64,000 bases of DNA from Solobacterium sp. (lineage in GTDB: Bacteria > Bacillota_I > Bacilli_A > Erysipelotrichales > Erysipelotrichaceae). Under the pieces are notes generated by a model, which was given only the letters and a program-made list of their open reading frames with translations, did not search any database and was not told where the DNA came from. Position numbers and translations under genes: made by a program. Of the stretch, positions 1-64,000 are shown one piece after another (positions within the stretch are counted from its first letter, which is position 1; each line of letters begins with the position of its first letter). The DNA lies in the NCBI GenBank assembly GCA_017510405.1, contig JAFWNG010000020.1, positions 1-64,000 on the forward strand, given 5' to 3'.

Positions 1-42
1 ACAGTATCTCTTGAAGCATTACGCGAAAAGATTATTAAGTAA
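1..42 (+). CDS. 3' end of a transposition gene (IstB-like?), partial
   Basis: The first 13 codons visible are open and end in TAA at 40-42; the gene starts outside the window. The residues (ending SLEALREKIIK) are too few to assign a family. It lies about 100 bp inside what looks like the right end of an IS21-type element, where istB normally ends, so istB is inferred from position only. A second frame (2-49, TGA) is also open and cannot be excluded. Confidence 0.35.
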   Translation, partial: TVSLEALREKIIK

Positions 43-140
43 CAGCTGATATGCTGGACTATTGCGTTGGCCGATTTAACTTGGCTGTAAATGGTTGATT
101 TATTCTGGCGCAAAATGGTTAAAATGACCTGGCGCTAACA
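1..140 (+). mobile_element. Right end of an insertion sequence, probably IS21 family
   Basis: Positions 81-140 hold internally repeated blocks: CTGGCGC at 105-111 and 129-135, and AAATGGTT at 89-96 with a near copy at 113-120. The block finishes in ...GCTAACA at 134-140, so the reverse strand begins TGTTAGCGCC. Multiple short terminal repeats and a terminal TG/CA dinucleotide are typical of IS21-family ends, with istB ending just inside. The left end, istA and the target duplication are outside the window. Confidence 0.55.
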
Positions 141-220
141 GAACAACCGCGATGAATAGAGCTGCTGTTCTTTTCTTTTTACTTTGTTTTATTTCACTTT
201 GTTTTTGTTCGTTTTATTTA

Positions 221-238
221 TCGAAATTCTGATTTCGA
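221..238. repeat. Perfect inverted repeat in the IS-ssrA spacer
   Basis: TCGAAAT (221-227) and ATTTCGA (232-238) form a perfect 7-bp stem with a 4-nt loop. It lies in the roughly 210-bp AT-rich spacer (141-354) between the IS end and ssrA. No credible gene is seen there; a short open frame on the minus strand is produced by the tmRNA sequence itself. Confidence 0.5.
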
Positions 239-254
239 AGAACACAAAAAGAAA

Positions 255-277
255 AAGTCGGTCCCGAAGTCGGTCCC
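255..277. repeat. Tandem 12-bp repeat downstream of ssrA
   Basis: AAGTCGGTCCCG occurs at 255-266 and again at 267-277 (last base different). Tandem short repeats beside the 3' end of an RNA gene resemble arm-type integrase sites, and ssrA is a classical integration target. No integrase gene is present, so this may be a remnant; function is inferred. Confidence 0.4.
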
Positions 278-324
278 AACGCATTTTTGAGTATACTCGA
301 GAATGTTAAAAAAACCGATAAATA

Positions 325-349
325 AAAGGGATTTGAGCAATCCCCTTTA
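325..349 (-). terminator. Terminator of ssrA
   Basis: On the minus strand an AAAGGGGATT / AATCCCTTT hairpin with a GCTC-containing loop is followed by TATTTATC, starting about 10 nt past the tmRNA 3' end. Confidence 0.7.
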
Positions 350-357
350 TTAGGTAG

Positions 358-711
358 TGGAGCTGACGGGAGTCGAACCCGCGTCCAAGAGTTGTCCCAC
401 ATTCCAGCCTCTACAGTTTAGTTCACTGTTGGATAAGACTTAAGACATGTCAGCGAACACACCGTCTTAAGAATCTGCCTGTAAATTGTCGGGATCATCC
501 TACAGACTTCAGAATCACCTTATCCGTTTGCCTACACGGTCCGTTTACAACGGAATACTGGACGAACCGGGCGCTGCGACGCTATGTAGCGTGATTAAGC
601 AGCGAATGCGAAACTATTGTTTCTGTTAGCGTTTATTTTTGTTTGGTGATATGGTCACCGCTCCACTGCAGCCGAAATCAAACATAAACCTGTCGAAACC
701 ATTACAGCCCC
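358..711 (-). ncRNA. ssrA: Transfer-messenger RNA (tmRNA)
   Basis: The RNA starts GGGGCUGUAAUGGUUUCGACAGG and ends with a T-arm (GGTTCGACTCCCGTC) and acceptor strand CAGCTCC. G1-G7 pairs with 359-365, giving the tRNA-like domain. The resume codon is GCT at 628-630 and the tag stop is TAA at 595-597, so the deduced tag is ANRNNSFAFAA (11 residues), ending in a hydrophobic AA degron as expected for ClpXP. With SmpB, tmRNA rescues stalled ribosomes and marks the nascent chain. The genomic bases after the discriminator A read CTA, so CCA would have to be added after transcription. smpB lies just upstream on the same strand. Confidence 0.97.
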
Positions 712-716
712 ATGTT

Positions 717-736
717 GATGCATCTTTGGATGCATC
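717..736. repeat. Perfect hairpin in the 5' leader of pre-tmRNA
   Basis: GATGCATC (717-724) is self-complementary and is repeated after a TTTG loop at 729-736, making an 8-bp stem just before the mature 5' end at 711. It lies between the predicted transcription start and the RNase P cut site. Confidence 0.5.
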
Positions 737-739
737 CCA

Positions 740-768
740 ATAATAGCACCGGCAGCCCTGCCCTGCAA
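740..768 (-). promoter_or_regulatory. Promoter of ssrA
   Basis: Minus-strand -35 TTGCAG (763-768) and -10 TATTAT (740-745) are separated by exactly 17 bp. The start would be near 733, about 22 nt before the mature tmRNA 5' end, which would allow transcription independent of smpB. Confidence 0.6.
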
Positions 769-777
769 GCAAGGGGG

Positions 778-1242
778 TCAGTGCACTTTTATTGCTTTTT
801 CCATCTCCCGTTTGGCATCGCGAAGTTTTTCCGTCTCACGCTTGTCATACAGGTTTTTGCCCTTGGCAAGTGCGATCTCCATCTTTGCCATGCCGTTTTT
901 CAGGTAGATGCGGACCGGTACAAGGGTATAGCCCTTGAGGCGTACCTTCTGGTCCAGTTTGCGGATCTCATACTTATGCAGAAGCAGACGTCTGTCCCGT
1001 TCCGGATCGACGTTGAAGAAACTTCCCTGCTTGTACGGAGAGATATGCATGCCTTTGACCCATGCTTCGCCGCGTACGATGGAAATATAGGAATCCTTGA
1101 ACTGTACCTTTCCCTCACGGATCGATTTGATCTCCGTGCCGGTCAGGGACATGCCGGCTTCATACAGTTCCTCCAGGAAGTAATCGTGTTTTACTCTGCG
1201 GTTGTATGCGACTGTTTTGTCATTTGCGCTTTTTTGTGCCAT
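778..1242 (-). CDS. smpB: SsrA-binding protein SmpB
   Basis: A 154-residue protein starting MAQKSANDKTVAYNRRVKHDYF, with the family's N-terminal signature (VAYNRRVKHDYFLEE), the GTEIKSIREGKVQFKDSYISI core and a basic C-terminal tail, matching the usual length. SmpB binds tmRNA and mimics the anticodon arm in the ribosomal A site. An upstream in-frame ATG at 1284 would add 14 unrelated residues; the start at 1242 has a GGAAAGG element 11 nt ahead and is preferred. Its first 23 nt overlap the end of rnr, suggesting translational coupling in a secG-rnr-smpB unit. ssrA follows on the same strand. Confidence 0.96.
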   Translation of the reverse strand: MAQKSANDKTVAYNRRVKHDYFLEELYEAGMSLTGTEIKSIREGKVQFKDSYISIVRGEAWVKGMHISPYKQGSFFNVDPERDRRLLLHKYEIRKLDQKVRLKGYTLVPVRIYLKNGMAKMEIALAKGKNLYDKRETEKLRDAKREMEKAIKVH

Positions 1243-3436
1243 GTCTGCTGCCTTTCCGCGTGATATCGCGTGCTTTCCGCACACGCTTCCGTTCGTCTCT
1301 CTTCTTCAGAAAGACGGGCTTTTTCTTCTGTACTGTACCGTTTCTTCCGACAAGACCGAAGTCAATTGTACGTTCTGCGGTACTGGCTGACAAGACCTTG
1401 ATCGTGACAGGCATGCCAACGCGGTAGATGCGGTGTGTTTTTTCACCGATATACTGCATGCGGTCTTTGTCGTAGATGTAGAAATCACCCTTCAGTTCAC
1501 TGACGTGCACAAGGCCTTCGATCGTGTTGTCGAGGTGCACATAGAAGCCGTGCGGCGTTACGGAACAGATCAGGCCGTCATATGTCTCATTGATATGATC
1601 AAGCATGTATTCCGCCTTCTTGAGGTCTTCACATGCATATTCCGCATCCTGGGCATTGCGTTCACGGATGCTGGAGGATTCCGCGTATTCCGTACAGTTT
1701 GCTTCATCCTGCTTCATGGCATTCAGATCCGTGCATCCCTCAAACAGATACTTCCGCAGCATTCTGTGAACGACGAGGTCGGGATAGCGGCGGATCGGCG
1801 ACGTGAAGTGCAGGTACTCTTCTTCTGCGAGGCCGAAATGACCGACGCAGGAAGAATCGTAGCGTGCCTTCTGCATGCACCGCAGCAGCAGTGTGCTTAA
1901 TACCGGGAACTCATTCGTATCCCGCACGGACTCCAGATAACGCTGGATCTCATTAGGATATACACTGGACTGGCCGAGACGCAGCTTATGGCCGAGTGCC
2001 TCGGAGATGCGTACAAAGTCACGCATGCGTCTAGAAGATGGTTCTTCATGAATACGGTAGATGCCCGGGATCTGCGCCCACTTGAGCTGGTTGGCAACGC
2101 AGACGTTTGCGGCGATCATGCAGTCTTCGATGATCTCTTCCCCGTGTCCGCGCACTTTCGCTTCTACGGACAGCGGATGCCCGTTCTCATCGACTTTGAT
2201 GTCCGGTTCATCCGAATCAAATTCGATCGCGCCTTTGCGGATGCGCGCTTCCCGGATGGCATCGGCACAGTCTGCCAGTGTTTCAAACAGATCGCCGAGA
2301 TGCGCATACTTCTTGTTGAGTTCCTCGTCTCCGTCCAGCATCGCATTGACGTTGTTATAGGTCATACGCTCATCGGAGCGGATCACCGACGGATAGATCT
2401 CATAAGAATCGATCGTACCGTCTTCTTTCACCTGCATCGCACAGGTGATGGTCAGGCGGTCTTCCTTCGGATTCAGCGAGCAGATGCCGTTGGACAGTAC
2501 ATGCGGCAGCATCGGCACGACCCGGTCGATCACATAGACCGACGTACCGCGCTTCCGTGCTTCCAGATCCAATGGTGAGTTCTCGGTAACATAGTGGGAA
2601 ACGTCCGCGATCGACACCAGCAGCTGCCAGCCGTTTTCCGTACGTTCCACCGATACCGCGTCATCGAAGTCCTTGGAATCATCGCCGTCGATCGTCACAG
2701 TGCGTACATCACGCAGATCCCTGCGTCCGGCAAGTTCCTCTTCACCGATCGTTCCCGGTATACTGTTCGCCTGGTTCATGACGTCTTCCGGGAACTCCGG
2801 AATGATATCGTGATCCAGCAGGATCGACAGGATATCGACGCCCGGATCATCCTTATGACCGATCACTCTTCCGACCCGCAGCGTCATGACGCCGTCATAG
2901 CGCTCAATGTCGCATAACACTTTCAGTCCTTCGACCGGTGTGAAATCCTTATCCGTCAGTACGCGCATCTGCTTTTCCCGCAGACGTTCGTCGTCCGGCA
3001 CGAACTTCAGGCCGCGCGGTGTCCGTTCATATGTTCCGATGACCTGTGTTCTGGCCCGCTTTACGATCTTGATGACCCGGCCGTAGACCTGCCACAGGCG
3101 GCATTCCACCAGCACGATATCGCCGTCCAGGGCGCCCATCTGGTCGCCTTCTTCCACTTTGATGGATTCCCGGTCTTCCCGGTCAATATATCCTATCCCG
3201 TTTTTCGCGATGGATATCCGTCCTTCCGTCACTCCGGACTGTTCGCGCGTCGCAAAGCCGTTTCCTTCCGTACGGAAGACGAGCAGATCTTTTTCCATCT
3301 CTTCCAGTGCTTTGGACACACGGATAAAGTCCATCGAGCTGTGCAGATCGAGTGCTTCCAGGATGGTATCCGTTGTACATGTTTTCCTGCCTCTTTTTTC
3401 TATAACAGACAGGATCTTATCATTCAGTTCATTCAT
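1220..3436 (-). CDS. rnr: Ribonuclease R
   Basis: A 738-residue 3'-5' exoribonuclease of the RNase II/R family. Visible in order are an N-terminal winged-helix-like region (about 1-75), cold-shock-type OB domains (about 75-235), the RNB catalytic domain with the metal-binding motif DGDDSKDFDDA at 250-260, an S1 domain (about 640-710) and a lysine/arginine-rich tail, as expected for RNase R rather than RNase II. It degrades structured RNA and acts in trans-translation, which fits its position between secG and smpB. The start has AGGAG upstream; the 3' end overlaps smpB by 23 nt. The 45-bp gap to secG holds a terminator-like hairpin. Confidence 0.97.
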   Translation of the reverse strand: MNELNDKILSVIEKRGRKTCTTDTILEALDLHSSMDFIRVSKALEEMEKDLLVFRTEGNGFATREQSGVTEGRISIAKNGIGYIDREDRESIKVEEGDQMGALDGDIVLVECRLWQVYGRVIKIVKRARTQVIGTYERTPRGLKFVPDDERLREKQMRVLTDKDFTPVEGLKVLCDIERYDGVMTLRVGRVIGHKDDPGVDILSILLDHDIIPEFPEDVMNQANSIPGTIGEEELAGRRDLRDVRTVTIDGDDSKDFDDAVSVERTENGWQLLVSIADVSHYVTENSPLDLEARKRGTSVYVIDRVVPMLPHVLSNGICSLNPKEDRLTITCAMQVKEDGTIDSYEIYPSVIRSDERMTYNNVNAMLDGDEELNKKYAHLGDLFETLADCADAIREARIRKGAIEFDSDEPDIKVDENGHPLSVEAKVRGHGEEIIEDCMIAANVCVANQLKWAQIPGIYRIHEEPSSRRMRDFVRISEALGHKLRLGQSSVYPNEIQRYLESVRDTNEFPVLSTLLLRCMQKARYDSSCVGHFGLAEEEYLHFTSPIRRYPDLVVHRMLRKYLFEGCTDLNAMKQDEANCTEYAESSSIRERNAQDAEYACEDLKKAEYMLDHINETYDGLICSVTPHGFYVHLDNTIEGLVHVSELKGDFYIYDKDRMQYIGEKTHRIYRVGMPVTIKVLSASTAERTIDFGLVGRNGTVQKKKPVFLKKRDERKRVRKARDITRKGSRHGTKKRK

Positions 3437-3450
3437 AAACTACTCCTGAG

Positions 3451-3474
3451 AAAAGAAAAACCGGTGAATACCGG
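3451..3474 (-). terminator. Terminator-like hairpin between secG and rnr
   Basis: CCGGTATTCACCGG (3461-3474) followed on the minus strand by TTTTTCTTTT, directly before the rnr ribosome-binding site. It may attenuate read-through from secG into rnr. Confidence 0.6.
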
Positions 3475-3481
3475 CTGTATC

Positions 3482-3703
3482 TTATACTAATCGAATTACG
3501 ATCACCAATACAAAGAAGACGATGCCGAGGATCATTGTTGCATTGGAAATGACCTTTTCCGATCCTCTTTCTTTTGTATTCTGGAACAGGTTCAGTCCGC
3601 CGTTTCCGGTAAACGCTCCGGAGATCCCGTCGGATTTCCCGCTCTGCAGCAGTGATAATACAATCAGCGATGCCGATACGATCATTAATAAAGCGTTAAG
3701 CAT
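3482..3703 (-). CDS. secG: Preprotein translocase subunit SecG
   Basis: A 73-residue membrane protein with two transmembrane helices (about 2-20 and 52-72) joined by a Gly/Ser-rich loop containing QSGKSDGISGAFTG, the SecG hallmark. It belongs to the SecYEG channel. A longer frame to 3808 adds residues with no membrane character; the start at 3703 has a clear AAAGGGG site. secG next to rnr and smpB is a common Firmicutes arrangement. Confidence 0.93.
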   Translation of the reverse strand: MLNALLMIVSASLIVLSLLQSGKSDGISGAFTGNGGLNLFQNTKERGSEKVISNATMILGIVFFVLVIVIRLV

Positions 3704-3762
3704 AAAAACCCCTTTCGCTTGTGCAGAGGAAATTATAGCATTCCAGACAGTGTCTTTCAACA

Positions 3763-3793
3763 GAAAAATGGCTGCCCCGGGGAAGGACAGCCA
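3763..3793 (-). terminator. Terminator of the Gfo/Idh oxidoreductase gene
   Basis: Stem TGGCTG/CAGCCA with an inner GG/CC extension spans 3768-3793, followed on the minus strand by TTTTT (3763-3767). Confidence 0.75.
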
Positions 3794-3823
3794 ATGGGAT
3801 CGATTCACAATGATATGTTTTTT

Positions 3824-4810
3824 TTACTGCGCGTCTGCCGGGAACACGATTCCCGCACCGAGACGGGCTTCCGTCTGCACTTCGCTGACTGCGACGCTTT
3901 CTGCCAGGCGTTCCATGCAGGCTTCGTGATCACCGCTGTTGATGCACTGGATGAAGTATCTGAATTCCGGGATCAGGCGTTCCATTGCCATGCCGTCATC
4001 GAATACTTCTTCTGTTCCGTCGTTGCGGTGCAGCGTGACAGCACCGAGCAGATTCGGGGAATACTGCGTGGAGATATAGCCGTCCGTGCCCTGAATGAGG
4101 AAGGTACGCGGAGCAGCGCAGTCTTTCGCCGCTGTACAGTTGGCGAGAAAGCCGTCGTATTCCATGATCAGCTCGCCGCTGGTATCGATGCCGCGCTCGA
4201 TATTTGCGTAATACTTCGCTGCTTTCGGCTTTCCGAAGAGACCCATGACAAAGTGCAGATTATACAGGTTGAGATCCATTAAGGCTCCGCCTGACTTCTT
4301 CGGGTCGAATGCCGGAAGGACTTCGCCGTTACGGAATGCGTCATACCGTCTGGAATACTGCGAATAGTTGCAGTTGACCAGTTTGACCGTACCGATGTCT
4401 TTCAGCCATTCACGGATCTTTGCATAGCCTTCAAAGTATACCGTGGTGATTGCCTCAAACAGATACAGACCTTTTTCCTGTGCCATTTCCTGCAGGATCT
4501 TCGCTTCTCTGTCGTTGCTTGTCATCGGCTTTTCCACGATGACATTCATGCCGGCTTCCAGTGCCTGCTTGCAGTACATGAAGTGAAGGAAATTCGGAAC
4601 TGCCACATATGCGGTGTCACTACCGGTCTCTTTCAGTTCATCAAAGCTGTAGCATACATGCGGAATATTGTTTTCTCCCGCCATTTTTTCCATGACTTCT
4701 TTGTCCGAAGGCATTCCCTGGATGCCCAGGATCTCGATGCCTTCCAGTCTGACCAGCTTCGGCAGGAATTCCTGCACGATCAGGCCGGATCCGATTACAC
4801 CTAATTTCAT
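3824..4810 (-). CDS. Gfo/Idh/MocA-family NAD(P)-dependent oxidoreductase
   Basis: A 328-residue protein with an N-terminal Rossmann fold (GVIGSGLI at 4-11) and the conserved EKP motif (93-95) whose lysine is catalytic in the family. The second half matches the C-terminal substrate domain, with a GGALMDLNLYNLHF segment. Members oxidise or reduce sugars and cyclitols; the substrate cannot be read from sequence. It lies 32 bp after a PTS EIIC gene on the same strand with a GAAAGGAG site, so it probably acts on the sugar imported there. No phospho-glycosidase is present in the cluster, which is unusual for a cellobiose-type PTS locus. Confidence 0.9.
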   Translation of the reverse strand: MKLGVIGSGLIVQEFLPKLVRLEGIEILGIQGMPSDKEVMEKMAGENNIPHVCYSFDELKETGSDTAYVAVPNFLHFMYCKQALEAGMNVIVEKPMTSNDREAKILQEMAQEKGLYLFEAITTVYFEGYAKIREWLKDIGTVKLVNCNYSQYSRRYDAFRNGEVLPAFDPKKSGGALMDLNLYNLHFVMGLFGKPKAAKYYANIERGIDTSGELIMEYDGFLANCTAAKDCAAPRTFLIQGTDGYISTQYSPNLLGAVTLHRNDGTEEVFDDGMAMERLIPEFRYFIQCINSGDHEACMERLAESVAVSEVQTEARLGAGIVFPADAQ

Positions 4811-4842
4811 AGCGCTGTTTCTCCTTTCCTTCTGTTATGCAA

Positions 4843-6204
4843 TTACTTTTCTTCTGCTTCCAGAGCGAACTGCTGTCTCTCATGGACTTTAACACACGGG
4901 ATGTATACCAGTGTCGCTGCAGCAAGGCAGATCAGCTGTGTGACAGCACCCATGATGTTTCCGCCGGATGCCAGGAAGCCGCTGAGCAGGATCGGTGTTG
5001 TCCACGGTACGTTGATATACATGACCGGGCAGAAGCCGATGGCTGTCAGAACATAGGAGATGATATAGGAAGCGACCGGTGCGAGCACGAAGCCGATGCA
5101 CATCGGCGGGTTCAGGACGATCGGAACACCGAAGACGATCGTTTCATTGATATTGAAGAGGTTCGGGAACAGGGACAGTTTTGCGATGGCGCGGTTGTCT
5201 TCTCTCTTACATGCGATCAGGATCGCCAGCGAAACGCCCAGTGCAATACCGGTGCCGCAGATCGTGATGAAGCATGCCCAGTAGGAAGCGTTGATGATGT
5301 TTGTTGCTTTCTGGCCTGCCTGGATCGCTGCTTCGTTTTCGAGCAGAAGAGCAAGCATCAGCGGCTGCTGGATCGCAGAAGCCATGTTGTTGCCGTGCAG
5401 ACCTACGCACCAGAACAGGGAGATGACGACGACGAAGATCAGTCCGCCGACGAATGTGCCGCCGACGTTCTGCAGCGGAGCCTGTACGAGTTTGAAGATC
5501 ATGTCATTCAGATATACACCTGTTGTGCTCTGGATCACGAATCCGACGATACCGACTGTCATAACTGCCAGGAAAGACGGAATCAGAGAGCTGAAGGATG
5601 CGGCCACATTCGGCGGAACCGTATCCGGAAGTTTGATCTTGAGACTGTCAAACTTATTGAAGAAGTTCAGAAGTTCTACGGAGAAGATGCCTACCAGCAT
5701 GCCTGTGAACAGACCCGTTGCGCCGAGGTTTCCGGATGCGATCGCGGAGATCGTTCCTGCCATTGCGCCTTCCGGAAGAAGATCCACCAGCGCTTTTGCT
5801 GTGCCGTCTGCCAGTGTGATGGTTGCGGAAGACGGATCAACTGCGTAGTTTGTTACGATGATCAGGGCAACGATCGCTACGAGTCCGCTGTAGAGAGGAT
5901 TCATATTGTTGCGCTTGCCGATCTGGGAACCGATTGCGAATGTGATGCCGATGGTGATGCACCCGATGGTCGCAAAGTTCAAAGCGTTGAACAGCGGATT
6001 CAGGAACGCGAGTTTCTGTACCGCCGGGATCAGGGCACCCAGTCCGGACTTTCCGTCTACGATAACGTATGTCCATAATGTACCGATCGCGCCGATGATC
6101 GTGAGAGGCATGTAATCCTGGAATGCATCACGGATGGATCCAAGATACTTGTTGTTGGCTGCCCATCCGCCGAAACGCATGAGCCAATCTGTGAACTTAT
6201 TCAT
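4843..6204 (-). CDS. PTS cellobiose/lactose-type transporter subunit IIC
   Basis: A 453-residue polytopic membrane protein of the EIIC family typified by CelB/ChbC. It contains many hydrophobic helices and the conserved substrate loop (LFPNLFNINETIVFGVPIVLNP). It carries sugar across the membrane while phosphate is passed from HPr through EIIA and EIIB. No EIIA or EIIB is encoded nearby, so those must be supplied in trans. Substrate is inferred to be a beta-linked disaccharide. It faces a damaged RpiR-type regulator across about 195 bp rich in TGTCAC/GTGAC palindromes. Confidence 0.92.
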   Translation of the reverse strand: MNKFTDWLMRFGGWAANNKYLGSIRDAFQDYMPLTIIGAIGTLWTYVIVDGKSGLGALIPAVQKLAFLNPLFNALNFATIGCITIGITFAIGSQIGKRNNMNPLYSGLVAIVALIIVTNYAVDPSSATITLADGTAKALVDLLPEGAMAGTISAIASGNLGATGLFTGMLVGIFSVELLNFFNKFDSLKIKLPDTVPPNVAASFSSLIPSFLAVMTVGIVGFVIQSTTGVYLNDMIFKLVQAPLQNVGGTFVGGLIFVVVISLFWCVGLHGNNMASAIQQPLMLALLLENEAAIQAGQKATNIINASYWACFITICGTGIALGVSLAILIACKREDNRAIAKLSLFPNLFNINETIVFGVPIVLNPPMCIGFVLAPVASYIISYVLTAIGFCPVMYINVPWTTPILLSGFLASGGNIMGAVTQLICLAAATLVYIPCVKVHERQQFALEAEEK

Positions 6205-6272
6205 TTGTTTTCCCCTTTCGTTCGTCCACAGAATATCCCGCAGTTCCTCTCATTTCCGGGTTTTGCATCATA

Positions 6273-6332
6273 ATGTCACAAAATGACGATGATTCCTTTA
6301 TTTCTGTTTTCCTTCAGAAGTCACATTGTGAC
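6273..6332. promoter_or_regulatory. Palindromic operator candidates between PTS EIIC and rpiR-like gene
   Basis: GTCACATTGTGAC at 6320-6332 is a palindrome around its central base. TGTCACAAAATGACG at 6274-6288 is a looser copy, and a half site GTGACA lies at 6337-6342. The region separates divergent genes, so these are candidate sites for the adjacent RpiR regulator; this is inference from position and symmetry. Confidence 0.5.
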
Positions 6333-6399
6333 GCAGTGACAGTAAAAAACGGCATAGGATGCCGGCAGTGCTACAATACAGCCAGGAGAGTGACCGGAT

Positions 6400-7256
6400 A
6401 TGATTATTGAAGCATTAAAGGAACAGAAAAACTTCTCGGAGATCGAAGCTCAGCTGGCATTCATCGTATTGAATTACGGGGAAGAGTTCAGTTATCTGTC
6501 AATTCGTGAGTTTGCGGATCTTGCATATACATCCACAGCCACGGTACAGCGTTTCTGCAAAAAGATCGGCTGTGACAGTTTATAGATCTGAAGATCCGGT
6601 TCCTGAAAGAACTGGCGGCCGGTTCCCAGGAACTTGCCGCAGTCGATGTAAACCGTCCTTTCTATTTCGGTGCGCAGGTCTCTGTGATTGCAAACAATGT
6701 CAGTAAAGTCCATGAACGTGCTGTACAGGCTGTTTTATCTACGATGGATCCTGATCTGGTCAATAAAGCCGTGGATCTGATCCGTTCCTGCCGCACATTA
6801 TATCTTTATGCACACGGGGATTCCGGCATCACTGCCCGGGCTTTCATCAACCGGCTCATGAAACTGAATAAGGTAGCTGTCATGGCTTCGGAATACTATG
6901 AGGAACCAACGTATGCCTCACTGATCAGTCCGGACTGTCTTGCCCTGTTTATCTCCTACCGGGGAGGCAGTGATTCCCAGCAGCTCAGTGCGCGCATCCT
7001 CAAGCAGCGCAATATTCCGTTCATTGTCATCGCTTCCGATATGCGGGAAACATTTCTGACACAGAACGCTTCGGTCCGTCTTATTATTCCTTCCTATGAG
7101 ACACAGTCGGATAATATTGCGACCTATTATTCCCAGGAGTGTTTCTCGTTCTATCTTAATCTCCTGTACGGAGTCCTGTATTCCCGCAGTTATCTGGAAA
7201 ATAAATCTATGAAGAGCAGGATCGATAAACTCACGGCACAGGAGTTTGGTGACTGA
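6400..7256 (+). pseudogene. MurR/RpiR-family regulator, frameshifted
   Basis: The N-terminal helix-turn-helix (6400-6585; FADLAYTSTATVQRFCKKIG) runs into TAG right after GACAGTTTA. The continuation, starting IDLKIRFLKELAAGS, is open in the -1 frame to TGA at 7254-7256 and contains the SIS sugar-binding domain (LFISYRGGSDSQQLSA). Adding one T to the TTT at 6579-6581 would restore one reading frame of about 285 residues, the normal family length. No convincing slippery heptamer is present, so a genuine single-base deletion or an assembly error is more likely than programmed frameshifting. An intact product would be expected to control the divergent PTS gene. Confidence 0.8.
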
Positions 7257-7273
7257 GACGATGAGGCGTCTCA
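7254..7273. repeat. Perfect hairpin over the rpiR-like stop codon
   Basis: TGAGACG (7254-7260) and CGTCTCA (7267-7273) form a perfect 7-bp stem with a 6-nt loop, starting at the stop codon; no T-run follows. Confidence 0.5.
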
Positions 7274-7341
7274 GATGCGTATTGCCGAAGCTGTCGCCCG
7301 CGGACCGCACCGCAAACACGATCGATCTGTTTCAGCTGACC

Positions 7342-7367
7342 GGATGTCTTCATGACATCCTTTTTTT
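7342..7367 (+). terminator. Terminator of the rpiR-like gene
   Basis: GGATGTC-TTCAT-GACATCC (7342-7360) followed by seven T's (7361-7367). Confidence 0.85.
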
Positions 7368-7376
7368 GTCCGGAAA

Positions 7377-7404
7377 GAAAAAACTGACAGATTTTTCTGC
7401 CAGT
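7377..7404 (-). terminator. Terminator of the thioredoxin-like lipoprotein gene
   Basis: ACTGGCAGA/TCTGTCAGT stem (7383-7404) followed on the minus strand by TTTTTT (7378-7383); the hairpin touches the stop codon. Confidence 0.75.
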
Positions 7405-8423
7405 CATTCTTTTACTTCGTCCATCAGCACAGAGAACAGTTTCTGCACGTCTTCTTTGGACCATTTGATCTCTTTGGTATAGCCGGCATCCTGCAGCTGT
7501 GCTGCGGTGATTTCCCCGGAAGCGATGTCTTCCGCTGCGTAGGATACGATCTCCAGAGACATCCGGAATGCCTTTACATCATCCTCATTTTTCAGATGCT
7601 CTTTTACTGCAGAGCGGATCGTTTCTTCCTCCGGCTGCGCTTCCAGATACCAGTCCATCATTCCTGCGGCACAGCTGATCGACGCGATCGTCGATCCCAT
7701 GACGCCCGGATGGACTTCCGTGTCAAGCTGATCCAGGAAAGCGGTCAGTGCAGCTGCGCTTTCGTCTGTCTTCTCTGAACTGTTTCCCGGATCGTATTCG
7801 CAGCCTTTGTCGCAGCCTTTGTCATCGTTTTCTTTCCGCGCTTCGGCAACGATCTTCGCAGCCGCAGACAGTTTTGCTTTCAGCGCTTCCCGGCGCTCTG
7901 CCGTCCAGTATCTCTCCGGCTTGATCTCATTGGAAGACAGCATACTGCTTTCGTTGTCATGTTCGATGATCTCACCGTTTACGATAAAGCTGACATCCGG
8001 CACATAGATGCGGGGATTGCCGTCGTTGTCAAAATCCAGATGTCCGTCCAGTGCTTTGACCATTGCTTTGTACGCATCGGTATTCCCCTCGCGGTCTTCC
8101 AGAATGTCATAGTACAGGACCGGCACTCCGGCTTCTTCCGCCACTTCGTTCAGAATCGGCGCATACGCCTGGCAGAACGGACATTCATCAAAGCCGAGAT
8201 ATACCACGCCGGTGCCGTGTTCCAGCATTTTAATGACTGCGTCAGTGTCTTCGGCATACGTGAACTGGTTGTCTTCCGGTACACCCGGATATTCATCATG
8301 CATATTTTTCGGGGCTGCCGGCGGTTCTGCCGAGGACGCGGAAGATGCGGAAGATGACGAAGATGTTCCGGCGCATCCTGCCAGCAGAAGAACGGAGAGC
8401 CCCATAGCGATCCATTTCTTCAT
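7404..8423 (-). CDS. Lipoprotein with thioredoxin-like domain (CPFC motif)
   Basis: A 339-residue protein with a lipoprotein signal (LLLAGC, lipid-modified Cys17) and a serine-rich linker. A thioredoxin-fold region at about 55-180 contains VVYLGFDECPFCQAY with the CPFC redox motif at 81-84. A spacer DKGCDKGCE supplies extra cysteines, and the helical C-terminal domain (about 225-339) is not recognised. It should sit on the outer face of the membrane as a thiol-disulfide exchange protein; partners are unknown. It is a single gene between converging and diverging terminators. Confidence 0.8.
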   Translation of the reverse strand: MKKWIAMGLSVLLLAGCAGTSSSSSASSASSAEPPAAPKNMHDEYPGVPEDNQFTYAEDTDAVIKMLEHGTGVVYLGFDECPFCQAYAPILNEVAEEAGVPVLYYDILEDREGNTDAYKAMVKALDGHLDFDNDGNPRIYVPDVSFIVNGEIIEHDNESSMLSSNEIKPERYWTAERREALKAKLSAAAKIVAEARKENDDKGCDKGCEYDPGNSSEKTDESAAALTAFLDQLDTEVHPGVMGSTIASISCAAGMMDWYLEAQPEEETIRSAVKEHLKNEDDVKAFRMSLEIVSYAAEDIASGEITAAQLQDAGYTKEIKWSKEDVQKLFSVLMDEVKE

Positions 8424-8607
8424 AGGTATTTACTCCTTGTTATGCACGTTATTGTCTCACATTCCCTCAGTTTATGCAAAAAAACCGTGTATTTGCGATA
8501 TACCGATCTTTTATATCCAGTAATTAAGTTTATTAGTTTCTGCCCTCCTCCGGCACGAATACACCCCTGCCCCTACTTGACGCCGTCAGTTAGTGTTGTT
8601 AAACTAT

Positions 8608-8635
8608 GATAGTTAGTTATATTTGACTAACTATC
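8608..8635. promoter_or_regulatory. Operator palindrome upstream of feoA
   Basis: GATAGTTAGT (8608-8617) and ACTAACTATC (8626-8635) are perfect 10-bp inverted repeats around an 8-bp AT-rich centre. A related half site (AGTTAGTGTT) lies at 8589-8598. The TTAG...CTAA pattern resembles DtxR/IdeR/MntR-family metalloregulator boxes more than a Fur box. It lies 45 bp before the feoA start, so iron-dependent control is likely. Confidence 0.7.
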
Positions 8636-8679
8636 GCGTTGTTAGCCCGGACAACGATGAATACAGAGGAGGAAACAAA

Positions 8680-8892
8680 ATGAATTTGCTGGAAGCAGAG
8701 GTCGGAAAAACCTATACGATCCGAGAGATCAATACAGACGATGACGACATGAACGCATTTCTGTTCCGTCTCGGCTGTTACAGCGGCGAACCGATCACGA
8801 TCGTTTCAAAGAAAAAGAAAAGCTGCGTCGTGGTCATTAAGGACGGCCGCTACAACCTGGATCAGCTTTTATCGGAAGCCATTATTATTTAG
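8680..8892 (+). CDS. feoA: Ferrous iron transport protein A
   Basis: A 70-residue FeoA-domain (SH3-like) protein with the usual VGKTYTIREI beginning and FRLGCYSGEPITIV core. FeoA is a small cytosolic partner of the FeoB channel. The start at 8680 follows a strong GAGGAGG site; a start at 8623 would fall inside the operator palindrome and is rejected. It is the first gene of feoA-feoB plus a Cys-rich partner, 53 bp before feoB. Confidence 0.92.
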   Translation: MNLLEAEVGKTYTIREINTDDDDMNAFLFRLGCYSGEPITIVSKKKKSCVVVIKDGRYNLDQLLSEAIII

Positions 8893-8945
8893 TTTCAAAC
8901 AGTACATTCCATGTATCTGTATTGATTAAGGGAGGAACTTACAGT

Positions 8946-10949
8946 ATGAGAATTGCTTTTGCAGGCAACCCCAACAGCGGTAAGACGACCATGTACAACG
9001 CCCTGACGGGCAGAAGTGAAAAGGTCGGCAACTGGGGCGGTGTCACGGTCGGACGAAAAGAGTATCCGATCAAAAAAGAATACACAAACGGTGTCGAAGC
9101 GATCGCAGTCGACCTGCCGGGCGCGTATTCCATGTCTCCGTTTACACCGGAGGAAGGTATTACCAGTGAGTATGTCCGTGATGAACATCCGGATGCGATC
9201 ATCAACATCGTTGACGCAACGAATCTGAGCCGCAGCCTGTTCTTTACGACACAGCTTCTGGAACTCGGCATTCCGGTCGTTGTCGCGCTGAACAAAGCGG
9301 ACATCAATGAGAGAGAAAAGACAACGATCGATGTCGCTTCGCTGGAAAAACAGCTCAAATGTCCGGTCGTCAACACGACCGCAACAGAAGGAAAGGGACT
9401 CCGTGAAGTCGTAGCGAAAGCTGTCGCGCTGAACGGATACACCCAGGACGCACCGTATCTGCAGGCAGACATCGATCTGCTGGACAAGAACGCTGTCGAC
9501 GCGGAAGACCGCAAGCGTTATGACTTCGTCAACAAGATCGTTGCCAGCGTGGAAAAACGTGAGATCAAATCAGCAGAAGTCAATAAACAGGATACACTTG
9601 ACCAGTTCCTGCTGAATCCGATCCTCGGCATTCTGATCTTCGCAGGTGTGATGTGGTTTGTGTTCTGGTGCTCCCAGGCATGGCTCGGACCGTTAGTCGC
9701 TGACTGGATGGTCGGCTATATCGAGATGTTCCAGGAATGGGTCGCCGGTCAGCTGGAAAACAGCCCGCCGATCCTGTCTGCGCTGCTGGCTGACGGTATC
9801 GTCGGCGGTGTCGGCGCCGTTATCGGCTTCCTGCCGCTGGTCATGGTCATGTACTTCCTGATCGCTCTGCTGGAAGACTGCGGTTATATGGCGCGCGTCA
9901 GTGCTGTCATGGACCCGATCTTCAAGAGAGTCGGTCTTTCCGGTAAATCCGTTATTCCGGTCGTCATCGGCACCGGCTGCGGCATTCCTGCCATCATGGC
10001 ATGCCGTACGATCCGTGATGAACGCGAAAGAAGAGCTACATCCATGCTCGCAACATTTATTCCGTGCGGTGCAAAGATTCCGGTCATCGCTCTGTTTGCC
10101 GGTGCATTCTTCAACGGTGCCGGCTGGGTAAGCACGCTGAGCTACTTCTTCGGTCTGGTTCTGATCTTCCTCGGCGCTCTGCTGATCAAATGGATCACCG
10201 GATACAAGTATCGTAAATCCTTCTTCATCATGGAACTTCCGAAGTTCAAGATCCCGAGTCTGAAGTTCGCGTTCAAATCCATGATGGAACGTGCGAAAGC
10301 GTATATCGTGAAAGCCGCTACGATCATCCTCGTGTGCAACACGGTCGTACAGGTCATGCAGACATTCAACTGGCAGTTCCAGGTCGTGGAAGAAGGTATG
10401 GAAAACACTTCGATCCTCGCTTCGATTGCTTCCCCGTTCGCATTCCTTCTCATTCCGCTGGGATTCGGCGTATGGCAGCTCGCTGCAGCAGCGATCACCG
10501 GCTTCATTGCTAAGGAGAACGTTGTCGGAACACTGGCAGTTGTCTATGGACTTACAGCATTTATTGATGTGGATGAACTGGAACTCATCGGCGGCGCCAA
10601 CGAAGTCGCTGTTGCGATGGGTCTGACTTCCGTCACCGCACTTGCCTATCTGTTCTTCAACCTCTACACGCCGCCGTGCTTCGCAGCCATCGGCGCAATG
10701 AACTCCGAAATGAAGAGCAAAGGCTGGCTGTTCGGTGCGATCGGCCTGCAGCTTGGCACCGGTTATACCGTTGCCTTCCTGATCTACCAGTTCGGTACAT
10801 TATTCACTGAAGGTCATTTGGGAACAGGTTTCATTCCGGGTCTCATCGCTGTCATTTGTATGGTCGCCGCAGTGATCTTCATCGGCACTAAGACAAGAGC
10901 ACACTTTGAAGAACAGTATAAGCTGCACCAGGCTGTTCACCAGTCCTGA
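8946..10949 (+). CDS. feoB: Ferrous iron transport protein B (GTP-dependent Fe2+ permease)
   Basis: A 667-residue protein. The N-terminal G domain has G1 GNPNSGKTT, G3 DLPG and G4 NKAD; a GDI-like helical segment follows. The membrane part contains the two Gate motifs seen in FeoB (VIPVVIGTGCGIPAIMACRT and the later region with a TPPCFAAIGAM segment). It imports Fe2+ under reducing conditions, fitting an anaerobe. The start at 8946 has GGGAGGAA ahead; the ATG at 8922 would precede that site. It is co-transcribed with feoA and followed 29 bp later by a Cys-rich partner gene. Confidence 0.97.
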   Translation: MRIAFAGNPNSGKTTMYNALTGRSEKVGNWGGVTVGRKEYPIKKEYTNGVEAIAVDLPGAYSMSPFTPEEGITSEYVRDEHPDAIINIVDATNLSRSLFFTTQLLELGIPVVVALNKADINEREKTTIDVASLEKQLKCPVVNTTATEGKGLREVVAKAVALNGYTQDAPYLQADIDLLDKNAVDAEDRKRYDFVNKIVASVEKREIKSAEVNKQDTLDQFLLNPILGILIFAGVMWFVFWCSQAWLGPLVADWMVGYIEMFQEWVAGQLENSPPILSALLADGIVGGVGAVIGFLPLVMVMYFLIALLEDCGYMARVSAVMDPIFKRVGLSGKSVIPVVIGTGCGIPAIMACRTIRDERERRATSMLATFIPCGAKIPVIALFAGAFFNGAGWVSTLSYFFGLVLIFLGALLIKWITGYKYRKSFFIMELPKFKIPSLKFAFKSMMERAKAYIVKAATIILVCNTVVQVMQTFNWQFQVVEEGMENTSILASIASPFAFLLIPLGFGVWQLAAAAITGFIAKENVVGTLAVVYGLTAFIDVDELELIGGANEVAVAMGLTSVTALAYLFFNLYTPPCFAAIGAMNSEMKSKGWLFGAIGLQLGTGYTVAFLIYQFGTLFTEGHLGTGFIPGLIAVICMVAAVIFIGTKTRAHFEEQYKLHQAVHQS

Positions 10950-10978
10950 GCATCTTCCGTACTGTGGAAAGGAATTGT

Positions 10979-11155
10979 ATGAATCTCAGTACATTTATTG
11001 CATTGATCGTTCTGATTCTCATCCTTTCCTCCGCCATCGTATATATCGTGCGTGAAAAAAGACGCGGTGTTAAATGCATTGGCTGTCCGTTTGCGGGCTC
11101 CTGCCAGAAACACAAACACGCCGGCATGCACAGCACACAGCGTCTCAGCAGATAG
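10979..11155 (+). CDS. FeoB-associated Cys-rich membrane protein
   Basis: A 58-residue protein with one N-terminal transmembrane helix (about 4-23), a basic stop-transfer stretch (REKRRG) and a short tail with CIGCPFAGSC, the arrangement known from small FeoB-associated proteins. The cysteines could handle Fe2+ or stabilise the permease; the exact role is not known. It has a GGAAAGG site and ends just before a strong terminator, so it closes the feo operon. Confidence 0.8.
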   Translation: MNLSTFIALIVLILILSSAIVYIVREKRRGVKCIGCPFAGSCQKHKHAGMHSTQRLSR

Positions 11156-11165
11156 AATACATCCG

Positions 11166-11190
11166 GAAGAGGGGGATCTCCCCCTCTTTT
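11166..11190 (+). terminator. Terminator of the feo operon
   Basis: AGAGGGGG-AT-CTCCCCCTCT hairpin followed by TTTT. Confidence 0.85.
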
Positions 11191-11213
11191 GAATAGAGAA
11201 GGAATCAGACGAT

Positions 11214-11615
11214 ATGGATAAAGTAATCATCGCGGCAGGATTTCTCCTGCTGGCGTATGCCCTGTGGCAGACAGTTCTGCGGATACGCGGCAAAGCGAAG
11301 AACAGCTGCTGCGGTACAGCCGAAGCAGTCTCTTCCGTAAAGATGGAAGATACCGATCCTGCCCATTACCCGCATCACTACCGGCTCGCGGTCAGCGGCA
11401 TGAAATGCAGCAACTGCGCACGCAATGTCGAAAATGCGCTCAACAGCATGCCTGGCGTATGGGCCAGAATAAGCCTTGGAAAGCAGGAAGCGGACGTCCT
11501 GACCAAATTACCGCAGACACCCGAAACCTTCGCTCAGGCGCTCCGGAAGACGCCCTACGGGCTTCTGAAGTGCACAGTGATCGGGCAGAAAGATTCCGGT
11601 ACACCGGATCAGTAG
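11214..11615 (+). CDS. Membrane-anchored heavy-metal-associated (HMA) domain protein
   Basis: A 133-residue protein with an N-terminal transmembrane helix (about 3-22), a CCGT pair at about 32, and an HMA ferredoxin-like fold from about 56. The metal motif GMKCSNCARNVENAL carries the CxxC of copper chaperones. It is separated from the feo operon only by a terminator. Cu(I) or another soft metal is the likely ligand, but no P-type ATPase is nearby. Confidence 0.75.
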   Translation: MDKVIIAAGFLLLAYALWQTVLRIRGKAKNSCCGTAEAVSSVKMEDTDPAHYPHHYRLAVSGMKCSNCARNVENALNSMPGVWARISLGKQEADVLTKLPQTPETFAQALRKTPYGLLKCTVIGQKDSGTPDQ

Positions 11616-11654
11616 TATTTCCCGGGAAACTCCGCACTCCGGTACACCTATGTC

Positions 11655-11694
11655 AAAAAAACCGCAGCTGTTATTTAACCGCTGCGGCTTTCTT
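11655..11694. terminator. Bidirectional terminator
   Basis: CCGCAGC (11662-11668) and GCTGCGG (11681-11687) with A-run on the left and T-rich stretch on the right; serves the HMA gene on plus and the LicD gene on minus. Confidence 0.8.
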
Positions 11695-11705
11695 TATCCT
11701 GATTC

Positions 11706-12536
11706 TCAGAGTCTGATCTCTGCGATGTGTTTTGCCCTCTGCATAAACACCGAAGGCTCCTGCATATAATTGTCTCCGAAGCATCCTCTCAGATACGCAT
11801 CATGGTTATGAGCGACCGGAAGATAGGTATCTTCAAACTTTACATATTTCGTCGGGAACAGATCATCTCTGCGGAAATGATACGGCGGATAGAATCCGTT
11901 CCATACCCATGTCAGATCAAGACCGACATATTCCGAATTTTCCTTCTTTGCCAGTTCCGAATACTTTTTCGCATTGTTCAGGAACATTTTTTTAACGCCG
12001 ACCGGATTCTTATGGAACACATTGTCCATGATGATCTCCGGTACTGTCAGTGCATAGTTGGATAACCGGTACAGTAATCCGGTGCTCTTATGGGCACTGG
12101 CCGTATCATATACAAATACGTCCACAAACAGTCCGTCGCATCCTTCGTACCCCGTACAGCGGTTGGAAAGCAGCACATTTTTTTCCTGAATAAATGTTCC
12201 CTTCAGGCGGATCTTTGCGGACGGAATCAGAACATTGTACCGATCATCTTTTTCAAAACACTGAACGATATAGTTCTCCGGCAGATCCCGCTCCAGCGCT
12301 TCCAGCATCCGGTCATAATCTTCTCTCAGAATACCGATATCCGCATCATCATCCCACGGAATAAAACCGCGGTGACGGATCGCTCCGAGAGCAGATCCCG
12401 AATCCAGAAAGTACGGAATATCATTTTTGCGCATCACTTCATCAATATCTTTTAACATGGAAAGCAGATAGTCCTGAACATCTCTCACGGTGATCACTGA
12501 GCCATCCAAATTTGTTTTTAACACATATTTGTCCAT
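11706..12536 (-). CDS. LicD-family nucleotidyltransferase-fold phosphotransferase
   Basis: A 276-residue protein with the LicD core at 45-68: DSGSALGAIRHRG followed by WDDDADIG, the acidic metal-binding cluster. Family members transfer phosphorylcholine or similar phospho-groups to cell-wall glycopolymers. The middle region (LFVDVFVYD) and the C-terminal aromatic stretch (TWVWNGFYPPYHF) agree with the family. It is a single gene on minus with its own terminator. No choline uptake or activation genes are visible, so the donor is unknown. Confidence 0.82.
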   Translation of the reverse strand: MDKYVLKTNLDGSVITVRDVQDYLLSMLKDIDEVMRKNDIPYFLDSGSALGAIRHRGFIPWDDDADIGILREDYDRMLEALERDLPENYIVQCFEKDDRYNVLIPSAKIRLKGTFIQEKNVLLSNRCTGYEGCDGLFVDVFVYDTASAHKSTGLLYRLSNYALTVPEIIMDNVFHKNPVGVKKMFLNNAKKYSELAKKENSEYVGLDLTWVWNGFYPPYHFRRDDLFPTKYVKFEDTYLPVAHNHDAYLRGCFGDNYMQEPSVFMQRAKHIAEIRL

Positions 12537-12669
12537 ATGTTTTCAACCTCAACTCCCTGCTTTAAATCGTTTTGCGGCATCAAAAAAAAGAGTATATTGG
12601 CTGCCCTTCCCCTGACACCATGGTTTATGATACCTTTTTTTCTGCAATCTTCAATACCTTTCCGACAGA

Positions 12670-12697
12670 AAAGGAACAGGACAGCTCCTGTTCCTTT
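12670..12697 (-). terminator. Terminator of the LRR/DUF4214 protein gene
   Basis: Perfect 12-bp stem AAAGGAACAGGA/TCCTGTTCCTTT with a CAGC loop, followed on minus by TTCTG. Confidence 0.75.
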
Positions 12698-12726
12698 GGT
12701 CGTACGTATCTCTCTGAATACTATAA

Positions 12727-14514
12727 TTACTTGATTCCGTAGGATGCCATGATCTTGGTGAATTCCGGTGAATACGCAAATCCATACAGTACTTCATCCC
12801 GGCTCATTCCGTTCTTGAGGTGATTCATCCAGTCATTGTATCCTTCGTCATCCGGTTTCCTGCCGAGGAATGTCCAGTACAGACTTGTGAGATACTGTGC
12901 ATCTGTCGTTTTCTTCTTCAGATATTCCGGTGAATGGTAGAATCCGTCCGTAGACATCTTGATGGCTGCCTGTTTCCTGTTCGGTGAATTCAGAATGAGC
13001 TCACACCAGTCATTCAGACCTTTCACATCAAATGAGCGCTCAAGCACATATACATAACATCTTGCGGTAAAACTTGTGATTCCGTAGTTCTGATCCCGCG
13101 GTTCTGTCACCTGGATCGTGCCTTTGTTCACGCCGAACTTGTCACACGTCGTCTTGAACTCCGAACTGTCGATAAAGCCTTTGACTACAAACGTGCGGCT
13201 GACGCCGTTTTCCAGGCATTCCAGCCAGCCGGCTTTTCCTTTCGGATCGCTTACCCGGTCAAACATGACACTGTAGCAGCGTTCCACATAATCTTCGTCC
13301 TTGAGATTCTTATCGATCATTTCCTTGCTCAGGAAGAAGCCGCGCACTGCTTCCGCGGCAGTGATCGTCTTCGCCGTTAACATTCCTGTCCAGTCCATGA
13401 ATCCCTGCGGATCCGGATCACGGTCCAGGGCGATCTTGTACAGACGTCCGACAAACTTATGGACCAGCGGACGTTCCCTTACCGTAACTGTAATTGTATC
13501 GATCAGTATGGGACTGACACGTGCCCTGATCTCAGCTGTTCCGGCTTTCTTTGCTACGATCACACCGTCACTGTTTACTTCAACGACACTCGGATCACTG
13601 GAAGTCCAGTGAACATAGTTTTCTGTCGCATTGTCCGGTTTGATCGTAACGGTCAGCACGCCCCAGCCGCCCGGCAGGCCCATATACGGTTCATAACCGA
13701 GATCCAGTTCATCTCCCTGATCGATCTTCATGGATTTCGGTTCTGCCATCTTTGTTTTGACCTGTACGGCAGAATCCATCCACAGTTCACCGCCGGCTTC
13801 CGCATACCGAACGGAGTTTCCGTGCGGACCATCGTTGTAACTGGTCTTTGTGCCGTACTGATATGTAGTGACCAGAAGCGGATTATCGGTCAGATCCAGT
13901 ACTGAGAAATTACAGCGGTATGTCTGAAGAACGAGCAGTTTGCTGCAGTTCCGCAGGTTCAGATAATTCATTTTAAAGTTGTTGTAGCACCATAGTTCTT
14001 TCAGATCCGGGCAATGAGAAACATCAAGTGATGTCAGACCAGTCTGGAACACATGAATTACCTGGAGTTTCGTATTTTTGGAGAGATCCAGTTCCGTAAT
14101 ACTGTTCGTATCGCACCATAGTTTTATAATGTTCGGGAAGTATTTCAGTCCTGTCAGATCCGTGATGGCGCGTCCCTGCGGAAACAGACTGGACGTGTTG
14201 TCACGTTCTTTCTGGCTCAGGATGCCGTTCCCGTCTTTATCCACCCACTCTGTCAGATAAGCACGGAAGTTGGCATCCGGGAAATATGCGGCCGTATTCG
14301 GTATATCCGCATTGAGAAGTTCTGCTTCTTCTGAGATCTCCGGTTCTTCAGCTGTCTCTGTTTCTTCCGGAATCTCTTCTTCCGTGATCTCCGCTTCTTC
14401 GGTGATCTCCGGCTCTTCCGGTTCTTCCGCCCGCAGCACAGGCGCGCACAAAGGCAGTACGGTCAGTGAAAGCAGAAAAGCAAGACCTGTTTTCAGAATA
14501 CGATCGTGTTTCAT
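12727..14514 (-). CDS. Secreted LRR, Ig-like and DUF4214 multidomain protein
   Basis: A 595-residue protein. A signal peptide (1-29) is followed by a Glu/Pro/Thr-rich segment (30-67), an EF-hand-like loop (DKDGNGILSQKE, 92-103), leucine-rich repeats (about 117-215), a bacterial Ig-like (Big2) domain (about 255-348), and DUF4214 repeats (about 353-595) with YKIALDRDPDPQGF, a variant WLECLENG and FLGRKPDDEGYNDW. Such combinations are surface or secreted proteins binding sugars or host ligands. The ATG at 14532 overlaps the AAAGGAG site, so 14514 is the better start. No sortase motif or cell-wall repeat is seen. Confidence 0.8.
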   Translation of the reverse strand: MKHDRILKTGLAFLLSLTVLPLCAPVLRAEEPEEPEITEEAEITEEEIPEETETAEEPEISEEAELLNADIPNTAAYFPDANFRAYLTEWVDKDGNGILSQKERDNTSSLFPQGRAITDLTGLKYFPNIIKLWCDTNSITELDLSKNTKLQVIHVFQTGLTSLDVSHCPDLKELWCYNNFKMNYLNLRNCSKLLVLQTYRCNFSVLDLTDNPLLVTTYQYGTKTSYNDGPHGNSVRYAEAGGELWMDSAVQVKTKMAEPKSMKIDQGDELDLGYEPYMGLPGGWGVLTVTIKPDNATENYVHWTSSDPSVVEVNSDGVIVAKKAGTAEIRARVSPILIDTITVTVRERPLVHKFVGRLYKIALDRDPDPQGFMDWTGMLTAKTITAAEAVRGFFLSKEMIDKNLKDEDYVERCYSVMFDRVSDPKGKAGWLECLENGVSRTFVVKGFIDSSEFKTTCDKFGVNKGTIQVTEPRDQNYGITSFTARCYVYVLERSFDVKGLNDWCELILNSPNRKQAAIKMSTDGFYHSPEYLKKKTTDAQYLTSLYWTFLGRKPDDEGYNDWMNHLKNGMSRDEVLYGFAYSPEFTKIMASYGIK

Positions 14515-14604
14515 GATATGTTCTCCTTTCATAACTGCAAATGATGTACTACTACCATTATATTTGACAGAACATCTGAATAGTGAAAGGATTTCCCCGT
14601 CACG

Positions 14605-14638
14605 AAAAAAAGATGTCCGAATGAGGACATCTTTTTGT
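14605..14638. terminator. Terminator of eno
   Basis: AGATGTCC (14611-14618) and GGACATCT (14625-14632) with A's on the left and T's on the right; symmetrical, but placed 20 bp past the eno stop on minus. Confidence 0.85.
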
Positions 14639-14657
14639 TCAGTGATTGCGTTAAAGA

Positions 14658-16028
<1,371 letters not shown>

Positions 16029-16059
16029 CTAATTATTCCGCAGTTAAACTGTTGGAACC

Positions 16060-16812
16060 TTACTTTGTTGCGTCGATGATCTCTTTGAAGGAGTCTACCT
16101 TCAGAGATGCGCCGCCGATGAGAGCACCGTCGATATCCGGGCAAGCCATGTATTCAGCGATATTTGTCGGCTTGACGGATCCGCCGTACTGGATGCGGAC
16201 TGCTTCAGCTGTTGCTTCGTCATACAGTGCCTTGACATTGTCACGTACGCACTTGCAGCAGTCTTCAGCGATTTCCTTTGTTGCGCTCTTGCCTGTGCCG
16301 ATTGCCCAGATCGGTTCATAAGCGATAACGATCTTAGCAACTTCGTCTGCTGTCAGGCCTGCGAGGGAACCGGCCAGCTGGTTCTTGATGACATCAGCTG
16401 TTTCACCGGCATCATACTGTGCTTCTGTCTCACCGATGCAGAGGATCGGGATGATGTTGTCAGCCAGCAGTCTCTTGCACTTAGCTGCGCATGCTGCGTC
16501 TGTTTCAGCATAGTATGTACGTCTCTCGGAATGACCGATAATGCAGTATGTGATACCGACTTCTTTGAGCATCGGTACACTGACTTCACCGGTATATGCA
16601 CCGGAGTCTTTTTCATTGCAGTTTTCAGCAGCGATCAGGAGGTTCTTTGCGTTTTTGACACAGACATCCAGATCTACATACGGAGCACCGATACCATAAT
16701 CGGCTGCTTCTTCACCCGTCAGAACTTCTTCGATTCCCTTCATGAATTCGAGAGCTTCGGACGGTGTCTTGTTCATTTTCCAGTTTCCGAAAATTACAGG
16801 TTTTCTTGCCAT
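16060..16812 (-). CDS. tpiA: Triosephosphate isomerase
   Basis: A 250-residue TIM-barrel enzyme interconverting dihydroxyacetone phosphate and glyceraldehyde-3-phosphate. It has the NWKMNK start, the catalytic His region GHSERR, the catalytic Glu in AYEPIWAIGTGKSAT and the phosphate-binding GGSV near the end. It starts 6 bp after pgk ends, so the two are co-transcribed. Confidence 0.98.
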   Translation of the reverse strand: MARKPVIFGNWKMNKTPSEALEFMKGIEEVLTGEEAADYGIGAPYVDLDVCVKNAKNLLIAAENCNEKDSGAYTGEVSVPMLKEVGITYCIIGHSERRTYYAETDAACAAKCKRLLADNIIPILCIGETEAQYDAGETADVIKNQLAGSLAGLTADEVAKIVIAYEPIWAIGTGKSATKEIAEDCCKCVRDNVKALYDEATAEAVRIQYGGSVKPTNIAEYMACPDIDGALIGGASLKVDSFKEIIDATK

Positions 16813-16818
16813 AGTTTC

Positions 16819-17997
16819 TTATTTCTCAGGAATGATAGCGATTCCCGGGAGCTCCTTTCCTTCCATGTATTCAAGGGATGCGCCGCCGCCGGTGGAGATG
16901 TGGCTGAACTTCTCTGCGAAGCCGAGGTTCTTAGCTGCAGATGCGCTGTCGCCGCCGCCGATGATCGTTGTAGCATCTTCCAGATTTGCAAGTGTTTCGC
17001 AAACTTCGATCGTTCCCTTAGCGAATCTCGGATCCTCGAACACACCCATCGGTCCGTTCCAGAATACTGTCTTTGCGCCTTCGAGCTGCTTCTTGAACAG
17101 TTCTACTGTTTCCGGTCCGATATCAAGACCCATGAATCCATCCGGAATTTCTCCTGCAGGAGCTGTCTTGATTTCTGTCGGATTGGAGAAATCGTTTGCA
17201 ATTACAGTGTCGACCGGAAGAACGAGCTTGTCGCCGCCTTCTTCCATGAACTTGAGTGCAAGACCCATCTTGTCTGCTTCAAGCAGAGATGTACCGATCT
17301 TGCCGCCCTTTGCTGCAGAGAATGTATAGGACATACCGCCGCCGATCAGGACCTTATCTGCAATTTTAAGAAGGTTCTCGATGACTGCGATCTTATCGGA
17401 TACCTTAGCACCGCCCAGGATAGCTACTAACGGACGCTCCGGTTCGTTCAGTGCCTTGCCCAGAACATTGACTTCTTTTTCTACGAGGAAGCCTAATGCG
17501 GACGGGATATTGGAAGGAATACCGACTGTGGAAGCGTGTGCTCTGTGTACAGAACCGAATGCATCTTCAACGAACAGATCGCCGAGGCTTGCCCAGTATT
17601 TGCCAAGCTCCGGATCATTCTTGGATTCACCCTTTTCATAACGTGTGTTCTGCATCAGAACGATGGAACCGTCTTCCTGCGCTGCGACTGCTGCTTCGAG
17701 TTCCGGTCCGCGTGTTGCATTAACAAATGTAACAGGCGCACTCTGTACTTCTGCCAGACGCTTTGCTACGATCGACATATCATTCTTAACTTTGTCTTCT
17801 TCGGTCTTGACCTTGCCCAGATGGCTCAAGAGCAGTACTTTTGCGCCATTCTCTGTCAGGTAATTGATGGTCGGAAGAGCAGCACGGACACGATTATCAT
17901 CCGTAATGACTTCTCCCTTGTGCGGTACGTTAAAGTCAACGCGAACGATCACGTGTTTGCCCTTAACGTCCAGATCCTTAACAGTTACTTTTGACAT
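16819..17997 (-). CDS. pgk: Phosphoglycerate kinase
   Basis: A 392-residue enzyme making ATP from 1,3-bisphosphoglycerate, with VRVDFNVP at the N-terminus, the LLSHLGK substrate region, [11 protein letters not shown] and the C-terminal GGGDSA nucleotide motif. First gene of the operon, with AGGAGGAG ahead and a good promoter. Unlike the common gap-pgk-tpi-gpmI-eno order, gap and gpm are missing here. Confidence 0.98.
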
Positions 17998-18025
17998 TTA
18001 GAATTTCTCCTCCTATTGTTTTTCC

Positions 18026-18055
18026 ATTATACCATTCTGCTCATTTATCGGTAAA
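18026..18055 (-). promoter_or_regulatory. Promoter of pgk-tpiA-eno
   Basis: Minus-strand -35 TTTACC (18050-18055) and -10 TATAAT (18026-18031) with an 18-bp spacer. Confidence 0.65.
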
Positions 18056-18095
18056 TGTGACAGAACGCATTTTCATTCAGTGTTCAGATTTCTTG

Positions 18096-18120
18096 AAAAG
18101 AGGGACCGGAATCCGGTCCC
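18096..18120 (-). terminator. Terminator of glgCDA
   Basis: GGGACCGGA-ATCCGGTCCC hairpin (18102-18120) followed on minus by CTTTT. Confidence 0.8.
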
Positions 18121-18128
18121 TTTATCTC

Positions 18129-19583
18129 TTAGTTATCCGGCCAGTTGCAGATCGTATAGTAGAGTTCTTCGTATACGTCTGTGCTCTTTTCCCAGCTGAC
18201 ATCTGTTGTCATGGCGCTCTTTACGAGACCCTTCCAGCCAGGTTTGTTGTTGTAGTACTGATCGGTTGCCCAACGAATCGTGTAAACCATATCGTCTGCG
18301 TTTGCAGCCCAGAAACTGAATCCGTTGCCTTCGCCGGTATACTGGTTGAACGGCTGTACTGTATCTTTCAGACCGCCTGTCTCACGTACCAGCGGCAGAG
18401 AACCGTAACGCATAGCGTTCAGCTGTCCGATTCCGCATGGTTCAAACAGGGACGGCATCAGGAACAGGTCGCATCCTGCATAAATGCGGTGTGCCAGTTC
18501 TTCGTTATAGCCCTTGTAGTATACAGCTTTGCCCTTGTATTCGTTTTCCATCCACTGGAAAGCATTCTCTGCGTTTGTCTCGCCGGTTCCGAGTACTGCG
18601 AACTGAATATCCAGTCCCATGATCTCCTGGATCCGGTCTGTGATCAGGTAAACGCCCTTCTGGTTTGTCAGTCTGGATACCAGACCAATGAGCATGACGT
18701 CTTCACGCTCTTCCAGTCCGAGTTCTTCCTGCAGAGCTTTCTTGTTGGCTTTCTTTCCGGATACCCAGCTGCGGACATCGTAGTTCTTAGCCAGCAGTTT
18801 GTCGGTCTTCGGATTCCATTCAACTGTATCGATACCGTTGACGATTCCCCAGAGGTCTTCTCTTCTGTAGCGAAGGACAGCGTCCATACGTTCGCCGTAT
18901 GTTTCTGTCAGGATCTCATTGGAGTATGTCGGGGATACGGTCGTGATCTTGTCGGCATAGACGATACCGGCCTTCATGAAGCTGATGCCGCTGTCGAACT
19001 TGATCGATCCGTTGTCGAAATAACTGTAGTCCAGTCCGAGGCAGCTCGGCAGCATGTCTACGCCGAAGTTGCCCTGGAATGCCAGGTTGTGGATCGTATA
19101 GACGTGGCGGATCGCCTGGTAGCGGTAGTCATCCGCATAGATGGCATGGCACATCAGCGGGATCATACCTGTCTGCCAGTCGTTGCTGTGAATGACATTC
19201 GGCCACCAGTCAATGAAGTAGATCATATCCAGTACTGCTCTCTGGAAGAAGGCAAATCTCTCACCGTCATCCTGATAGCCGTACAGGGATTCTCTTTCAA
19301 AGTAGTACTGGTGTTCAATGAAGTAATACACAACACCGTTGCGCTCTGCTTTGTAATACGTAGCCGGCTGATCGATCCATCCGGAATGTACCTGGATCGT
19401 ACCGATTCTCTCCAGCTCATCGTAATACTTGTCAATTACTTTCTTATAGAGCGGGATGACGACTCTGACGTCGTGTCCGCGCTTTGCCAGAGATTTCGGA
19501 AGGCTTCCGATTACGTCTGCCAGACCGCCTGTCTTGATGAAAGGCAGCGCTTCTCCAGCTACAAACAGAATAGATCTAGTCAT
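18129..19583 (-). CDS. glgA: Glycogen synthase (ADP-glucose type)
   Basis: A 484-residue GT5 glycosyltransferase adding glucose from ADP-glucose to a growing alpha-1,4 chain. It has the N-terminal KTGGLADV nucleotide-sugar motif (about 18-25), the catalytic-region HNLAFQG segment and the C-terminal FEPCGIGQLNAMRYG motif. Last gene of glgC-glgD-glgA, 34 bp after glgD, with an AGGAGAAAG site. Confidence 0.97.
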   Translation of the reverse strand: MTRSILFVAGEALPFIKTGGLADVIGSLPKSLAKRGHDVRVVIPLYKKVIDKYYDELERIGTIQVHSGWIDQPATYYKAERNGVVYYFIEHQYYFERESLYGYQDDGERFAFFQRAVLDMIYFIDWWPNVIHSNDWQTGMIPLMCHAIYADDYRYQAIRHVYTIHNLAFQGNFGVDMLPSCLGLDYSYFDNGSIKFDSGISFMKAGIVYADKITTVSPTYSNEILTETYGERMDAVLRYRREDLWGIVNGIDTVEWNPKTDKLLAKNYDVRSWVSGKKANKKALQEELGLEEREDVMLIGLVSRLTNQKGVYLITDRIQEIMGLDIQFAVLGTGETNAENAFQWMENEYKGKAVYYKGYNEELAHRIYAGCDLFLMPSLFEPCGIGQLNAMRYGSLPLVRETGGLKDTVQPFNQYTGEGNGFSFWAANADDMVYTIRWATDQYYNNKPGWKGLVKSAMTTDVSWEKSTDVYEELYYTICNWPDN

Positions 19584-19617
19584 TACTTTCTCCTGTTCTA
19601 TCTATTAAATCAGCGAT

Positions 19618-20730
19618 TTAAATGAGGTCTCTTCTTGCGACATAGACCGGCTCTTCAGCGGTGCCTGCCAGTTCCTTCTTGTGGTTGATGCGTGCATACT
19701 TATCAACGACAACATGGTCCAGGTTCGCTCCTTTGCCGATGAATGCGCCCGGCAGGATGATACTGTCTTTAACAACAGCGCCTTCCATGACGGTTACATT
19801 ACGTCCAAGAACACAGCCTTCGACTGTTCCCTTGATCTCGCAGCCGTTGGATACAACAGATTCGACGACCTTTGCGCCTACCGAATACTTCGTCGGAGCG
19901 GAGTCGCTTGTTTCTGTGTATACCGGCCAGCCCGGCTTGAACAGTCCGTTAGCGACTGTGCGGTCACGCAGATCCATGGAAACACGATAGTATTCCTGCA
20001 GCGAGTTGATGCATGCAACGAAGCCCTTCATCTGATAGCCGCGGATATCGAGTTCATCGACATAGTCTTTGAGGATATCCTTGAACCAGTACAGGGAAGA
20101 TGTGGCAGCTGCTTTATTGACGAGGTCAATGAATGTCTCTTTTGCCATTACATAAGCTTCCAGAGAAACGGAGACATTCTTTCTCTTGCCGCGGTTCTTA
20201 TGGAATTCGATGACTCTCTTGCCCTTGTTCAGAGTAACGACATCGCATCCCAGGAAACGTTCTTTGCCTTCGCCTGTGTTGTAGTACAGCATCGTGACAT
20301 CTGCACCGGACTTGATGTGCTGATCGAGAACAGCACTGTAGTCCAGACTGTATACGAAGTAGCTCGGAGCGATGACAACATACGGGTTCTTGTCTTCTTC
20401 GATATACTGCATATTCAGGATGTAGTTCGCAACGTCATGGTTGTAAACCTTGGAGGAGAATGTCTTCTCACCGTAGAGGATACGCAGATCGCCGCGTTTT
20501 GTGTTGATGTTGTAAACTTTTCCGTCACCGAGGTGTGCCATCAGGTTGCGCGGTTTTTCCTTGCAGTATACCTGTACATTGTCGATGCCGGAGTTTGTCA
20601 TATTACTGAGGACGAAGTCGATGATACGGTAACGTCCCATAAAGGACATTGCCGCTACCGGTCTGTAATCTTCCAGACCTTCGACGTTGGCTGTATTGTC
20701 CTCAAAGCTGATGATTCCTAATGCCTTCAT
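19618..20730 (-). CDS. glgD: GlgD, regulatory subunit of ADP-glucose pyrophosphorylase
   Basis: A 370-residue paralogue of GlgC. It keeps the sugar-nucleotide fold (RYRIIDFVLSNM) and the C-terminal left-handed beta-helix repeats, but lacks the GGRGSRL nucleotide loop, showing EDNTANVEGL instead. This is the known GlgD pattern in Firmicutes, where GlgD modulates GlgC. It sits between glgC and glgA. Confidence 0.93.
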   Translation of the reverse strand: MKALGIISFEDNTANVEGLEDYRPVAAMSFMGRYRIIDFVLSNMTNSGIDNVQVYCKEKPRNLMAHLGDGKVYNINTKRGDLRILYGEKTFSSKVYNHDVANYILNMQYIEEDKNPYVVIAPSYFVYSLDYSAVLDQHIKSGADVTMLYYNTGEGKERFLGCDVVTLNKGKRVIEFHKNRGKRKNVSVSLEAYVMAKETFIDLVNKAAATSSLYWFKDILKDYVDELDIRGYQMKGFVACINSLQEYYRVSMDLRDRTVANGLFKPGWPVYTETSDSAPTKYSVGAKVVESVVSNGCEIKGTVEGCVLGRNVTVMEGAVVKDSIILPGAFIGKGANLDHVVVDKYARINHKKELAGTAEEPVYVARRDLI

Positions 20731-20749
20731 TGTCAGATTCTCCTTCTGT

Positions 20750-21883
20750 TTACTCTACATACTTTTTGGCAACCAGTTCGATATTCTCACTGTCTGCCGA
20801 TCCGAGGATCGCGCCGGGGGCAACTTCCACATCGTCCGCAACGATGCAGCGAGTGATCTTTGCACCGTCACCGACTTTTACGCCAGGTAAGATGACGGAA
20901 TCAATAACCTTTGCACCCTTTCCGATCTCGCAGTTTGTACCGAGAACAGAGTTCTTGACTTCACCGAGAACGACACAGCCCTGTGTAATATATGCATTCT
21001 CAACTTTTGCTTCCTGACCGATGAACTGCGGCAGAGCGTTGACATCTTCCGTGTAGATCTTCCAGGACGGATCCGCCAGATTGAGTTCGTCGTCCTCTTT
21101 CAGCAGGTCCATGTTGGATTCCCACAGAGAGTCGACGGTTCCTACATCCTTCCAGTATCCCTTGAAGCGGTAAGCTGTCAGTTTTCTCTTGTCATTCAGA
21201 TAAGCCGGAATGATGTCCTTACCAAAGTCATGGTTGGATTTCTCATTCTTGTCATCCGCAAGCAGATACTTACGCAGTGTCTTGTATGTGAAAATGTAGA
21301 TACCCATGGAAGCGAGCGTGCTCTTCGGATGAGCCGGTTTCTCTTCGAATTCATAGATCATGTCATTTTCATCACAGTTCATGATTCCGAAACGTGTAGC
21401 TTCTTTCAGTGTGACCTGCAGAACAGCGATGGTAGCGTCAGCCTGCTTCTCCTGATGGTAGCGGAGCATTGCTGCGTAGTCCATCTTGTAGATGTGGTCA
21501 CCGGAAAGGATCAGAACGTATTCCGGGTTGATACTGTCAAGGAAGTCGATGTTCTGGGTAATAGCATCTGCTGTGCCACGGAATACTTCCAGACCCTTCT
21601 TGTCCTTTTCACGCGGTGTCAGAACATAGACGCCGCCGTCGTTCGTATCCAGTCCCCAGAACTGGTCTTTTGCAACATACGCATTCAGCAGTACGGATTC
21701 ATACTGTGTCAGAACACCGACTGTAGAGATGCCGGAGTTTGCGCAGTTGCTGAGTGGAAAGTCGATAATCCTGTACTTGCCGCCGAAGTGGACTGCAGGT
21801 TTAGCGACTTTATTGGTCAAGTCCAAAAGACGGGAACCTCTTCCGCCTGCAAGGATCATGGCCGCCATTGTGTTAGCTCTCAT
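20750..21883 (-). CDS. glgC: Glucose-1-phosphate adenylyltransferase
   Basis: A 377-residue enzyme making ADP-glucose from glucose-1-phosphate and ATP, the committed step of glycogen synthesis. It has [13 protein letters not shown] near the N-terminus, [12 protein letters not shown], the [14 protein letters not shown] catalytic region and [10 protein letters not shown], followed by beta-helix repeats. The start at 21883 has GGAGG 7 nt ahead; a start five codons upstream precedes that site. First gene of the glgCDA operon, with a cre-like site in the promoter. Confidence 0.96.
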
Positions 21884-21921
21884 TATAATTGCCTCCATAA
21901 TTCTATCTTGAATCTGAAATC

Positions 21922-21950
21922 ATTATATTACATGAAAGCGGTTTCCCGAA
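21922..21950 (-). promoter_or_regulatory. Promoter of glgCDA with cre-like site
   Basis: Minus-strand -10 TATAAT at 21922-21927, with only a weak -35 (TTCGGG, 21945-21950). TGAAAGCGGTTTCC (21933-21946, plus) matches 13 of 14 positions of the CcpA consensus TGWAANCGNTNWCA and lies between -35 and -10, where CcpA binding would repress. Confidence 0.65.
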
Positions 21951-22085
21951 AGTACTTTTCCCGTAATTTACTTTTTTTTAGACAACCGTCACACGTATTT
22001 TTCTCTATATCCGAAAAAATAACTTCACTGTCATTCTCTTTCGAATCAGAAAAGAATTCCGTGAAGTTCCGCACTTCGCATTTAT

Positions 22086-22126
22086 CAAAAAGAAACAGCC
22101 ATCTGCCCTGCGGTAGATGACTGTTT
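22086..22126 (-). terminator. Terminator of the VWA-protein gene
   Basis: AAACAGTCATCT/AGATGGCTGTTT stem (22093-22126) with T-rich TTTCTTTTTG after it on minus. The rest of the 268-bp gap to glgC (about 21,950-22,085) shows no gene or clear RNA. Confidence 0.7.
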
Positions 22127-22151
22127 CCTGTTTTCCTTACAGACTGTCTTT

Positions 22152-23630
22152 TCAGACAGTGACAGCGTCGTAGCGCTCGTCGTTCAGAACCTTAAGCATG
22201 TATTCATACGGGTCTGTTCCAACATTGCGGATCAGAGACAGGAATACGCTTGCGGACTGGCCGGAGCACATCTGTACGCCGTACGTCTTCTGAGATGCGT
22301 GGAACACGTCCTGACGGCTTTCAACATTCCACAGAACAAGGTTCGGCATAATGTATCCAGCCTCGGCAAAACGGCTTCTCATCTCATCAACGAAACCCCA
22401 CTTTGTCTGTCTTGTCAGACTGTCGATCTCACCATCGGAGATCACGATGATGGACTTCGGCATTTCTTCCTGCGGCATACGACAGCTCTTTGCAGTTTCC
22501 AGGACCGTTTCGAATGCCAGCTCCAGGTCGGTGTTGTAGCCGACGCCGGCAGCCAGTACAGAAGCGATCTTGTCACGCAGAGTATCGCCGGAAATTCTGA
22601 CAAGACGCGGTACGTCTGTGAATGTCATGAATGTGTTCGCGTAAGCACCCTTGTTGCGTTCAGCAAAGTAGATGCCAAGACCGATCGATGTTGCCATCGG
22701 ACGGCCGTACATGGATCCGGACACGTCGACCATGACAAGGAAGTTGTTCTCTCCCTCAACATAGTTCGGCAGTGCCTTCCACTGTGCTTCCAGAACACTG
22801 TCAACTGCTCTCATGCCGGCACGCCAGCCGCTGTACACAATGTACTTTTCCGTAATGTCATACGGATACAGAACGGCAGAGCGGATCACGGCATCGCCCT
22901 TTTCAACGCGCTCCATGTAGTCTGTGAATCTCTGTCTGTCATTGCGTGCGAATGCCTTGCGGTAGTTCTTCATCGCATAAGACGGAACGGATTCATAGCG
23001 GATGGAATCGTAGTCTCTGGCGGTCATGCGTACTTCGGTAACGTTCAGAGCACTGCGCAGTGCAGACAGAGTCTTACGGTAATTGCGTTCGCTCATACCA
23101 AGTTCTCTGGCAATGCGGGCACCGCTCAGACGTGCCCTGCGGGAAGATGTGTTGATGGACGGCAGCCACTTTGCCAGCAGCGATACCGGTTCACCGTTCT
23201 TCACAGCTTCCATGTCTCTTTCCAGCTGTTCACGGATCATAGCAATCACGTCATCGTGTACCGGAGTATCCATCAGGGCGATCACGTCGTCCCAGCGGCC
23301 GAAGTACGGGATCAGAGCAAGATTCCTGCGCATGATCTCCGGTTCCATGTCTGCCATAACAGCAAACATGTGTCTGCCGGCTTCACGCTCGCCAAGACCG
23401 CCGCGGGCATCACGTGTGTAGAATGCCAGCTTTGCAGCAAGCAGTCTGTCTTCTGTGAGTGCCAGCGCGAACTTTCTGTCAACTGCATCCATACGGCATC
23501 TCAGAGAACCTGCCTGCGCGAAAAGATCCAGCAGGGCATCTCCGGAAGTGTTGTATGCAGTGGCGCCGTTTTCTGTCAGAGTCAGTGTCTGTCTGTAGTC
23601 CAGAGCCTTCAGCAGCTTGCTTTCCTTCAT
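22152..23630 (-). CDS. DUF2828-like / VWA-domain protein (TROVE-like)
   Basis: A 492-residue protein. The helical N-terminal two thirds contain ENGATAYNTSGDALLDLFAQAG (abridged), matching DUF2828/TROVE-like proteins. The C-terminal part is a von Willebrand A domain with the MIDAS motif DVSGS at 302-306 and an ISDGEID strand end. In the related Ro60 proteins this layout binds small structured RNAs. The start at 23630 follows GAAGGAGGAA; a longer frame to 23696 runs through the folC terminator and is rejected. It is monocistronic, with no partner gene. Confidence 0.75.
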   Translation of the reverse strand: MKESKLLKALDYRQTLTLTENGATAYNTSGDALLDLFAQAGSLRCRMDAVDRKFALALTEDRLLAAKLAFYTRDARGGLGEREAGRHMFAVMADMEPEIMRRNLALIPYFGRWDDVIALMDTPVHDDVIAMIREQLERDMEAVKNGEPVSLLAKWLPSINTSSRRARLSGARIARELGMSERNYRKTLSALRSALNVTEVRMTARDYDSIRYESVPSYAMKNYRKAFARNDRQRFTDYMERVEKGDAVIRSAVLYPYDITEKYIVYSGWRAGMRAVDSVLEAQWKALPNYVEGENNFLVMVDVSGSMYGRPMATSIGLGIYFAERNKGAYANTFMTFTDVPRLVRISGDTLRDKIASVLAAGVGYNTDLELAFETVLETAKSCRMPQEEMPKSIIVISDGEIDSLTRQTKWGFVDEMRSRFAEAGYIMPNLVLWNVESRQDVFHASQKTYGVQMCSGQSASVFLSLIRNVGTDPYEYMLKVLNDERYDAVTV

Positions 23631-23676
23631 TGCTTTTTCCTCCTTCTTCAGCCTTTCCGGCTGCAATAAAAGAATA

Positions 23677-23706
23677 CCCCCTTCGGCATTTCTCATCCGA
23701 GGGGGG
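23677..23706 (-). terminator. Terminator of folC
   Basis: A 10-bp stem CCCCCTTCGG/CCGAGGGGG(G) (one U-G pair) overlaps the folC stop; on minus it is followed by TATTCTTTTATT. Confidence 0.65.
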
Positions 23707-24892
23707 TTAGATATTCGCGTACGGCGCTGATGAAGTGGAGCGATCCGGTGATGATCACAGTGCCGGAAACACCGGCCCGCCGGCGTGCTTCTATGATTGC
23801 TTCACGGTAGTCGGGAAGCACCGGATATCCCTGCTTCACACAGGCGGAGAAGTCGGCTGCCCGCTCATCGCGGAAAGTTGTCACAATGATCTCTTCCGCA
23901 CATCCCTGCAGGATCGCCAGCATGCGCAGGAACGGTTTATCGGAAAGGGCGCTGAATACAATGACGCGGGGCGAAGGAAGGGACGCAAGTGAACGGGCAA
24001 GCGCCGTCACGCCTTCTTCGTTGTGCGCGCCGTCCAGGATGGTAAGCGGATCGTTTATCACCGCTTCGAATCTTCCCGGCCATGTGCTTGCGGCGACCGC
24101 TTCATGCACAGCCGCGGAATGAATATCGATGCCGAGCAGACGCGCCGCTGCCAGCGCAAGCGCCGCATTGCGGATCTGGTATTCCGCTTTCGATGCGATC
24201 GCATAGAGATCGCCGTCATAGCGGAACATTCCGCTGCCTGCCGGATAGACCGGCTTCGGCACGCTTACTGCCGCATGTATGCGGGATGCATGACGGCGGA
24301 TGATATTTCGCGCATGGGGATCGTCCGTGCTGATGACCGCATGTCCGTTTTCTTTGATAATTCCCGCTTTTTCAAACGCGATCTGCTGGATGCGTTCGCC
24401 AAGCACCTGAGTATGATCTTTTCCGATCGTGGCAATGACGGACAGTTCGCTCTTTGTGATCACATTCGTATTATCCAGACGGCCGCCCAGTCCTGCCTCA
24501 ATGACGGCATAGCTGACATGTTCTTCTGCAAACCACACAAAAGCGGCGAGGCAGTCGATCTCAAACATGCCCAGATCGTATTTTTTAATCAGTTCCGCAT
24601 AGCGTTCCAGATACGCGCAGAATACATCGTGCGGGATCCATCCGCCGTCGATCCGGATCCGGTCGCGGTGGTTCATCAGATGCGGGGATGTAAAAGTACC
24701 GGTACGGTGTCCCTGCGAGCGAAGGATATCGCTCAGAAACTGCACGGTGCTGCCTTTCCCGTTGGTGCCTGCCACATGGATGATGCGCAGCTGTCTGTCG
24801 GGATCGCCGGCTTCATGCAGGGCATTTCGCAGCGGGGCAAGACCGTGGTAGCGGTTGCGGCGGGACATTACCCATTCTTCGTCGTATTGCAT
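23693..24892 (-). CDS. folC: Bifunctional folylpolyglutamate / dihydrofolate synthase
   Basis: A 399-residue Mur-ligase-type enzyme that adds glutamate to (dihydro)folates. It has the P-loop GTNGKGST at 42-49, the TSPHLMNHRDRIRIDG region and ILDGAHNEEG in the C-terminal domain. It begins MQYDEEWVMSRRNRYHG. No Shine-Dalgarno precedes the ATG; an extended -10 box ends 7 nt upstream, so the mRNA may be leaderless. An alternative ATG nine codons on has only GAATGGG ahead. It follows ung on minus but is separated by a terminator. Confidence 0.93.
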   Translation of the reverse strand: MQYDEEWVMSRRNRYHGLAPLRNALHEAGDPDRQLRIIHVAGTNGKGSTVQFLSDILRSQGHRTGTFTSPHLMNHRDRIRIDGGWIPHDVFCAYLERYAELIKKYDLGMFEIDCLAAFVWFAEEHVSYAVIEAGLGGRLDNTNVITKSELSVIATIGKDHTQVLGERIQQIAFEKAGIIKENGHAVISTDDPHARNIIRRHASRIHAAVSVPKPVYPAGSGMFRYDGDLYAIASKAEYQIRNAALALAAARLLGIDIHSAAVHEAVAASTWPGRFEAVINDPLTILDGAHNEEGVTALARSLASLPSPRVIVFSALSDKPFLRMLAILQGCAEEIIVTTFRDERAADFSACVKQGYPVLPDYREAIIEARRRAGVSGTVIITGSLHFISAVREYLTPLG

Positions 24893-24898
24893 ACAAGC

Positions 24899-24908
24899 AT
24901 TATAACAA
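24899..24908 (-). promoter_or_regulatory. Extended -10 promoter of folC
   Basis: Minus-strand TG-T-TATAAT, with TATAAT at 24899-24904. A start seven bases on is 24892, the A of the folC ATG. The -35 region lies inside the ung terminator and is poor, as tolerated by extended -10 promoters. Confidence 0.55.
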
Positions 24909-24929
24909 AAAAGGGAAGCGGACTTCCCT
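24905..24929 (-). terminator. Terminator of ung
   Basis: AGGGAAG/CTTCCCT hairpin at 24912-24929 followed on minus by TTTTTTG. Confidence 0.75.
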
Positions 24930-25602
24930 ATTGATTGAGACTGCGGATCTGCCAGTCGACCGGCTTCAGCCCCCTGGATGCCAGGAAGGCATTCGCCTGT
25001 GAGAAATGACGGCAGCCGAAGAATCCGTAATGTGCCGAAAGCGGCGACGGATGCGGCGCTTCCAGAACAAGGTGCCTGGAACGGTCGATCATTGCGGCTT
25101 TACTGCGGGCATTGCGTCCCCAGAGCAGGAATACCACCGGCGTATCCTTGGCATTGATACGTTCGATCGCGTGATCGGTGAAGATCTCCCACCCTTTTCC
25201 CTTGTGGGAATTCGGTGCGGAATCCCGTACTGTAAGCACCGTATTGAGCAGGAACACGCCCTGCTGTGCCCAGGGCATCAGATAGCCGTTGTCCGGAATA
25301 TAGCAGCCGAGATCCGACTGGAGTTCCTTATACATATTGAGAAGACTCGGCGGGATCGGCACGCCCGGATTGACCGAGAAGCACATTCCGTGCGCCTGCC
25401 CTCTCTGATGATACGGATCCTGTCCCAGGATCACGACGCGGATATCCGCGTACGGCGTATTCTCAAACGCGGAGAACACCTGCACCTTGGGCGGATACAC
25501 GGCATAATGTTCGTATTCCTCGTGAACAAACTGTGCAAGAGGCTGAAAATACGGCTGTGCAAACTCGTTCTTCAGCCACGCTGTCCAGTCATTTCTGCGC
25601 AT
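24928..25602 (-). CDS. ung: Uracil-DNA glycosylase, family 1
   Basis: A 224-residue base-excision repair enzyme that removes uracil from DNA. It has the water-activating motif GQDPYH at 60-65 (Asp62), the LLNTVLTVR uracil-binding segment, FLLWGRNA, and the DNA-intercalation loop HPSPLSAHYGF. It begins 2 bp after the DUF885 gene ends, so it is probably co-transcribed with it, and ends at a terminator. Confidence 0.97.
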   Translation of the reverse strand: MRRNDWTAWLKNEFAQPYFQPLAQFVHEEYEHYAVYPPKVQVFSAFENTPYADIRVVILGQDPYHQRGQAHGMCFSVNPGVPIPPSLLNMYKELQSDLGCYIPDNGYLMPWAQQGVFLLNTVLTVRDSAPNSHKGKGWEIFTDHAIERINAKDTPVVFLLWGRNARSKAAMIDRSRHLVLEAPHPSPLSAHYGFFGCRHFSQANAFLASRGLKPVDWQIRSLNQ

Positions 25603-25604
25603 GA

Positions 25605-27494
25605 TCAGGCCGATTTCTTATAGCTTCTGCGGGCCAGCAGAACGACCACCAGAAGCAGTACCAGCGCACCGCCGATCGCATAGATCAGCGTGGAGCTGCT
25701 GTGCGCCGGTTCCGGTTCTCCGGAAGGAGACGCGGACGGTACCGGTGTCGGGGAAGGCACTTCGCTTCCCTGCGCTTCCAGCCATGCTTTCATGTCCTTG
25801 CGCACTTCGCCGAACGGACGGTCGCCGTACTGCAGCAGCATTCTGTTGAACTCGATCGGTTCAAACTTTGTTCCAAGCGCCTTGACGCTGTCTTTGTACA
25901 TGGTCTCGAACTGCAGAAGTCCGATACCGTACGGCAGAAGCACGCCCGGATCACTGGTGACGAAGTCGATCAGCTGCGGTACGATCGCGGAGTTGAAGCC
26001 AAGATCTTCGATGTATTCGGTCAGCTGGTCTTCCTTCCAGCCGAGGCCGTTGACGCCAAGGTCGGCCGCGCAGTCCAGAACATAGTTCATGGCGGTATCC
26101 AGAGCGTTCATGCGGGCATAATTCGCACTGAGTCCGGAGAACTCCCAGGCGCGCATTTCCGAATACATTGCCCAGCCTTCGGTATAGCCGATCAGGTTGA
26201 TGGCCGTACGCAGCCAGGACGGATCTGTATTCAGATACCATGTGATCTGGTACAGATGTCCCGGGAACCCTTCATGGGAAAGCGTTTCATACAGTTCGTT
26301 GATATCCGCGACCGCGTTGCCGTTGATCTTGATGACATTGTCTTTCAGAGCATCCAGCGGCGGATTCAGATAGTATGCCACGATGCCGTCGTTGGCAACG
26401 GACGGATCCAGGTATTTCGCATCAAAGGTGACCTGCGGTCCCTGCGGATAGTCCTGCAGATGATTCTGCAGATACGTCAGGACCTCTTCCGGTGTTTCCA
26501 TATCCACGGTCTCCGACGCATTCACAACGGACGGATCGGAACGGTAGATGGAAATATACTCATCCAGAGTGTCATACAGGAACGACGTGCACATGTCGAG
26601 CAGTTCCTCTACTGTCGCGTCGGTGGAAGACTTCATGCGCGCTTTTGCGGCATAGTAGTCCGCACCGTACGGGATCTCTGCCAGGCCGATCGCCTCACCG
26701 CGCGAACCGCGCAGCGTTTCCAGAACTTCACCTGCCTTCGCATAGGACGGAATGTACTGGTTCAGGACGATATCCCGGTTGCGTGCCTTGTAATCCGCAC
26801 GTTCCTCATCGGTAATGCCTTCGAAGGCATCCATATTCTCATCAAAGATGATGATCAGCTGGTTGTCATCGGTCTTTGCTGTGAACTTGGCGATCTGATC
26901 CAGTGTGTCATCCAGCGCGGAGTCGGTCATGAAGGCACCCTTGGCTGCCTGTGTCTTTGTCAGTTCAAGACAGTCGTCAATGAATGCCGGCGTACTTGCC
27001 AGAACTGCCAGATAGTCATCGATATCTTCTTTCTCCCGGAAAACGAATTCCGTAAAGTTTGTCAGAAGATTATTGATAATGCCTTCTGTCGGCGTAAACG
27101 CGAAGTCGAAATCCGGGAACTGGTTGAGAGCGATCTCATTTTCCAGATGGAACTTCAGAGCGTTGTAATCATGTTTCTGTGTTTCCGACAGAGACTCGTA
27201 ATCAAAACTCTGCAGTTTCTTCAGAACTTCCTCGGAATATGCCTTGTCGTCCGCATAGTCCTCCAGCTTGATCCTGCCGATATTCGGATCCGGTTTCGTG
27301 ATGCCTGCCCTCTGGTAATCCGCGATGGAAAAATGCATGGTCATGTAGTCTTCTTCCATCATTTCCACGAACAGGTCATTCAGGAACTGGTCAAACTCTA
27401 TATTGTTATCTTCTGCCTTCACCGGCCGGACCACAGTGCTGAATACGACCAGCAGCGCCGCCAGTACAGCGGTCAGTTTCTTCATCATTTTCAT
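25605..27494 (-). CDS. Surface-anchored DUF885-family metallopeptidase
   Basis: A 629-residue protein with a signal peptide (about 1-27), a long helical DUF885 domain with the zinc motif HEGFPGH at 407-413 and the downstream glutamate in GYTEGWAMYSE (E439). A Ser/Pro-rich linker (about 570-592) and a C-terminal transmembrane helix with RRSYKK follow. It is predicted to be an outward-facing membrane-anchored peptidase; the substrate is unknown. The start is ambiguous: ATG at 27494 is only four bases after GGAGG, and ATG codons at 27488 and 27485 are also possible. It leads into ung. Confidence 0.85.
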   Translation of the reverse strand: MKMMKKLTAVLAALLVVFSTVVRPVKAEDNNIEFDQFLNDLFVEMMEEDYMTMHFSIADYQRAGITKPDPNIGRIKLEDYADDKAYSEEVLKKLQSFDYESLSETQKHDYNALKFHLENEIALNQFPDFDFAFTPTEGIINNLLTNFTEFVFREKEDIDDYLAVLASTPAFIDDCLELTKTQAAKGAFMTDSALDDTLDQIAKFTAKTDDNQLIIIFDENMDAFEGITDEERADYKARNRDIVLNQYIPSYAKAGEVLETLRGSRGEAIGLAEIPYGADYYAAKARMKSSTDATVEELLDMCTSFLYDTLDEYISIYRSDPSVVNASETVDMETPEEVLTYLQNHLQDYPQGPQVTFDAKYLDPSVANDGIVAYYLNPPLDALKDNVIKINGNAVADINELYETLSHEGFPGHLYQITWYLNTDPSWLRTAINLIGYTEGWAMYSEMRAWEFSGLSANYARMNALDTAMNYVLDCAADLGVNGLGWKEDQLTEYIEDLGFNSAIVPQLIDFVTSDPGVLLPYGIGLLQFETMYKDSVKALGTKFEPIEFNRMLLQYGDRPFGEVRKDMKAWLEAQGSEVPSPTPVPSASPSGEPEPAHSSSTLIYAIGGALVLLLVVVLLARRSYKKSA

Positions 27495-27532
27495 ATAACC
27501 TCCGTTACAGACATGTCAGTCTATGGGCTTCC

Positions 27533-29656
27533 TTATCGTACGAGCACGGTCACGCTCAGAGCGCTGACCTGTACATACGAATTGGATGCGCCGATGGAAT
27601 TGCCGTTCTCGTCAAAGATCACGCGCCATTCCTCGCCGAAGTCAAACGTGCGCGTCTCATTCGTCGGATTGACGATGACGCGGATCACATTCGTCCCGGT
27701 GGACGGATCGGGATAATCGATCTCATAGAAGACGATCCCGTTGTCCTGAACACTCAGTTTCAGGCATTTCTCGATCTCTTCCTTCGTACCGAGACGGAAG
27801 CCGGCAAAGCGCTTGCGCAGGGCAATTGCCTTGCGGGTATATTCCACGATATGGCGGTTGATCGCCGCCCTATCCCAGTCCATCGCATTGATATTGTCAC
27901 CGGCGCGGTAGGAATTGCCGTTGTCGTTCTTCGTGCCGCAGAATTCTTCTCCCGCGTGCAGGAACGGAACACCCTGGGCAACCAGCGTTGCCGCGATCAG
28001 CATCTTCTGCCGCCGCTGCCGTGTTTCCCGGTTCTCATTGCCGCAGCAGAAATGCATCTTATCCCATACCGTCAGGTTATCATGTGTCTCCCAGGCGTTG
28101 ATGCTCTTGCCCGGATCATCGAAGCGGAATGTATACGGTTCGCCCAGCACCGTCGCGGCAAACGCGCTCAGCGCACTGTATGCCTGGGACGTATCGCCGG
28201 TCAGATAGCCGCGGTCATAGCGGTCGTTGTCACCGGTCCTTCCCTTGAGAACATCACGGGAATAGTCGTTGAAATGACCGATGCCCGGCATTTTTGCCTG
28301 GTTGGCGATGCTTGCCTTGCGGCTGCTGTCAAGCTCTGTCGGCATATCCCAGCCTTCGCCGTAGATCATCACGCCCGGTTTCAGCGAACGTGCCTTTTCC
28401 GCCAGCGCGTTCATCGTATCGGTGTCGAGAATTCCCATCAGGTCGAAGCGGAAACCGTCCAGTCCGTATACGCGGATCCATGTCTCCATGACGTACATGA
28501 GATGTTTCCGGGTCATCGGCTGGCAGGAATCCACATCGTTGCCGCAGTAGGAACCGTTGGACAGGAATCCCGACTTGTTGTAGCGGAAATAATAGTACGG
28601 GACAGTCTGGTCATACGAACACATCTCGATGTTGTACATATGATTGAACACGACGTCCACATTGACGCGGATATTGCGGCTGTGGAACGCGGCCACAAGA
28701 CTGCGGAATTCTTTCATGCGTGCATACGGATCATCCGGGTCACTGGAATAGCTTCCTTCCAGACACAGGTAGTGCAGCGGATCGTAGCCCCAGTTGTACG
28801 ACTGGCGCGGACGGTACTCATCCACTGTCGCATAGTCCGATACCGGCTGGAGCTGTACATGCGTCATGCCCAGCGAGGCAAGATACGAAAGCCCGGTCGG
28901 CAGAGAATGCCACGACGTGCCGTCTTCGCACAGCGCATTGAACGTACCGACTTCACGCGTCCCGGTATGCACATGGCTGGTCAGGTCACGGACGTTGCAT
29001 TCATAGATCACGGCGTCGGTCAGCCGGCGGAACGGCGTGGCCGGCATCGGATCCCGGATACTCATGACTTCTTCCAGGTTGATGACCGCGCTTTCTCTGC
29101 CGTTGCCGGTGCAGCTGAGCGCATACGGATCCTGCGCCGCCACGGTAACGCCGTTGCGCGTCACGTAGTACAGATATGTCGCATGCCGCAGGTCGCCTCT
29201 GACCTGTGCCCGCCATACGCCGCGCTCCGTGCGCTTCATGACATGTACGCTCACTTTATCGCCGACACGCACCTGTACGAGGACAGATACCGCGGTCGGA
29301 GCCCACAGGGCAAAGTCCGTATACATGCGGTGGTACGATGCCCCGAGGTCATCTCCCTCATAGTAGAAATCTTTGTTAAAGCGTTCGGTGCGGACGATCA
29401 GGCGCACGATCAAAGGAACTCCGAGTCCGTGTTCCTCAAATACCCGGTAGTCCTCCCCGAATTCCATATCCGCCGGCGCGATCAGGTTGTACCGGATATC
29501 CCGGTCGTGGTCTTCCACGCCCCGGATCGTCAGTTCCCTGCAGTATTTTTTGCCGGTCGTTATGTAGAAACGCTTCGATCTGCCCTCGTAGAAATTCCGA
29601 TTCAGCCAGATCGTGATCGTCCCGTAATCATCCAGATATGCGTACATACTGGCCAT
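27533..29656 (-). CDS. pulA: Type I pullulanase (alpha-1,6-debranching)
   Basis: A 707-residue GH13 enzyme with the type I signature YNWGYDP at 287-293. An N-terminal carbohydrate-binding/CBM48-like region (about 1-205) precedes the GH13 barrel, with GFRFDLMG carrying the nucleophile Asp and YGEGWD the acid/base Glu. No signal peptide is present, so it acts inside the cell on glycogen or imported maltodextrins, complementing GlgP. It lies downstream of glgP beyond a terminator and has a GAGGTGAT site. Confidence 0.93.
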   Translation of the reverse strand: MASMYAYLDDYGTITIWLNRNFYEGRSKRFYITTGKKYCRELTIRGVEDHDRDIRYNLIAPADMEFGEDYRVFEEHGLGVPLIVRLIVRTERFNKDFYYEGDDLGASYHRMYTDFALWAPTAVSVLVQVRVGDKVSVHVMKRTERGVWRAQVRGDLRHATYLYYVTRNGVTVAAQDPYALSCTGNGRESAVINLEEVMSIRDPMPATPFRRLTDAVIYECNVRDLTSHVHTGTREVGTFNALCEDGTSWHSLPTGLSYLASLGMTHVQLQPVSDYATVDEYRPRQSYNWGYDPLHYLCLEGSYSSDPDDPYARMKEFRSLVAAFHSRNIRVNVDVVFNHMYNIEMCSYDQTVPYYYFRYNKSGFLSNGSYCGNDVDSCQPMTRKHLMYVMETWIRVYGLDGFRFDLMGILDTDTMNALAEKARSLKPGVMIYGEGWDMPTELDSSRKASIANQAKMPGIGHFNDYSRDVLKGRTGDNDRYDRGYLTGDTSQAYSALSAFAATVLGEPYTFRFDDPGKSINAWETHDNLTVWDKMHFCCGNENRETRQRRQKMLIAATLVAQGVPFLHAGEEFCGTKNDNGNSYRAGDNINAMDWDRAAINRHIVEYTRKAIALRKRFAGFRLGTKEEIEKCLKLSVQDNGIVFYEIDYPDPSTGTNVIRVIVNPTNETRTFDFGEEWRVIFDENGNSIGASNSYVQVSALSVTVLVR

Positions 29657-29675
29657 AGTCCATCACCTCACGTCC

Positions 29676-29696
29676 AAAAAGCACCGTTTCCGGTGC
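29676..29696 (-). terminator. Terminator of glgB-glgP
   Basis: GCACCG-TTTC-CGGTGC (29681-29696) followed on minus by TTTTT. Confidence 0.75.
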
Positions 29697-29704
29697 TCGT
29701 TTCG

Positions 29705-32110
29705 TTATTTAATGTCTAACGCTTCGACCTTCCAGATCTCTTTGACATATTCTTCAATCGTACGGTCACTGGAGAAGTAGCCGCTCTTCGCAATATTGAT
29801 CAGGCAGCTCTTTGCCCATGCGGAACGGTCCAGATAACGCTGTTCGATCTCGTCCTGTGCTTTCACATATGCGTCAAAGTCAGCAAGGAGGAAGTATTCA
29901 TCGTTCTTCGTCATGATCTCATCATAGATCAGGTGGAAGTCGCTCGGATCATTGCTCCAGACAGGAGTAATTAATGTGTTCATGACCTTGCGGATGCGCT
30001 CATCGCGGTCGTAGTATTCACGCGCGTTGTAGCGGAAACGCAGGGAAGCCAGATCTTCAACGGTATTTCCGAAGATCACGTCGTTGTCGCGGCCTACCAG
30101 ACCGTCGATCTCAACGTTCGCACCGTCCAGCGTACCGATCGTGATCGCACCGTTCATCATGAACTTCATGTTTCCGGTGCCGGAAGCTTCCTTGCCGGCT
30201 GTACTGATCTGTTCGGATACATCTGTACCAGGTACGAGGATCTCGGCCATGGATACATTGTAGTTCGGCAGGAATACGACCTTGATCATATCCTTGACGT
30301 CCGGATCGTTATTGACGACCTTGGCAACACAGTTGATCAGTTTGATGACTTTCTTTGCGAATACGTAGCTGCTCGCTGCTTTTGCGGCAAACAGATAGGT
30401 ATGCGGCACCATCCGGTAGTTCGGATCGCTCTTGATCCGCTGGTACCGGTAGATGATATTCATGACATTCAGCAGCTGTCTCTTATATGCGTGCAGACGC
30501 TTTGCCTGCGTATCGAAGATGGACTCCGGATTGACCTTGACGCCTGTCTTGTCTTCGATGTAGTCCGCCAGCATCCACTTTCTCTGCTGCTTGACCTGCA
30601 GGAATCCTTCCTGGATCTTCGGATCATCCACGTACTTCATGAGCTGTTCGAACGCATGATAGTCCGTGTGGTATGCCGTACCGACATTCTTATCAATGAA
30701 ATGCTTGAGTTCCGGGTTTGCGTAAAGCATCCATCTGCGCGGCGTGATGCCGTTTGTCTTGTTGGAGAAACGCTCCGGGAACAGACGGTAGAAGTCACGG
30801 AACAGGTCATCCTTCAGGATCTGGGAATGGATGCCGGCAACACCGTTAACGGAACGGCTGCAGATGATAGCAAGATTTGCCATGTGCACCTGACCGTCGA
30901 AGATGACGCGTGCTCTCTGAGCGAGTCCCGGATCATCCGGGCAGTGCTCGTGCGCATATGTTACGAAGCGGCGGTCGATCTCTTCGATGATCATGGAGAT
31001 ACGCGGCAGAAGCAGCTGGATGTATTCCAGCGGCCACTTCTCCAGGGCTTCGCTCATAACCGTGTGGTTCGTATAGGACATGACCTGTGTGACGATCTTG
31101 GACGCATCGTCCCACGCATATCCGTATTCATCCATCAGGACACGCATCAGTTCCGGGATCGCCAGTACCGGGTGCGTATCATTCAGCTGAATGGCAACCT
31201 TCTCGCCGAGGTTGTCCAGTGTGTTATAACGCTTCATGTGCGTGCGCAGGATGCTGTTGACGCCGGCGCATACGAAGAAATACTGCTGTTTCAGACGCAG
31301 GTATTTTCCTTTGACAGTGGAGTCATCCGGATAAACGTTCAGACAGATATCATCCACTTCGGACAGATACTTGCGGTATTCGGTTCCCTCCGGTGCCATT
31401 TCTGCCGGTTCTGCCGACCAGAGGCGCAGTGTGTTGACTGTGTGCACGCGGTCGCCGATCATCGGCATATCATACGGAACGGCTACGATATGCTGGGCAT
31501 TTACATGCTTGACATGCATATCGCCTTTTTCGTCATAGCTGACTTCCAGGTTTCCGTAGAATTTGACATCTACAGAGTGCTTCGGCTTGCGGATCTCCCA
31601 CGGGTTGCCGATCTTGAGCCACATATCCGGGATCTCGACCTGTTCACCTTTGTCGTTGATGACCTGTTTAAACAGACCATAGCGGTAACGGATGCAGTTT
31701 CCGTTTACCGGATATCCCATAGACGCAGCGGAATCCATGAAGCAGGCCGCCAGTCTTCCCAGACCTCCGTTTCCGAGTCCCGGGTCTTCCTCAAGTTCTT
31801 CCAGTTCCTTCAGTTCAATGCCGAGGTCTTTCAGACCTTCTTCGACCATATCGTAAATTCCGAGGTTCTTCAGGTTTGTCTTCAGCATCCGTCCGAGCAG
31901 GAATTCCATGGAGAAATAATATACATGCTTTGCGCTGTCACGGTCTGCTGTAACTTTTGCATCTTTCCAGTATACCGATGCATAGTCACGCACCATGTTT
32001 CCCAGTGTCATATACTTTTCTGTTGGGTGAGTATCCTTGACATCACACCCGTAAGACTCTACCAGTCTCTGGGTGAAATCCCTTTTGAACTCCATTTTGT
32101 TTTTAAACAT
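29705..32110 (-). CDS. glgP: Glycogen/maltodextrin phosphorylase
   Basis: An 801-residue GT35 phosphorylase that releases glucose-1-phosphate from alpha-1,4-glucan. It has the PLP-site sequence EASGTGNMKFMMNGA and the GLGNGGLGRLAACF segment, and is of standard length. It starts 28 bp after glgB, consistent with co-transcription, giving paired synthesis and breakdown enzymes in one unit. Confidence 0.97.
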   Translation of the reverse strand: MFKNKMEFKRDFTQRLVESYGCDVKDTHPTEKYMTLGNMVRDYASVYWKDAKVTADRDSAKHVYYFSMEFLLGRMLKTNLKNLGIYDMVEEGLKDLGIELKELEELEEDPGLGNGGLGRLAACFMDSAASMGYPVNGNCIRYRYGLFKQVINDKGEQVEIPDMWLKIGNPWEIRKPKHSVDVKFYGNLEVSYDEKGDMHVKHVNAQHIVAVPYDMPMIGDRVHTVNTLRLWSAEPAEMAPEGTEYRKYLSEVDDICLNVYPDDSTVKGKYLRLKQQYFFVCAGVNSILRTHMKRYNTLDNLGEKVAIQLNDTHPVLAIPELMRVLMDEYGYAWDDASKIVTQVMSYTNHTVMSEALEKWPLEYIQLLLPRISMIIEEIDRRFVTYAHEHCPDDPGLAQRARVIFDGQVHMANLAIICSRSVNGVAGIHSQILKDDLFRDFYRLFPERFSNKTNGITPRRWMLYANPELKHFIDKNVGTAYHTDYHAFEQLMKYVDDPKIQEGFLQVKQQRKWMLADYIEDKTGVKVNPESIFDTQAKRLHAYKRQLLNVMNIIYRYQRIKSDPNYRMVPHTYLFAAKAASSYVFAKKVIKLINCVAKVVNNDPDVKDMIKVVFLPNYNVSMAEILVPGTDVSEQISTAGKEASGTGNMKFMMNGAITIGTLDGANVEIDGLVGRDNDVIFGNTVEDLASLRFRYNAREYYDRDERIRKVMNTLITPVWSNDPSDFHLIYDEIMTKNDEYFLLADFDAYVKAQDEIEQRYLDRSAWAKSCLINIAKSGYFSSDRTIEEYVKEIWKVEALDIK

Positions 32111-32138
32111 AAAGCCTCCGTTCTCTTAAAAATTCTCT

Positions 32139-34001
32139 TTACAGCTTTTTCCGGGTCGACGGTTTACGTTTGGATGTGCGAAACCAGATCGCCGCGAACG
32201 GGGCGATCCGTATCGTAATGTAATGCGCGAACTTTGCGTTCTGCAGTTCATTCGGTTTCGAGCGGACAGGTTCAAAATTGCACATATTGCACCCGTCGTA
32301 AATATCTTTCTCCGAATTCAGGATCTCTGTATATTTTCCTGCCTGCGGAACTCCGATGCCGTAGTTCTCATACGATGCCGGCGTCATATTCAGCACGCAT
32401 ACGATAATTTCTTTTTCATCCTCGCGATAGTACGTAAAAATACTCTGCTGGGAATTATCTGCATCGATCCAGCAGAAACCGCGATTGTCATAATCATATT
32501 TGTAAAGTGCCGAATGTGCAAGGTAGATTTTATTCAGATCAGTATAATATCGCAGAAAACTGTCATGACGCGGGTACTGGAGAAGGAACCAGTCCAGCTC
32601 TTTTTTCTCGTCAAACTCACGGAATGTGGCAATTTCATTGCCCATGAAGTTCAATTTCTTGCCCGGATGCGAGAACATGTATGCATATAAATTCCTTGCC
32701 TGGGAGAACTTCCGGTCATAGTCTCCCCACATGCGGTCGACGAGCGTCCTCTTCCCGTGCACGTTTTCATCATGGCTGATCGGCAGAAGGAATCTCTCGC
32801 TGTAGAAGTAAGCCATGGAGAAAGTCATTTTGTTGTGATCCCAGATCCGGTAGATCGGATCGGTCTCATAGTATTTGATCGTATCGTTCATCCAGCCAAG
32901 GTCCCATTTGTAGTCGAAGCCCAGGCCGCCGTCCAGCGTGGACCATGTGACTTTCGGATAATCCGAGGAATCTTCGGCGATGAGCATGACACTGGGGTAT
33001 TCTCTGCCCAGGTAGTAATTCATGCGCTTCATGAAGGAGATCGATCCTTCGTTCGTGCCGCGGTCCCGGTTGCCGCCCCAGTAGATCAGGTTGGATACCG
33101 CGTCGATCCGGATGCCGTCCATGTGGTAGACATCGCACCAGAAGGAAGCCGCGCTCATGAGGAAAGAACGCACTTCTTCATTCCACAGATCGAAATTCAT
33201 CGTTCCCCACTGGGATTCCGCATCGTTCGGATTCTTGTATTCATACAGCGGCTCACCGTCAAAATACCGCAGTCCGAACGCATCTTTGACAAAGTGCACC
33301 GGCACCATGTCCATGATCACGCCGATGCCCTCTTTGTGGCAGGCATTGACAAATGCGGCAAATTCCGTCGGATTTCCGTATCTGCTCGTCACGGAGAAAT
33401 AGCCGCTTGCCTGGTAGCCCCACGATCCGTCAAACGGATATTCATTCAGAGGCATCAGCTCGATATGCGTGAATCCGTGTTCTTTTACATACGGGATCAG
33501 TTCCTTTTCCAGCATCGGATAGCTGTAGGTGTACTCTCCGTTCATCTTCCAGCCGCCGGCATAGACTTCGTAGATGCTGACCGGACGGTCGAAATTTTTC
33601 GTACGCTTCTTCATCCATGCGGCATCCGACCAGCGGATGTGATTCAGATCGTATGTCTTGGACGCTGTCTCCGGACGCGTCTCGCTGTAGAATGCGTAGG
33701 GATCAGACTTATACAGGAGATTTCCCCTGCTGTCTTCGATCCGGTATTTATACGATGCCCATTCCTTTACGCCCGGAATGAATACTGACCACACACCCAT
33801 GAATCCGGTGCGTTCCATATATGCCGGCCGGCTTTCCCAGTCGGTAAAACTGCCGATCACACTGATATTTCTTGCGTGCGGAGCGTAAACGGTAAAACGG
33901 ACGCCTTCGCATCCTTCATATACAAAATGGGCACCGAACATTTCATAGGCATTGATGCAATGCCCCTGATGAAAACTTTCTATGATCTTTTCCTGTTCCA
34001 T
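32139..34001 (-). CDS. glgB: 1,4-alpha-glucan branching enzyme
   Basis: A 620-residue GH13 enzyme introducing alpha-1,6 branches. It has the CBM48-like N-terminal domain (VYAPHARNISVIGSF), the GYFSVTSRYG segment, GIRIDAVSN with the nucleophile Asp, and the LLIAEDSSDYP-type acid region. The start at 34001 follows GGAGG; a frame extending 19 codons further has no site and unrelated residues. It is upstream of glgP. Confidence 0.96.
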   Translation of the reverse strand: MEQEKIIESFHQGHCINAYEMFGAHFVYEGCEGVRFTVYAPHARNISVIGSFTDWESRPAYMERTGFMGVWSVFIPGVKEWASYKYRIEDSRGNLLYKSDPYAFYSETRPETASKTYDLNHIRWSDAAWMKKRTKNFDRPVSIYEVYAGGWKMNGEYTYSYPMLEKELIPYVKEHGFTHIELMPLNEYPFDGSWGYQASGYFSVTSRYGNPTEFAAFVNACHKEGIGVIMDMVPVHFVKDAFGLRYFDGEPLYEYKNPNDAESQWGTMNFDLWNEEVRSFLMSAASFWCDVYHMDGIRIDAVSNLIYWGGNRDRGTNEGSISFMKRMNYYLGREYPSVMLIAEDSSDYPKVTWSTLDGGLGFDYKWDLGWMNDTIKYYETDPIYRIWDHNKMTFSMAYFYSERFLLPISHDENVHGKRTLVDRMWGDYDRKFSQARNLYAYMFSHPGKKLNFMGNEIATFREFDEKKELDWFLLQYPRHDSFLRYYTDLNKIYLAHSALYKYDYDNRGFCWIDADNSQQSIFTYYREDEKEIIVCVLNMTPASYENYGIGVPQAGKYTEILNSEKDIYDGCNMCNFEPVRSKPNELQNAKFAHYITIRIAPFAAIWFRTSKRKPSTRKKL

Positions 34002-34093
34002 ATGTCCTCCATCGCTGTTTTCAAAAAACAATACTAAAAACTGCTCTATCGGTATCATACCATTTTCAGGGCTTTCATTTAACCGCTTTGCGG

Positions 34094-34115
34094 AAAAAAG
34101 CCTGTCTGTACAGGC
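34094..34115 (-). terminator. Second terminator after pgm
   Basis: GCCTGT/ACAGGC hairpin at 34100-34115 followed on minus by TTTTTT. Confidence 0.7.
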
Positions 34116-34144
34116 GATTTTAATAATCTCCGCACAGGCATAAT

Positions 34145-34170
34145 AAAAACCGCATCCTCTGCGGATGCGG
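34145..34170 (-). terminator. First terminator after pgm
   Basis: CCGCATCC/GGATGCGG hairpin at 34150-34170 followed on minus by TTTTTA, just after the pgm stop. Confidence 0.85.
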
Positions 34171-34189
34171 CTGTATAAGCTTCAGGAAC

Positions 34190-35872
34190 TCAGGAGAGGA
34201 TCGGCTTGAGTGCTGCCGCAAGAGCGTCTTTCTTCGCTTCTGCTTCAGCCAGATCCTTACCGGATGTTGTGAAGTATGTCTTGATCTTCGGTTCTGTTCC
34301 GGACGGACGAACGATCGCTGTGGAGCCGTCTGCCAGATCATAGATCAGAACATTTGCTTTCGGAAGACCTGTCTCTTCCGGTTTCAGATAGTCAGTTGCC
34401 TTGGATACGGCGATGCCGGCGATCTCTTTCGGCGGATCCTTGCGGAGATCTTCCATGATGCCTTTCATCTTATCCATACCGGACAGACCCGGGAATTCGA
34501 AGCTGTCGACCTTGTTAAGGAAGCGGCCGTATTCAGCATAGATCTCTTCCAGGCGCTGCTTGATGGAGGAGCCGATGGAACGGTAGTACGCAGCCATTTC
34601 GCAGATCAGCATCGATCCGATGATAGCGTCTTTGTCACGTACATACGGTCCTGCCAGGTAGCCGTAGCTCTCTTCGAAGCCGAAGATGAAGCGGTCAACT
34701 TCACCGTCTGCCTCAAGACGTGCGATCTGGTCGCCGATCCACTTGAAACCGGTCAGTGTGTGACGCATTTCAACGCCGTAGTGCTTGGCAACTGCATCAG
34801 CCAGCGGTGTGGAAACGATGGACATGACAGCTACCGGACGATCCGGCATTGTGCCCTTTTCAATACGTCCTGCACAGATGTAGTCCAGCAGCAGAACGCC
34901 CATTTCGTTACCGGAAACGAGCTCATAGGAGCCGTCCGGACACTTCATGGCGATACCGACACGGTCAGCGTCCGGGTCTGTTGCGAGCATCAGGTCAGCA
35001 CCGACTTCTTTTGCCAGAGCCAGTCCCTTTTCCAGTGCTTCGAAGATCTCCGGGTTCGGATACGGACATGTTGTGAAGTAGCCGTTCGGATATTCCTGTT
35101 CCGGAACGATCGTGATATCCGTGATGCCCATGTCTTTCAGTACGCGTGTTACCGGAACAAGACCTGTTCCGTTCAGCGGGGAGTAAACAAGCTTCAGACC
35201 AGCTGTCTTGCAGAGACCCGGTCTTACCTGTCTTGCTTCGATTGCTTCATACAGAGCTTCTTTGCAGTCGTCGCCGACGAACTTGATCAGTCCCCTTTCA
35301 ACGCCTTCTGCGAAGGACATGAACTTGGCGCCGGTCAGAACGTCTGTCTTCTGGATCGCATCGTATACAACAGCAGCAGCGTCATCTGTCATCTGGCAGC
35401 CATCCGGTCCGTAAGCCTTGAAGCCGTTGTATTTTGCCGGGTTGTGGGATGCTGTCAGCATGATACCCGCGTTGCAGTTGTAGTAGCGTGTAGCGAAGCT
35501 CAGTGCCGGTACCGGCATGAGTTCGTCATACAGACGTACATTGATGCCGTTTGCCGCAAGAACGGAAGCCGCATCTCTTGCGAAGTTCCAGCCTTTGAGA
35601 CGGCTGTCATAGCTGATTGCGACAGTCTGTGTACCGCCCTGTGTCAGTACCCATTCCGCAACACCCTGTGTTGCCTGACGGACGACCCAGATGTTCATCC
35701 GGTTCGTACCTGCGCCCAGTGTTCCTCTTAAGCCGGCTGTACCAAACTGAAGGGATACTGCAAAACGCTCTTTGATCGCGTTGTCATCGTCAGCGATCTT
35801 CTGGAGTTCTGTGTTCAGATCTACATCGAGCAGATCTGCTTCCATCCATCTTTTATACTCATCGAGATACAT
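34190..35872 (-). CDS. pgm: Phosphoglucomutase / phosphomannomutase (alpha-D-phosphohexomutase)
   Basis: A 560-residue alpha-D-phosphohexomutase interconverting glucose-6-phosphate and glucose-1-phosphate. It has the phosphoserine loop TASHNP, the metal loop DPDADRVG, the sugar-binding GFEESYGYL and the phosphate-binding RPSGTEPKIKTY. It supplies or removes glucose-1-phosphate for GlgC, GlgP and GalT. The nearest purine-rich site (GGAAAGGA) is about 15 nt from the ATG, unusually far, with a TATAAT-like stretch between. Two tandem terminators follow. Confidence 0.95.
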   Translation of the reverse strand: MYLDEYKRWMEADLLDVDLNTELQKIADDDNAIKERFAVSLQFGTAGLRGTLGAGTNRMNIWVVRQATQGVAEWVLTQGGTQTVAISYDSRLKGWNFARDAASVLAANGINVRLYDELMPVPALSFATRYYNCNAGIMLTASHNPAKYNGFKAYGPDGCQMTDDAAAVVYDAIQKTDVLTGAKFMSFAEGVERGLIKFVGDDCKEALYEAIEARQVRPGLCKTAGLKLVYSPLNGTGLVPVTRVLKDMGITDITIVPEQEYPNGYFTTCPYPNPEIFEALEKGLALAKEVGADLMLATDPDADRVGIAMKCPDGSYELVSGNEMGVLLLDYICAGRIEKGTMPDRPVAVMSIVSTPLADAVAKHYGVEMRHTLTGFKWIGDQIARLEADGEVDRFIFGFEESYGYLAGPYVRDKDAIIGSMLICEMAAYYRSIGSSIKQRLEEIYAEYGRFLNKVDSFEFPGLSGMDKMKGIMEDLRKDPPKEIAGIAVSKATDYLKPEETGLPKANVLIYDLADGSTAIVRPSGTEPKIKTYFTTSGKDLAEAEAKKDALAAALKPILS

Positions 35873-35899
35873 AATTATACTTTTTTATCCTTTCCTGTT

Positions 35900-35931
35900 A
35901 AAAAAAGGAGCGATGCAGGAAGCATCACACC
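35900..35931 (-). terminator. Terminator of ptsH
   Basis: GGTGTGATGC-TTCCT-GCATCGCTCC (two mismatches) followed on minus by seven T's (35900-35906). Confidence 0.75.
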
Positions 35932-35954
35932 TCTTTCGATTTCCGTCAATTTAC

Positions 35955-36221
35955 TCAGGCAATTACTTTCTGATCACGAAGTACTTCTTCAATTGTCTTG
36001 ATAGCTTCTTCTTCGTCTTCACCTTCGCAGCTGACTGTGATCTCAGACTGTGTCGGGATGCCGAGAGACATAACGCCCATAATGGACTTCATGTTAACGG
36101 AACGGCCCTTGAAAGAGACCTTGACTTCACTCTTGAATTTGCTGGCTGCGTTGACTGCAACAGTAGCCGGACGTGCATGTAATCCTACCGGATCAACTAC
36201 AGTTACTGATACTTCCTTCAT
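35955..36221 (-). CDS. ptsH: Phosphocarrier protein HPr
   Basis: An 88-residue PTS phosphocarrier with His15 in GLHARPA (phosphorylated by enzyme I) and Ser46 in NMKSIMGV (HprK/P target in Firmicutes). Ser46-P HPr is the co-repressor of CcpA, which ties this gene to the cre-like sites at glgC and ptsH. ptsI is not adjacent, so ptsH is monocistronic. AGGAGG site before ATG. Confidence 0.97.
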   Translation of the reverse strand: MKEVSVTVVDPVGLHARPATVAVNAASKFKSEVKVSFKGRSVNMKSIMGVMSLGIPTQSEITVSCEGEDEEEAIKTIEEVLRDQKVIA

Positions 36222-36248
36222 TATAAATCCTCCTATTTGTCTAAGGCT

Positions 36249-36286
36249 ATTTTACCCTAAGTATTTTCATTCTACAAGCGCTTACA
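36249..36286 (-). promoter_or_regulatory. Promoter of ptsH with cre-like site
   Basis: Minus-strand -35 TTGTAG (36272-36277) and -10 TAAAAT (36249-36254), 17 bp apart. On minus, TGTAAGCGCTTGTA (36273-36286) matches 12 of 14 positions of the CcpA cre consensus and overlaps the -35. Confidence 0.6.
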
Positions 36287-36382
36287 TTTTTTATTTTGGC
36301 TTCTGTGTTCTTAATTTATTCCGGCAATGTTATATATGCGTCATTCCCCGGTCATGACACCGCTGTTCTTTTCCCGGCAGGC

Positions 36383-36407
36383 ACATACCGGACATTTGCC
36401 GGTATGT
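36383..36407. promoter_or_regulatory. Perfect 9-bp inverted repeat ahead of the C69 dipeptidase gene
   Basis: ACATACCGG (36383-36391) and CCGGTATGT (36399-36407) with a 7-bp loop, ending just before a -10-like TATCCT. There is no T-run, so an operator is more likely than a terminator. Confidence 0.5.
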
Positions 36408-36442
36408 TCTGCTATCCTGTAGAAAGCGGAGGATAAGAATAT

Positions 36443-37849
36443 ATGGAACTGTATTCGAATTACAGAGGCCTTGAAAAAGGCGCCTGCAGCACCGTGATCA
36501 TCGGTAAAAATGCCGCCAGAGAGCACCGGATCCTGATCGGTCATAATGAGGATGACCGGGATACCGTCACCCAGCTTCACTACGTTCCCCGCCGCGTGCA
36601 TCCCAAAGGCGAAATGATCGTCTTCGAAGACGGTACAGCGGTCATTCCCCAGGCGAAAGAAACGCTTGCCTTCTTCTGGTCGGAAGCGCGCTGTCCCGGC
36701 GGGATCTCCTTCGCCGACAGTTTTATCAATGAATGCGGCGTCTGTATCGTTTCTGATTCCTGCCGTCCTTCGCGGGATGCGCATGCCGTCGACGGCGACA
36801 ACCGGAAAGACTATGCGCTGGGCTATGCCCTGCGGCGGATCACTGCCGAACGTGCTCACAGCGCCCGGGAAGCTGTCCGCATAGCTGCAGAGCTGATCGA
36901 GACGTACGGCTACTGTTCTTCCCGCACCTATCATTTCGCCGACGCGGAAGAAGCCTGGTTTCTTGCTGTTCCAAAGGGATTCCGCTGCGCCGCGCAGAGA
37001 ATTCAGGACGATGAGATCTACTTCATACCCAATCACTTTCAGATCCATGCTGTACATTTCGATGACCCGGACAACTTCTATGCGTCTCCGGACGTCATTT
37101 CCTTCGCCCGCGAACAGGGCTGGTTCACCGGCAGAGACGAAGAATTCGACTTTGCGGAAGCTTACCAGCAGAAGCCAGATGAAGAGCATAACACGCTTCG
37201 CGCCATGGACGCCTGGAAGATCCTGACGGGAGACGAACTATCCCCGGAAGACGTACGCATCCCGGTACGCAGAGCCGGACGCCTGTATGATGCGGAAGAT
37301 GTGAAGCGGGTCCTGCGTTCGCACGGGGAAGGTGAACGGGACATCACGCACGGCGGAACCGCCAGTCCCCGTCTGATCGACGATGTACAGACCATACACA
37401 ATGCGCTTACCGTGGAAAGCATGATCTGCGTCACGGCACCGGATCCGGCTGAGACTCTGCTGTATTACAGTGCCCGCGCCAATGACATCTGCCCCTATAT
37501 ACCACTCTTTCCCCTCGCCGTGAAAGATGCTCTGCCTGACGCCGCCTTTACTTCCGCAGAAGAATCTCTGCAGGATCACTTCTCTTTTGATCCGGCATGG
37601 CCTGAAGCGGATACTCTCTGGAATACCGCCGCTGCCCTTCGTCAGCGGATCGACAGTGACTATGCCCGTCTGGCGCCGCTCATGCGCTCTCACCTGCAGG
37701 CAATGGAATCCCGCCTGAACGGGATCACGGCAGATACCCTGCAGAAATACGCAGAACAGAAAGATCTCCGTGAACTGTCTGCCTGCTCAGCGCAGAACTT
37801 CACCGATACGCGCCTGCGGCTGAAGGAGCTGTACAGAAATATTGCATAA
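36443..37849 (+). CDS. C69-family dipeptidase
   Basis: A 468-residue Ntn-hydrolase-type dipeptidase (PepD-like). The N-terminal ACSTVIIGKNA carries the presumed nucleophile cysteine, followed by LIGHNEDD, matching the C69 pattern ACT(T)-x-GK...NEDs. In many C69 proteins a propeptide precedes the Cys; here about 14 residues do so. It has a GCGGAGG site and ends in a strong terminator. It is the only plus-strand gene between 11.6 and 48 kb. Confidence 0.88.
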   Translation: MELYSNYRGLEKGACSTVIIGKNAAREHRILIGHNEDDRDTVTQLHYVPRRVHPKGEMIVFEDGTAVIPQAKETLAFFWSEARCPGGISFADSFINECGVCIVSDSCRPSRDAHAVDGDNRKDYALGYALRRITAERAHSAREAVRIAAELIETYGYCSSRTYHFADAEEAWFLAVPKGFRCAAQRIQDDEIYFIPNHFQIHAVHFDDPDNFYASPDVISFAREQGWFTGRDEEFDFAEAYQQKPDEEHNTLRAMDAWKILTGDELSPEDVRIPVRRAGRLYDAEDVKRVLRSHGEGERDITHGGTASPRLIDDVQTIHNALTVESMICVTAPDPAETLLYYSARANDICPYIPLFPLAVKDALPDAAFTSAEESLQDHFSFDPAWPEADTLWNTAAALRQRIDSDYARLAPLMRSHLQAMESRLNGITADTLQKYAEQKDLRELSACSAQNFTDTRLRLKELYRNIA

Positions 37850-37854
37850 TAAAT

Positions 37855-37889
37855 GAGCAGACTTCATTTACAGAAGCCTGCTCTTTTTT
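37855..37889 (+). terminator. Terminator of the C69 dipeptidase gene
   Basis: GAGCAG..TTC / GAA..CTGCTC hairpin followed by TTTTTT; may also serve malQ weakly from the other side. Confidence 0.8.
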
Positions 37890-37898
37890 CATGCAGTC

Positions 37899-39401
37899 TT
37901 ATACTCTGGCATTCCAGTTATTGCGGCAGTACAGCAACATCATTTCTTTCAGTTCTTCTGCCAGCTCTTCGGTAAGCGCGCCTTTCTTCATGCGCCACGT
38001 CCAGTTCGGCGTCTTCCCGGCCGGATCGTTGGTGCGGCATGTATCGTCAAGGCCGAGAAGATCCTGTGTCTGCACGATTGCCACGTCACTGACGCTCGCA
38101 TACATGGCACGCAGGAGGCCTTTCGCCAGATCATCTTTCGCGCTCAGTCCGAGATAGGTACGCGCACGGTCGACACGGGCCTTGTTGTCCTTGTTTTTCA
38201 GCCATCCTTCCAGCGTGCTGTTGTCATGTGTGCCGAAGTAAACGACACTGTTCTGGATATACTGGAACGGCATATACCAGGAACCCGGATCATTCGGATC
38301 AAAGGCATACTGCAGAATGCGCATGCCCGGGTAGCCGCTGTCTTTGACCATCTGCTTGAAGGCGTCCGTCAGGATGCCCAGGTCTTCCAGGATAAGTTCC
38401 TGTTTGCCCAGGTTATGCTCGAGGGAGCGGAACAGATCCAGTCCCGGACCTTTTTCAAAGTGACCGCCGCGGGCATCCGGTGCGTCTGCCGGTACGGCAT
38501 AGTAGGATTCAAAGCCCTTGAAGTGGTCGATGCGCAGGATATCCACGAAGCGCAGCTGGTGCGCCGCACGCCGGATCCACCAGTAGTAGCCGTCTCTGCT
38601 CATGGCCTCCCAGTTGAACAGCGGGTTGCCCCACTTCTGTCCGTCCGGATTTCCGCCGTCTGCGGGCATGCCTGCCACCCACTGGATCTTGTGATCATGG
38701 TCCATGCGGAACTGTTCCGGGTTTGCCCATACGTCGATACTGTCGGCAGCCATGTAGAACGGCAGGTCGCCGATGATCTTAATGCCCTTTTCATTGGCGT
38801 ATTTCTTCAGGCTCTTCATCTGTTTATAGAACAGATACTGGATGCGCTTATAGAAAATGACGTCGTCGCGCAGTCTGTCTGCTTCTTCCGCTACTTCGCG
38901 GCTGTTGTGGTCGCGCAGCTGGTGCGGCCATGTCTGCCACGCTTCGCCTTTGCGGTCGTTCTTGATGGCCATGAAGACCGCGTAATCCCGCAGCCAGTTC
39001 TTTTCTTCCTCCAGGAAGCGCAGATAGTCTTCCGGATGCTTGGATGCGAGTCTTGTGGCTGCCAGACGGAGGATCTTGCAGCGGTTGTTGTACAGAGCGC
39101 CGTAATCCACTGCCTCTTCCTTCTTAAACCATTTGACTGCACTGCATTCCTCTTCCGTAAGCAGCCCGTCTTCGATCAGTTCTTCCAGATCGATCATATA
39201 CGGGTTGCCGGCATAGGAAGACAGCGGCTGGTACGGCGAATCACCGAAGCCGGTTGGCCCGGTCGGCAGGATCTGCCACCATGTCTGTCCTGCGGCGGCA
39301 AGGAAGTCCACGAAATTGCGTGCTTCTTTTCCAAGTGTTCCGACTCCGTATTCGGAGGGGAGTGAAGTGATCGGCATCAAGATTCCGGCACTGCGTATCA
39401 T
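37899..39401 (-). CDS. malQ: 4-alpha-glucanotransferase (amylomaltase)
   Basis: A 500-residue GH77 disproportionating enzyme that reshuffles maltodextrins. It starts MIRSAGILMPITSLPSEYGVG, the usual amylomaltase beginning, and carries DILRIDHFKGFESYY with the nucleophile Asp, the LEDLG segment with the acid/base Glu, and YFGTHDNSTLEGW. The start at 39401 has AGAAGGAGAA; a 27-codon upstream extension looks unrelated. It closes the alpha-glucan set and starts 19 bp after rlmH ends. Confidence 0.97.
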   Translation of the reverse strand: MIRSAGILMPITSLPSEYGVGTLGKEARNFVDFLAAAGQTWWQILPTGPTGFGDSPYQPLSSYAGNPYMIDLEELIEDGLLTEEECSAVKWFKKEEAVDYGALYNNRCKILRLAATRLASKHPEDYLRFLEEEKNWLRDYAVFMAIKNDRKGEAWQTWPHQLRDHNSREVAEEADRLRDDVIFYKRIQYLFYKQMKSLKKYANEKGIKIIGDLPFYMAADSIDVWANPEQFRMDHDHKIQWVAGMPADGGNPDGQKWGNPLFNWEAMSRDGYYWWIRRAAHQLRFVDILRIDHFKGFESYYAVPADAPDARGGHFEKGPGLDLFRSLEHNLGKQELILEDLGILTDAFKQMVKDSGYPGMRILQYAFDPNDPGSWYMPFQYIQNSVVYFGTHDNSTLEGWLKNKDNKARVDRARTYLGLSAKDDLAKGLLRAMYASVSDVAIVQTQDLLGLDDTCRTNDPAGKTPNWTWRMKKGALTEELAEELKEMMLLYCRNNWNARV

Positions 39402-39420
39402 AAGCGTAATTCTCCTTCTG

Positions 39421-39897
39421 TTATTTGTGATATGGTTCATTCCGCAGAATGCGGAAAGCCCGGTAGATCTGTTCCAGTACAAGGATGCGGCAGAGCTGAT
39501 GCGGGAATGTATTCGGAGACAGTTTCCAGCGCTGATCCGCTCTCCGGATCAGTTCCGCACTGACGCCGAGCGACCCGCCGATGACAAAGTCGATCTTACT
39601 GCGGGAGCGGTTGTACAGTTCCTGAATGTTCTGCGCAAGCTGTTCGGAGTCCATTTCCCTGCCGGCAAGATCCAGCAGGATGACATATTCATCGTCTCTG
39701 ATCTGTTTCAGAAGGCTTCTGCCCTCTTTGATCTTTACAAGTTCGTTTTCGGCGGCGGAGTTTGTTTCCGGCGCCTTTTCATCGGGCGCTTCAGTCACAG
39801 TGACTTTCTCATATGCGCCAAGACGCTTCAGATACTCCTCACAGCCCTCCCGCATCCATTTTTCCTTCAGTTTTCCGCAGGCGATGATGCGTATCAT
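39421..39897 (-). CDS. rlmH: 23S rRNA (pseudouridine-1915-N3)-methyltransferase RlmH
   Basis: A 158-residue SPOUT methyltransferase with the knot segment DFVIGGSLGVSAEL, LSPNTFPHQLCRILVLEQIYRA (abridged) and the ending NEPYHK, all RlmH hallmarks. It overlaps the upstream HtrA-like gene by 4 nt, so they are coupled. rlmH after htrA and walJ reproduces the end of the Bacillus walRKHIJ-htrC-rlmH locus. Confidence 0.97.
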   Translation of the reverse strand: MIRIIACGKLKEKWMREGCEEYLKRLGAYEKVTVTEAPDEKAPETNSAAENELVKIKEGRSLLKQIRDDEYVILLDLAGREMDSEQLAQNIQELYNRSRSKIDFVIGGSLGVSAELIRRADQRWKLSPNTFPHQLCRILVLEQIYRAFRILRNEPYHK

Positions 39898-40946
39898 TGC
39901 AGCACCACGCTGACGGAAGCGGACGCGCCTTCCCGGATAATTCCAAACTGGACGGTGTCGCCTTCCTTATGTGCATACAGACGCGTGCGGAGATCGAATG
40001 CGTCGCGGATCGTTTCGCCGTCGATCGTATCCAGTACGTCGCCTTCCTTCAGGATGCCGTAAGCCGCGGAATCCGCCAGTATATTCGTGATCAGCACGCC
40101 GGTGGTCATATCCAGACGGATATTCCGGGCGCTTTTCTGATAAGCGCGCAGGGTATTGATACTGCGCACGGTCGTTCCGAGCGCCCCACGCTGTACGTCC
40201 CTGCCTTCTTTGAGCTGGGCATAGATCAGACGCAGCTCATTGACGCTGATCGCATAACCCATGCTGGGAGAACCGCCCATCGGGGTCGTAACGATCATGC
40301 CGAGTAATTCCCCGGAAATATTCAGCAGCGGTCCGCCGATGTCGTTGGACGTAACGATGATGTCGCTTTCGATGACATCACACGTCCACGTTGACGACGA
40401 ATTCAGCTGTCGTTCGCCCGGTGTGCCGGCAACGCCGAACGTGACCATGGCGCTTTCGGTATCGGTGCGCCGCCCGCCCATGGCGATGACGTATTCACCC
40501 TGGGAGATAAGGCCGCTGTCGCCGAGCTTGATCGCCAGCGTGTCAAACGGCGGCTCAAGACGCAGAAGTCCTACTTTTGCGGTCTTATCACGGCCGACCA
40601 CGGTCGCCGGCAGCTCGATTCCGCTGTCAAAGCGCACCGCGACAGTCTGGGTATTCTCCAGAATATCGGAGCCGGTCAGGATATAGATCGCGTTCTCTTC
40701 ATTGCCGTAAATAATGCCGGAAGAACGTCGTTCGCTTTCTTCCGTCTTTGCGACGATCGTGACGACGCTTCCCTGGGTATTACTGATGACTTCCGTGACA
40801 TCGGTGGTGAAGCCGTTGACAGTGTTCTCATTGACGGCAGGACTGTTTCCTGAGGCTCCATCGTTGCTGATCTGGATCAGACTAATACTGAGTATGAGAT
40901 TCCAGACCAACAGAACGGCTAACGCTGCCGGGATCCATTTCTTCAT
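39894..40946 (-). CDS. Membrane-anchored HtrA-like pseudoprotease with PDZ domain
   Basis: A 350-residue protein with an N-terminal transmembrane helix (about 6-26), a trypsin-like HtrA fold (about 48-245) and a C-terminal PDZ domain (about 255-348). All three catalytic positions appear lost. The TNNHVV position reads TGSDIL (His to Asp94), the TDLAVLK position reads AKVGLLR (Asp to Lys124), and GNSGGP reads NDIGGP (Ser to Ile203). It may therefore be a scaffold or chaperone. The position after walJ and before rlmH is that of the wal-locus HtrA. The start at 40946 follows GAGAGGATTTGGAA. It overlaps walJ by 65 nt and rlmH by 4 nt. Confidence 0.85.
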   Translation of the reverse strand: MKKWIPAALAVLLVWNLILSISLIQISNDGASGNSPAVNENTVNGFTTDVTEVISNTQGSVVTIVAKTEESERRSSGIIYGNEENAIYILTGSDILENTQTVAVRFDSGIELPATVVGRDKTAKVGLLRLEPPFDTLAIKLGDSGLISQGEYVIAMGGRRTDTESAMVTFGVAGTPGERQLNSSSTWTCDVIESDIIVTSNDIGGPLLNISGELLGMIVTTPMGGSPSMGYAISVNELRLIYAQLKEGRDVQRGALGTTVRSINTLRAYQKSARNIRLDMTTGVLITNILADSAAYGILKEGDVLDTIDGETIRDAFDLRTRLYAHKEGDTVQFGIIREGASASVSVVLQ

Positions 40947-41694
40947 TTCCAAATCCTCTCTGTATTCGTTCAAACTGTCCCGCTGCCGAGACGATCAGCT
41001 GTTCATTGACCGGGACGCGTTCCTCCAGCAGACGCTGTGAGGATACCTGCAGCGCCCGTTCGCGCGTGTTGGCTTCCTGGGAGATGTGCGCCAGTATGAT
41101 ATGCTTCGTCTTCGGCGTTACGATCTTTGTCAGTATCGCGGCACAGTCTTCGTTGCACAGATGTCCGTCATCGCCGCAGATGCGTGCCTTGAGATACTGG
41201 GGACGCCTCGTCTGCATCAGCATTCCCACATCGTGGTTGCTTTCCAGAATAATATAGTCCGCATTGTGCAATAGAGGCATATAGCGGCTGTTCACATAGC
41301 CGGTATCGGTAATATAGACAAGTTTTTCCTGTCCGTTTTCAAAGATATATCCGGTCGTATTCAGAGCGTCGTGCGACAGTGCGACCGGAGTGATCCGCAG
41401 TGAGCCGACCGTAAAGATCTGCAGCGGCTGGACATGGAATGTCTCCGTATCCGGAAGCTCGACCGGCGAATAGACATAGCGGTCGCTGAACGCCCGCAGC
41501 TGGGCAATATGATCGGAATGATCATGCGTGATCAGCAGGGCATCGATCTCTTCCATCCGGATGCCGAGTTCATGAAGCTGGTTCACCAGGTATTTCTTCG
41601 TACTGCCGCAGTCGATCATGATCAGTGTCTGATCATCCCGGATCATACAGCAGTTTCCCTTGGAACCGCTGGCAAGAAGCGCGTACTCTAACAT
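40882..41694 (-). CDS. walJ: Metallo-beta-lactamase fold protein WalJ/YycJ
   Basis: A 270-residue MBL-fold protein with the HDHSDH metal motif (about 57-62), ALLASGSKGNCC at the N-terminus and a later LSHDALNTTGY region, as in YycJ (a 5' exonuclease family member tied to cell-wall and DNA repair). It starts 7 nt inside the M23 peptidase gene and extends 65 nt into the HtrA-like gene. The walRK two-component genes are not next to it. Confidence 0.9.
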   Translation of the reverse strand: MLEYALLASGSKGNCCMIRDDQTLIMIDCGSTKKYLVNQLHELGIRMEEIDALLITHDHSDHIAQLRAFSDRYVYSPVELPDTETFHVQPLQIFTVGSLRITPVALSHDALNTTGYIFENGQEKLVYITDTGYVNSRYMPLLHNADYIILESNHDVGMLMQTRRPQYLKARICGDDGHLCNEDCAAILTKIVTPKTKHIILAHISQEANTRERALQVSSQRLLEERVPVNEQLIVSAAGQFERIQRGFGNEEMDPGSVSRSVGLESHTQY

Positions 41695-43184
41695 GGCAGG
41701 AATCCCTGGCAGGCATCGTGCCGTGTTTCATCGTCTTCGTAGATAAAGAAGTGCACATGCGGACCAGTAGCGGCTCCGGTCATGCCGATATGACCGATGA
41801 CCTGTCCCTTGTCCACCACCGTGCCGACTTCCAGCTCGCTTGGTTCACGCATATGCCCGTAGTAGGTGTGGAAGCCGTTGTTGTGATTGATCACGATATA
41901 ATTGCCGTTGATATAGTGATATTCGTTCTTTTCCACAACGCCGCGGTCCGCTGCGTAGATATCGCCGTAGGGTTCATACTCGTTGACGATATCGGTTCCC
42001 CGGTGACCCCAGTAACAGCCCCATCCGCACGATATGATCGGATTGTTTACCGGCCAGCGGTACGTACCCGTACCGACATCCGGCAGTTCCATCGTTCCGA
42101 CCGCGACAACTTCGCTGACGGGCTGACGCATATCGACGCTGGATTCCAGATAACCGTTGACCAGAACGCCGTTGATCCATTTTTCCGAATACAGGGAGTT
42201 CCGGGAACCGGCTTCTCCCACCTGGCGTACCTCTGTCTCATTGACGAGCAGAGAAGGATCTTCGGTATAGATCGTTTCCGGATAGATCGCCTCTTCCCGG
42301 AGCGTTTCCTTATATACCACGACATTGACCGGTGAATTGAAATAGGTAATGCACAGTTCCTGGCCTTCCTCCAGAACCTGATCCACGCTTTCGATCTTAT
42401 CCCGGTTGATATTCATGACCTGGGTAGCGGAAAGACCGTAGTTCTTCGTGCCGACACCGGCAACGGTATCATATTTCTGCACGGTGTAATACTCTTTGGT
42501 CGTATTCGCACCGTATTCGAGATATTCCAGGACTTCCTCTTCCGTACGCATGATCTCGGAAGGCGCCGCGTAATCTTTGTACATCGTGATCGTTTCCGAG
42601 ATACTGATGCCGACTTCACGTGTTCCGTAGGAACTTAACAGCGGCAGGGAATACCCCTGCTCGATGGAAGCCAGCACATCCGGATCGATGAAGTATGTGA
42701 TGAACGTCTGCATCGCGTTTTCATAGATCGTTTCATCCAGCACATAGATCCGGGCAAAGATATCCGTGTCGTCCGCAAAGCACACCGCGGTCGCCCGCAG
42801 CGCGAACAGTTCGTTATCCAGAAGATAATTCAGAATATTCTCATCGATATCCTCATATTCCAGAAGGCTCTTTTCTTCTGTGATATAGATGTCTTTTCCG
42901 CAGATGCAGGAGGAATTCGGATAGTCTTTCTCATACTTTTCCCGGTAGACCGAATCCAGGAAACGGTCCAGTCTCTGCCTTGATGTCAGCACACCGACCA
43001 GATTTCCGCGGTCATAGAGCTTGTATATGGTCTTTTCGGATGCGGAGATACCGGTGATCTTCTGTTCGAACATCCCCGCCGCACTGCTTTCAAAGGCAGA
43101 GGACGAACGGGAAGACGGCATGAAAAAAACGATCAGGATCGAACATAGAAAACATGCGATGACCATAAACGTTTTTTTCATCAT
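41688..43184 (-). CDS. M23 peptidase with LysM and G5-like domains
   Basis: A 498-residue membrane-anchored protein with an N-terminal transmembrane/signal segment (about 5-22), an unassigned region (about 30-225), LysM (about 231-282), a G5-like segment (about 285-365) and an M23 endopeptidase domain (about 375-482). The zinc ligands are H394 and D398 (HRGTD) and the HVH pair (476-478). It should cut peptidoglycan cross-bridges at the cell surface. It precedes walJ with a 7-nt overlap and follows dnaB by 14 bp, so it lies in a long yybS-gdpP-rplI-dnaB-M23-walJ-htrA-rlmH string. Confidence 0.88.
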   Translation of the reverse strand: MMKKTFMVIACFLCSILIVFFMPSSRSSSAFESSAAGMFEQKITGISASEKTIYKLYDRGNLVGVLTSRQRLDRFLDSVYREKYEKDYPNSSCICGKDIYITEEKSLLEYEDIDENILNYLLDNELFALRATAVCFADDTDIFARIYVLDETIYENAMQTFITYFIDPDVLASIEQGYSLPLLSSYGTREVGISISETITMYKDYAAPSEIMRTEEEVLEYLEYGANTTKEYYTVQKYDTVAGVGTKNYGLSATQVMNINRDKIESVDQVLEEGQELCITYFNSPVNVVVYKETLREEAIYPETIYTEDPSLLVNETEVRQVGEAGSRNSLYSEKWINGVLVNGYLESSVDMRQPVSEVVAVGTMELPDVGTGTYRWPVNNPIISCGWGCYWGHRGTDIVNEYEPYGDIYAADRGVVEKNEYHYINGNYIVINHNNGFHTYYGHMREPSELEVGTVVDKGQVIGHIGMTGAATGPHVHFFIYEDDETRHDACQGFLPC

Positions 43185-43198
43185 GACAGTTTTTACTC

Positions 43199-44551
43199 CT
43201 ATTCTGCAGTCTGAATGGTAAACAGAGCATTCGTCGCGGCTTCAAAGCCGAGGAAGATGCGGCCGATCGCACCGTTTCTCTGTTTGGCGATATTGATCTC
43301 GAGACGTTCTGTCCCGGACTCTTTTACGGCTTCTTTCAGTTTATCGTCATAGTAGGACTCACGGTACAGCATCATGACGATATCGGCATCCTGTTCGATC
43401 GATCCGGATTCACGCAGATCACTCAGGATGGGTCGTTTGTTTTCTCTCTGTTCAACGCTTCTGGAAAGCTGGGACAGAGCAATTACAGGTACTTCCATCT
43501 CACGGGCAAGTCCCTTGAGATTACGGCTGATCTCGGAGATCTCCTGCTGGCGGTTGTCGGAGCTTCTCTTTCCGCTTCCTTCGATCAGCTGCAGGTAGTC
43601 GATCAGGATCAGCGACAGACCGACCTCATTTTTCAGTCTTCTGCACTTGGAGAAGATCTCGGACACCTTGATGCCCGGCTTATCGTCGATATAGATCTTT
43701 TCTGCCTTGAGGTCGCTGGCCGCTTCGTTGACCTGGTTCCATTCATCCTGACGAAGTCTGCCGGTGCGCAGTTTTCCGCTTTCCACTTTGCTTTTCATGC
43801 TCAGAAAACGCATGGAAAGCTGTTCCGCTGTCATTTCCAGGGAAAAGATGGCAACTGCTCCGCGCGGATTCGTAGAAGCAACGTGTTCTGCCAGGTTTAG
43901 CGCAACAGCGGTCTTTCCCATGGAAGGACGGGCAGCCAGAATGATCAGGTCGCCGTTCTGCAGGCCGTGCGTCATATGATCGAGATCGACAAACCCGGTG
44001 CGCAGACCGGTAACGTCGGAATGGTTCGCTTCCATCATGCGGATGGTGGCGACCGCATCGTTCATCAGATCGGCGGATTTTTTGAATTCCCCTGCCTTAC
44101 GGTCACGGGATACCGACAGCACCGACTTTTCGCACTCATCAAGATACTGGTCAATATCCGTCTGTCCTTCGTAGCCGTCCGCCGCGATCTGTTCCGCCGC
44201 CCGGATCATCCGCCGCATGATCGCCTTGTCATGAACAAGCTTGACATACGTGCGCGTCATGGCGCTGGTGATGGCAGCTTCGGTCAGTTCAGTCAGATAC
44301 ATACTGCCGCCGACCGCTTCCAGCATATTCATATCGGTCAGCCATGTCGTGACCGTCGTCAGGTCAACATGCTGGCCGTGATCATACAGATCCCGAATTC
44401 CGCGGAAGATCTTCTGGTTGACTTCATTGTAGAAGTCTTCTTCCTCCAGGCCTTCCTCGATCGCTGTCTGGGTCGCCCCGTACAGCAGCATCGTTCCGAG
44501 AAGACTGGCCTCCGCATCCAGTGCGGAGGGCATTTCCCGCTTACCGCTCAC
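43199..44551 (-). CDS. dnaB: Replicative DNA helicase DnaB
   Basis: A 450-residue hexameric helicase with the N-terminal domain (PSALDAEASLLGTMLL) and a RecA-like domain with Walker A (ARPSMGKTA), the LILIDYLQLI Walker B and ALSQLSRSVEQRENKRP. It unwinds DNA at the replication fork. It overlaps rplI by 4 nt, the conserved rplI-dnaB coupling. Confidence 0.98.
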   Translation of the reverse strand: MSGKREMPSALDAEASLLGTMLLYGATQTAIEEGLEEEDFYNEVNQKIFRGIRDLYDHGQHVDLTTVTTWLTDMNMLEAVGGSMYLTELTEAAITSAMTRTYVKLVHDKAIMRRMIRAAEQIAADGYEGQTDIDQYLDECEKSVLSVSRDRKAGEFKKSADLMNDAVATIRMMEANHSDVTGLRTGFVDLDHMTHGLQNGDLIILAARPSMGKTAVALNLAEHVASTNPRGAVAIFSLEMTAEQLSMRFLSMKSKVESGKLRTGRLRQDEWNQVNEAASDLKAEKIYIDDKPGIKVSEIFSKCRRLKNEVGLSLILIDYLQLIEGSGKRSSDNRQQEISEISRNLKGLAREMEVPVIALSQLSRSVEQRENKRPILSDLRESGSIEQDADIVMMLYRESYYDDKLKEAVKESGTERLEINIAKQRNGAIGRIFLGFEAATNALFTIQTAE

Positions 44552-44997
44552 TGATCACTCCCGACCAGCTGACAGTTGATCGTACCGACCACATTCTTAT
44601 GCAGTTCCACGCGTACCTTTGTAACGCCGAGGGACTGGATCGGATCGGTGTCGATGAACTTCTTCTTGTCGACGGTAATTCCTTCAGATGCCAGCTTTTC
44701 AACGATCTGCTTCGTGGATACGGAGCCGAATACCTTGCCCTCTTTGCCGGAGCGCACATTGAATGTGAATGTCATATCCTTCAGTTTCTCGGCAAGTTCT
44801 CTGGCTTCTGCTTCGCGGATGGCTTCCTGCTTGGCTTCTTCTTTCTTCTGTTCGCCCAGTACCGCCATGCTCTTGTCTGTCGCTGCTACAGCCAGTCCTC
44901 TTGCGATCAGGAAGTTGCGTCCGTATCCGTCGGATACGTTTACGACTTCCCCTTTCTTACCTACTTTCTTAACATCCTGTTTAAGAATCACTTTCAT
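44548..44997 (-). CDS. rplI: 50S ribosomal protein L9
   Basis: A 149-residue protein with the L9 signature (DVKKVGKKGEVVNVSDGYGRNFLI), a charged connecting helix and the C-terminal domain. It overlaps gdpP by 17 nt and dnaB by 4 nt. Confidence 0.98.
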   Translation of the reverse strand: MKVILKQDVKKVGKKGEVVNVSDGYGRNFLIARGLAVAATDKSMAVLGEQKKEEAKQEAIREAEARELAEKLKDMTFTFNVRSGKEGKVFGSVSTKQIVEKLASEGITVDKKKFIDTDPIQSLGVTKVRVELHKNVVGTINCQLVGSDQ

Positions 44998-46951
44998 CTG
45001 TTTTTTCCTCCCTGAAATACTGTTCGATCGTCTGCAGCAGTTCCTGCTTCAGATCGTCGATGCTGCATTTGCTTCTCTGCATTGCCGCAGCCGTCATGTG
45101 ACCGCCGCCGTTCATATGTTCCATAATGACCTGTACGTTGACATCACGTGTCGAGCGGGCGCTGATCGCCGTCTCGTTGTCGCCGGTATTGGCAATGACG
45201 AACGCTGCCTGCACATCCTGGATGTTCAGCAGGCTGTCTGCCACCTGGGACATCAGCGACCTTGTGATCACACGGTCTTTCACCGGTGCAATGATCACGC
45301 CGTGGTCGTATTTCTCGCTCTGTGCCGTCACCGCGGTCTTGATCTCAAATTCATCGTAGCTGTCTTTGAGGAATTCGTTTGCTTTCTGAATATCCGCGCC
45401 CATTTTGCGCAGTGCGCTGGCGGCGTCGTATGTACGCGAACCGGTACGGTAGCGCCATCTTGCCGTATCCACGATCATGCCGGTGATCATGAATGTGGCG
45501 TCGATCTCACTGAGATCCACTCTGCCGGATACATACGGCAGCATCTCTGCCAGCAGTTCGCACGTACTGCTCGCGCCGGCTTCGATATAGATCAGCACCG
45601 GCTTGACGCCCATGTCCGTTGCTCTTCTGTGGTGGTCGATGACAACGACTTTCTTCGCGTTTTCCAGCACCTTGGCACCGTTGGACTGACGGATGTTGTG
45701 GTGGTCCGTCATAATGACGAGCGTATTGCTCTGAAGCTGATTGAGCGCTTCGCTTTCGGTAACGAAGCTGACTTCCTGCTTCAGTTCTTCCGCATACTCA
45801 TCCATGGCGGCTTTCAGTTTCTCTTCGATGCCGCCGGTCTTCGCGATGATCGCGCTCTGTTTGTTCAGCGCCTTGCACATCTGCGCCAGACAGATCGCCG
45901 ATCCCATACAGTCAAAGTCAGCGTTCTTATGGCCGCAGATGATCACGTTGGAAGACTTCTGGATCAGATCACGCAGACTGTGCGACATGACGCGCACACG
46001 CACACGGCTGCGCTTCTCCGCCGCTTCGCTGGAGCCGCCGAAGTACCGGACTTCTTCCCCGACCGTCTGTACAGCGACCTGGTCGCCGCCGCGCGTCTGG
46101 GCGAGATCCATCAGTTTCGCGACCATTTCATCCAGTTCTTCCAGCTTGCCGGAGCCGCGGGCAAATGCCATGGACAGCGTGATGGAAACATCCATCTTCT
46201 GTGCTGCCTTGCGCACGCGTCCCAGTACGGAGAAATGATCCGCGATCAGTGCGCTGAATACTTTCTCACTCAGTATGAGCAGATAGCGGGCACTGCTCAG
46301 ACGCTTCAGCATGATGCCGTGCGTCTTGCAGTAATCCGTCAGCGGCGCCCGGACCGCATTATTGATATTCGCCACCTCGGATTCATCTTCAAACTGCGTG
46401 CTTTCCTCATAGTTGTCAAAGCATGCCATACCGATGACAAGGCGTTCTTCACTGTACCGTCTCTCGGCATTCACCTGGCGCGTGATATCACGGAAATACA
46501 GCAGCGGCAGATTTTCCTTGCGCCGCAGTTCAAATACATAATCATCGATCTGTACGGTAACGGCATCCGACCGGCCGGAGATCAGATCGTCGGCTTCCGG
46601 GATCCATGTCAGGATCTTGCGGCCGATCTTATTGATCCCGCGCTTTCCGAACAGTTCGCTCATCCACGTGATGACATAGGAATCGTCATAAATGACCATG
46701 CCCAGTTCGCCGGCAAGCATCGCTTCTTCCGCCGAGTCGCCGAGTATGTTCCGCACGCCCCGGCTCTGTTCCTCCGCCTGTTTCTCAAACTCGCCGAATG
46801 CCAGTACAAACAGGATCGCCTGGATCACCAGGATCAGGGCACCGGACAGGATCTGCGCTTTGAGCATGGCCTGGACAAAGATGAGCACTGCGGCTTCAAT
46901 CAGCATTACTGCGATCATCCGACGCTTCATTGTCTGTATCTTCAGATTCAT
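44981..46951 (-). CDS. gdpP: Cyclic-di-AMP phosphodiesterase GdpP
   Basis: A 656-residue membrane protein with two transmembrane helices near the N-terminus, a PAS-like region, a degenerate GGDEF domain, and DHH/DHHA1 catalytic domains (NADFDCMGSA, VVIDHHRR). It hydrolyses c-di-AMP and so affects cell-wall stress and potassium balance. The start at 46951 has GAGGAGGTGCAGACAG ahead and gives the normal length. This start puts a 56-nt overlap onto yybS. The 3' end overlaps rplI by 17 nt. Confidence 0.95.
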   Translation of the reverse strand: MNLKIQTMKRRMIAVMLIEAAVLIFVQAMLKAQILSGALILVIQAILFVLAFGEFEKQAEEQSRGVRNILGDSAEEAMLAGELGMVIYDDSYVITWMSELFGKRGINKIGRKILTWIPEADDLISGRSDAVTVQIDDYVFELRRKENLPLLYFRDITRQVNAERRYSEERLVIGMACFDNYEESTQFEDESEVANINNAVRAPLTDYCKTHGIMLKRLSSARYLLILSEKVFSALIADHFSVLGRVRKAAQKMDVSITLSMAFARGSGKLEELDEMVAKLMDLAQTRGGDQVAVQTVGEEVRYFGGSSEAAEKRSRVRVRVMSHSLRDLIQKSSNVIICGHKNADFDCMGSAICLAQMCKALNKQSAIIAKTGGIEEKLKAAMDEYAEELKQEVSFVTESEALNQLQSNTLVIMTDHHNIRQSNGAKVLENAKKVVVIDHHRRATDMGVKPVLIYIEAGASSTCELLAEMLPYVSGRVDLSEIDATFMITGMIVDTARWRYRTGSRTYDAASALRKMGADIQKANEFLKDSYDEFEIKTAVTAQSEKYDHGVIIAPVKDRVITRSLMSQVADSLLNIQDVQAAFVIANTGDNETAISARSTRDVNVQVIMEHMNGGGHMTAAAMQRSKCSIDDLKQELLQTIEQYFREEKTDESDS

Positions 46952-47912
46952 CTGTCTGCACCTCCTCTCTCTGTCCGGCTGAATAAACAGCCCTCTGCAG
47001 CATTCTTTCATGCATATCTGTTGTAATGTAAAGGAATCCAAACAGCGCCACCAGGGACATGGCAATGAACAGCATTGCCAGGACCACCAGCATCGGCGCC
47101 AGCCGGCTGTGCGGGAAACGCAGCTTTATGAACAGCATCAGCCCGAACATTCCGAAGAAGGCAAGATACAGGATCATTGCCATTCCGAAGCCCTGCAGTG
47201 CGCTCTCTATCATGGGATCCGCAGCGAACCTTCCGCTTATTCCCGTGTAATACGCTATAAAGCCCAATATGCCGACATACCCGCTCCATTTCGGCGGATA
47301 GTACGCGTACAGCGGCACGGACGGAGGCGCCGCGATCCTAAGGCGCTTCAGCATCAGCCGTGATATCACATGCACGACATATGCCTCCAGGATGCCTGTG
47401 ACGATCGCTGCCACGATGAATACCGTGACAAGATAACTGTCCACATTGACATTCTGCAGAAGATCCACACCGGTCTGCGTAAACACGGTGTTCATGATAT
47501 TGCGGTATTCTTCCATTTCCGCCGCCAGATCGTATCCGAAGAAGTCGGCGAAGATGATCATCGTACAGAGATCGTAGATCACCGCCGTGATCATGGTGCG
47601 GATCAGCGTCCTGTGGCTGTTGGCCTTGGCATGAATACTCGCCCCGTACACAAGGCCGATCAGACATTCCCCGCCGATCAGAAACATGCCGGGCAGGGAT
47701 TCCAGTATAAAGGCCAGCAGAAGCATGGCGCCGAATACCATCCAGCTGTCCCGCCAGCCGTACTTAACGCTGTAGAAGACCATCGGCAGCGGCAGAAGAA
47801 AAGAAACAAGACCATAGATCAGCCCGACTGTCTGCCTGTCCAGCAGGACCGCCGCACCGACAATGGCAAGCATCATCGCGCCGTCTGTTATTTTTCTGAC
47901 ATTGCTGTTCAT
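46896..47912 (-). CDS. yybS: DUF2232 (YybS-like) multi-pass membrane protein
   Basis: A 338-residue protein with several transmembrane helices and an acidic tail (TDESEDTDNEASDD). It sits directly upstream of gdpP and rplI, the YybS position in the conserved yybS-yybT(gdpP)-rplI-dnaB cluster, and matches the expected topology. Function is not known. The ATG has GGAG 7 nt ahead, and a TATAAT lies upstream at 47949-47954. The last 56 nt overlap gdpP. Confidence 0.85.
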   Translation of the reverse strand: MNSNVRKITDGAMMLAIVGAAVLLDRQTVGLIYGLVSFLLPLPMVFYSVKYGWRDSWMVFGAMLLLAFILESLPGMFLIGGECLIGLVYGASIHAKANSHRTLIRTMITAVIYDLCTMIIFADFFGYDLAAEMEEYRNIMNTVFTQTGVDLLQNVNVDSYLVTVFIVAAIVTGILEAYVVHVISRLMLKRLRIAAPPSVPLYAYYPPKWSGYVGILGFIAYYTGISGRFAADPMIESALQGFGMAMILYLAFFGMFGLMLFIKLRFPHSRLAPMLVVLAMLFIAMSLVALFGFLYITTDMHERMLQRAVYSAGQREEVQTDESEDTDNEASDDRSNAD

Positions 47913-47948
47913 CGTCCTGCTCCGCTGTCTCCTTTCCGCTGATATATT

Positions 47949-47954
47949 ATTATA
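47949..47954 (-). promoter_or_regulatory. -10 box of the yybS operon
   Basis: Minus-strand TATAAT 36 bp before the yybS ATG. No good -35 is seen. It faces the dacA-like promoter across about 80 bp. Confidence 0.45.
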
Positions 47955-48037
47955 CCATGGATGGTTTTATGGTAGCATATGCAATATGCATCCTCTCCTG
48001 CCGTGCATTTCTCCTGTAATCTTCTTCCTGTTACGGC

Positions 48038-48043
48038 TATAAT
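48038..48043 (+). promoter_or_regulatory. -10 box placed for a leaderless dacA-like transcript
   Basis: TATAAT is followed by 7 nt and then the ATG at 48051. No Shine-Dalgarno sequence precedes the ATG, so the start codon would be at or next to the transcription start. The -35 is weak. Confidence 0.5.
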
Positions 48044-48050
48044 AATCGCG

Positions 48051-49232
48051 ATGAAAAGACTGAGATCTACATGGCTTCTGTCCCTGATCACGGGACTTCT
48101 GCTGTCTCTCTGCCCGGTGTATGCCATGACGCCGGAAGAAGCTGCAGAACAGACAGAAAGTGATCATATGTACATCGTTGATGACGATACCGGTCAGGTA
48201 CTGTTTGATAAATACGGCACAGACGTGATCTATCCCGCTTCCATGACGAAGCTTATGACCGTGCTGGTCGCGGCCGAAAGCCTTCCCGATCCCGAGCAGG
48301 AGGTCACGATCACCTATGATATGCTCGCAGGTCTCGCTGAAGCGAACGCTTCCGTAGTCGGCTACCGGGCCGGGGTGACGGTATCGGTAAGATCCCTGCT
48401 GTACGGAGCACTTCTGCCGTCCGGCGCCGACGCTGTCAACGCGCTCGGCTTTACGGTTTCCGGCAGTATTCCCGCCTTTGTGGACAGGATGAACCAGAAG
48501 GCAGCGGAACTCGGCATGAACAGTACGCACTTCGTCAATCCCACCGGTCTGCATGACCCGGATCATTATACAACCTGCAGCGATCTCGCAGTCCTGATGA
48601 GCGCCTGCCACAGAATACCGCTTCTGCACGAGATCATGACCACACCGGTCTATACCGACGAAGCCGGCTATACCATGCGCAGCACCGCCTACTCGGCAAT
48701 GCAGGCAAACGGCGTCGAGATCGCCGGCTATGACGGCGGAAAGACGGGCTATACCAACGCGGCCGGACACTGTCTGGCATCTTATCTTTCCCTGAATGAT
48801 ATGCATCTGATCGTCATCGCCGCTCATGCCATGACGCCGTACGCCGACTGGGCGCATGTCCGCGACACTGCCTTTGTAGCAGACTGGATGAATCAGGAAT
48901 ACAGCCGCAGACAGGTCCTCTACAGCGAACAGAGCGTACAGACAGTCACTCTGAAGCATATGTTCAAAGAAGAAACGACGGAAGTACTGGCAAACTCACC
49001 GATCTGGTTCGACCTGCGCAATGACGCCGGCATCACCTGGGTCACCGACATTCCGCAGGTCATCGAAGTCGGCGTGGAAGACCGCACCGTGAACGGTACG
49101 ATCACCGTGCTGGCGGACGGCGTTCCGATCGCCGCCCAGGAAGTGGCGGTCAGCGTACCGCGTGAACCGAAACTGCTGGTCCGCATCCTGATGCGGATCC
49201 GTTCACTGTTTGTAAAGGAGGAGAAGGAATGA
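48051..49232 (+). CDS. dacA: D-alanyl-D-alanine carboxypeptidase (penicillin-binding protein 5 type)
   Basis: A 393-residue S11 peptidase that trims the terminal D-Ala of peptidoglycan. It has a signal peptide (about 1-24), the SxxK motif in SMTKLM, the second motif as SGAD (usual SxN, so Asn is Ala) and KTG in GGKTGYTNAAG, followed by a C-terminal beta domain and a charged tail for membrane attachment. A frame from 47979 adds 24 codons lacking signal character; the ATG at 48051 fits the signal peptide. It overlaps the next gene by 4 nt. Confidence 0.93.
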   Translation: MKRLRSTWLLSLITGLLLSLCPVYAMTPEEAAEQTESDHMYIVDDDTGQVLFDKYGTDVIYPASMTKLMTVLVAAESLPDPEQEVTITYDMLAGLAEANASVVGYRAGVTVSVRSLLYGALLPSGADAVNALGFTVSGSIPAFVDRMNQKAAELGMNSTHFVNPTGLHDPDHYTTCSDLAVLMSACHRIPLLHEIMTTPVYTDEAGYTMRSTAYSAMQANGVEIAGYDGGKTGYTNAAGHCLASYLSLNDMHLIVIAAHAMTPYADWAHVRDTAFVADWMNQEYSRRQVLYSEQSVQTVTLKHMFKEETTEVLANSPIWFDLRNDAGITWVTDIPQVIEVGVEDRTVNGTITVLADGVPIAAQEVAVSVPREPKLLVRILMRIRSLFVKEEKE

Positions 49233-49741
49233 AACATGCTGTAACTGCAGCGATGCTGTGTACTGCTCTGCTCTGCGGATGCAGTTCCGCATCGGTCTCC
49301 GAATCTGTACCGGACAGTTCTTCAAAGGCAGATGAGCCGGTACAGGAAACGGAACAGGAAACAGAACAGGAAATCGTTCAGGAGGAAAAAGAAATGAAAA
49401 TGATGCTCGCAGATACACCCGTCACCGTCGTCTGGGAAGACAACGACTCCGTCAAGGCACTCCATGCACTGGCGGAAAAGGAACCGCTCGTGCTCGATAT
49501 GTCCATGTACGGCGGATTCGAACAGGTCGGTCCCATCGGTACTGTTCTGCCGTCCGACGATGTACAGACGGTCACCTCTCCCGGTGACATCGTTCTCTAC
49601 AGCAGCGACCAGCTCGTCGTCTTCTGCGGCACCAATTCCTGGGCATATACCAGACTGGGTCATATCACGGACAAAACAGAGCAGGAACTGCGTCAGCTCC
49701 TGACAAACGGCAATATCACCGTCACGATCACTGTCGAATAA
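49229..49741 (+). CDS. Cyclophilin-like fold lipoprotein
   Basis: A 170-residue protein with a lipoprotein signal (ALLCGC, Cys18), a Glu/Gln-rich linker (about 20-58) and a C-terminal cyclophilin-like domain (about 60-170; MYGGFEQVGPIG, SPGDIVLYSSDQLVVF). It begins 4 nt inside dacA with GGAGGAGAAGG ahead, so it is translationally coupled and should sit on the outer membrane face beside the carboxypeptidase. Prolyl-isomerase activity is not established for this fold variant. Confidence 0.78.
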   Translation: MKHAVTAAMLCTALLCGCSSASVSESVPDSSSKADEPVQETEQETEQEIVQEEKEMKMMLADTPVTVVWEDNDSVKALHALAEKEPLVLDMSMYGGFEQVGPIGTVLPSDDVQTVTSPGDIVLYSSDQLVVFCGTNSWAYTRLGHITDKTEQELRQLLTNGNITVTITVE

Positions 49742-49746
49742 CTCTC

Positions 49747-49773
49747 ACCGGTCACATACGACCGGTTTTTTTT
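49747..49773 (+). terminator. Terminator of dacA-lipoprotein operon
   Basis: ACCGGTC-ACATAC-GACCGGT followed by seven T's. Confidence 0.88.
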
Positions 49774-49784
49774 CTTGCAAAAGC

Positions 49785-49814
49785 GCAAAGTAAAACCGGG
49801 CATTTCTGCCCGGT
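49785..49814 (-). terminator. Terminator of the DUF349 gene
   Basis: ACCGGGCA/TGCCCGGT hairpin (49795-49814) followed on minus by TTTTACTTTG. Confidence 0.7.
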
Positions 49815-49825
49815 CTGCTCTGTAA

Positions 49826-51202
49826 TTACTGCTTGCTGAGACGTTCTTTGATGTCAGCGATATCTTTTTCGATCGCTGCCAGTTTGTCTTTCTTGTGGTC
49901 GATGGAATTCTCGAGTTCATACTTGTCATCCGCTTTCGGAGTGATCGTGATCTTGAATTCGAGGTTTTCGATCTCTTTCTTCAGCTGTGCTGCGTCTGCT
50001 TCTTTGCGCTCAAGAGCTGCTTCGGAACGCTTGTTGATCTCACCGCGCTTTGCATCCCAGAATGCTTCCTTCGCCTCTGTGAACTCATCCCACAGACGGT
50101 CGTTGTCAGCTTTTCCGGAGAAGCCGGCTGTCTTCCATTCCTTATCCAGTTCCTTCATACGTTCCGTGTTGTCACGGCCATAGTCTTCGGAAGCTGTGAT
50201 CTCTTTTGCTTCTTCGATCAGAGCTCTCTTCTTATCCTTGGAAGCTGCCCACTGTGCGTTGCGCTCTTCAAAGAATTTACGTCTGCCTTCAAAGAAGTTT
50301 GTACGCTGTTCCTTGAACTGTTCCCAGAGGTCATCGTCGAACTCACGTCCGGAGCTTCCTGCTGCACGCCACTGTGTGAACAGGTCTTCCATCTTGTCGC
50401 CGACTGCTTTCCAGTTTGTAACTTTTGTAAGCAGGCCCTTTGCTTCTTCGATCAGGGCTTCTTTCTTTGCCTTGCTTTCGGCACGGCGCTCATCGATCGT
50501 ATCGAAGTATTCTTTTCTCTTTGCATAGAATTCATCTTCGATCTCTCTGAACTTCTTGCGGAATGCACGGTCAGCCTGGCTGCCTGCACCTTCGATATCG
50601 TTGAGAGTCTTGCGCAGTTCTCTCAGTTTGTTTCCTGCTTCTTTCCAGCTTGTGGAGCTCTTCAGTTCTTCAGCCTGATCAATGATCGCCTGTTTTGCAT
50701 CAGAAGCTTCTGCTCTGGACTTTTCGATCTCACCGTAACGTTCCATGCTGCGGTTCATACGCTCTGCATATTCGACTTCCTTCGGTGTTTCCCAGTCAGT
50801 CATTGCATCCCATTCAGCCTTGATCGCATCCAGTTTTTCCTTTGCTGCGTCGCCGTCGAGATTCTTGGAAGCATTTTCTGCTTCACGGCAGAGGTCGAGC
50901 TTCTTGCGGACCTGTGTCTCCATGATGTCCAGTGCATCTTCTTTATATTCTGTACCGTAGACTGTCTCGCCGCCTTCGGATGCCGGCTTGCGCCATGCAA
51001 ACATGCAGTACTTGCCGTCTACTTCAATTCCATACCAGCGACCGTGACCGTCCACTGCTGCATCTTTCGGTTCGGTAGGATTTCCATCAGCGTCCTTTGC
51101 GCCGTAGAGGATCTCAACTACTTTTCCTCCAAATGTGTTGTGCACTTTTACCTTGCGTTTTTCAAGGCTGTCTTCAAATTCCGGTCTGTTCTCCCAATTC
51201 AT
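49826..51202 (-). CDS. DUF349-repeat protein with extra N-terminal domain
   Basis: A 458-residue protein, strongly charged and mostly alpha-helical. Residues about 165-390 contain three DUF349-like repeats (for example LTKVTNWKAVGDKMEDLF and IEEAKEITASEDYGRD). Residues about 1-100 form a separate part with GGKVVEILYG and GRWYGIEVDGKYCMF, predicted beta-rich and not recognised. A coiled coil (about 400-458) follows. DUF349 proteins are rather poorly characterised; a cytoplasmic structural or nucleic-acid-related role is possible but not shown. A promoter lies just upstream. Confidence 0.75.
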   Translation of the reverse strand: MNWENRPEFEDSLEKRKVKVHNTFGGKVVEILYGAKDADGNPTEPKDAAVDGHGRWYGIEVDGKYCMFAWRKPASEGGETVYGTEYKEDALDIMETQVRKKLDLCREAENASKNLDGDAAKEKLDAIKAEWDAMTDWETPKEVEYAERMNRSMERYGEIEKSRAEASDAKQAIIDQAEELKSSTSWKEAGNKLRELRKTLNDIEGAGSQADRAFRKKFREIEDEFYAKRKEYFDTIDERRAESKAKKEALIEEAKGLLTKVTNWKAVGDKMEDLFTQWRAAGSSGREFDDDLWEQFKEQRTNFFEGRRKFFEERNAQWAASKDKKRALIEEAKEITASEDYGRDNTERMKELDKEWKTAGFSGKADNDRLWDEFTEAKEAFWDAKRGEINKRSEAALERKEADAAQLKKEIENLEFKITITPKADDKYELENSIDHKKDKLAAIEKDIADIKERLSKQ

Positions 51203-51224
51203 AACTTCTCCCCTTCGATAATAC

Positions 51225-51252
51225 TTTATATATTATTTCACATCTGTCACAA
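51225..51252 (-). promoter_or_regulatory. Promoter of the DUF349 gene
   Basis: Minus-strand -35 TTGTGA (51247-51252) and -10 TATAAA (51225-51230) separated by 16 bp, with a very A/T-rich upstream stretch (51261-51310) that could act as an UP element. Confidence 0.5.
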
Positions 51253-51317
51253 AATGCATAATTCTTTTTTGTCAAAAACGACCATTTTTTTTCGTTTTTT
51301 TCGACATTTTTGCCATT

Positions 51318-53132
51318 TTATACAAGATCCGCGGCCATATTTTCGAACTGACGCGTATACAGGCTGTAATAATACCCGCGTTTTTTCATCAGTTCGCTGT
51401 GTTTTCCCCGTTCAATGATCTTGCCGTCGCGTACAACGAGGATAATATCGGCGTCCACAACAGTGGACAGACGGTGTGCGATCATGAAGGATGTGCGTCC
51501 TTTGATGACTTTCTGGATCGCGTCCTGGATTGCTTTTTCCGTCACGGTGTCGATCGAGGACGTCGCTTCATCCAGCACGAGGATGCGCGGATCCGCCAGG
51601 ATCGCTCTGGCAAAGGACAGCAGCTGCTTTTCGCCGGTCGACAGCATATCGCCGCCTTCACCGACTTCACTGTCGAGTCCCTTGTCCATCTTTTCGATGA
51701 CAAAGTCCGCCGATACCAGCTTCAGCGCCGCCATGATCTCTTCGTCCGTGGCGTCCGGCTTGCCATAGCGCAGGTTGTCGCGCACCGTTCCGGAGAACAG
51801 GTGCGGCGTCTGCAGGACATAGCCGATGTTGGAATGGAGCCAGAGCTGCGAACGTTCTCTTGCGTCGCGTCCGTCGATCAGCACCTGTCCTTCCGTCGGT
51901 TCAAAGAAGCGGCAAACCAGATTGACCAGCGTGGATTTGCCGGCACCGGTCTCGCCGACGATCGCGGCATTGGTGCCGTGCGGCACTTTCAGATCAAAGT
52001 GCTCCAGCACCATCTCATTGCCGTCCGGATACATGAACGAGACATCTTTGAATTCCACGTCTCCGACCAGCGGTTCCCAGTTTTCCTTCTTCGGCGCAAA
52101 TGTATCGCCGTACTTTTCAATGACTTCCGGGGTATCCGCGACATCGGACACCGTGTTCATCAGGTTGGTGAAGCGTTCGATATTGACCTGAATGGCGATC
52201 AGGTTGGACATCGTCTGGATCAGTCCCTGGATCGGTTCGATCATGCCCAGGGCATAGCTCATGAATACGGAAAGCGTACCGATGCGGATCACATTCTGCA
52301 GCGTGAGGTTGCCGCCTCTCCACATGACCACGGCCAGCACGAGCGCGCTCATCAGCGTGATCGAGGAAGAGAACAGGGCACTGGTGCGTCCGGTGCGCAG
52401 GGACATCCGGTACATCTCGCCGGTATCTTTCCGGAAGTCATCCCGGATCGTATCCTCAATGACCATCGTCTTGATCGAACGGGCACCGGTGATGCCTTCG
52501 TTGAAGTCGCTGGTGATCGTGGAGTTGATCTCACGGATGCGCCGGTTGTAGCGGATCAGTTTCTTCTGGAAGAAGCTGATCAGCAGTACCGCCGCCGGCA
52601 GCAGCATGATCACATATATTGCAAGACGCGCATTTACGCTGATCATGACCAGAATGACGCTCAGCAGATAGGCGCCGTTCCAGATCAGTTCCATCATTCC
52701 CCAGGACACCATCTCGCCGATACGGCCGGTATCGGACATGACGCGGGCATGGATGTAACCGACGTTGTTCTGGTTGAAGTACGAGAAGGACAGTGTCTGC
52801 AGATGCCGGAATGACGCGTCGCGCAGATCCCGGTTGATGCCCATTTCCACTTTTCCGCCGGTATACGTACTTGTGAAGTCGCATGCCACCTTGACGAGGA
52901 TCGTCAGGATATACAGACCGACGAAGGCGCCCAGCGTATCCAGCGTATTCTCTGCCACAAAGTGATCCAGCACATAGCGGTTGAACAGCGGCATGATCGA
53001 ATCCAGCAGACTCGCGCCGACGCCCAGCAGCGCCATCATGATCAGTTTGTTTCGGTACTTCTTAATATAAGGAAAGAGACGCGGCAGTCCGAACCACGGA
53101 AGTGATGTTGTTTTCTTTTCTTCGCTCATCAT
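51318..53132 (-). CDS. ABC exporter, canonical-Glu half (heterodimer)
   Basis: A 604-residue half-transporter with six predicted membrane helices and an NBD with Walker A GETGAGKST and Walker B ILVLDEATSS keeping the catalytic Glu. Its signature reads LSTGEK instead of LSGGQ. The partner gene ends 8 bp upstream, so the two form a heterodimer of the BmrCD/YheHI type with one consensus and one degenerate ATP site. Multidrug or lipid export is plausible; substrate unknown. Confidence 0.9.
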   Translation of the reverse strand: MMSEEKKTTSLPWFGLPRLFPYIKKYRNKLIMMALLGVGASLLDSIMPLFNRYVLDHFVAENTLDTLGAFVGLYILTILVKVACDFTSTYTGGKVEMGINRDLRDASFRHLQTLSFSYFNQNNVGYIHARVMSDTGRIGEMVSWGMMELIWNGAYLLSVILVMISVNARLAIYVIMLLPAAVLLISFFQKKLIRYNRRIREINSTITSDFNEGITGARSIKTMVIEDTIRDDFRKDTGEMYRMSLRTGRTSALFSSSITLMSALVLAVVMWRGGNLTLQNVIRIGTLSVFMSYALGMIEPIQGLIQTMSNLIAIQVNIERFTNLMNTVSDVADTPEVIEKYGDTFAPKKENWEPLVGDVEFKDVSFMYPDGNEMVLEHFDLKVPHGTNAAIVGETGAGKSTLVNLVCRFFEPTEGQVLIDGRDARERSQLWLHSNIGYVLQTPHLFSGTVRDNLRYGKPDATDEEIMAALKLVSADFVIEKMDKGLDSEVGEGGDMLSTGEKQLLSFARAILADPRILVLDEATSSIDTVTEKAIQDAIQKVIKGRTSFMIAHRLSTVVDADIILVVRDGKIIERGKHSELMKKRGYYYSLYTRQFENMAADLV

Positions 53133-53140
53133 ACCCTCCG

Positions 53141-54961
53141 TTACTCGTGCATCGTCTGAAGATCATAGATCTTCCGGTAGATGCCGTTTCCTTTCAGCAG
53201 TTCTTCGTGTGTGCCTTCTTCCGCGATCTGTCCTTTGTCCAGCACGATGATATGGTCCGCATGCATCAGGGTCGTCAGCCGGTGCGCGATCAGGATGACC
53301 GTGGATTCACCGGAATTCTCCTGCACTGCTGCGCGGATCTTCGCGTCCGTCTCGGCATCGACTGCCGAAAGCGAATCGTCGAATACCATGACCGGCGGCT
53401 TCCTGATCAGCATCTGGGCGATCGCCGTACGCTGCTTCTGTCCGCCGGACAGCGTAACGCCGCGTTCACCGACATACGTCTCATAGCCTTCCTGGAAGCG
53501 TTCGATGGATTCATCGAGGCTGGCAATGCGGGCGGCGTTGCGGATCTCGGTCATGCCGGCATCCTGCGCCGCAATGCGGATATTTTCGGACAGGGTCCTT
53601 GAGAACAGATATGGTTCCTGCAGGACCATGCCGATCTGGCTGCGCACCCACGACGCTTTCATATCGCGCAGGTCCACGCCGCCGACCGTGATCTTTCCGC
53701 CGTCTTCCGGCAGATCATACAGGCGGTCCATCAGATACATCAGAGTGCTCTTTCCGGAACCGGTACCGCCGAGAATGCCGAAGGTGGAACCGGCCGGGAT
53801 CGTGAAGCTGACATCTTTCAGGATGTCGCCGCTTCCGTTTTCATACTGGTATGTCACATGGTCGAAGACGATGTCTTTGTTCATCGGCGGTTCCAGAGCA
53901 TCCGGAACATCCGCTTCCGCCGGCGCATTCATGATATAGCGGATACGCTCGATCGAAATGCCGGCACGGGACAGGTTGGAAATAACGCGTCCCAGCATGC
54001 GCACCGGCCATGTAAGCATTGCGTTGTAGGCAATAAAGGCAATATAGTCACCGGAAGAGATCTCCCCGTGTACGCAGAATACTGCGCCGACCGCCGTCAC
54101 GGTCAGGATCTGCAGTCCGGAAACGATGTCGCTGGTCGCCCAGAATGTGGAAAGGATCCGCATCAGGCGCACCCACATCGCCGTATATTCCTTATTCTTC
54201 TTTTCAAAACGCTCCCGTTCATAGCTTTCCCGTCCGAACGCGCGTACGACACGTACGCCGGTCAGGTTTTCCTGGGCAATCGCGGACAGCCTTCCCTCTT
54301 CTTCGTCCGCGTGGCGGAACGCACCGGATATCCGGCGGTGGAAGAGATAGCTGTAGCCGATGATCACCGGGATGAACATCAGGGAGAGCAGCGCCAGTTT
54401 TACATGGATATTGAACATGAAATACAGCGCCAGGATGATCAGTACGGTAATGCGCACCAGAGAAGTCAGCTGTTCCGACAGGAACATCTTCACTGTATCC
54501 ACATCGCTCGTACAGCGCTGGATGATATCACCGGTATGATTCTCGCTGTGCCAGGAGAACGGCAGATGCAGAATATGCTCGAACAGCGTATTGCGCATGC
54601 GCTGCACAAGCGACTCCGCCGCCTTCGTGTTGTTGTAGCGCCACATGAAGCGGCAGAAGGCACCGCACAATCCCACCGACACCACGATCAGTCCGATCCA
54701 CCAGAGATGTTCGCGGATCACAGCCGGTCCGCCGATCCCTGCGATCCAGGTCTCGATCACTGCCGGCAGTTCGTATGTCCCGTCGTTCAGCACTGCGTCG
54801 ACGGTATAGCCGATGATGCGGGGATTGATCAGATCCAGAAGCGATACCAGAGCCGCAAAAATGACGGACGCGCAAAAATACCTCCGGCATCCCTGCAGGA
54901 AGAACCATACAAGCTGTTTTTTCGTCGCAAAACGTTCATTTGTCTTCTTTTCTTCTGTCAT
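53141..54961 (-). CDS. ABC exporter, degenerate-site half (heterodimer)
   Basis: A 606-residue half-transporter with membrane helices and an NBD with Walker A GGTGSGKST, signature LSGGQ and Walker B VMVFDDSLSA, where the catalytic Glu is Asp. Combined with the partner's LSTGEK signature, one composite site (this Walker A/B with the partner's signature) is degenerate and the other uses the partner Glu. This is the first gene of the pair. Confidence 0.9.
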   Translation of the reverse strand: MTEEKKTNERFATKKQLVWFFLQGCRRYFCASVIFAALVSLLDLINPRIIGYTVDAVLNDGTYELPAVIETWIAGIGGPAVIREHLWWIGLIVVSVGLCGAFCRFMWRYNNTKAAESLVQRMRNTLFEHILHLPFSWHSENHTGDIIQRCTSDVDTVKMFLSEQLTSLVRITVLIILALYFMFNIHVKLALLSLMFIPVIIGYSYLFHRRISGAFRHADEEEGRLSAIAQENLTGVRVVRAFGRESYERERFEKKNKEYTAMWVRLMRILSTFWATSDIVSGLQILTVTAVGAVFCVHGEISSGDYIAFIAYNAMLTWPVRMLGRVISNLSRAGISIERIRYIMNAPAEADVPDALEPPMNKDIVFDHVTYQYENGSGDILKDVSFTIPAGSTFGILGGTGSGKSTLMYLMDRLYDLPEDGGKITVGGVDLRDMKASWVRSQIGMVLQEPYLFSRTLSENIRIAAQDAGMTEIRNAARIASLDESIERFQEGYETYVGERGVTLSGGQKQRTAIAQMLIRKPPVMVFDDSLSAVDAETDAKIRAAVQENSGESTVILIAHRLTTLMHADHIIVLDKGQIAEEGTHEELLKGNGIYRKIYDLQTMHE

Positions 54962-55028
54962 ACATCACTCCGTGCGTGCAGAACATATCATCCGCTTTTT
55001 TACCGGATTTTTCAATAGAATTACTCAG

Positions 55029-55052
55029 AAAAAAAGCCATCCGGCGATGGCT
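55029..55052 (-). terminator. Terminator of the MgtC pair
   Basis: AGCCATC/GATGGCT hairpin (55035-55052) followed on minus by seven T's; touches the stop codon. Confidence 0.8.
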
Positions 55053-55741
55053 CATGTTCTGGAGCAGGAGACGATCCCGTCCATGGATTCGATCGTTTTG
55101 GCAAGTTCATCCGGATCGGTCTCTGTTGGCGGGCGCAGGCCTATGATGGCGGAATACAGCGTTCCTTCTTCATGGGTATTGCTGAAGATCTGCAGGCCGG
55201 TGATCCGGATCTTCTGATCCTTGCAGTACCGCAGTACTTTATCGAGATCCGTGCGTGCGCTGTAGCTGACAGCGAGGTCGAAGGAAGGCGCGGCGATGAT
55301 CCGGCTGCGTACGCCGTTCATGACCGTCTCTGCCATCAGTACGAGGACGCACGCAATGATCGCACCTTCGAAGAAACCGGCGCCGACGGCAAGACCGATG
55401 ATGCCGCAGGTCCACATGCCCGCTGCGGTGGTCAGTCCGCTCACCTGCCGTTTATGCGTCACAACGATCGTTCCGGCACCGATAAAGCCGAGGCCGGTAA
55501 TGACCTGGGTGCCGATCCGGGACGGATCTGCCGGCACTTTCAGCACAGTATAGAGATACAGACCGGTCATCGAAGCGATGCATGCCCCGAGACATACAAG
55601 AATATGGGTACGGAAGCCGGCCGGCTTGTTCTGATACGAGCGTTCCAGACCGACGATCATACCGGCAATAAACGCAAATACCATTCGGAGAAGAACAGGT
55701 CCCAGGCCCATTCCGCGTACCGGGTCAAAAATTGAAAGCAT
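55052..55741 (-). CDS. MgtC/SapB-family membrane protein (second of pair)
   Basis: A 229-residue protein with the MgtC N-terminal membrane domain (about 15-140; GLERSYQNKPAGFRTHILVC and GLGFIGAGTIV) and a C-terminal cytoplasmic ACT-like domain (about 150-225). Family members are involved in Mg2+-limited growth; activity is uncertain. It follows an MgtC paralogue by 17 bp, and identity between the two is modest. Confidence 0.85.
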   Translation of the reverse strand: MLSIFDPVRGMGLGPVLLRMVFAFIAGMIVGLERSYQNKPAGFRTHILVCLGACIASMTGLYLYTVLKVPADPSRIGTQVITGLGFIGAGTIVVTHKRQVSGLTTAAGMWTCGIIGLAVGAGFFEGAIIACVLVLMAETVMNGVRSRIIAAPSFDLAVSYSARTDLDKVLRYCKDQKIRITGLQIFSNTHEEGTLYSAIIGLRPPTETDPDELAKTIESMDGIVSCSRT

Positions 55742-55758
55742 ATTTCCTGTCCTCCTTT

Positions 55759-56481
55759 CTATGAGATCAGTTCCTGAATACTGTACACATACGGCCGCTC
55801 CGCGATCGTCGAGAGGATCTCCGAATGCGACGGATGTTCTTTGCTGAGACGCACGGAGAAGACCGCAGCCGGGTATTTCTCGCCGCTTCTGTGCATGCGC
55901 TCCACATCGATATTATGGATGGAGGAATCGCGTTCCTTCAGGATGCCGATGATGTTCTGCAGGCTTTCCATATGATCGAATTCTACATAGAACGTGATAT
56001 TCCGCCGGCGCCGTTTGTACAGCACTTCCAGCGGTTCCAGCACATCCAGAGCGATGATGATCATGATCAGAGCCGCAAATACGCACTCATAGAAACCGGC
56101 GCCGCACGCCAGTCCCATGCATACGGAACAGAACAGTCCGGTCGCTGTCGTCAGGCCTTCGACCTGCTTGTGCTCGACTGCCACGATACTGCCTGCCGCG
56201 AGAAAGCCGACGCCGCTGATCACCTGGGCGCCGAAGCGGGAACCGTCAAACTTCATTCCGACTTCATCCACCACAGAGGACCAGGCTCCTTTTAACATCT
56301 CGTATTCATACATCGAAAGCAGTACTGTCAGGGCTGCACCGATCGCTGTGATCATGAACGTGCGGAATCCGGCAGTGCGCTTTTTCTTTGTCCGTCCGTA
56401 GCCGATGACCGCGCCGCAAAGCATCGCCAGCACGAGACGCACCAGAACACTGAGAAAATTGAATTCTCTTAGATTTCCCAT
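55759..56481 (-). CDS. MgtC/SapB-family membrane protein (first of pair)
   Basis: A 240-residue paralogue of the next gene, with GYGRTKKKRTAGFRTFMITA, GVGFLAAGSIV and a C-terminal ACT-like domain. The start at 56481 has AGGAG ahead; a longer frame to 56658 gives an unrelated N-terminus. Between the start and the next gene upstream is about 130 bp without a recognisable M-box riboswitch, so Mg2+ control is not seen. Confidence 0.85.
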   Translation of the reverse strand: MGNLREFNFLSVLVRLVLAMLCGAVIGYGRTKKKRTAGFRTFMITAIGAALTVLLSMYEYEMLKGAWSSVVDEVGMKFDGSRFGAQVISGVGFLAAGSIVAVEHKQVEGLTTATGLFCSVCMGLACGAGFYECVFAALIMIIIALDVLEPLEVLYKRRRRNITFYVEFDHMESLQNIIGILKERDSSIHNIDVERMHRSGEKYPAAVFSVRLSKEHPSHSEILSTIAERPYVYSIQELIS

Positions 56482-56577
56482 AGTATTACTCCTGACTTTA
56501 TCATAGCATAACAAAGAGTTTACATGTATTTGATAAAAGCGGTCTGTCTGTAAGAAACCTGTAAAACAATATATAAA

Positions 56578-56605
56578 AGCATCCCTGCACAGCAGAGATG
56601 CCGTT
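56578..56605 (-). terminator. Terminator of the bcp-yaaA-GDPD-MarR/radical SAM operon
   Basis: GGCATC...GATGC hairpin with inner TGC/GCA pairs, followed on minus by TTTTATATA. Confidence 0.65.
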
Positions 56606-56609
56606 TTGC

Positions 56610-57746
56610 TTATGAGCGCACCGAGCACGCAGGAACGAGTTCCCGCAGTTTCCGGCACAGTTGTTCCAGTTCTTCCTGTGCGAACGGCGTATATCCGGGC
56701 TGGATGACCGTTTCGCTGTCTTTATAATTCTGCAGCACCCATACAGCGTTCGCCGGCAGTTCGCGGGCAAGCGCGCACAGGCTTCCTTCGTCATGGAATT
56801 CCTTCATGACGGTCGTCCGCAGTTCATACGGTATGTCCGCCGCGGCCAGGATCTGCAGCGAACGTTCGATCCGGGAAAGATCGATGCTTCCGGCATGAAC
56901 GCCGGCCGTCTCGGCATAGCGTTCCCGGCAGTTCTTGACGTCCATCGCGACAAAGTCGGCCAGTCCCTTCTGCAGCAGTTCTTCCAGCTTTTCCGGTTCA
57001 TAGCCGCACGTTTCCAGATGCACCGCATAGCCCTGGCTGCGGATATTCTCCAGCAGCGGAAACAGGTCTTCCTGCATCAGCGGTTCACCGCCGCTGATGC
57101 ATACGGCATCCAGTATGCCCCGGCGCTTCTCCAGAAATGCCAGCACATCTTCCGGATCCACCGACGTTCGGCGTTCGGACAGGAATACCATATCTTTGCG
57201 GAAACACCACGGGCAGCGGAAACAGCAGCCGGCAAAGTCGATGCGGCAGGCCGCTTTTCCCGGCACATCCGTCATCGTCAGCTTGGTCAGAGCGCCGATC
57301 CGCAGTCCCTCCAGCGCACTCTTTTCGCTGAGTCCCATACGGGAATTATCTGTCACTTTCGCCAGCGTCTCCTCAAAGCCGGCAAAGTCGGTGTCTCTGG
57401 CAAGGATGCGCCGGCATCTTGCCCGGTACTCGTAGATATCGCGCATGATATCCGCGGATTTGCCGGTCGTATGCAGGCGGCGCACACGGCGGTCTTTTTC
57501 ATCCACCCGCGCTTCCACATAGCCCTGCTCGATGAGACGGCTGATGCTTTTGGTCGTCGTTCCCTTATCCACTTCACTGAGACGCGTGACTTCCTGCATC
57601 GTGATGCCGTCATGTTCATAGATCAGAAGCAGGAAGATCAGCTGTCCGGAACCGATGTCATAGCGGGAAAGCACCCGGTCGAAATACTTCTGCGTATTCC
57701 GGTACAGCACTGACAGGCTGATCAGAAAGTTATCATGTTCACTCAT
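56610..57746 (-). CDS. MarR-type regulator fused to a NrdG2-like radical SAM activase
   Basis: A 378-residue fusion. Residues 1-145 form a MarR winged helix (GITMQEVTRLSEVDKGTTTKSI; wing VDEKDRRVRRL). Residues about 150-378 are a radical SAM domain with CX3CX2C at 174, 178 and 181 (CCFRCPWC) and the GGEPLM loop at 219-224, close to the anaerobic RNR-activase-like family 2 proteins, including the MTDVPGK lead-in. The reading frame is continuous. It is last in an operon with bcp, yaaA and a GDPD gene. No nrdD is present in the window, so the target is unknown. The fusion could let an iron-sulfur/SAM domain sense redox state for DNA binding, which is inference. Confidence 0.85.
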   Translation of the reverse strand: MSEHDNFLISLSVLYRNTQKYFDRVLSRYDIGSGQLIFLLLIYEHDGITMQEVTRLSEVDKGTTTKSISRLIEQGYVEARVDEKDRRVRRLHTTGKSADIMRDIYEYRARCRRILARDTDFAGFEETLAKVTDNSRMGLSEKSALEGLRIGALTKLTMTDVPGKAACRIDFAGCCFRCPWCFRKDMVFLSERRTSVDPEDVLAFLEKRRGILDAVCISGGEPLMQEDLFPLLENIRSQGYAVHLETCGYEPEKLEELLQKGLADFVAMDVKNCRERYAETAGVHAGSIDLSRIERSLQILAAADIPYELRTTVMKEFHDEGSLCALARELPANAVWVLQNYKDSETVIQPGYTPFAQEELEQLCRKLRELVPACSVRS

Positions 57747-57756
57747 ACGTCACCTG

Positions 57757-58590
57757 TTATTCCGGCAGGAATCCTTCAAAGATATATACATCGTAGATAC
57801 GGCGCACTTTTTCCAGCTGTTCCGGCGTACGCACCGTCCAGCACACTTTCATCGCCGGCATGACCGCCCGGCATATGCGTCCGAGCACCGCGCCGGAATG
57901 GTTCCAGTGGTAGGCAATGAAATCCGGCCTGGTCAGAAACCCGAAGAGCAGATTGCCGGACGCCTTGTACATCCACTGTCTGCCCGTCCGGTAGACATCT
58001 TCGTACAGCTGTCCCCGGATGATATCCGGTTCGTTCAGATACAGCCAGCGGACTGCCCGCGGATCAAATGATTCGATACAGTACAGTCCTTTATAGTCTT
58101 TTAATAAAGCAAGCACTGCCCGGCAGAGCGGTTCGATCATCTTTCCCTTATCCACCTTGAGTTCGATGATCAGCGGCATTTCCCCGTTCGCTTCCTTCAG
58201 CACGTCCGCAAACAGCGGTATGCGCTCCTCGGTGCCGCCGACGCGCAGCTGCCGAAGCTGTTCCAGATCATACTGATCCAGTCTTCCCTCTGCTTTCGTG
58301 CCGTCTTCCTTCGTACAGAGACGGGATACATGGAAATCATGATAGATGACCGGTATGCCGTCTTTTGTCAGCTGTACGTCCAGCTCCGCGCCGTACCCAT
58401 GGATCCGCGCTTCATGAAACGCAGTCATGGTGTTTTCCGGGATGCCGCGGGAAAGATCGTGCAGTCCCCGGTGCGCAAAGTACCGGCATGCCTTCAGCGC
58501 TTCGACCCGGGGATCGCGCCGGTTCCCGGTCCGCATCGCATAGATTCCCGCCGCCGCAGCCGCTGCCGGCAGCCACATTCGTTTCATCAT
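57757..58590 (-). CDS. Glycerophosphodiester phosphodiesterase
   Basis: A 277-residue GDPD TIM-barrel enzyme with a short N-terminal hydrophobic segment (about 5-17, likely a signal anchor). It has FAHRGL, IPENTMTAF, GAELDVQLTKDG with metal-binding residues, and VIYHDFHVSRL. It hydrolyses glycerophosphodiesters to glycerol-3-phosphate. The start at 58590 gives ATGA overlap with yaaA. A longer frame lacks a site. Confidence 0.9.
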   Translation of the reverse strand: MMKRMWLPAAAAAAGIYAMRTGNRRDPRVEALKACRYFAHRGLHDLSRGIPENTMTAFHEARIHGYGAELDVQLTKDGIPVIYHDFHVSRLCTKEDGTKAEGRLDQYDLEQLRQLRVGGTEERIPLFADVLKEANGEMPLIIELKVDKGKMIEPLCRAVLALLKDYKGLYCIESFDPRAVRWLYLNEPDIIRGQLYEDVYRTGRQWMYKASGNLLFGFLTRPDFIAYHWNHSGAVLGRICRAVMPAMKVCWTVRTPEQLEKVRRIYDVYIFEGFLPE

Positions 58591-59333
58591 TCTGTCTTCT
58601 GCCTTCTTTCCGCAAGAAATACATATCGGGAAGGACCGCTCAGTTCTTCGCTGTACGCATAGCCGCGGGAGAACCGCTTCAGCTCTTCCGGATCCGTGAC
58701 GGCGTTCTGCGCCATCCACGATACCATTTCGCCTCTTGCCATTTTTGCTATCGTACCCTTCGTGACTGCCTTCCCTTTCACATATTCCGCAAAGACGATC
58801 TCAATATACCGGTCACTGTCTTTCAGATACGGAACGATACTGCGGGAATACTCTTTCGAGGCAAGATCCACGATTACGTCATCGTTCAGTTCCTGATACA
58901 GCCGGTCACCCCAGAAGGAATACAGATCGCCGTATCCCGGCAATACTGCCTGCATCTCCAGCCGGTACGGCGTTACGCCGTCCAGCGGCTTCAGGATTCC
59001 GTAGAATCCCGACAGGATCCGCAGATGTTCCTGCAGATAGCCGATCTCTTCATCACTCATTCCGCCGGCGCACAGATGCTGGTAGGCAAGCCCGACGTAG
59101 GCATACACGGCCGGTGTCAGCCGGCTGTACAGATCCATGCGTTCCAGCCGCGCGGTATTTTCCCGCATCAGCTTCTCGCTGCACTTCCAAGTCTCTTTCA
59201 GCTCTTCGTACGACATTCCGCGCAGACGCCCCAGAAGCACCTCTGTCTGCCGGATGCACACCGGCAGTCCCTGCGTCGTCACGTCGTCGTCATTGACGGT
59301 CATTTTCTTTGCCGGTGCCAGCAGGATCTTCAC
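58587..59333 (-). CDS. yaaA: Peroxide stress protein YaaA (DUF328)
   Basis: A 248-residue protein with the family start KILLAPAKKM, GRLRGMSYEELKETW (abridged), GFYGILKPLDGVTPYRLEM and VKGKAVTKGTIAKMARG. YaaA limits intracellular iron during peroxide stress in Escherichia coli. It overlaps bcp by 4 nt upstream and the GDPD gene by 4 nt downstream. Confidence 0.95.
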   Translation of the reverse strand: MKILLAPAKKMTVNDDDVTTQGLPVCIRQTEVLLGRLRGMSYEELKETWKCSEKLMRENTARLERMDLYSRLTPAVYAYVGLAYQHLCAGGMSDEEIGYLQEHLRILSGFYGILKPLDGVTPYRLEMQAVLPGYGDLYSFWGDRLYQELNDDVIVDLASKEYSRSIVPYLKDSDRYIEIVFAEYVKGKAVTKGTIAKMARGEMVSWMAQNAVTDPEELKRFSRGYAYSEELSGPSRYVFLAERRQKTE

Positions 59334-59785
59334 GCCAGCTCTCCCAGCATATCTTCCGGATTGTCCGCTGCCTTTACATTTCCCTTTGCCTTGACGATCA
59401 CACCGTTTTCATCGATCAGATACGTGGAGCGGATGACGCCCATGACTTTCTTTCCGTACATGGTCTTTTCTTTCCACACATCATACATCTGCATCACTTC
59501 TTTCTCCGGATCGGAAAGCAGCGGGAACGGCAGGCCGTATTTTTCTTCAAATTTCTTATGGCTGGCCACACTGTCTTTACTGACGCCGAGAACAACGGCG
59601 TTCTTTTCCCGGAAATGCGGATAGCGGTCCGCGAATCCGCAAGCCTGCTTCGTGCAGCCTGCCGTGTTGTCTTTCGGATAAAAATATAGAATTACTTTCT
59701 GTCCCCGGTAGTCCGACAGACGGTGAACCTTTCCGTTCTGGTCTGCCAGGGCAAAGTCCGGCGCAGTGATTCCTGTTTCAAGCAT
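59330..59785 (-). CDS. bcp: Thioredoxin-dependent peroxiredoxin (Bcp type)
   Basis: A 151-residue atypical 2-Cys peroxiredoxin with peroxidatic Cys in the DNTAGCTKQACGF motif, the resolving Cys five residues later, and KYGLPFPLLSDPE. It reduces peroxides at thioredoxin expense. First gene of a four-gene unit, with GAGAGGTACACACG ahead and a TATAAT upstream at 59812-59817. Confidence 0.95.
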   Translation of the reverse strand: MLETGITAPDFALADQNGKVHRLSDYRGQKVILYFYPKDNTAGCTKQACGFADRYPHFREKNAVVLGVSKDSVASHKKFEEKYGLPFPLLSDPEKEVMQMYDVWKEKTMYGKKVMGVIRSTYLIDENGVIVKAKGNVKAADNPEDMLGELA

Positions 59786-59811
59786 CGTGTGTACCTCTCT
59801 TCTTCCCCTGT

Positions 59812-59817
59812 ATTATA
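59812..59817 (-). promoter_or_regulatory. -10 box of the bcp operon
   Basis: Minus-strand TATAAT, about 27 bp before the bcp ATG; no clear -35. Confidence 0.4.
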
Positions 59818-59904
59818 GTCTCAACAGAGCATGCGGAGACAGGAATTCTTTCCGGTAATCCTTCATTCCCGGAGGCAACAGATGCCTTTTTCTCTGTTCA
59901 ATGA

Positions 59905-59910
59905 TATAAT
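59905..59910 (+). promoter_or_regulatory. -10 box of the acidic-protein operon
   Basis: TATAAT 42 bp before the ATG at 59953; no strong -35. Confidence 0.4.
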
Positions 59911-59952
59911 CAATTACGTATATATGCCGTAAGCAACAGGAGGATGATTCCC

Positions 59953-61086
59953 ATGGTAGATATCAAGAAGTTACAGAGTCTGTTATTTGAGGATGAAACA
60001 GAAGAGGAAGAAGAAGTAAACTTCACTTCCGAGCAGCCTCTCGCTCATGAAAATACGACCCAGATCACCATTGATCCGGCAGTATTTGCAGATCCGGAAG
60101 AAGAACCCGAAGAACCGGAATTCCCGGAAGACCCGGTATTTGAAGACGAAGACGAAGAACCGGAAGAAGAATACGAAGAATACAAAGAAGAGTATACAGA
60201 AGAAGACGCGGAAGACGAGCCGGCCGAAGACGCAGAGGAACCTTCCCTGTTTGATGAGCTGACCGCCGGAGCCTCTCCGGAAGAAGACGCGGAAGAACCG
60301 GCCGCGGAACCGGAAGAAGATGTCCTGCCGGAAGAGATGGAAGAAGCGCCGCTCGCGGAAGAACTGCCGGTATTCGAAGAGATCATCGAGGATGAACCGG
60401 TACAGGAACCGTCGATCGAAGAGAAGATCGATGCGATCGTCTTCGGCGACAGTGACGGCTTCAGCGATATCGATGACCTGTTTGCCGAATTCGCTGCAGC
60501 GACCGACCTGGACGCTGTCGAAGCACCGGAACCGGAGCCGAAGCCGGAAGAACCGATCTTCCCGATCGAACCGGAAACAGAACCGGAAGAAGAACAGGCT
60601 GAGATCCTGAGAGACATCCCGGTATCCGAGGAAGAAGACATTCCGGAAGAGAAAAACGAAACAACAAATATCGTTGATTTCTTCTCCGACATTGCCGGCG
60701 AAGACATCCCGGACAACGTTGCCAACGAACAGACGACACAGCTCGATCTCGATGCCATCCTCGCCGCCCCGGCACAGGCTGAGGAAGAAGCGGAAGAGGA
60801 AGCAGTCGAAGAAGCACCGGTCGAAGAAGAAGTTGATTTCTTCGAGGAAAAACTGACGATCGAGGAAGAACCGGTCAAACCGGCGAAAAAGGACGGAAAG
60901 AAAGAGTTCGTCTACCACTTCCAGCCGATTATTTCCCCGCTGTTCGGAACCGATCTGTCCGAAAGCCAGACAACGAAGAAACAGGGTGAAGACCGTCAGA
61001 TCATCGTTACTTCCAATCTGGAAGTTCACGATGACGCACCGACGGAGATCCTGGATACCCACAGTCTGAAGGACGACGAGGAATAA
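59953..61086 (+). CDS. Very acidic low-complexity protein with conserved-looking ends
   Basis: A 377-residue cytoplasmic protein (no signal or helix). The N-terminal MVDIKKLQSLLFEDE is followed by about 300 residues dominated by Glu, Asp, Pro and Ala, predicted disordered. A basic turn (KPAKKDGKK) and a C-terminal block EFVYHFQPIISPLFGTD end the protein, suggesting short linear binding motifs at each end. Family not recognised. The start at 59953 has AGGAGG 9 nt ahead; the ATG at 59944 abuts that site. It is followed 2 bp later by a small zinc-ribbon gene. Confidence 0.75.
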   Translation: MVDIKKLQSLLFEDETEEEEEVNFTSEQPLAHENTTQITIDPAVFADPEEEPEEPEFPEDPVFEDEDEEPEEEYEEYKEEYTEEDAEDEPAEDAEEPSLFDELTAGASPEEDAEEPAAEPEEDVLPEEMEEAPLAEELPVFEEIIEDEPVQEPSIEEKIDAIVFGDSDGFSDIDDLFAEFAAATDLDAVEAPEPEPKPEEPIFPIEPETEPEEEQAEILRDIPVSEEEDIPEEKNETTNIVDFFSDIAGEDIPDNVANEQTTQLDLDAILAAPAQAEEEAEEEAVEEAPVEEEVDFFEEKLTIEEEPVKPAKKDGKKEFVYHFQPIISPLFGTDLSESQTTKKQGEDRQIIVTSNLEVHDDAPTEILDTHSLKDDEE

Positions 61087-61088
61087 TC

Positions 61089-61238
61089 ATGCAGTGCACC
61101 CGCTGCAAGAAGTCGATCCCGGAACGGGCTCTCCGCTGTCCGTACTGCGGCAAGAAGACCGCAGAAGGCTGGCGGGATGACGGCAGAAAGCTGGTATCTC
61201 CGATCACCAACGTCATTAAGAAGATCAAGAAATACTGA
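61089..61238 (+). CDS. Small zinc-ribbon protein
   Basis: A 49-residue protein. A CTRC and a CPYC pair (residues 3-6 and 17-20) form a zinc ribbon, followed by a basic, amphipathic tail ending IKKIKKY. It starts 2 bp after the acidic protein gene and ends in a strong terminator, so the two form an operon. A site of action cannot be read. The charge contrast with the acidic partner suggests physical interaction, which is inference. Confidence 0.8.
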   Translation: MQCTRCKKSIPERALRCPYCGKKTAEGWRDDGRKLVSPITNVIKKIKKY

Positions 61239-61242
61239 AACG

Positions 61243-61270
61243 AGTGCGCAGGTCATCTGCGCACTTTTTT
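61243..61270 (+). terminator. Terminator of the acidic/zinc-ribbon operon
   Basis: GTGCGCAG-GTCAT-CTGCGCAC followed by TTTTTT. Confidence 0.9.
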
Positions 61271-61321
61271 CTTATTCCCGTATTTCTGCAGGAAAACTGC
61301 CGTGGACAGTACCCGGTATAT

Positions 61322-61348
61322 AAAAAAGTGAACACACAGGGTGTTCAC
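61322..61348 (-). terminator. Terminator of the metallophosphoesterase gene
   Basis: GTGAACAC/GTGTTCAC hairpin (61328-61348) followed on minus by TTTTTTA; touches the stop codon. Confidence 0.85.
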
Positions 61349-62295
61349 GGCATCGTATCGTACTGTATGGTGCTCCGGCGCTTCTCATCCAGTTCGATCC
61401 ACTCATCCAGTGTGAGCGGCTGGTAATCGGAATACATGCAGAAACAGTTGATCATCTGACACGGGATGGGCTTCGCTTCCTCATCGTAGCGGGACTTGCG
61501 CATCGACGCGCGCGTTTCCTTGATGAAGCGGTCCACCAGCGCTTCGTCATACGTATTGTGCACATGGCCGTACAGCATATAGGTCAGCGGCTGTTCGTCC
61601 CCGTCCCGGCGGTACTGCCCGTTGTAGCAGAAGATGGGATAGTGCGACAGGACGACTTTCCTGCCGGCGTCACGGATCTCCGCGTATGGTCTGACCCACT
61701 TCAGCAGGGACGTATCAAATGTTTTATCCTCTGTGAAGGCGTCGTGGTTGCCGGTGATCAGGTACTTTCTGCCCTTGAGCTGCTGGAGGATGCGGTTCGT
61801 CGCCTCTCCCTTGGCGATGGAGAAGTCACCGAGGATGAACACTTCGTCTTTTCCGCGCACTTTCTTATTCCACTGGGCGATCATGTATTCGTTCATCTCT
61901 TCGTGGCCGCTGAATCCGCGGCAGTCCATCTGCCGGTTCAGAGAGCTGTGATAGAAATGCAGATCGGAAATATACATGCGGCGCGGCGGCTGGCCTTTGA
62001 TCCGCAGATCCTTCTTGATCTGCTTCAGAACGCCCATATCCCCGTCATATGCATGCAGCGAGGTGATGATGTCTTCCCGGACGCCGTAGTGCGTTTTCAG
62101 TACGTCTGTTTTCTCCTGCGAAAGAAGCTGGCATATATCGATCAGCCGGCGCACAGAGGCGCAGAGATCGTCCGGCAGTTCGCTTTCGCCGCTTTCCGCC
62201 CACTCCAGCAGGTCGATGCGGTCGTCTTCCGCTGCTGCACTATAGTGCCGGATCATGCTCTGTACGATCCCGACAGCGTCCTTTTCCAGTAACAT
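61345..62295 (-). CDS. Calcineurin-like metallophosphoesterase with helical N-terminal extension
   Basis: A 316-residue protein. Residues about 1-105 are a helical region (LSQEKTDVLKTHYGVRED), followed by a metallophosphoesterase core with DLHFYH, GDFSI, GNHD and a final GHVH, all metal ligands present. The extension is not recognised. The start at 62295 has AAGGAGGG with 6-nt spacing; the ATG at 62301 touches the site. Substrate unknown. Single gene. Confidence 0.85.
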   Translation of the reverse strand: MLLEKDAVGIVQSMIRHYSAAAEDDRIDLLEWAESGESELPDDLCASVRRLIDICQLLSQEKTDVLKTHYGVREDIITSLHAYDGDMGVLKQIKKDLRIKGQPPRRMYISDLHFYHSSLNRQMDCRGFSGHEEMNEYMIAQWNKKVRGKDEVFILGDFSIAKGEATNRILQQLKGRKYLITGNHDAFTEDKTFDTSLLKWVRPYAEIRDAGRKVVLSHYPIFCYNGQYRRDGDEQPLTYMLYGHVHNTYDEALVDRFIKETRASMRKSRYDEEAKPIPCQMINCFCMYSDYQPLTLDEWIELDEKRRSTIQYDTMP

Positions 62296-62420
62296 ATGCA
62301 TCCCTCCTTCCGGTCTACAGTATACGGAATACAGCCCGTTAATTCTACAATATTTCCCGTTATTTGGCTCTGTTAATCATTATCATTCGGGGTTAAGATG
62401 AAAGGTACAGGAGTAATAAT

Positions 62421-63926
62421 ATGACAAATGCAATCGAAGCAATAAAAGCGCTGGTCCGTTACGGGATCGAGCATGAACTGATCCATAAAACCGACGCGCG
62501 CTGGGCCGCCAACGGGCTTCTGGACATCATGAAGATCGAGCCCGACAGCAGCTTTACATGGCAGGGCGGCGAAGAAATGGAGCTGGAGGATATCCTTGCA
62601 GTCCTTCTGGACGACGCCGTTTCCCGCGGACTGATCGACTCCGGCATTGCATCAAGAGATCTTTTTGATACAAGACTCATGGGCGTTCTGACACCGCGTC
62701 CGTCCGAAGTCATCCGCACCTTCAAGGATCTTTACCGGGAAAGTCCGAAAGAAGCGACCGATTATTTCTACAAACTGTCTCTGGACAGCGACTACATCCG
62801 CACATACCGGATCCGCCGGGACCGCAAGTGGACGGCGGAGACTCCCTACGGAATCCTGGACATCACGATCAACCTGTCCAAGCCTGAGAAAGATCCGAAG
62901 GCGATCGCCGCGGCACTGGCAAAGAAGAGCGATGCCTATCCGAAATGCGCTCTGTGTCCGGAAAACGAAGGCTATGCCGGACGCCTGGATCATCCGGCGA
63001 GAGAGAATATCCGTCTCATCCCGCTGAAGCTGGACGGCACCCAGTGGTACCTGCAGTATTCCCCGTATGTGTACTACAACGAGCACTGCATCATCCTCTC
63101 GGAAAACCACTCACCGATGGTCATCGATAAGGCCACCTTCCGCCGTCTGCTGGAATTCGTGCAGAAATATCCGCATTATATCGTCGGTTCCAATGCCGAT
63201 CTTCCGATCGTAGGCGGCAGTATCCTGACGCATGAGCACTTCCAGGGCGGACGCTATGACTTCGCCATGGCCAAAGCTCCGATCAAGAAGAGCGCGGTAT
63301 TTGCCGGCTATGAGGACGTTGAAGCAGGCATCGTGAACTGGCCGATGTCCGTGATCCGTCTTTCCTCTCTGTCGGTGAACCGGCTGGTCGACCTGGCCGA
63401 TGATATCCTGCAGGCGTGGATCGGATACAGCGATGAAGACTGTGCGATCCTTTCCCATACCGACGGTGTGCGCCACAACACGATCACGCCGATCGCCCGC
63501 ATGCGCGGCGGCCGGTATGAACTGGATCTTGTCCTCCGCAACAACCGCACCAGTGAGGAACATCCGCTCGGCATCTTCCATCCGCATGCCCAGTACCACC
63601 ACATCAAGAAAGAGAACATCGGTCTGATCGAAGTCATGGGACTGGCGATCCTGCCGGCGCGTCTTCTGAATGAAATGGCAGTGCTGAACAAAGCGCTCGT
63701 AAACAACGAAGACCTCTCTGCCATCGAGTCCATCGCATCCCACCGGGAATGGGCAGAGGAACTGAAGGCAAAATACGGTACGTTTGAAAACGAAGAAAAG
63801 ACCGATCAGATCCTCAAGGAAGAGATCGGACACGTATTCGCCCATGTTCTGGAAGACTGCGGCGTATTCAAGGATACCGAGGAAGGCACTGCGCACTTCC
63901 TGCAGTTCATTGCGTCAGTAAAATAA
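62421..63926 (+). CDS. galT: UDP-glucose-hexose-1-phosphate uridylyltransferase, class II
   Basis: A 501-residue GalT of the type common in Firmicutes, unlike the shorter E. coli enzyme. It begins MTNAIEAIKALVRYGIEHELI and carries ILTHEHFQGGRYDFAM, and IFHPHAQYHHIKKENIGLIE with the histidines expected at the active site. It exchanges UMP between UDP-glucose and galactose-1-phosphate in the Leloir pathway. galE follows 18 bp later. A GGAG site lies before the ATG. Confidence 0.96.
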   Translation: MTNAIEAIKALVRYGIEHELIHKTDARWAANGLLDIMKIEPDSSFTWQGGEEMELEDILAVLLDDAVSRGLIDSGIASRDLFDTRLMGVLTPRPSEVIRTFKDLYRESPKEATDYFYKLSLDSDYIRTYRIRRDRKWTAETPYGILDITINLSKPEKDPKAIAAALAKKSDAYPKCALCPENEGYAGRLDHPARENIRLIPLKLDGTQWYLQYSPYVYYNEHCIILSENHSPMVIDKATFRRLLEFVQKYPHYIVGSNADLPIVGGSILTHEHFQGGRYDFAMAKAPIKKSAVFAGYEDVEAGIVNWPMSVIRLSSLSVNRLVDLADDILQAWIGYSDEDCAILSHTDGVRHNTITPIARMRGGRYELDLVLRNNRTSEEHPLGIFHPHAQYHHIKKENIGLIEVMGLAILPARLLNEMAVLNKALVNNEDLSAIESIASHREWAEELKAKYGTFENEEKTDQILKEEIGHVFAHVLEDCGVFKDTEEGTAHFLQFIASVK

Positions 63927-63944
63927 GAAGAAGGAGAATCTGAT

Positions 63945-64000
63945 ATGAAAATACTCGTTACCGGCGGCACCGGTTTTATCGGCAGCCACACCTGTGTCGA
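63945..64000 (+). CDS. galE: UDP-glucose 4-epimerase, 5' end only
   Basis: Eighteen codons are visible, beginning MKILVTGGTGFIGSHTC, the Rossmann-fold NAD-binding start of GalE, with AAGGAGAA ahead. The rest is outside the window. It is directly downstream of galT, consistent with a Leloir operon. Confidence 0.85.
   Translation, partial: MKILVTGGTGFIGSHTCV

Follow-up and report, generated by a model that had tools for sequence, protein, structure and literature searches.

An HtrA-derived pseudoprotease between walJ and rlmH in a genus of the Erysipelotrichaceae

The HtrA-like protein encoded between walJ and rlmH in the window (the whole 64,000-nt stretch of DNA that was analysed) had lost the catalytic triad throughout its genus, whilst the fold was kept and the gene was under purifying selection. 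By these features it is classed as an HtrA-derived pseudoprotease, and it is very probably a conserved, functional protein whose role is non-catalytic. As the triad and the activation machinery were lost and the sequence was nevertheless closely guarded, its job very probably needs binding, not cutting. HtrA pseudoproteases are already known from magnetotactic bacteria and plants; what is new is that the loss is fixed throughout a genus and has recurred at a single, conserved place in an operon. No report of an HtrA pseudoprotease in the Erysipelotrichaceae was found in a literature search, with most subscription journals outside its reach.

Gene, locus and fold

The pseudoprotease gene (39894..40946, minus strand; 350 aa plus stop) was located in a genome of 3.27 Mb in 46 contigs. 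The closest named records were ‘Solobacterium sp.’ and Erysipelotrichaceae MAGs, the nearest being a sheep-rumen MAG with 86 % protein identity. The 5′ end of the gene overlapped by 65 bp the 3′ end of walJ (40882..41694, minus strand; metallo-β-lactamase fold), and its stop codon overlapped the start codon of rlmH (39421..39897, minus strand) in an ATGA, in agreement with the tight coupling to both genes described in a first-pass annotation of this DNA. This is the YyxA position of walJ-linked HtrA proteins. Directly upstream of walJ (40882–44551) were an M23 peptidase with a G5 domain (41688..43184, minus strand), which overlapped walJ, and dnaB; the neighbouring genes were identified from the sequence and Pfam. 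The order M23/G5–walJ–htrA–rlmH was conserved across the genus. The complete walRKHI operon was not part of this arrangement: walR, walK, walH and walI were all absent from the walJ–htrA–rlmH locus in the window, and no protein in the window's genome reached the cut-off of the WalK model, so that the ‘wal-locus position’ assigned earlier holds for walJ only.

Both domains expected of an HtrA protein were detected by Pfam, with scores of 51.8 bits for Trypsin_2 (cut-off 27.6) and 42.9 for PDZ_2 (cut-off 27). The AlphaFold model (mean pLDDT 89.5, pTM 0.81) comprised an N-terminal membrane helix (residues 4–31; 40854..40937), which was conserved, a β-rich protease domain of trypsin fold (residues 61–236; 40239..40766) and a PDZ domain (residues 250–350; 39897..40199), all on the minus strand, and its comparison with DegQ, DegP, DegS and HtrA structures using VIA-align gave Z scores of 27–32. 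By descent, the protein thus belongs to the HtrA (S1C) family, and the intact trypsin fold and PDZ domain noted in the first-pass annotation were upheld. The membrane anchor noted there was likewise present, as was the Gly-Gly-Pro motif (residues 204–206; 40329..40337, minus strand) directly past the nucleophile position. The protein resembles the HtrA/DegP/DegS proteases, including the walJ-linked HtrA of Firmicutes, in its TM anchor, trypsin fold and single PDZ domain, but differs from them in the loss of the triad, the oxyanion-hole Gly and activation-cluster residues, and in that walR, walK, walH and walI are not at its locus.

Loss of the triad and activation machinery across the genus

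In an alignment with structurally solved DegP-type proteins, the catalytic His, Asp and Ser were matched by Asp94 (40665..40667), Lys124 (40575..40577) and Ile203 (40338..40340; all minus strand), exactly as first read from the translation, and the same alignment columns were His, Asp and Ser in intact relatives. A walJ-type HtrA was found in 67 of the 70 species in the genus sample, two of them as fragments at contig ends, leaving 65 full-length proteins for comparison. None of these 65 kept His/Asp/Ser: His was absent from position 94 in every case, Asp occurred at position 124 in 28 and Ser at position 203 in only four, all of which were without the His. The triad positions showed 42 different spellings, indicating that no fixed residue had taken the place of the triad. 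The loss was therefore not limited to this strain, as it would have had to be to speak against the first-pass reading; nor did an intact triad lie at other residues, the other result that would have done so. The agreement of 65 species ruled out both an assembly error and a defect peculiar to one strain.

Three of the 70 species were without the full gene, two of them with small genomes (G149 and G300; 1.4–1.5 Mb). Between walJ and rlmH, G149 had only a 101-aa fragment with the TM anchor (L148, 1196–1498) and G300 a stop-riddled remnant (L149, about 2000–2165), whilst in the third, G012, neither a walJ-type HtrA nor rlmH was found in the genome.

Columns with at least 85 % conservation among intact HtrAs that were no longer conserved in the genus were concentrated in the catalytic and activation machinery. 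Besides the triad, they included the oxyanion-hole Gly (201), positions 178 (DegP R187) and 193 (DegP Q200), the LD-loop Pro (159; DegS P161) and L1/L2 residues, these equivalences being derived from the alignment and from counting along the DegP sequence. DegP R187 and Q200 and DegS P161 are activation-cluster residues (PMC11642142), and positions 201, 178, 193 and 159 were replaced in most members of the genus. The mean entropy of 16 active-site and activation columns, a set picked after the data had been seen, was 2.24 bits in the dead proteins compared with 0.29 in the intact ones. There was little difference in the remaining protease domain (2.02 versus 1.75) or in the PDZ domain (1.94 versus 2.08).

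Other features were retained or had become fixed. In the R253-x-x-L256-G257 loop of the PDZ domain, the three named residues were kept in 64, 61 and 54 of the 65 proteins, respectively, and fold glycines were also retained. Position 159 was occupied by a genus-specific Arg (40470..40472, minus strand) in 60 of the 65 dead proteins, compared with Pro in 36 of the 44 intact HtrAs at the same position in the operon, and Asp107, which was uncommon in intact HtrAs, was found in 61.

Catalytic losses in the family and possible partners

The HtrA between walJ and rlmH had an intact His/Asp/Ser triad in most of the other Erysipelotrichaceae genera that were sampled. In the sister family, rlmH came directly after walJ, and any intact HtrA was encoded elsewhere; direct positional orthology with the sister-family HtrA was set aside on account of this adjacency. 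The window's genus formed a single clade, apart from all intact proteins, in the tree of the HtrA domain (99 %), and again a single clade (100 %) in a tree built from the nearby genes rlmH, walJ and M23/G5, which cannot be misled by fast HtrA evolution. This neighbour-gene tree requires that catalysis was lost independently at least six times in the family. Separate losses were seen in G175, whose congeners G215 and G445 were intact, in G389, whose congeners G423, G446 and G468 were intact, in G280, in G407 and in the genus of G391, G425 and G448, the last possibly shared with G411.

It is possible, and is put forward tentatively, that, besides catalysis, the walJ-linked HtrA of the Erysipelotrichaceae serves a second function, important enough for the protein to have been kept through six or more independent losses of its catalytic activity. 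In the window's genus, the protein would then represent a distinct pseudoprotease family with fixed features of its own (LD-loop Arg159, Asp107 and PDZ Y269/K271) and might be a receptor or regulator at the cell surface that is new to Firmicutes. Non-proteolytic work of HtrA is hard to separate where HtrA is active, and this genus and the several separate lineages provide a natural experiment: what the walJ-linked HtrA does without catalysis should be traceable through the residues still conserved. Unless this is recognized, dead walJ-linked HtrAs will go on being labelled as serine proteases by annotation pipelines.

Outside the window's genus, the walJ-linked HtrAs of the Erysipelotrichaceae showed further triad losses, of which several were independent, at L118, L121, L248, L249, L250, L257, L259 and L260. 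The same-position HtrA of G398 (L240) had His/Asp/Thr, with Thr for the nucleophilic Ser as in MamO, and was left out of the count of losses. In a further group of genera (L116, L120, L122–L124, L251–L254 and L265–L272), M23/G5 directly preceded htrA and rlmH, and walJ was not found there.

A second, intact HtrA was present in 35 of the 38 genus genomes tested (E < 1e-110); the remaining three (G009, G010 and G028) were only 69–74 % complete. Redundancy with this second HtrA fits as the circumstance that permitted the catalytic loss. The HtrA between walJ and rlmH would have lost catalysis in the ancestor of the genus, with the active HtrA remaining elsewhere, and would have kept its use as a binding module outside the cytoplasm, anchored in the membrane. 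Its TM helix would hold the protein there, the PDZ domain, to judge from its retained motif, may recognize clients by their peptide ends, and the trypsin fold could offer a rigid surface for binding or assembly. Most likely, the pseudoprotease would capture or present envelope clients, or modulate the active HtrA or the M23 peptidase, without cutting. The non-proteolytic, membrane-anchored nature predicted in the first-pass annotation agrees with the genus-wide triad loss and with the conservation of both the TM helix and the fold, whereas the ‘scaffold’ role given to the protein there is a guess. For any one specific partner, client binding by the PDZ domain with a regulatory output is rather less likely than not.

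One candidate partner is the active HtrA of the same genome, on which the pseudoprotease might act in trans, either activating it or joining it as an inactive subunit, in the way that MamO serves MamE. MamO and inactive copies of MamE are HtrA-derived pseudoproteases of magnetotactic bacteria (PMC4794232); MamO needs no triad of its own to promote MamE-dependent proteolysis, and such pairing of active and inactive proteins arose repeatedly in these bacteria (PMC4794232). They are kept beside an active HtrA-type paralogue (PMC4794232), as in the window's genus, where the intact second HtrA co-occurred in all near-complete genomes tested. Moreover, the LD loop, which touches the neighbouring subunit in DegS (PMC11642142), was fixed around Arg159 rather than drifting. 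An action in trans is nevertheless unlikely. With only about 27 % identity between the pseudoprotease and the intact paralogue, and separate clades for the two, there is no default expectation that they form mixed trimers. The residues of the activation cluster through which subunits signal to one another were lost, and two genomes that had lost the pseudoprotease still kept the intact HtrA. The likeness to the magnetotactic proteins is also limited: MamO has a di-histidine metal motif on its protease fold (PMC4794232), whereas the window protein is without it and contains a single His in 350 aa; MamO has a C-terminal transporter domain where the window protein ends in the PDZ domain; MamO has Thr for Ser with His and Asp kept, whilst the triad of the window protein is eroded throughout; and phylum and locus are different. 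The plant AtDeg16 and the second domain of AtDeg7 are HtrA relatives without triad residues and are proteolytically inactive (PMC3473262); they share the triad loss with the window protein, but are eukaryotic, of separate lineage and have no tie to a walJ–rlmH operon.

The other candidate is the M23/G5 peptidoglycan peptidase encoded two genes upstream, which the pseudoprotease might regulate by binding instead of proteolysis. The gene order conserved across the genus speaks for such a relationship, as does the control of the cell-wall amidase Ami3 by mycobacterial HtrA (PMC12735335), but that control was described as degradation (PMC12735335), of which a dead protein should be incapable. M23/G5 and walJ persisted in G149 and G300 despite the loss of HtrA, which shows that neither needs HtrA, and some relatives (L109/G247 and L261/G386) had the HtrA without M23/G5, making this role quite improbable.

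Selection on the pseudoprotease gene

The selection to which its gene was subject supports the reading of the protein as functional. Dead proteins were compared in 15 close, non-overlapping pairs; outside the walJ overlap (residues 24–350), their dN/dS was 0.03–0.22, with bootstrap upper bounds of at most 0.30. Values for the protease domain alone were no higher (0.01–0.19 in the same pairs). Between the window and its nearest relative, dN/dS (NG86) was 0.10 for the pseudoprotease, compared with 0.07 for rlmH, 0.055 for dnaB, 0.10 for M23/G5 and 0.18 for walJ; the intact HtrA paralogue gave 0.18 in this pair, so that the pseudoprotease was the lower of the two. Purifying selection on the gene is of ordinary strength. 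An alignment with relatives and an estimate of dN/dS had been proposed as checks in the first-pass annotation; the former showed the triad loss to be genus-wide and the latter came to about 0.1.

That annotation had also argued from the coupling to walJ and rlmH that the gene was not a decaying pseudogene. The conclusion stands on dN/dS of about 0.1 and on the genus-wide triad loss, but the coupling argument is weak, as G149 and G300 lost the gene body in this same context, and synteny was dropped as proof of function for this reason. A decaying pseudogene, held open only through its overlaps with walJ and rlmH, is extremely improbable: the catalytic residues do drift freely and the gene body is gone from two relatives, but there were 65 full-length ORFs, one per species, without stops, selection was evident outside the overlap, new residues such as Arg159 had been fixed, and overlap failed to protect the gene in G149 or G300. 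Nor, despite the Ser203 kept by four members and the Asp124 kept by 28, is it at all credible that the protein is a protease whose active site is displaced or non-standard, as His94 was never found, the oxyanion-hole Gly was mostly lost, and a search of a 33-protein alignment for intact triad residues elsewhere revealed no invariant Ser, His or Cys and only one Ser at 90 % conservation (174), which is Gly in the window protein, leaving no visible substitute triad.

A third trypsin-like protein (Trypsin_2) was encoded in the window's genome (G000:C33:88530-88922; L189), with no PDZ domain detected. In the membrane helix of the walJ-linked proteins, Trp15 was present in 65 and Asn16 in 62 of the 65 genus members, compared with 38 and 34, respectively, of the 44 intact same-position HtrAs; the overlap with the walJ frame confounds part of the conservation of residues 1–16, though both residues were also common in these intact relatives. 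None of the HtrAs sampled from other loci had Trp15, whilst Trp15-Asn16 was nearly invariant in the dead walJ-linked copies, and the pair suggests a specific membrane contact.
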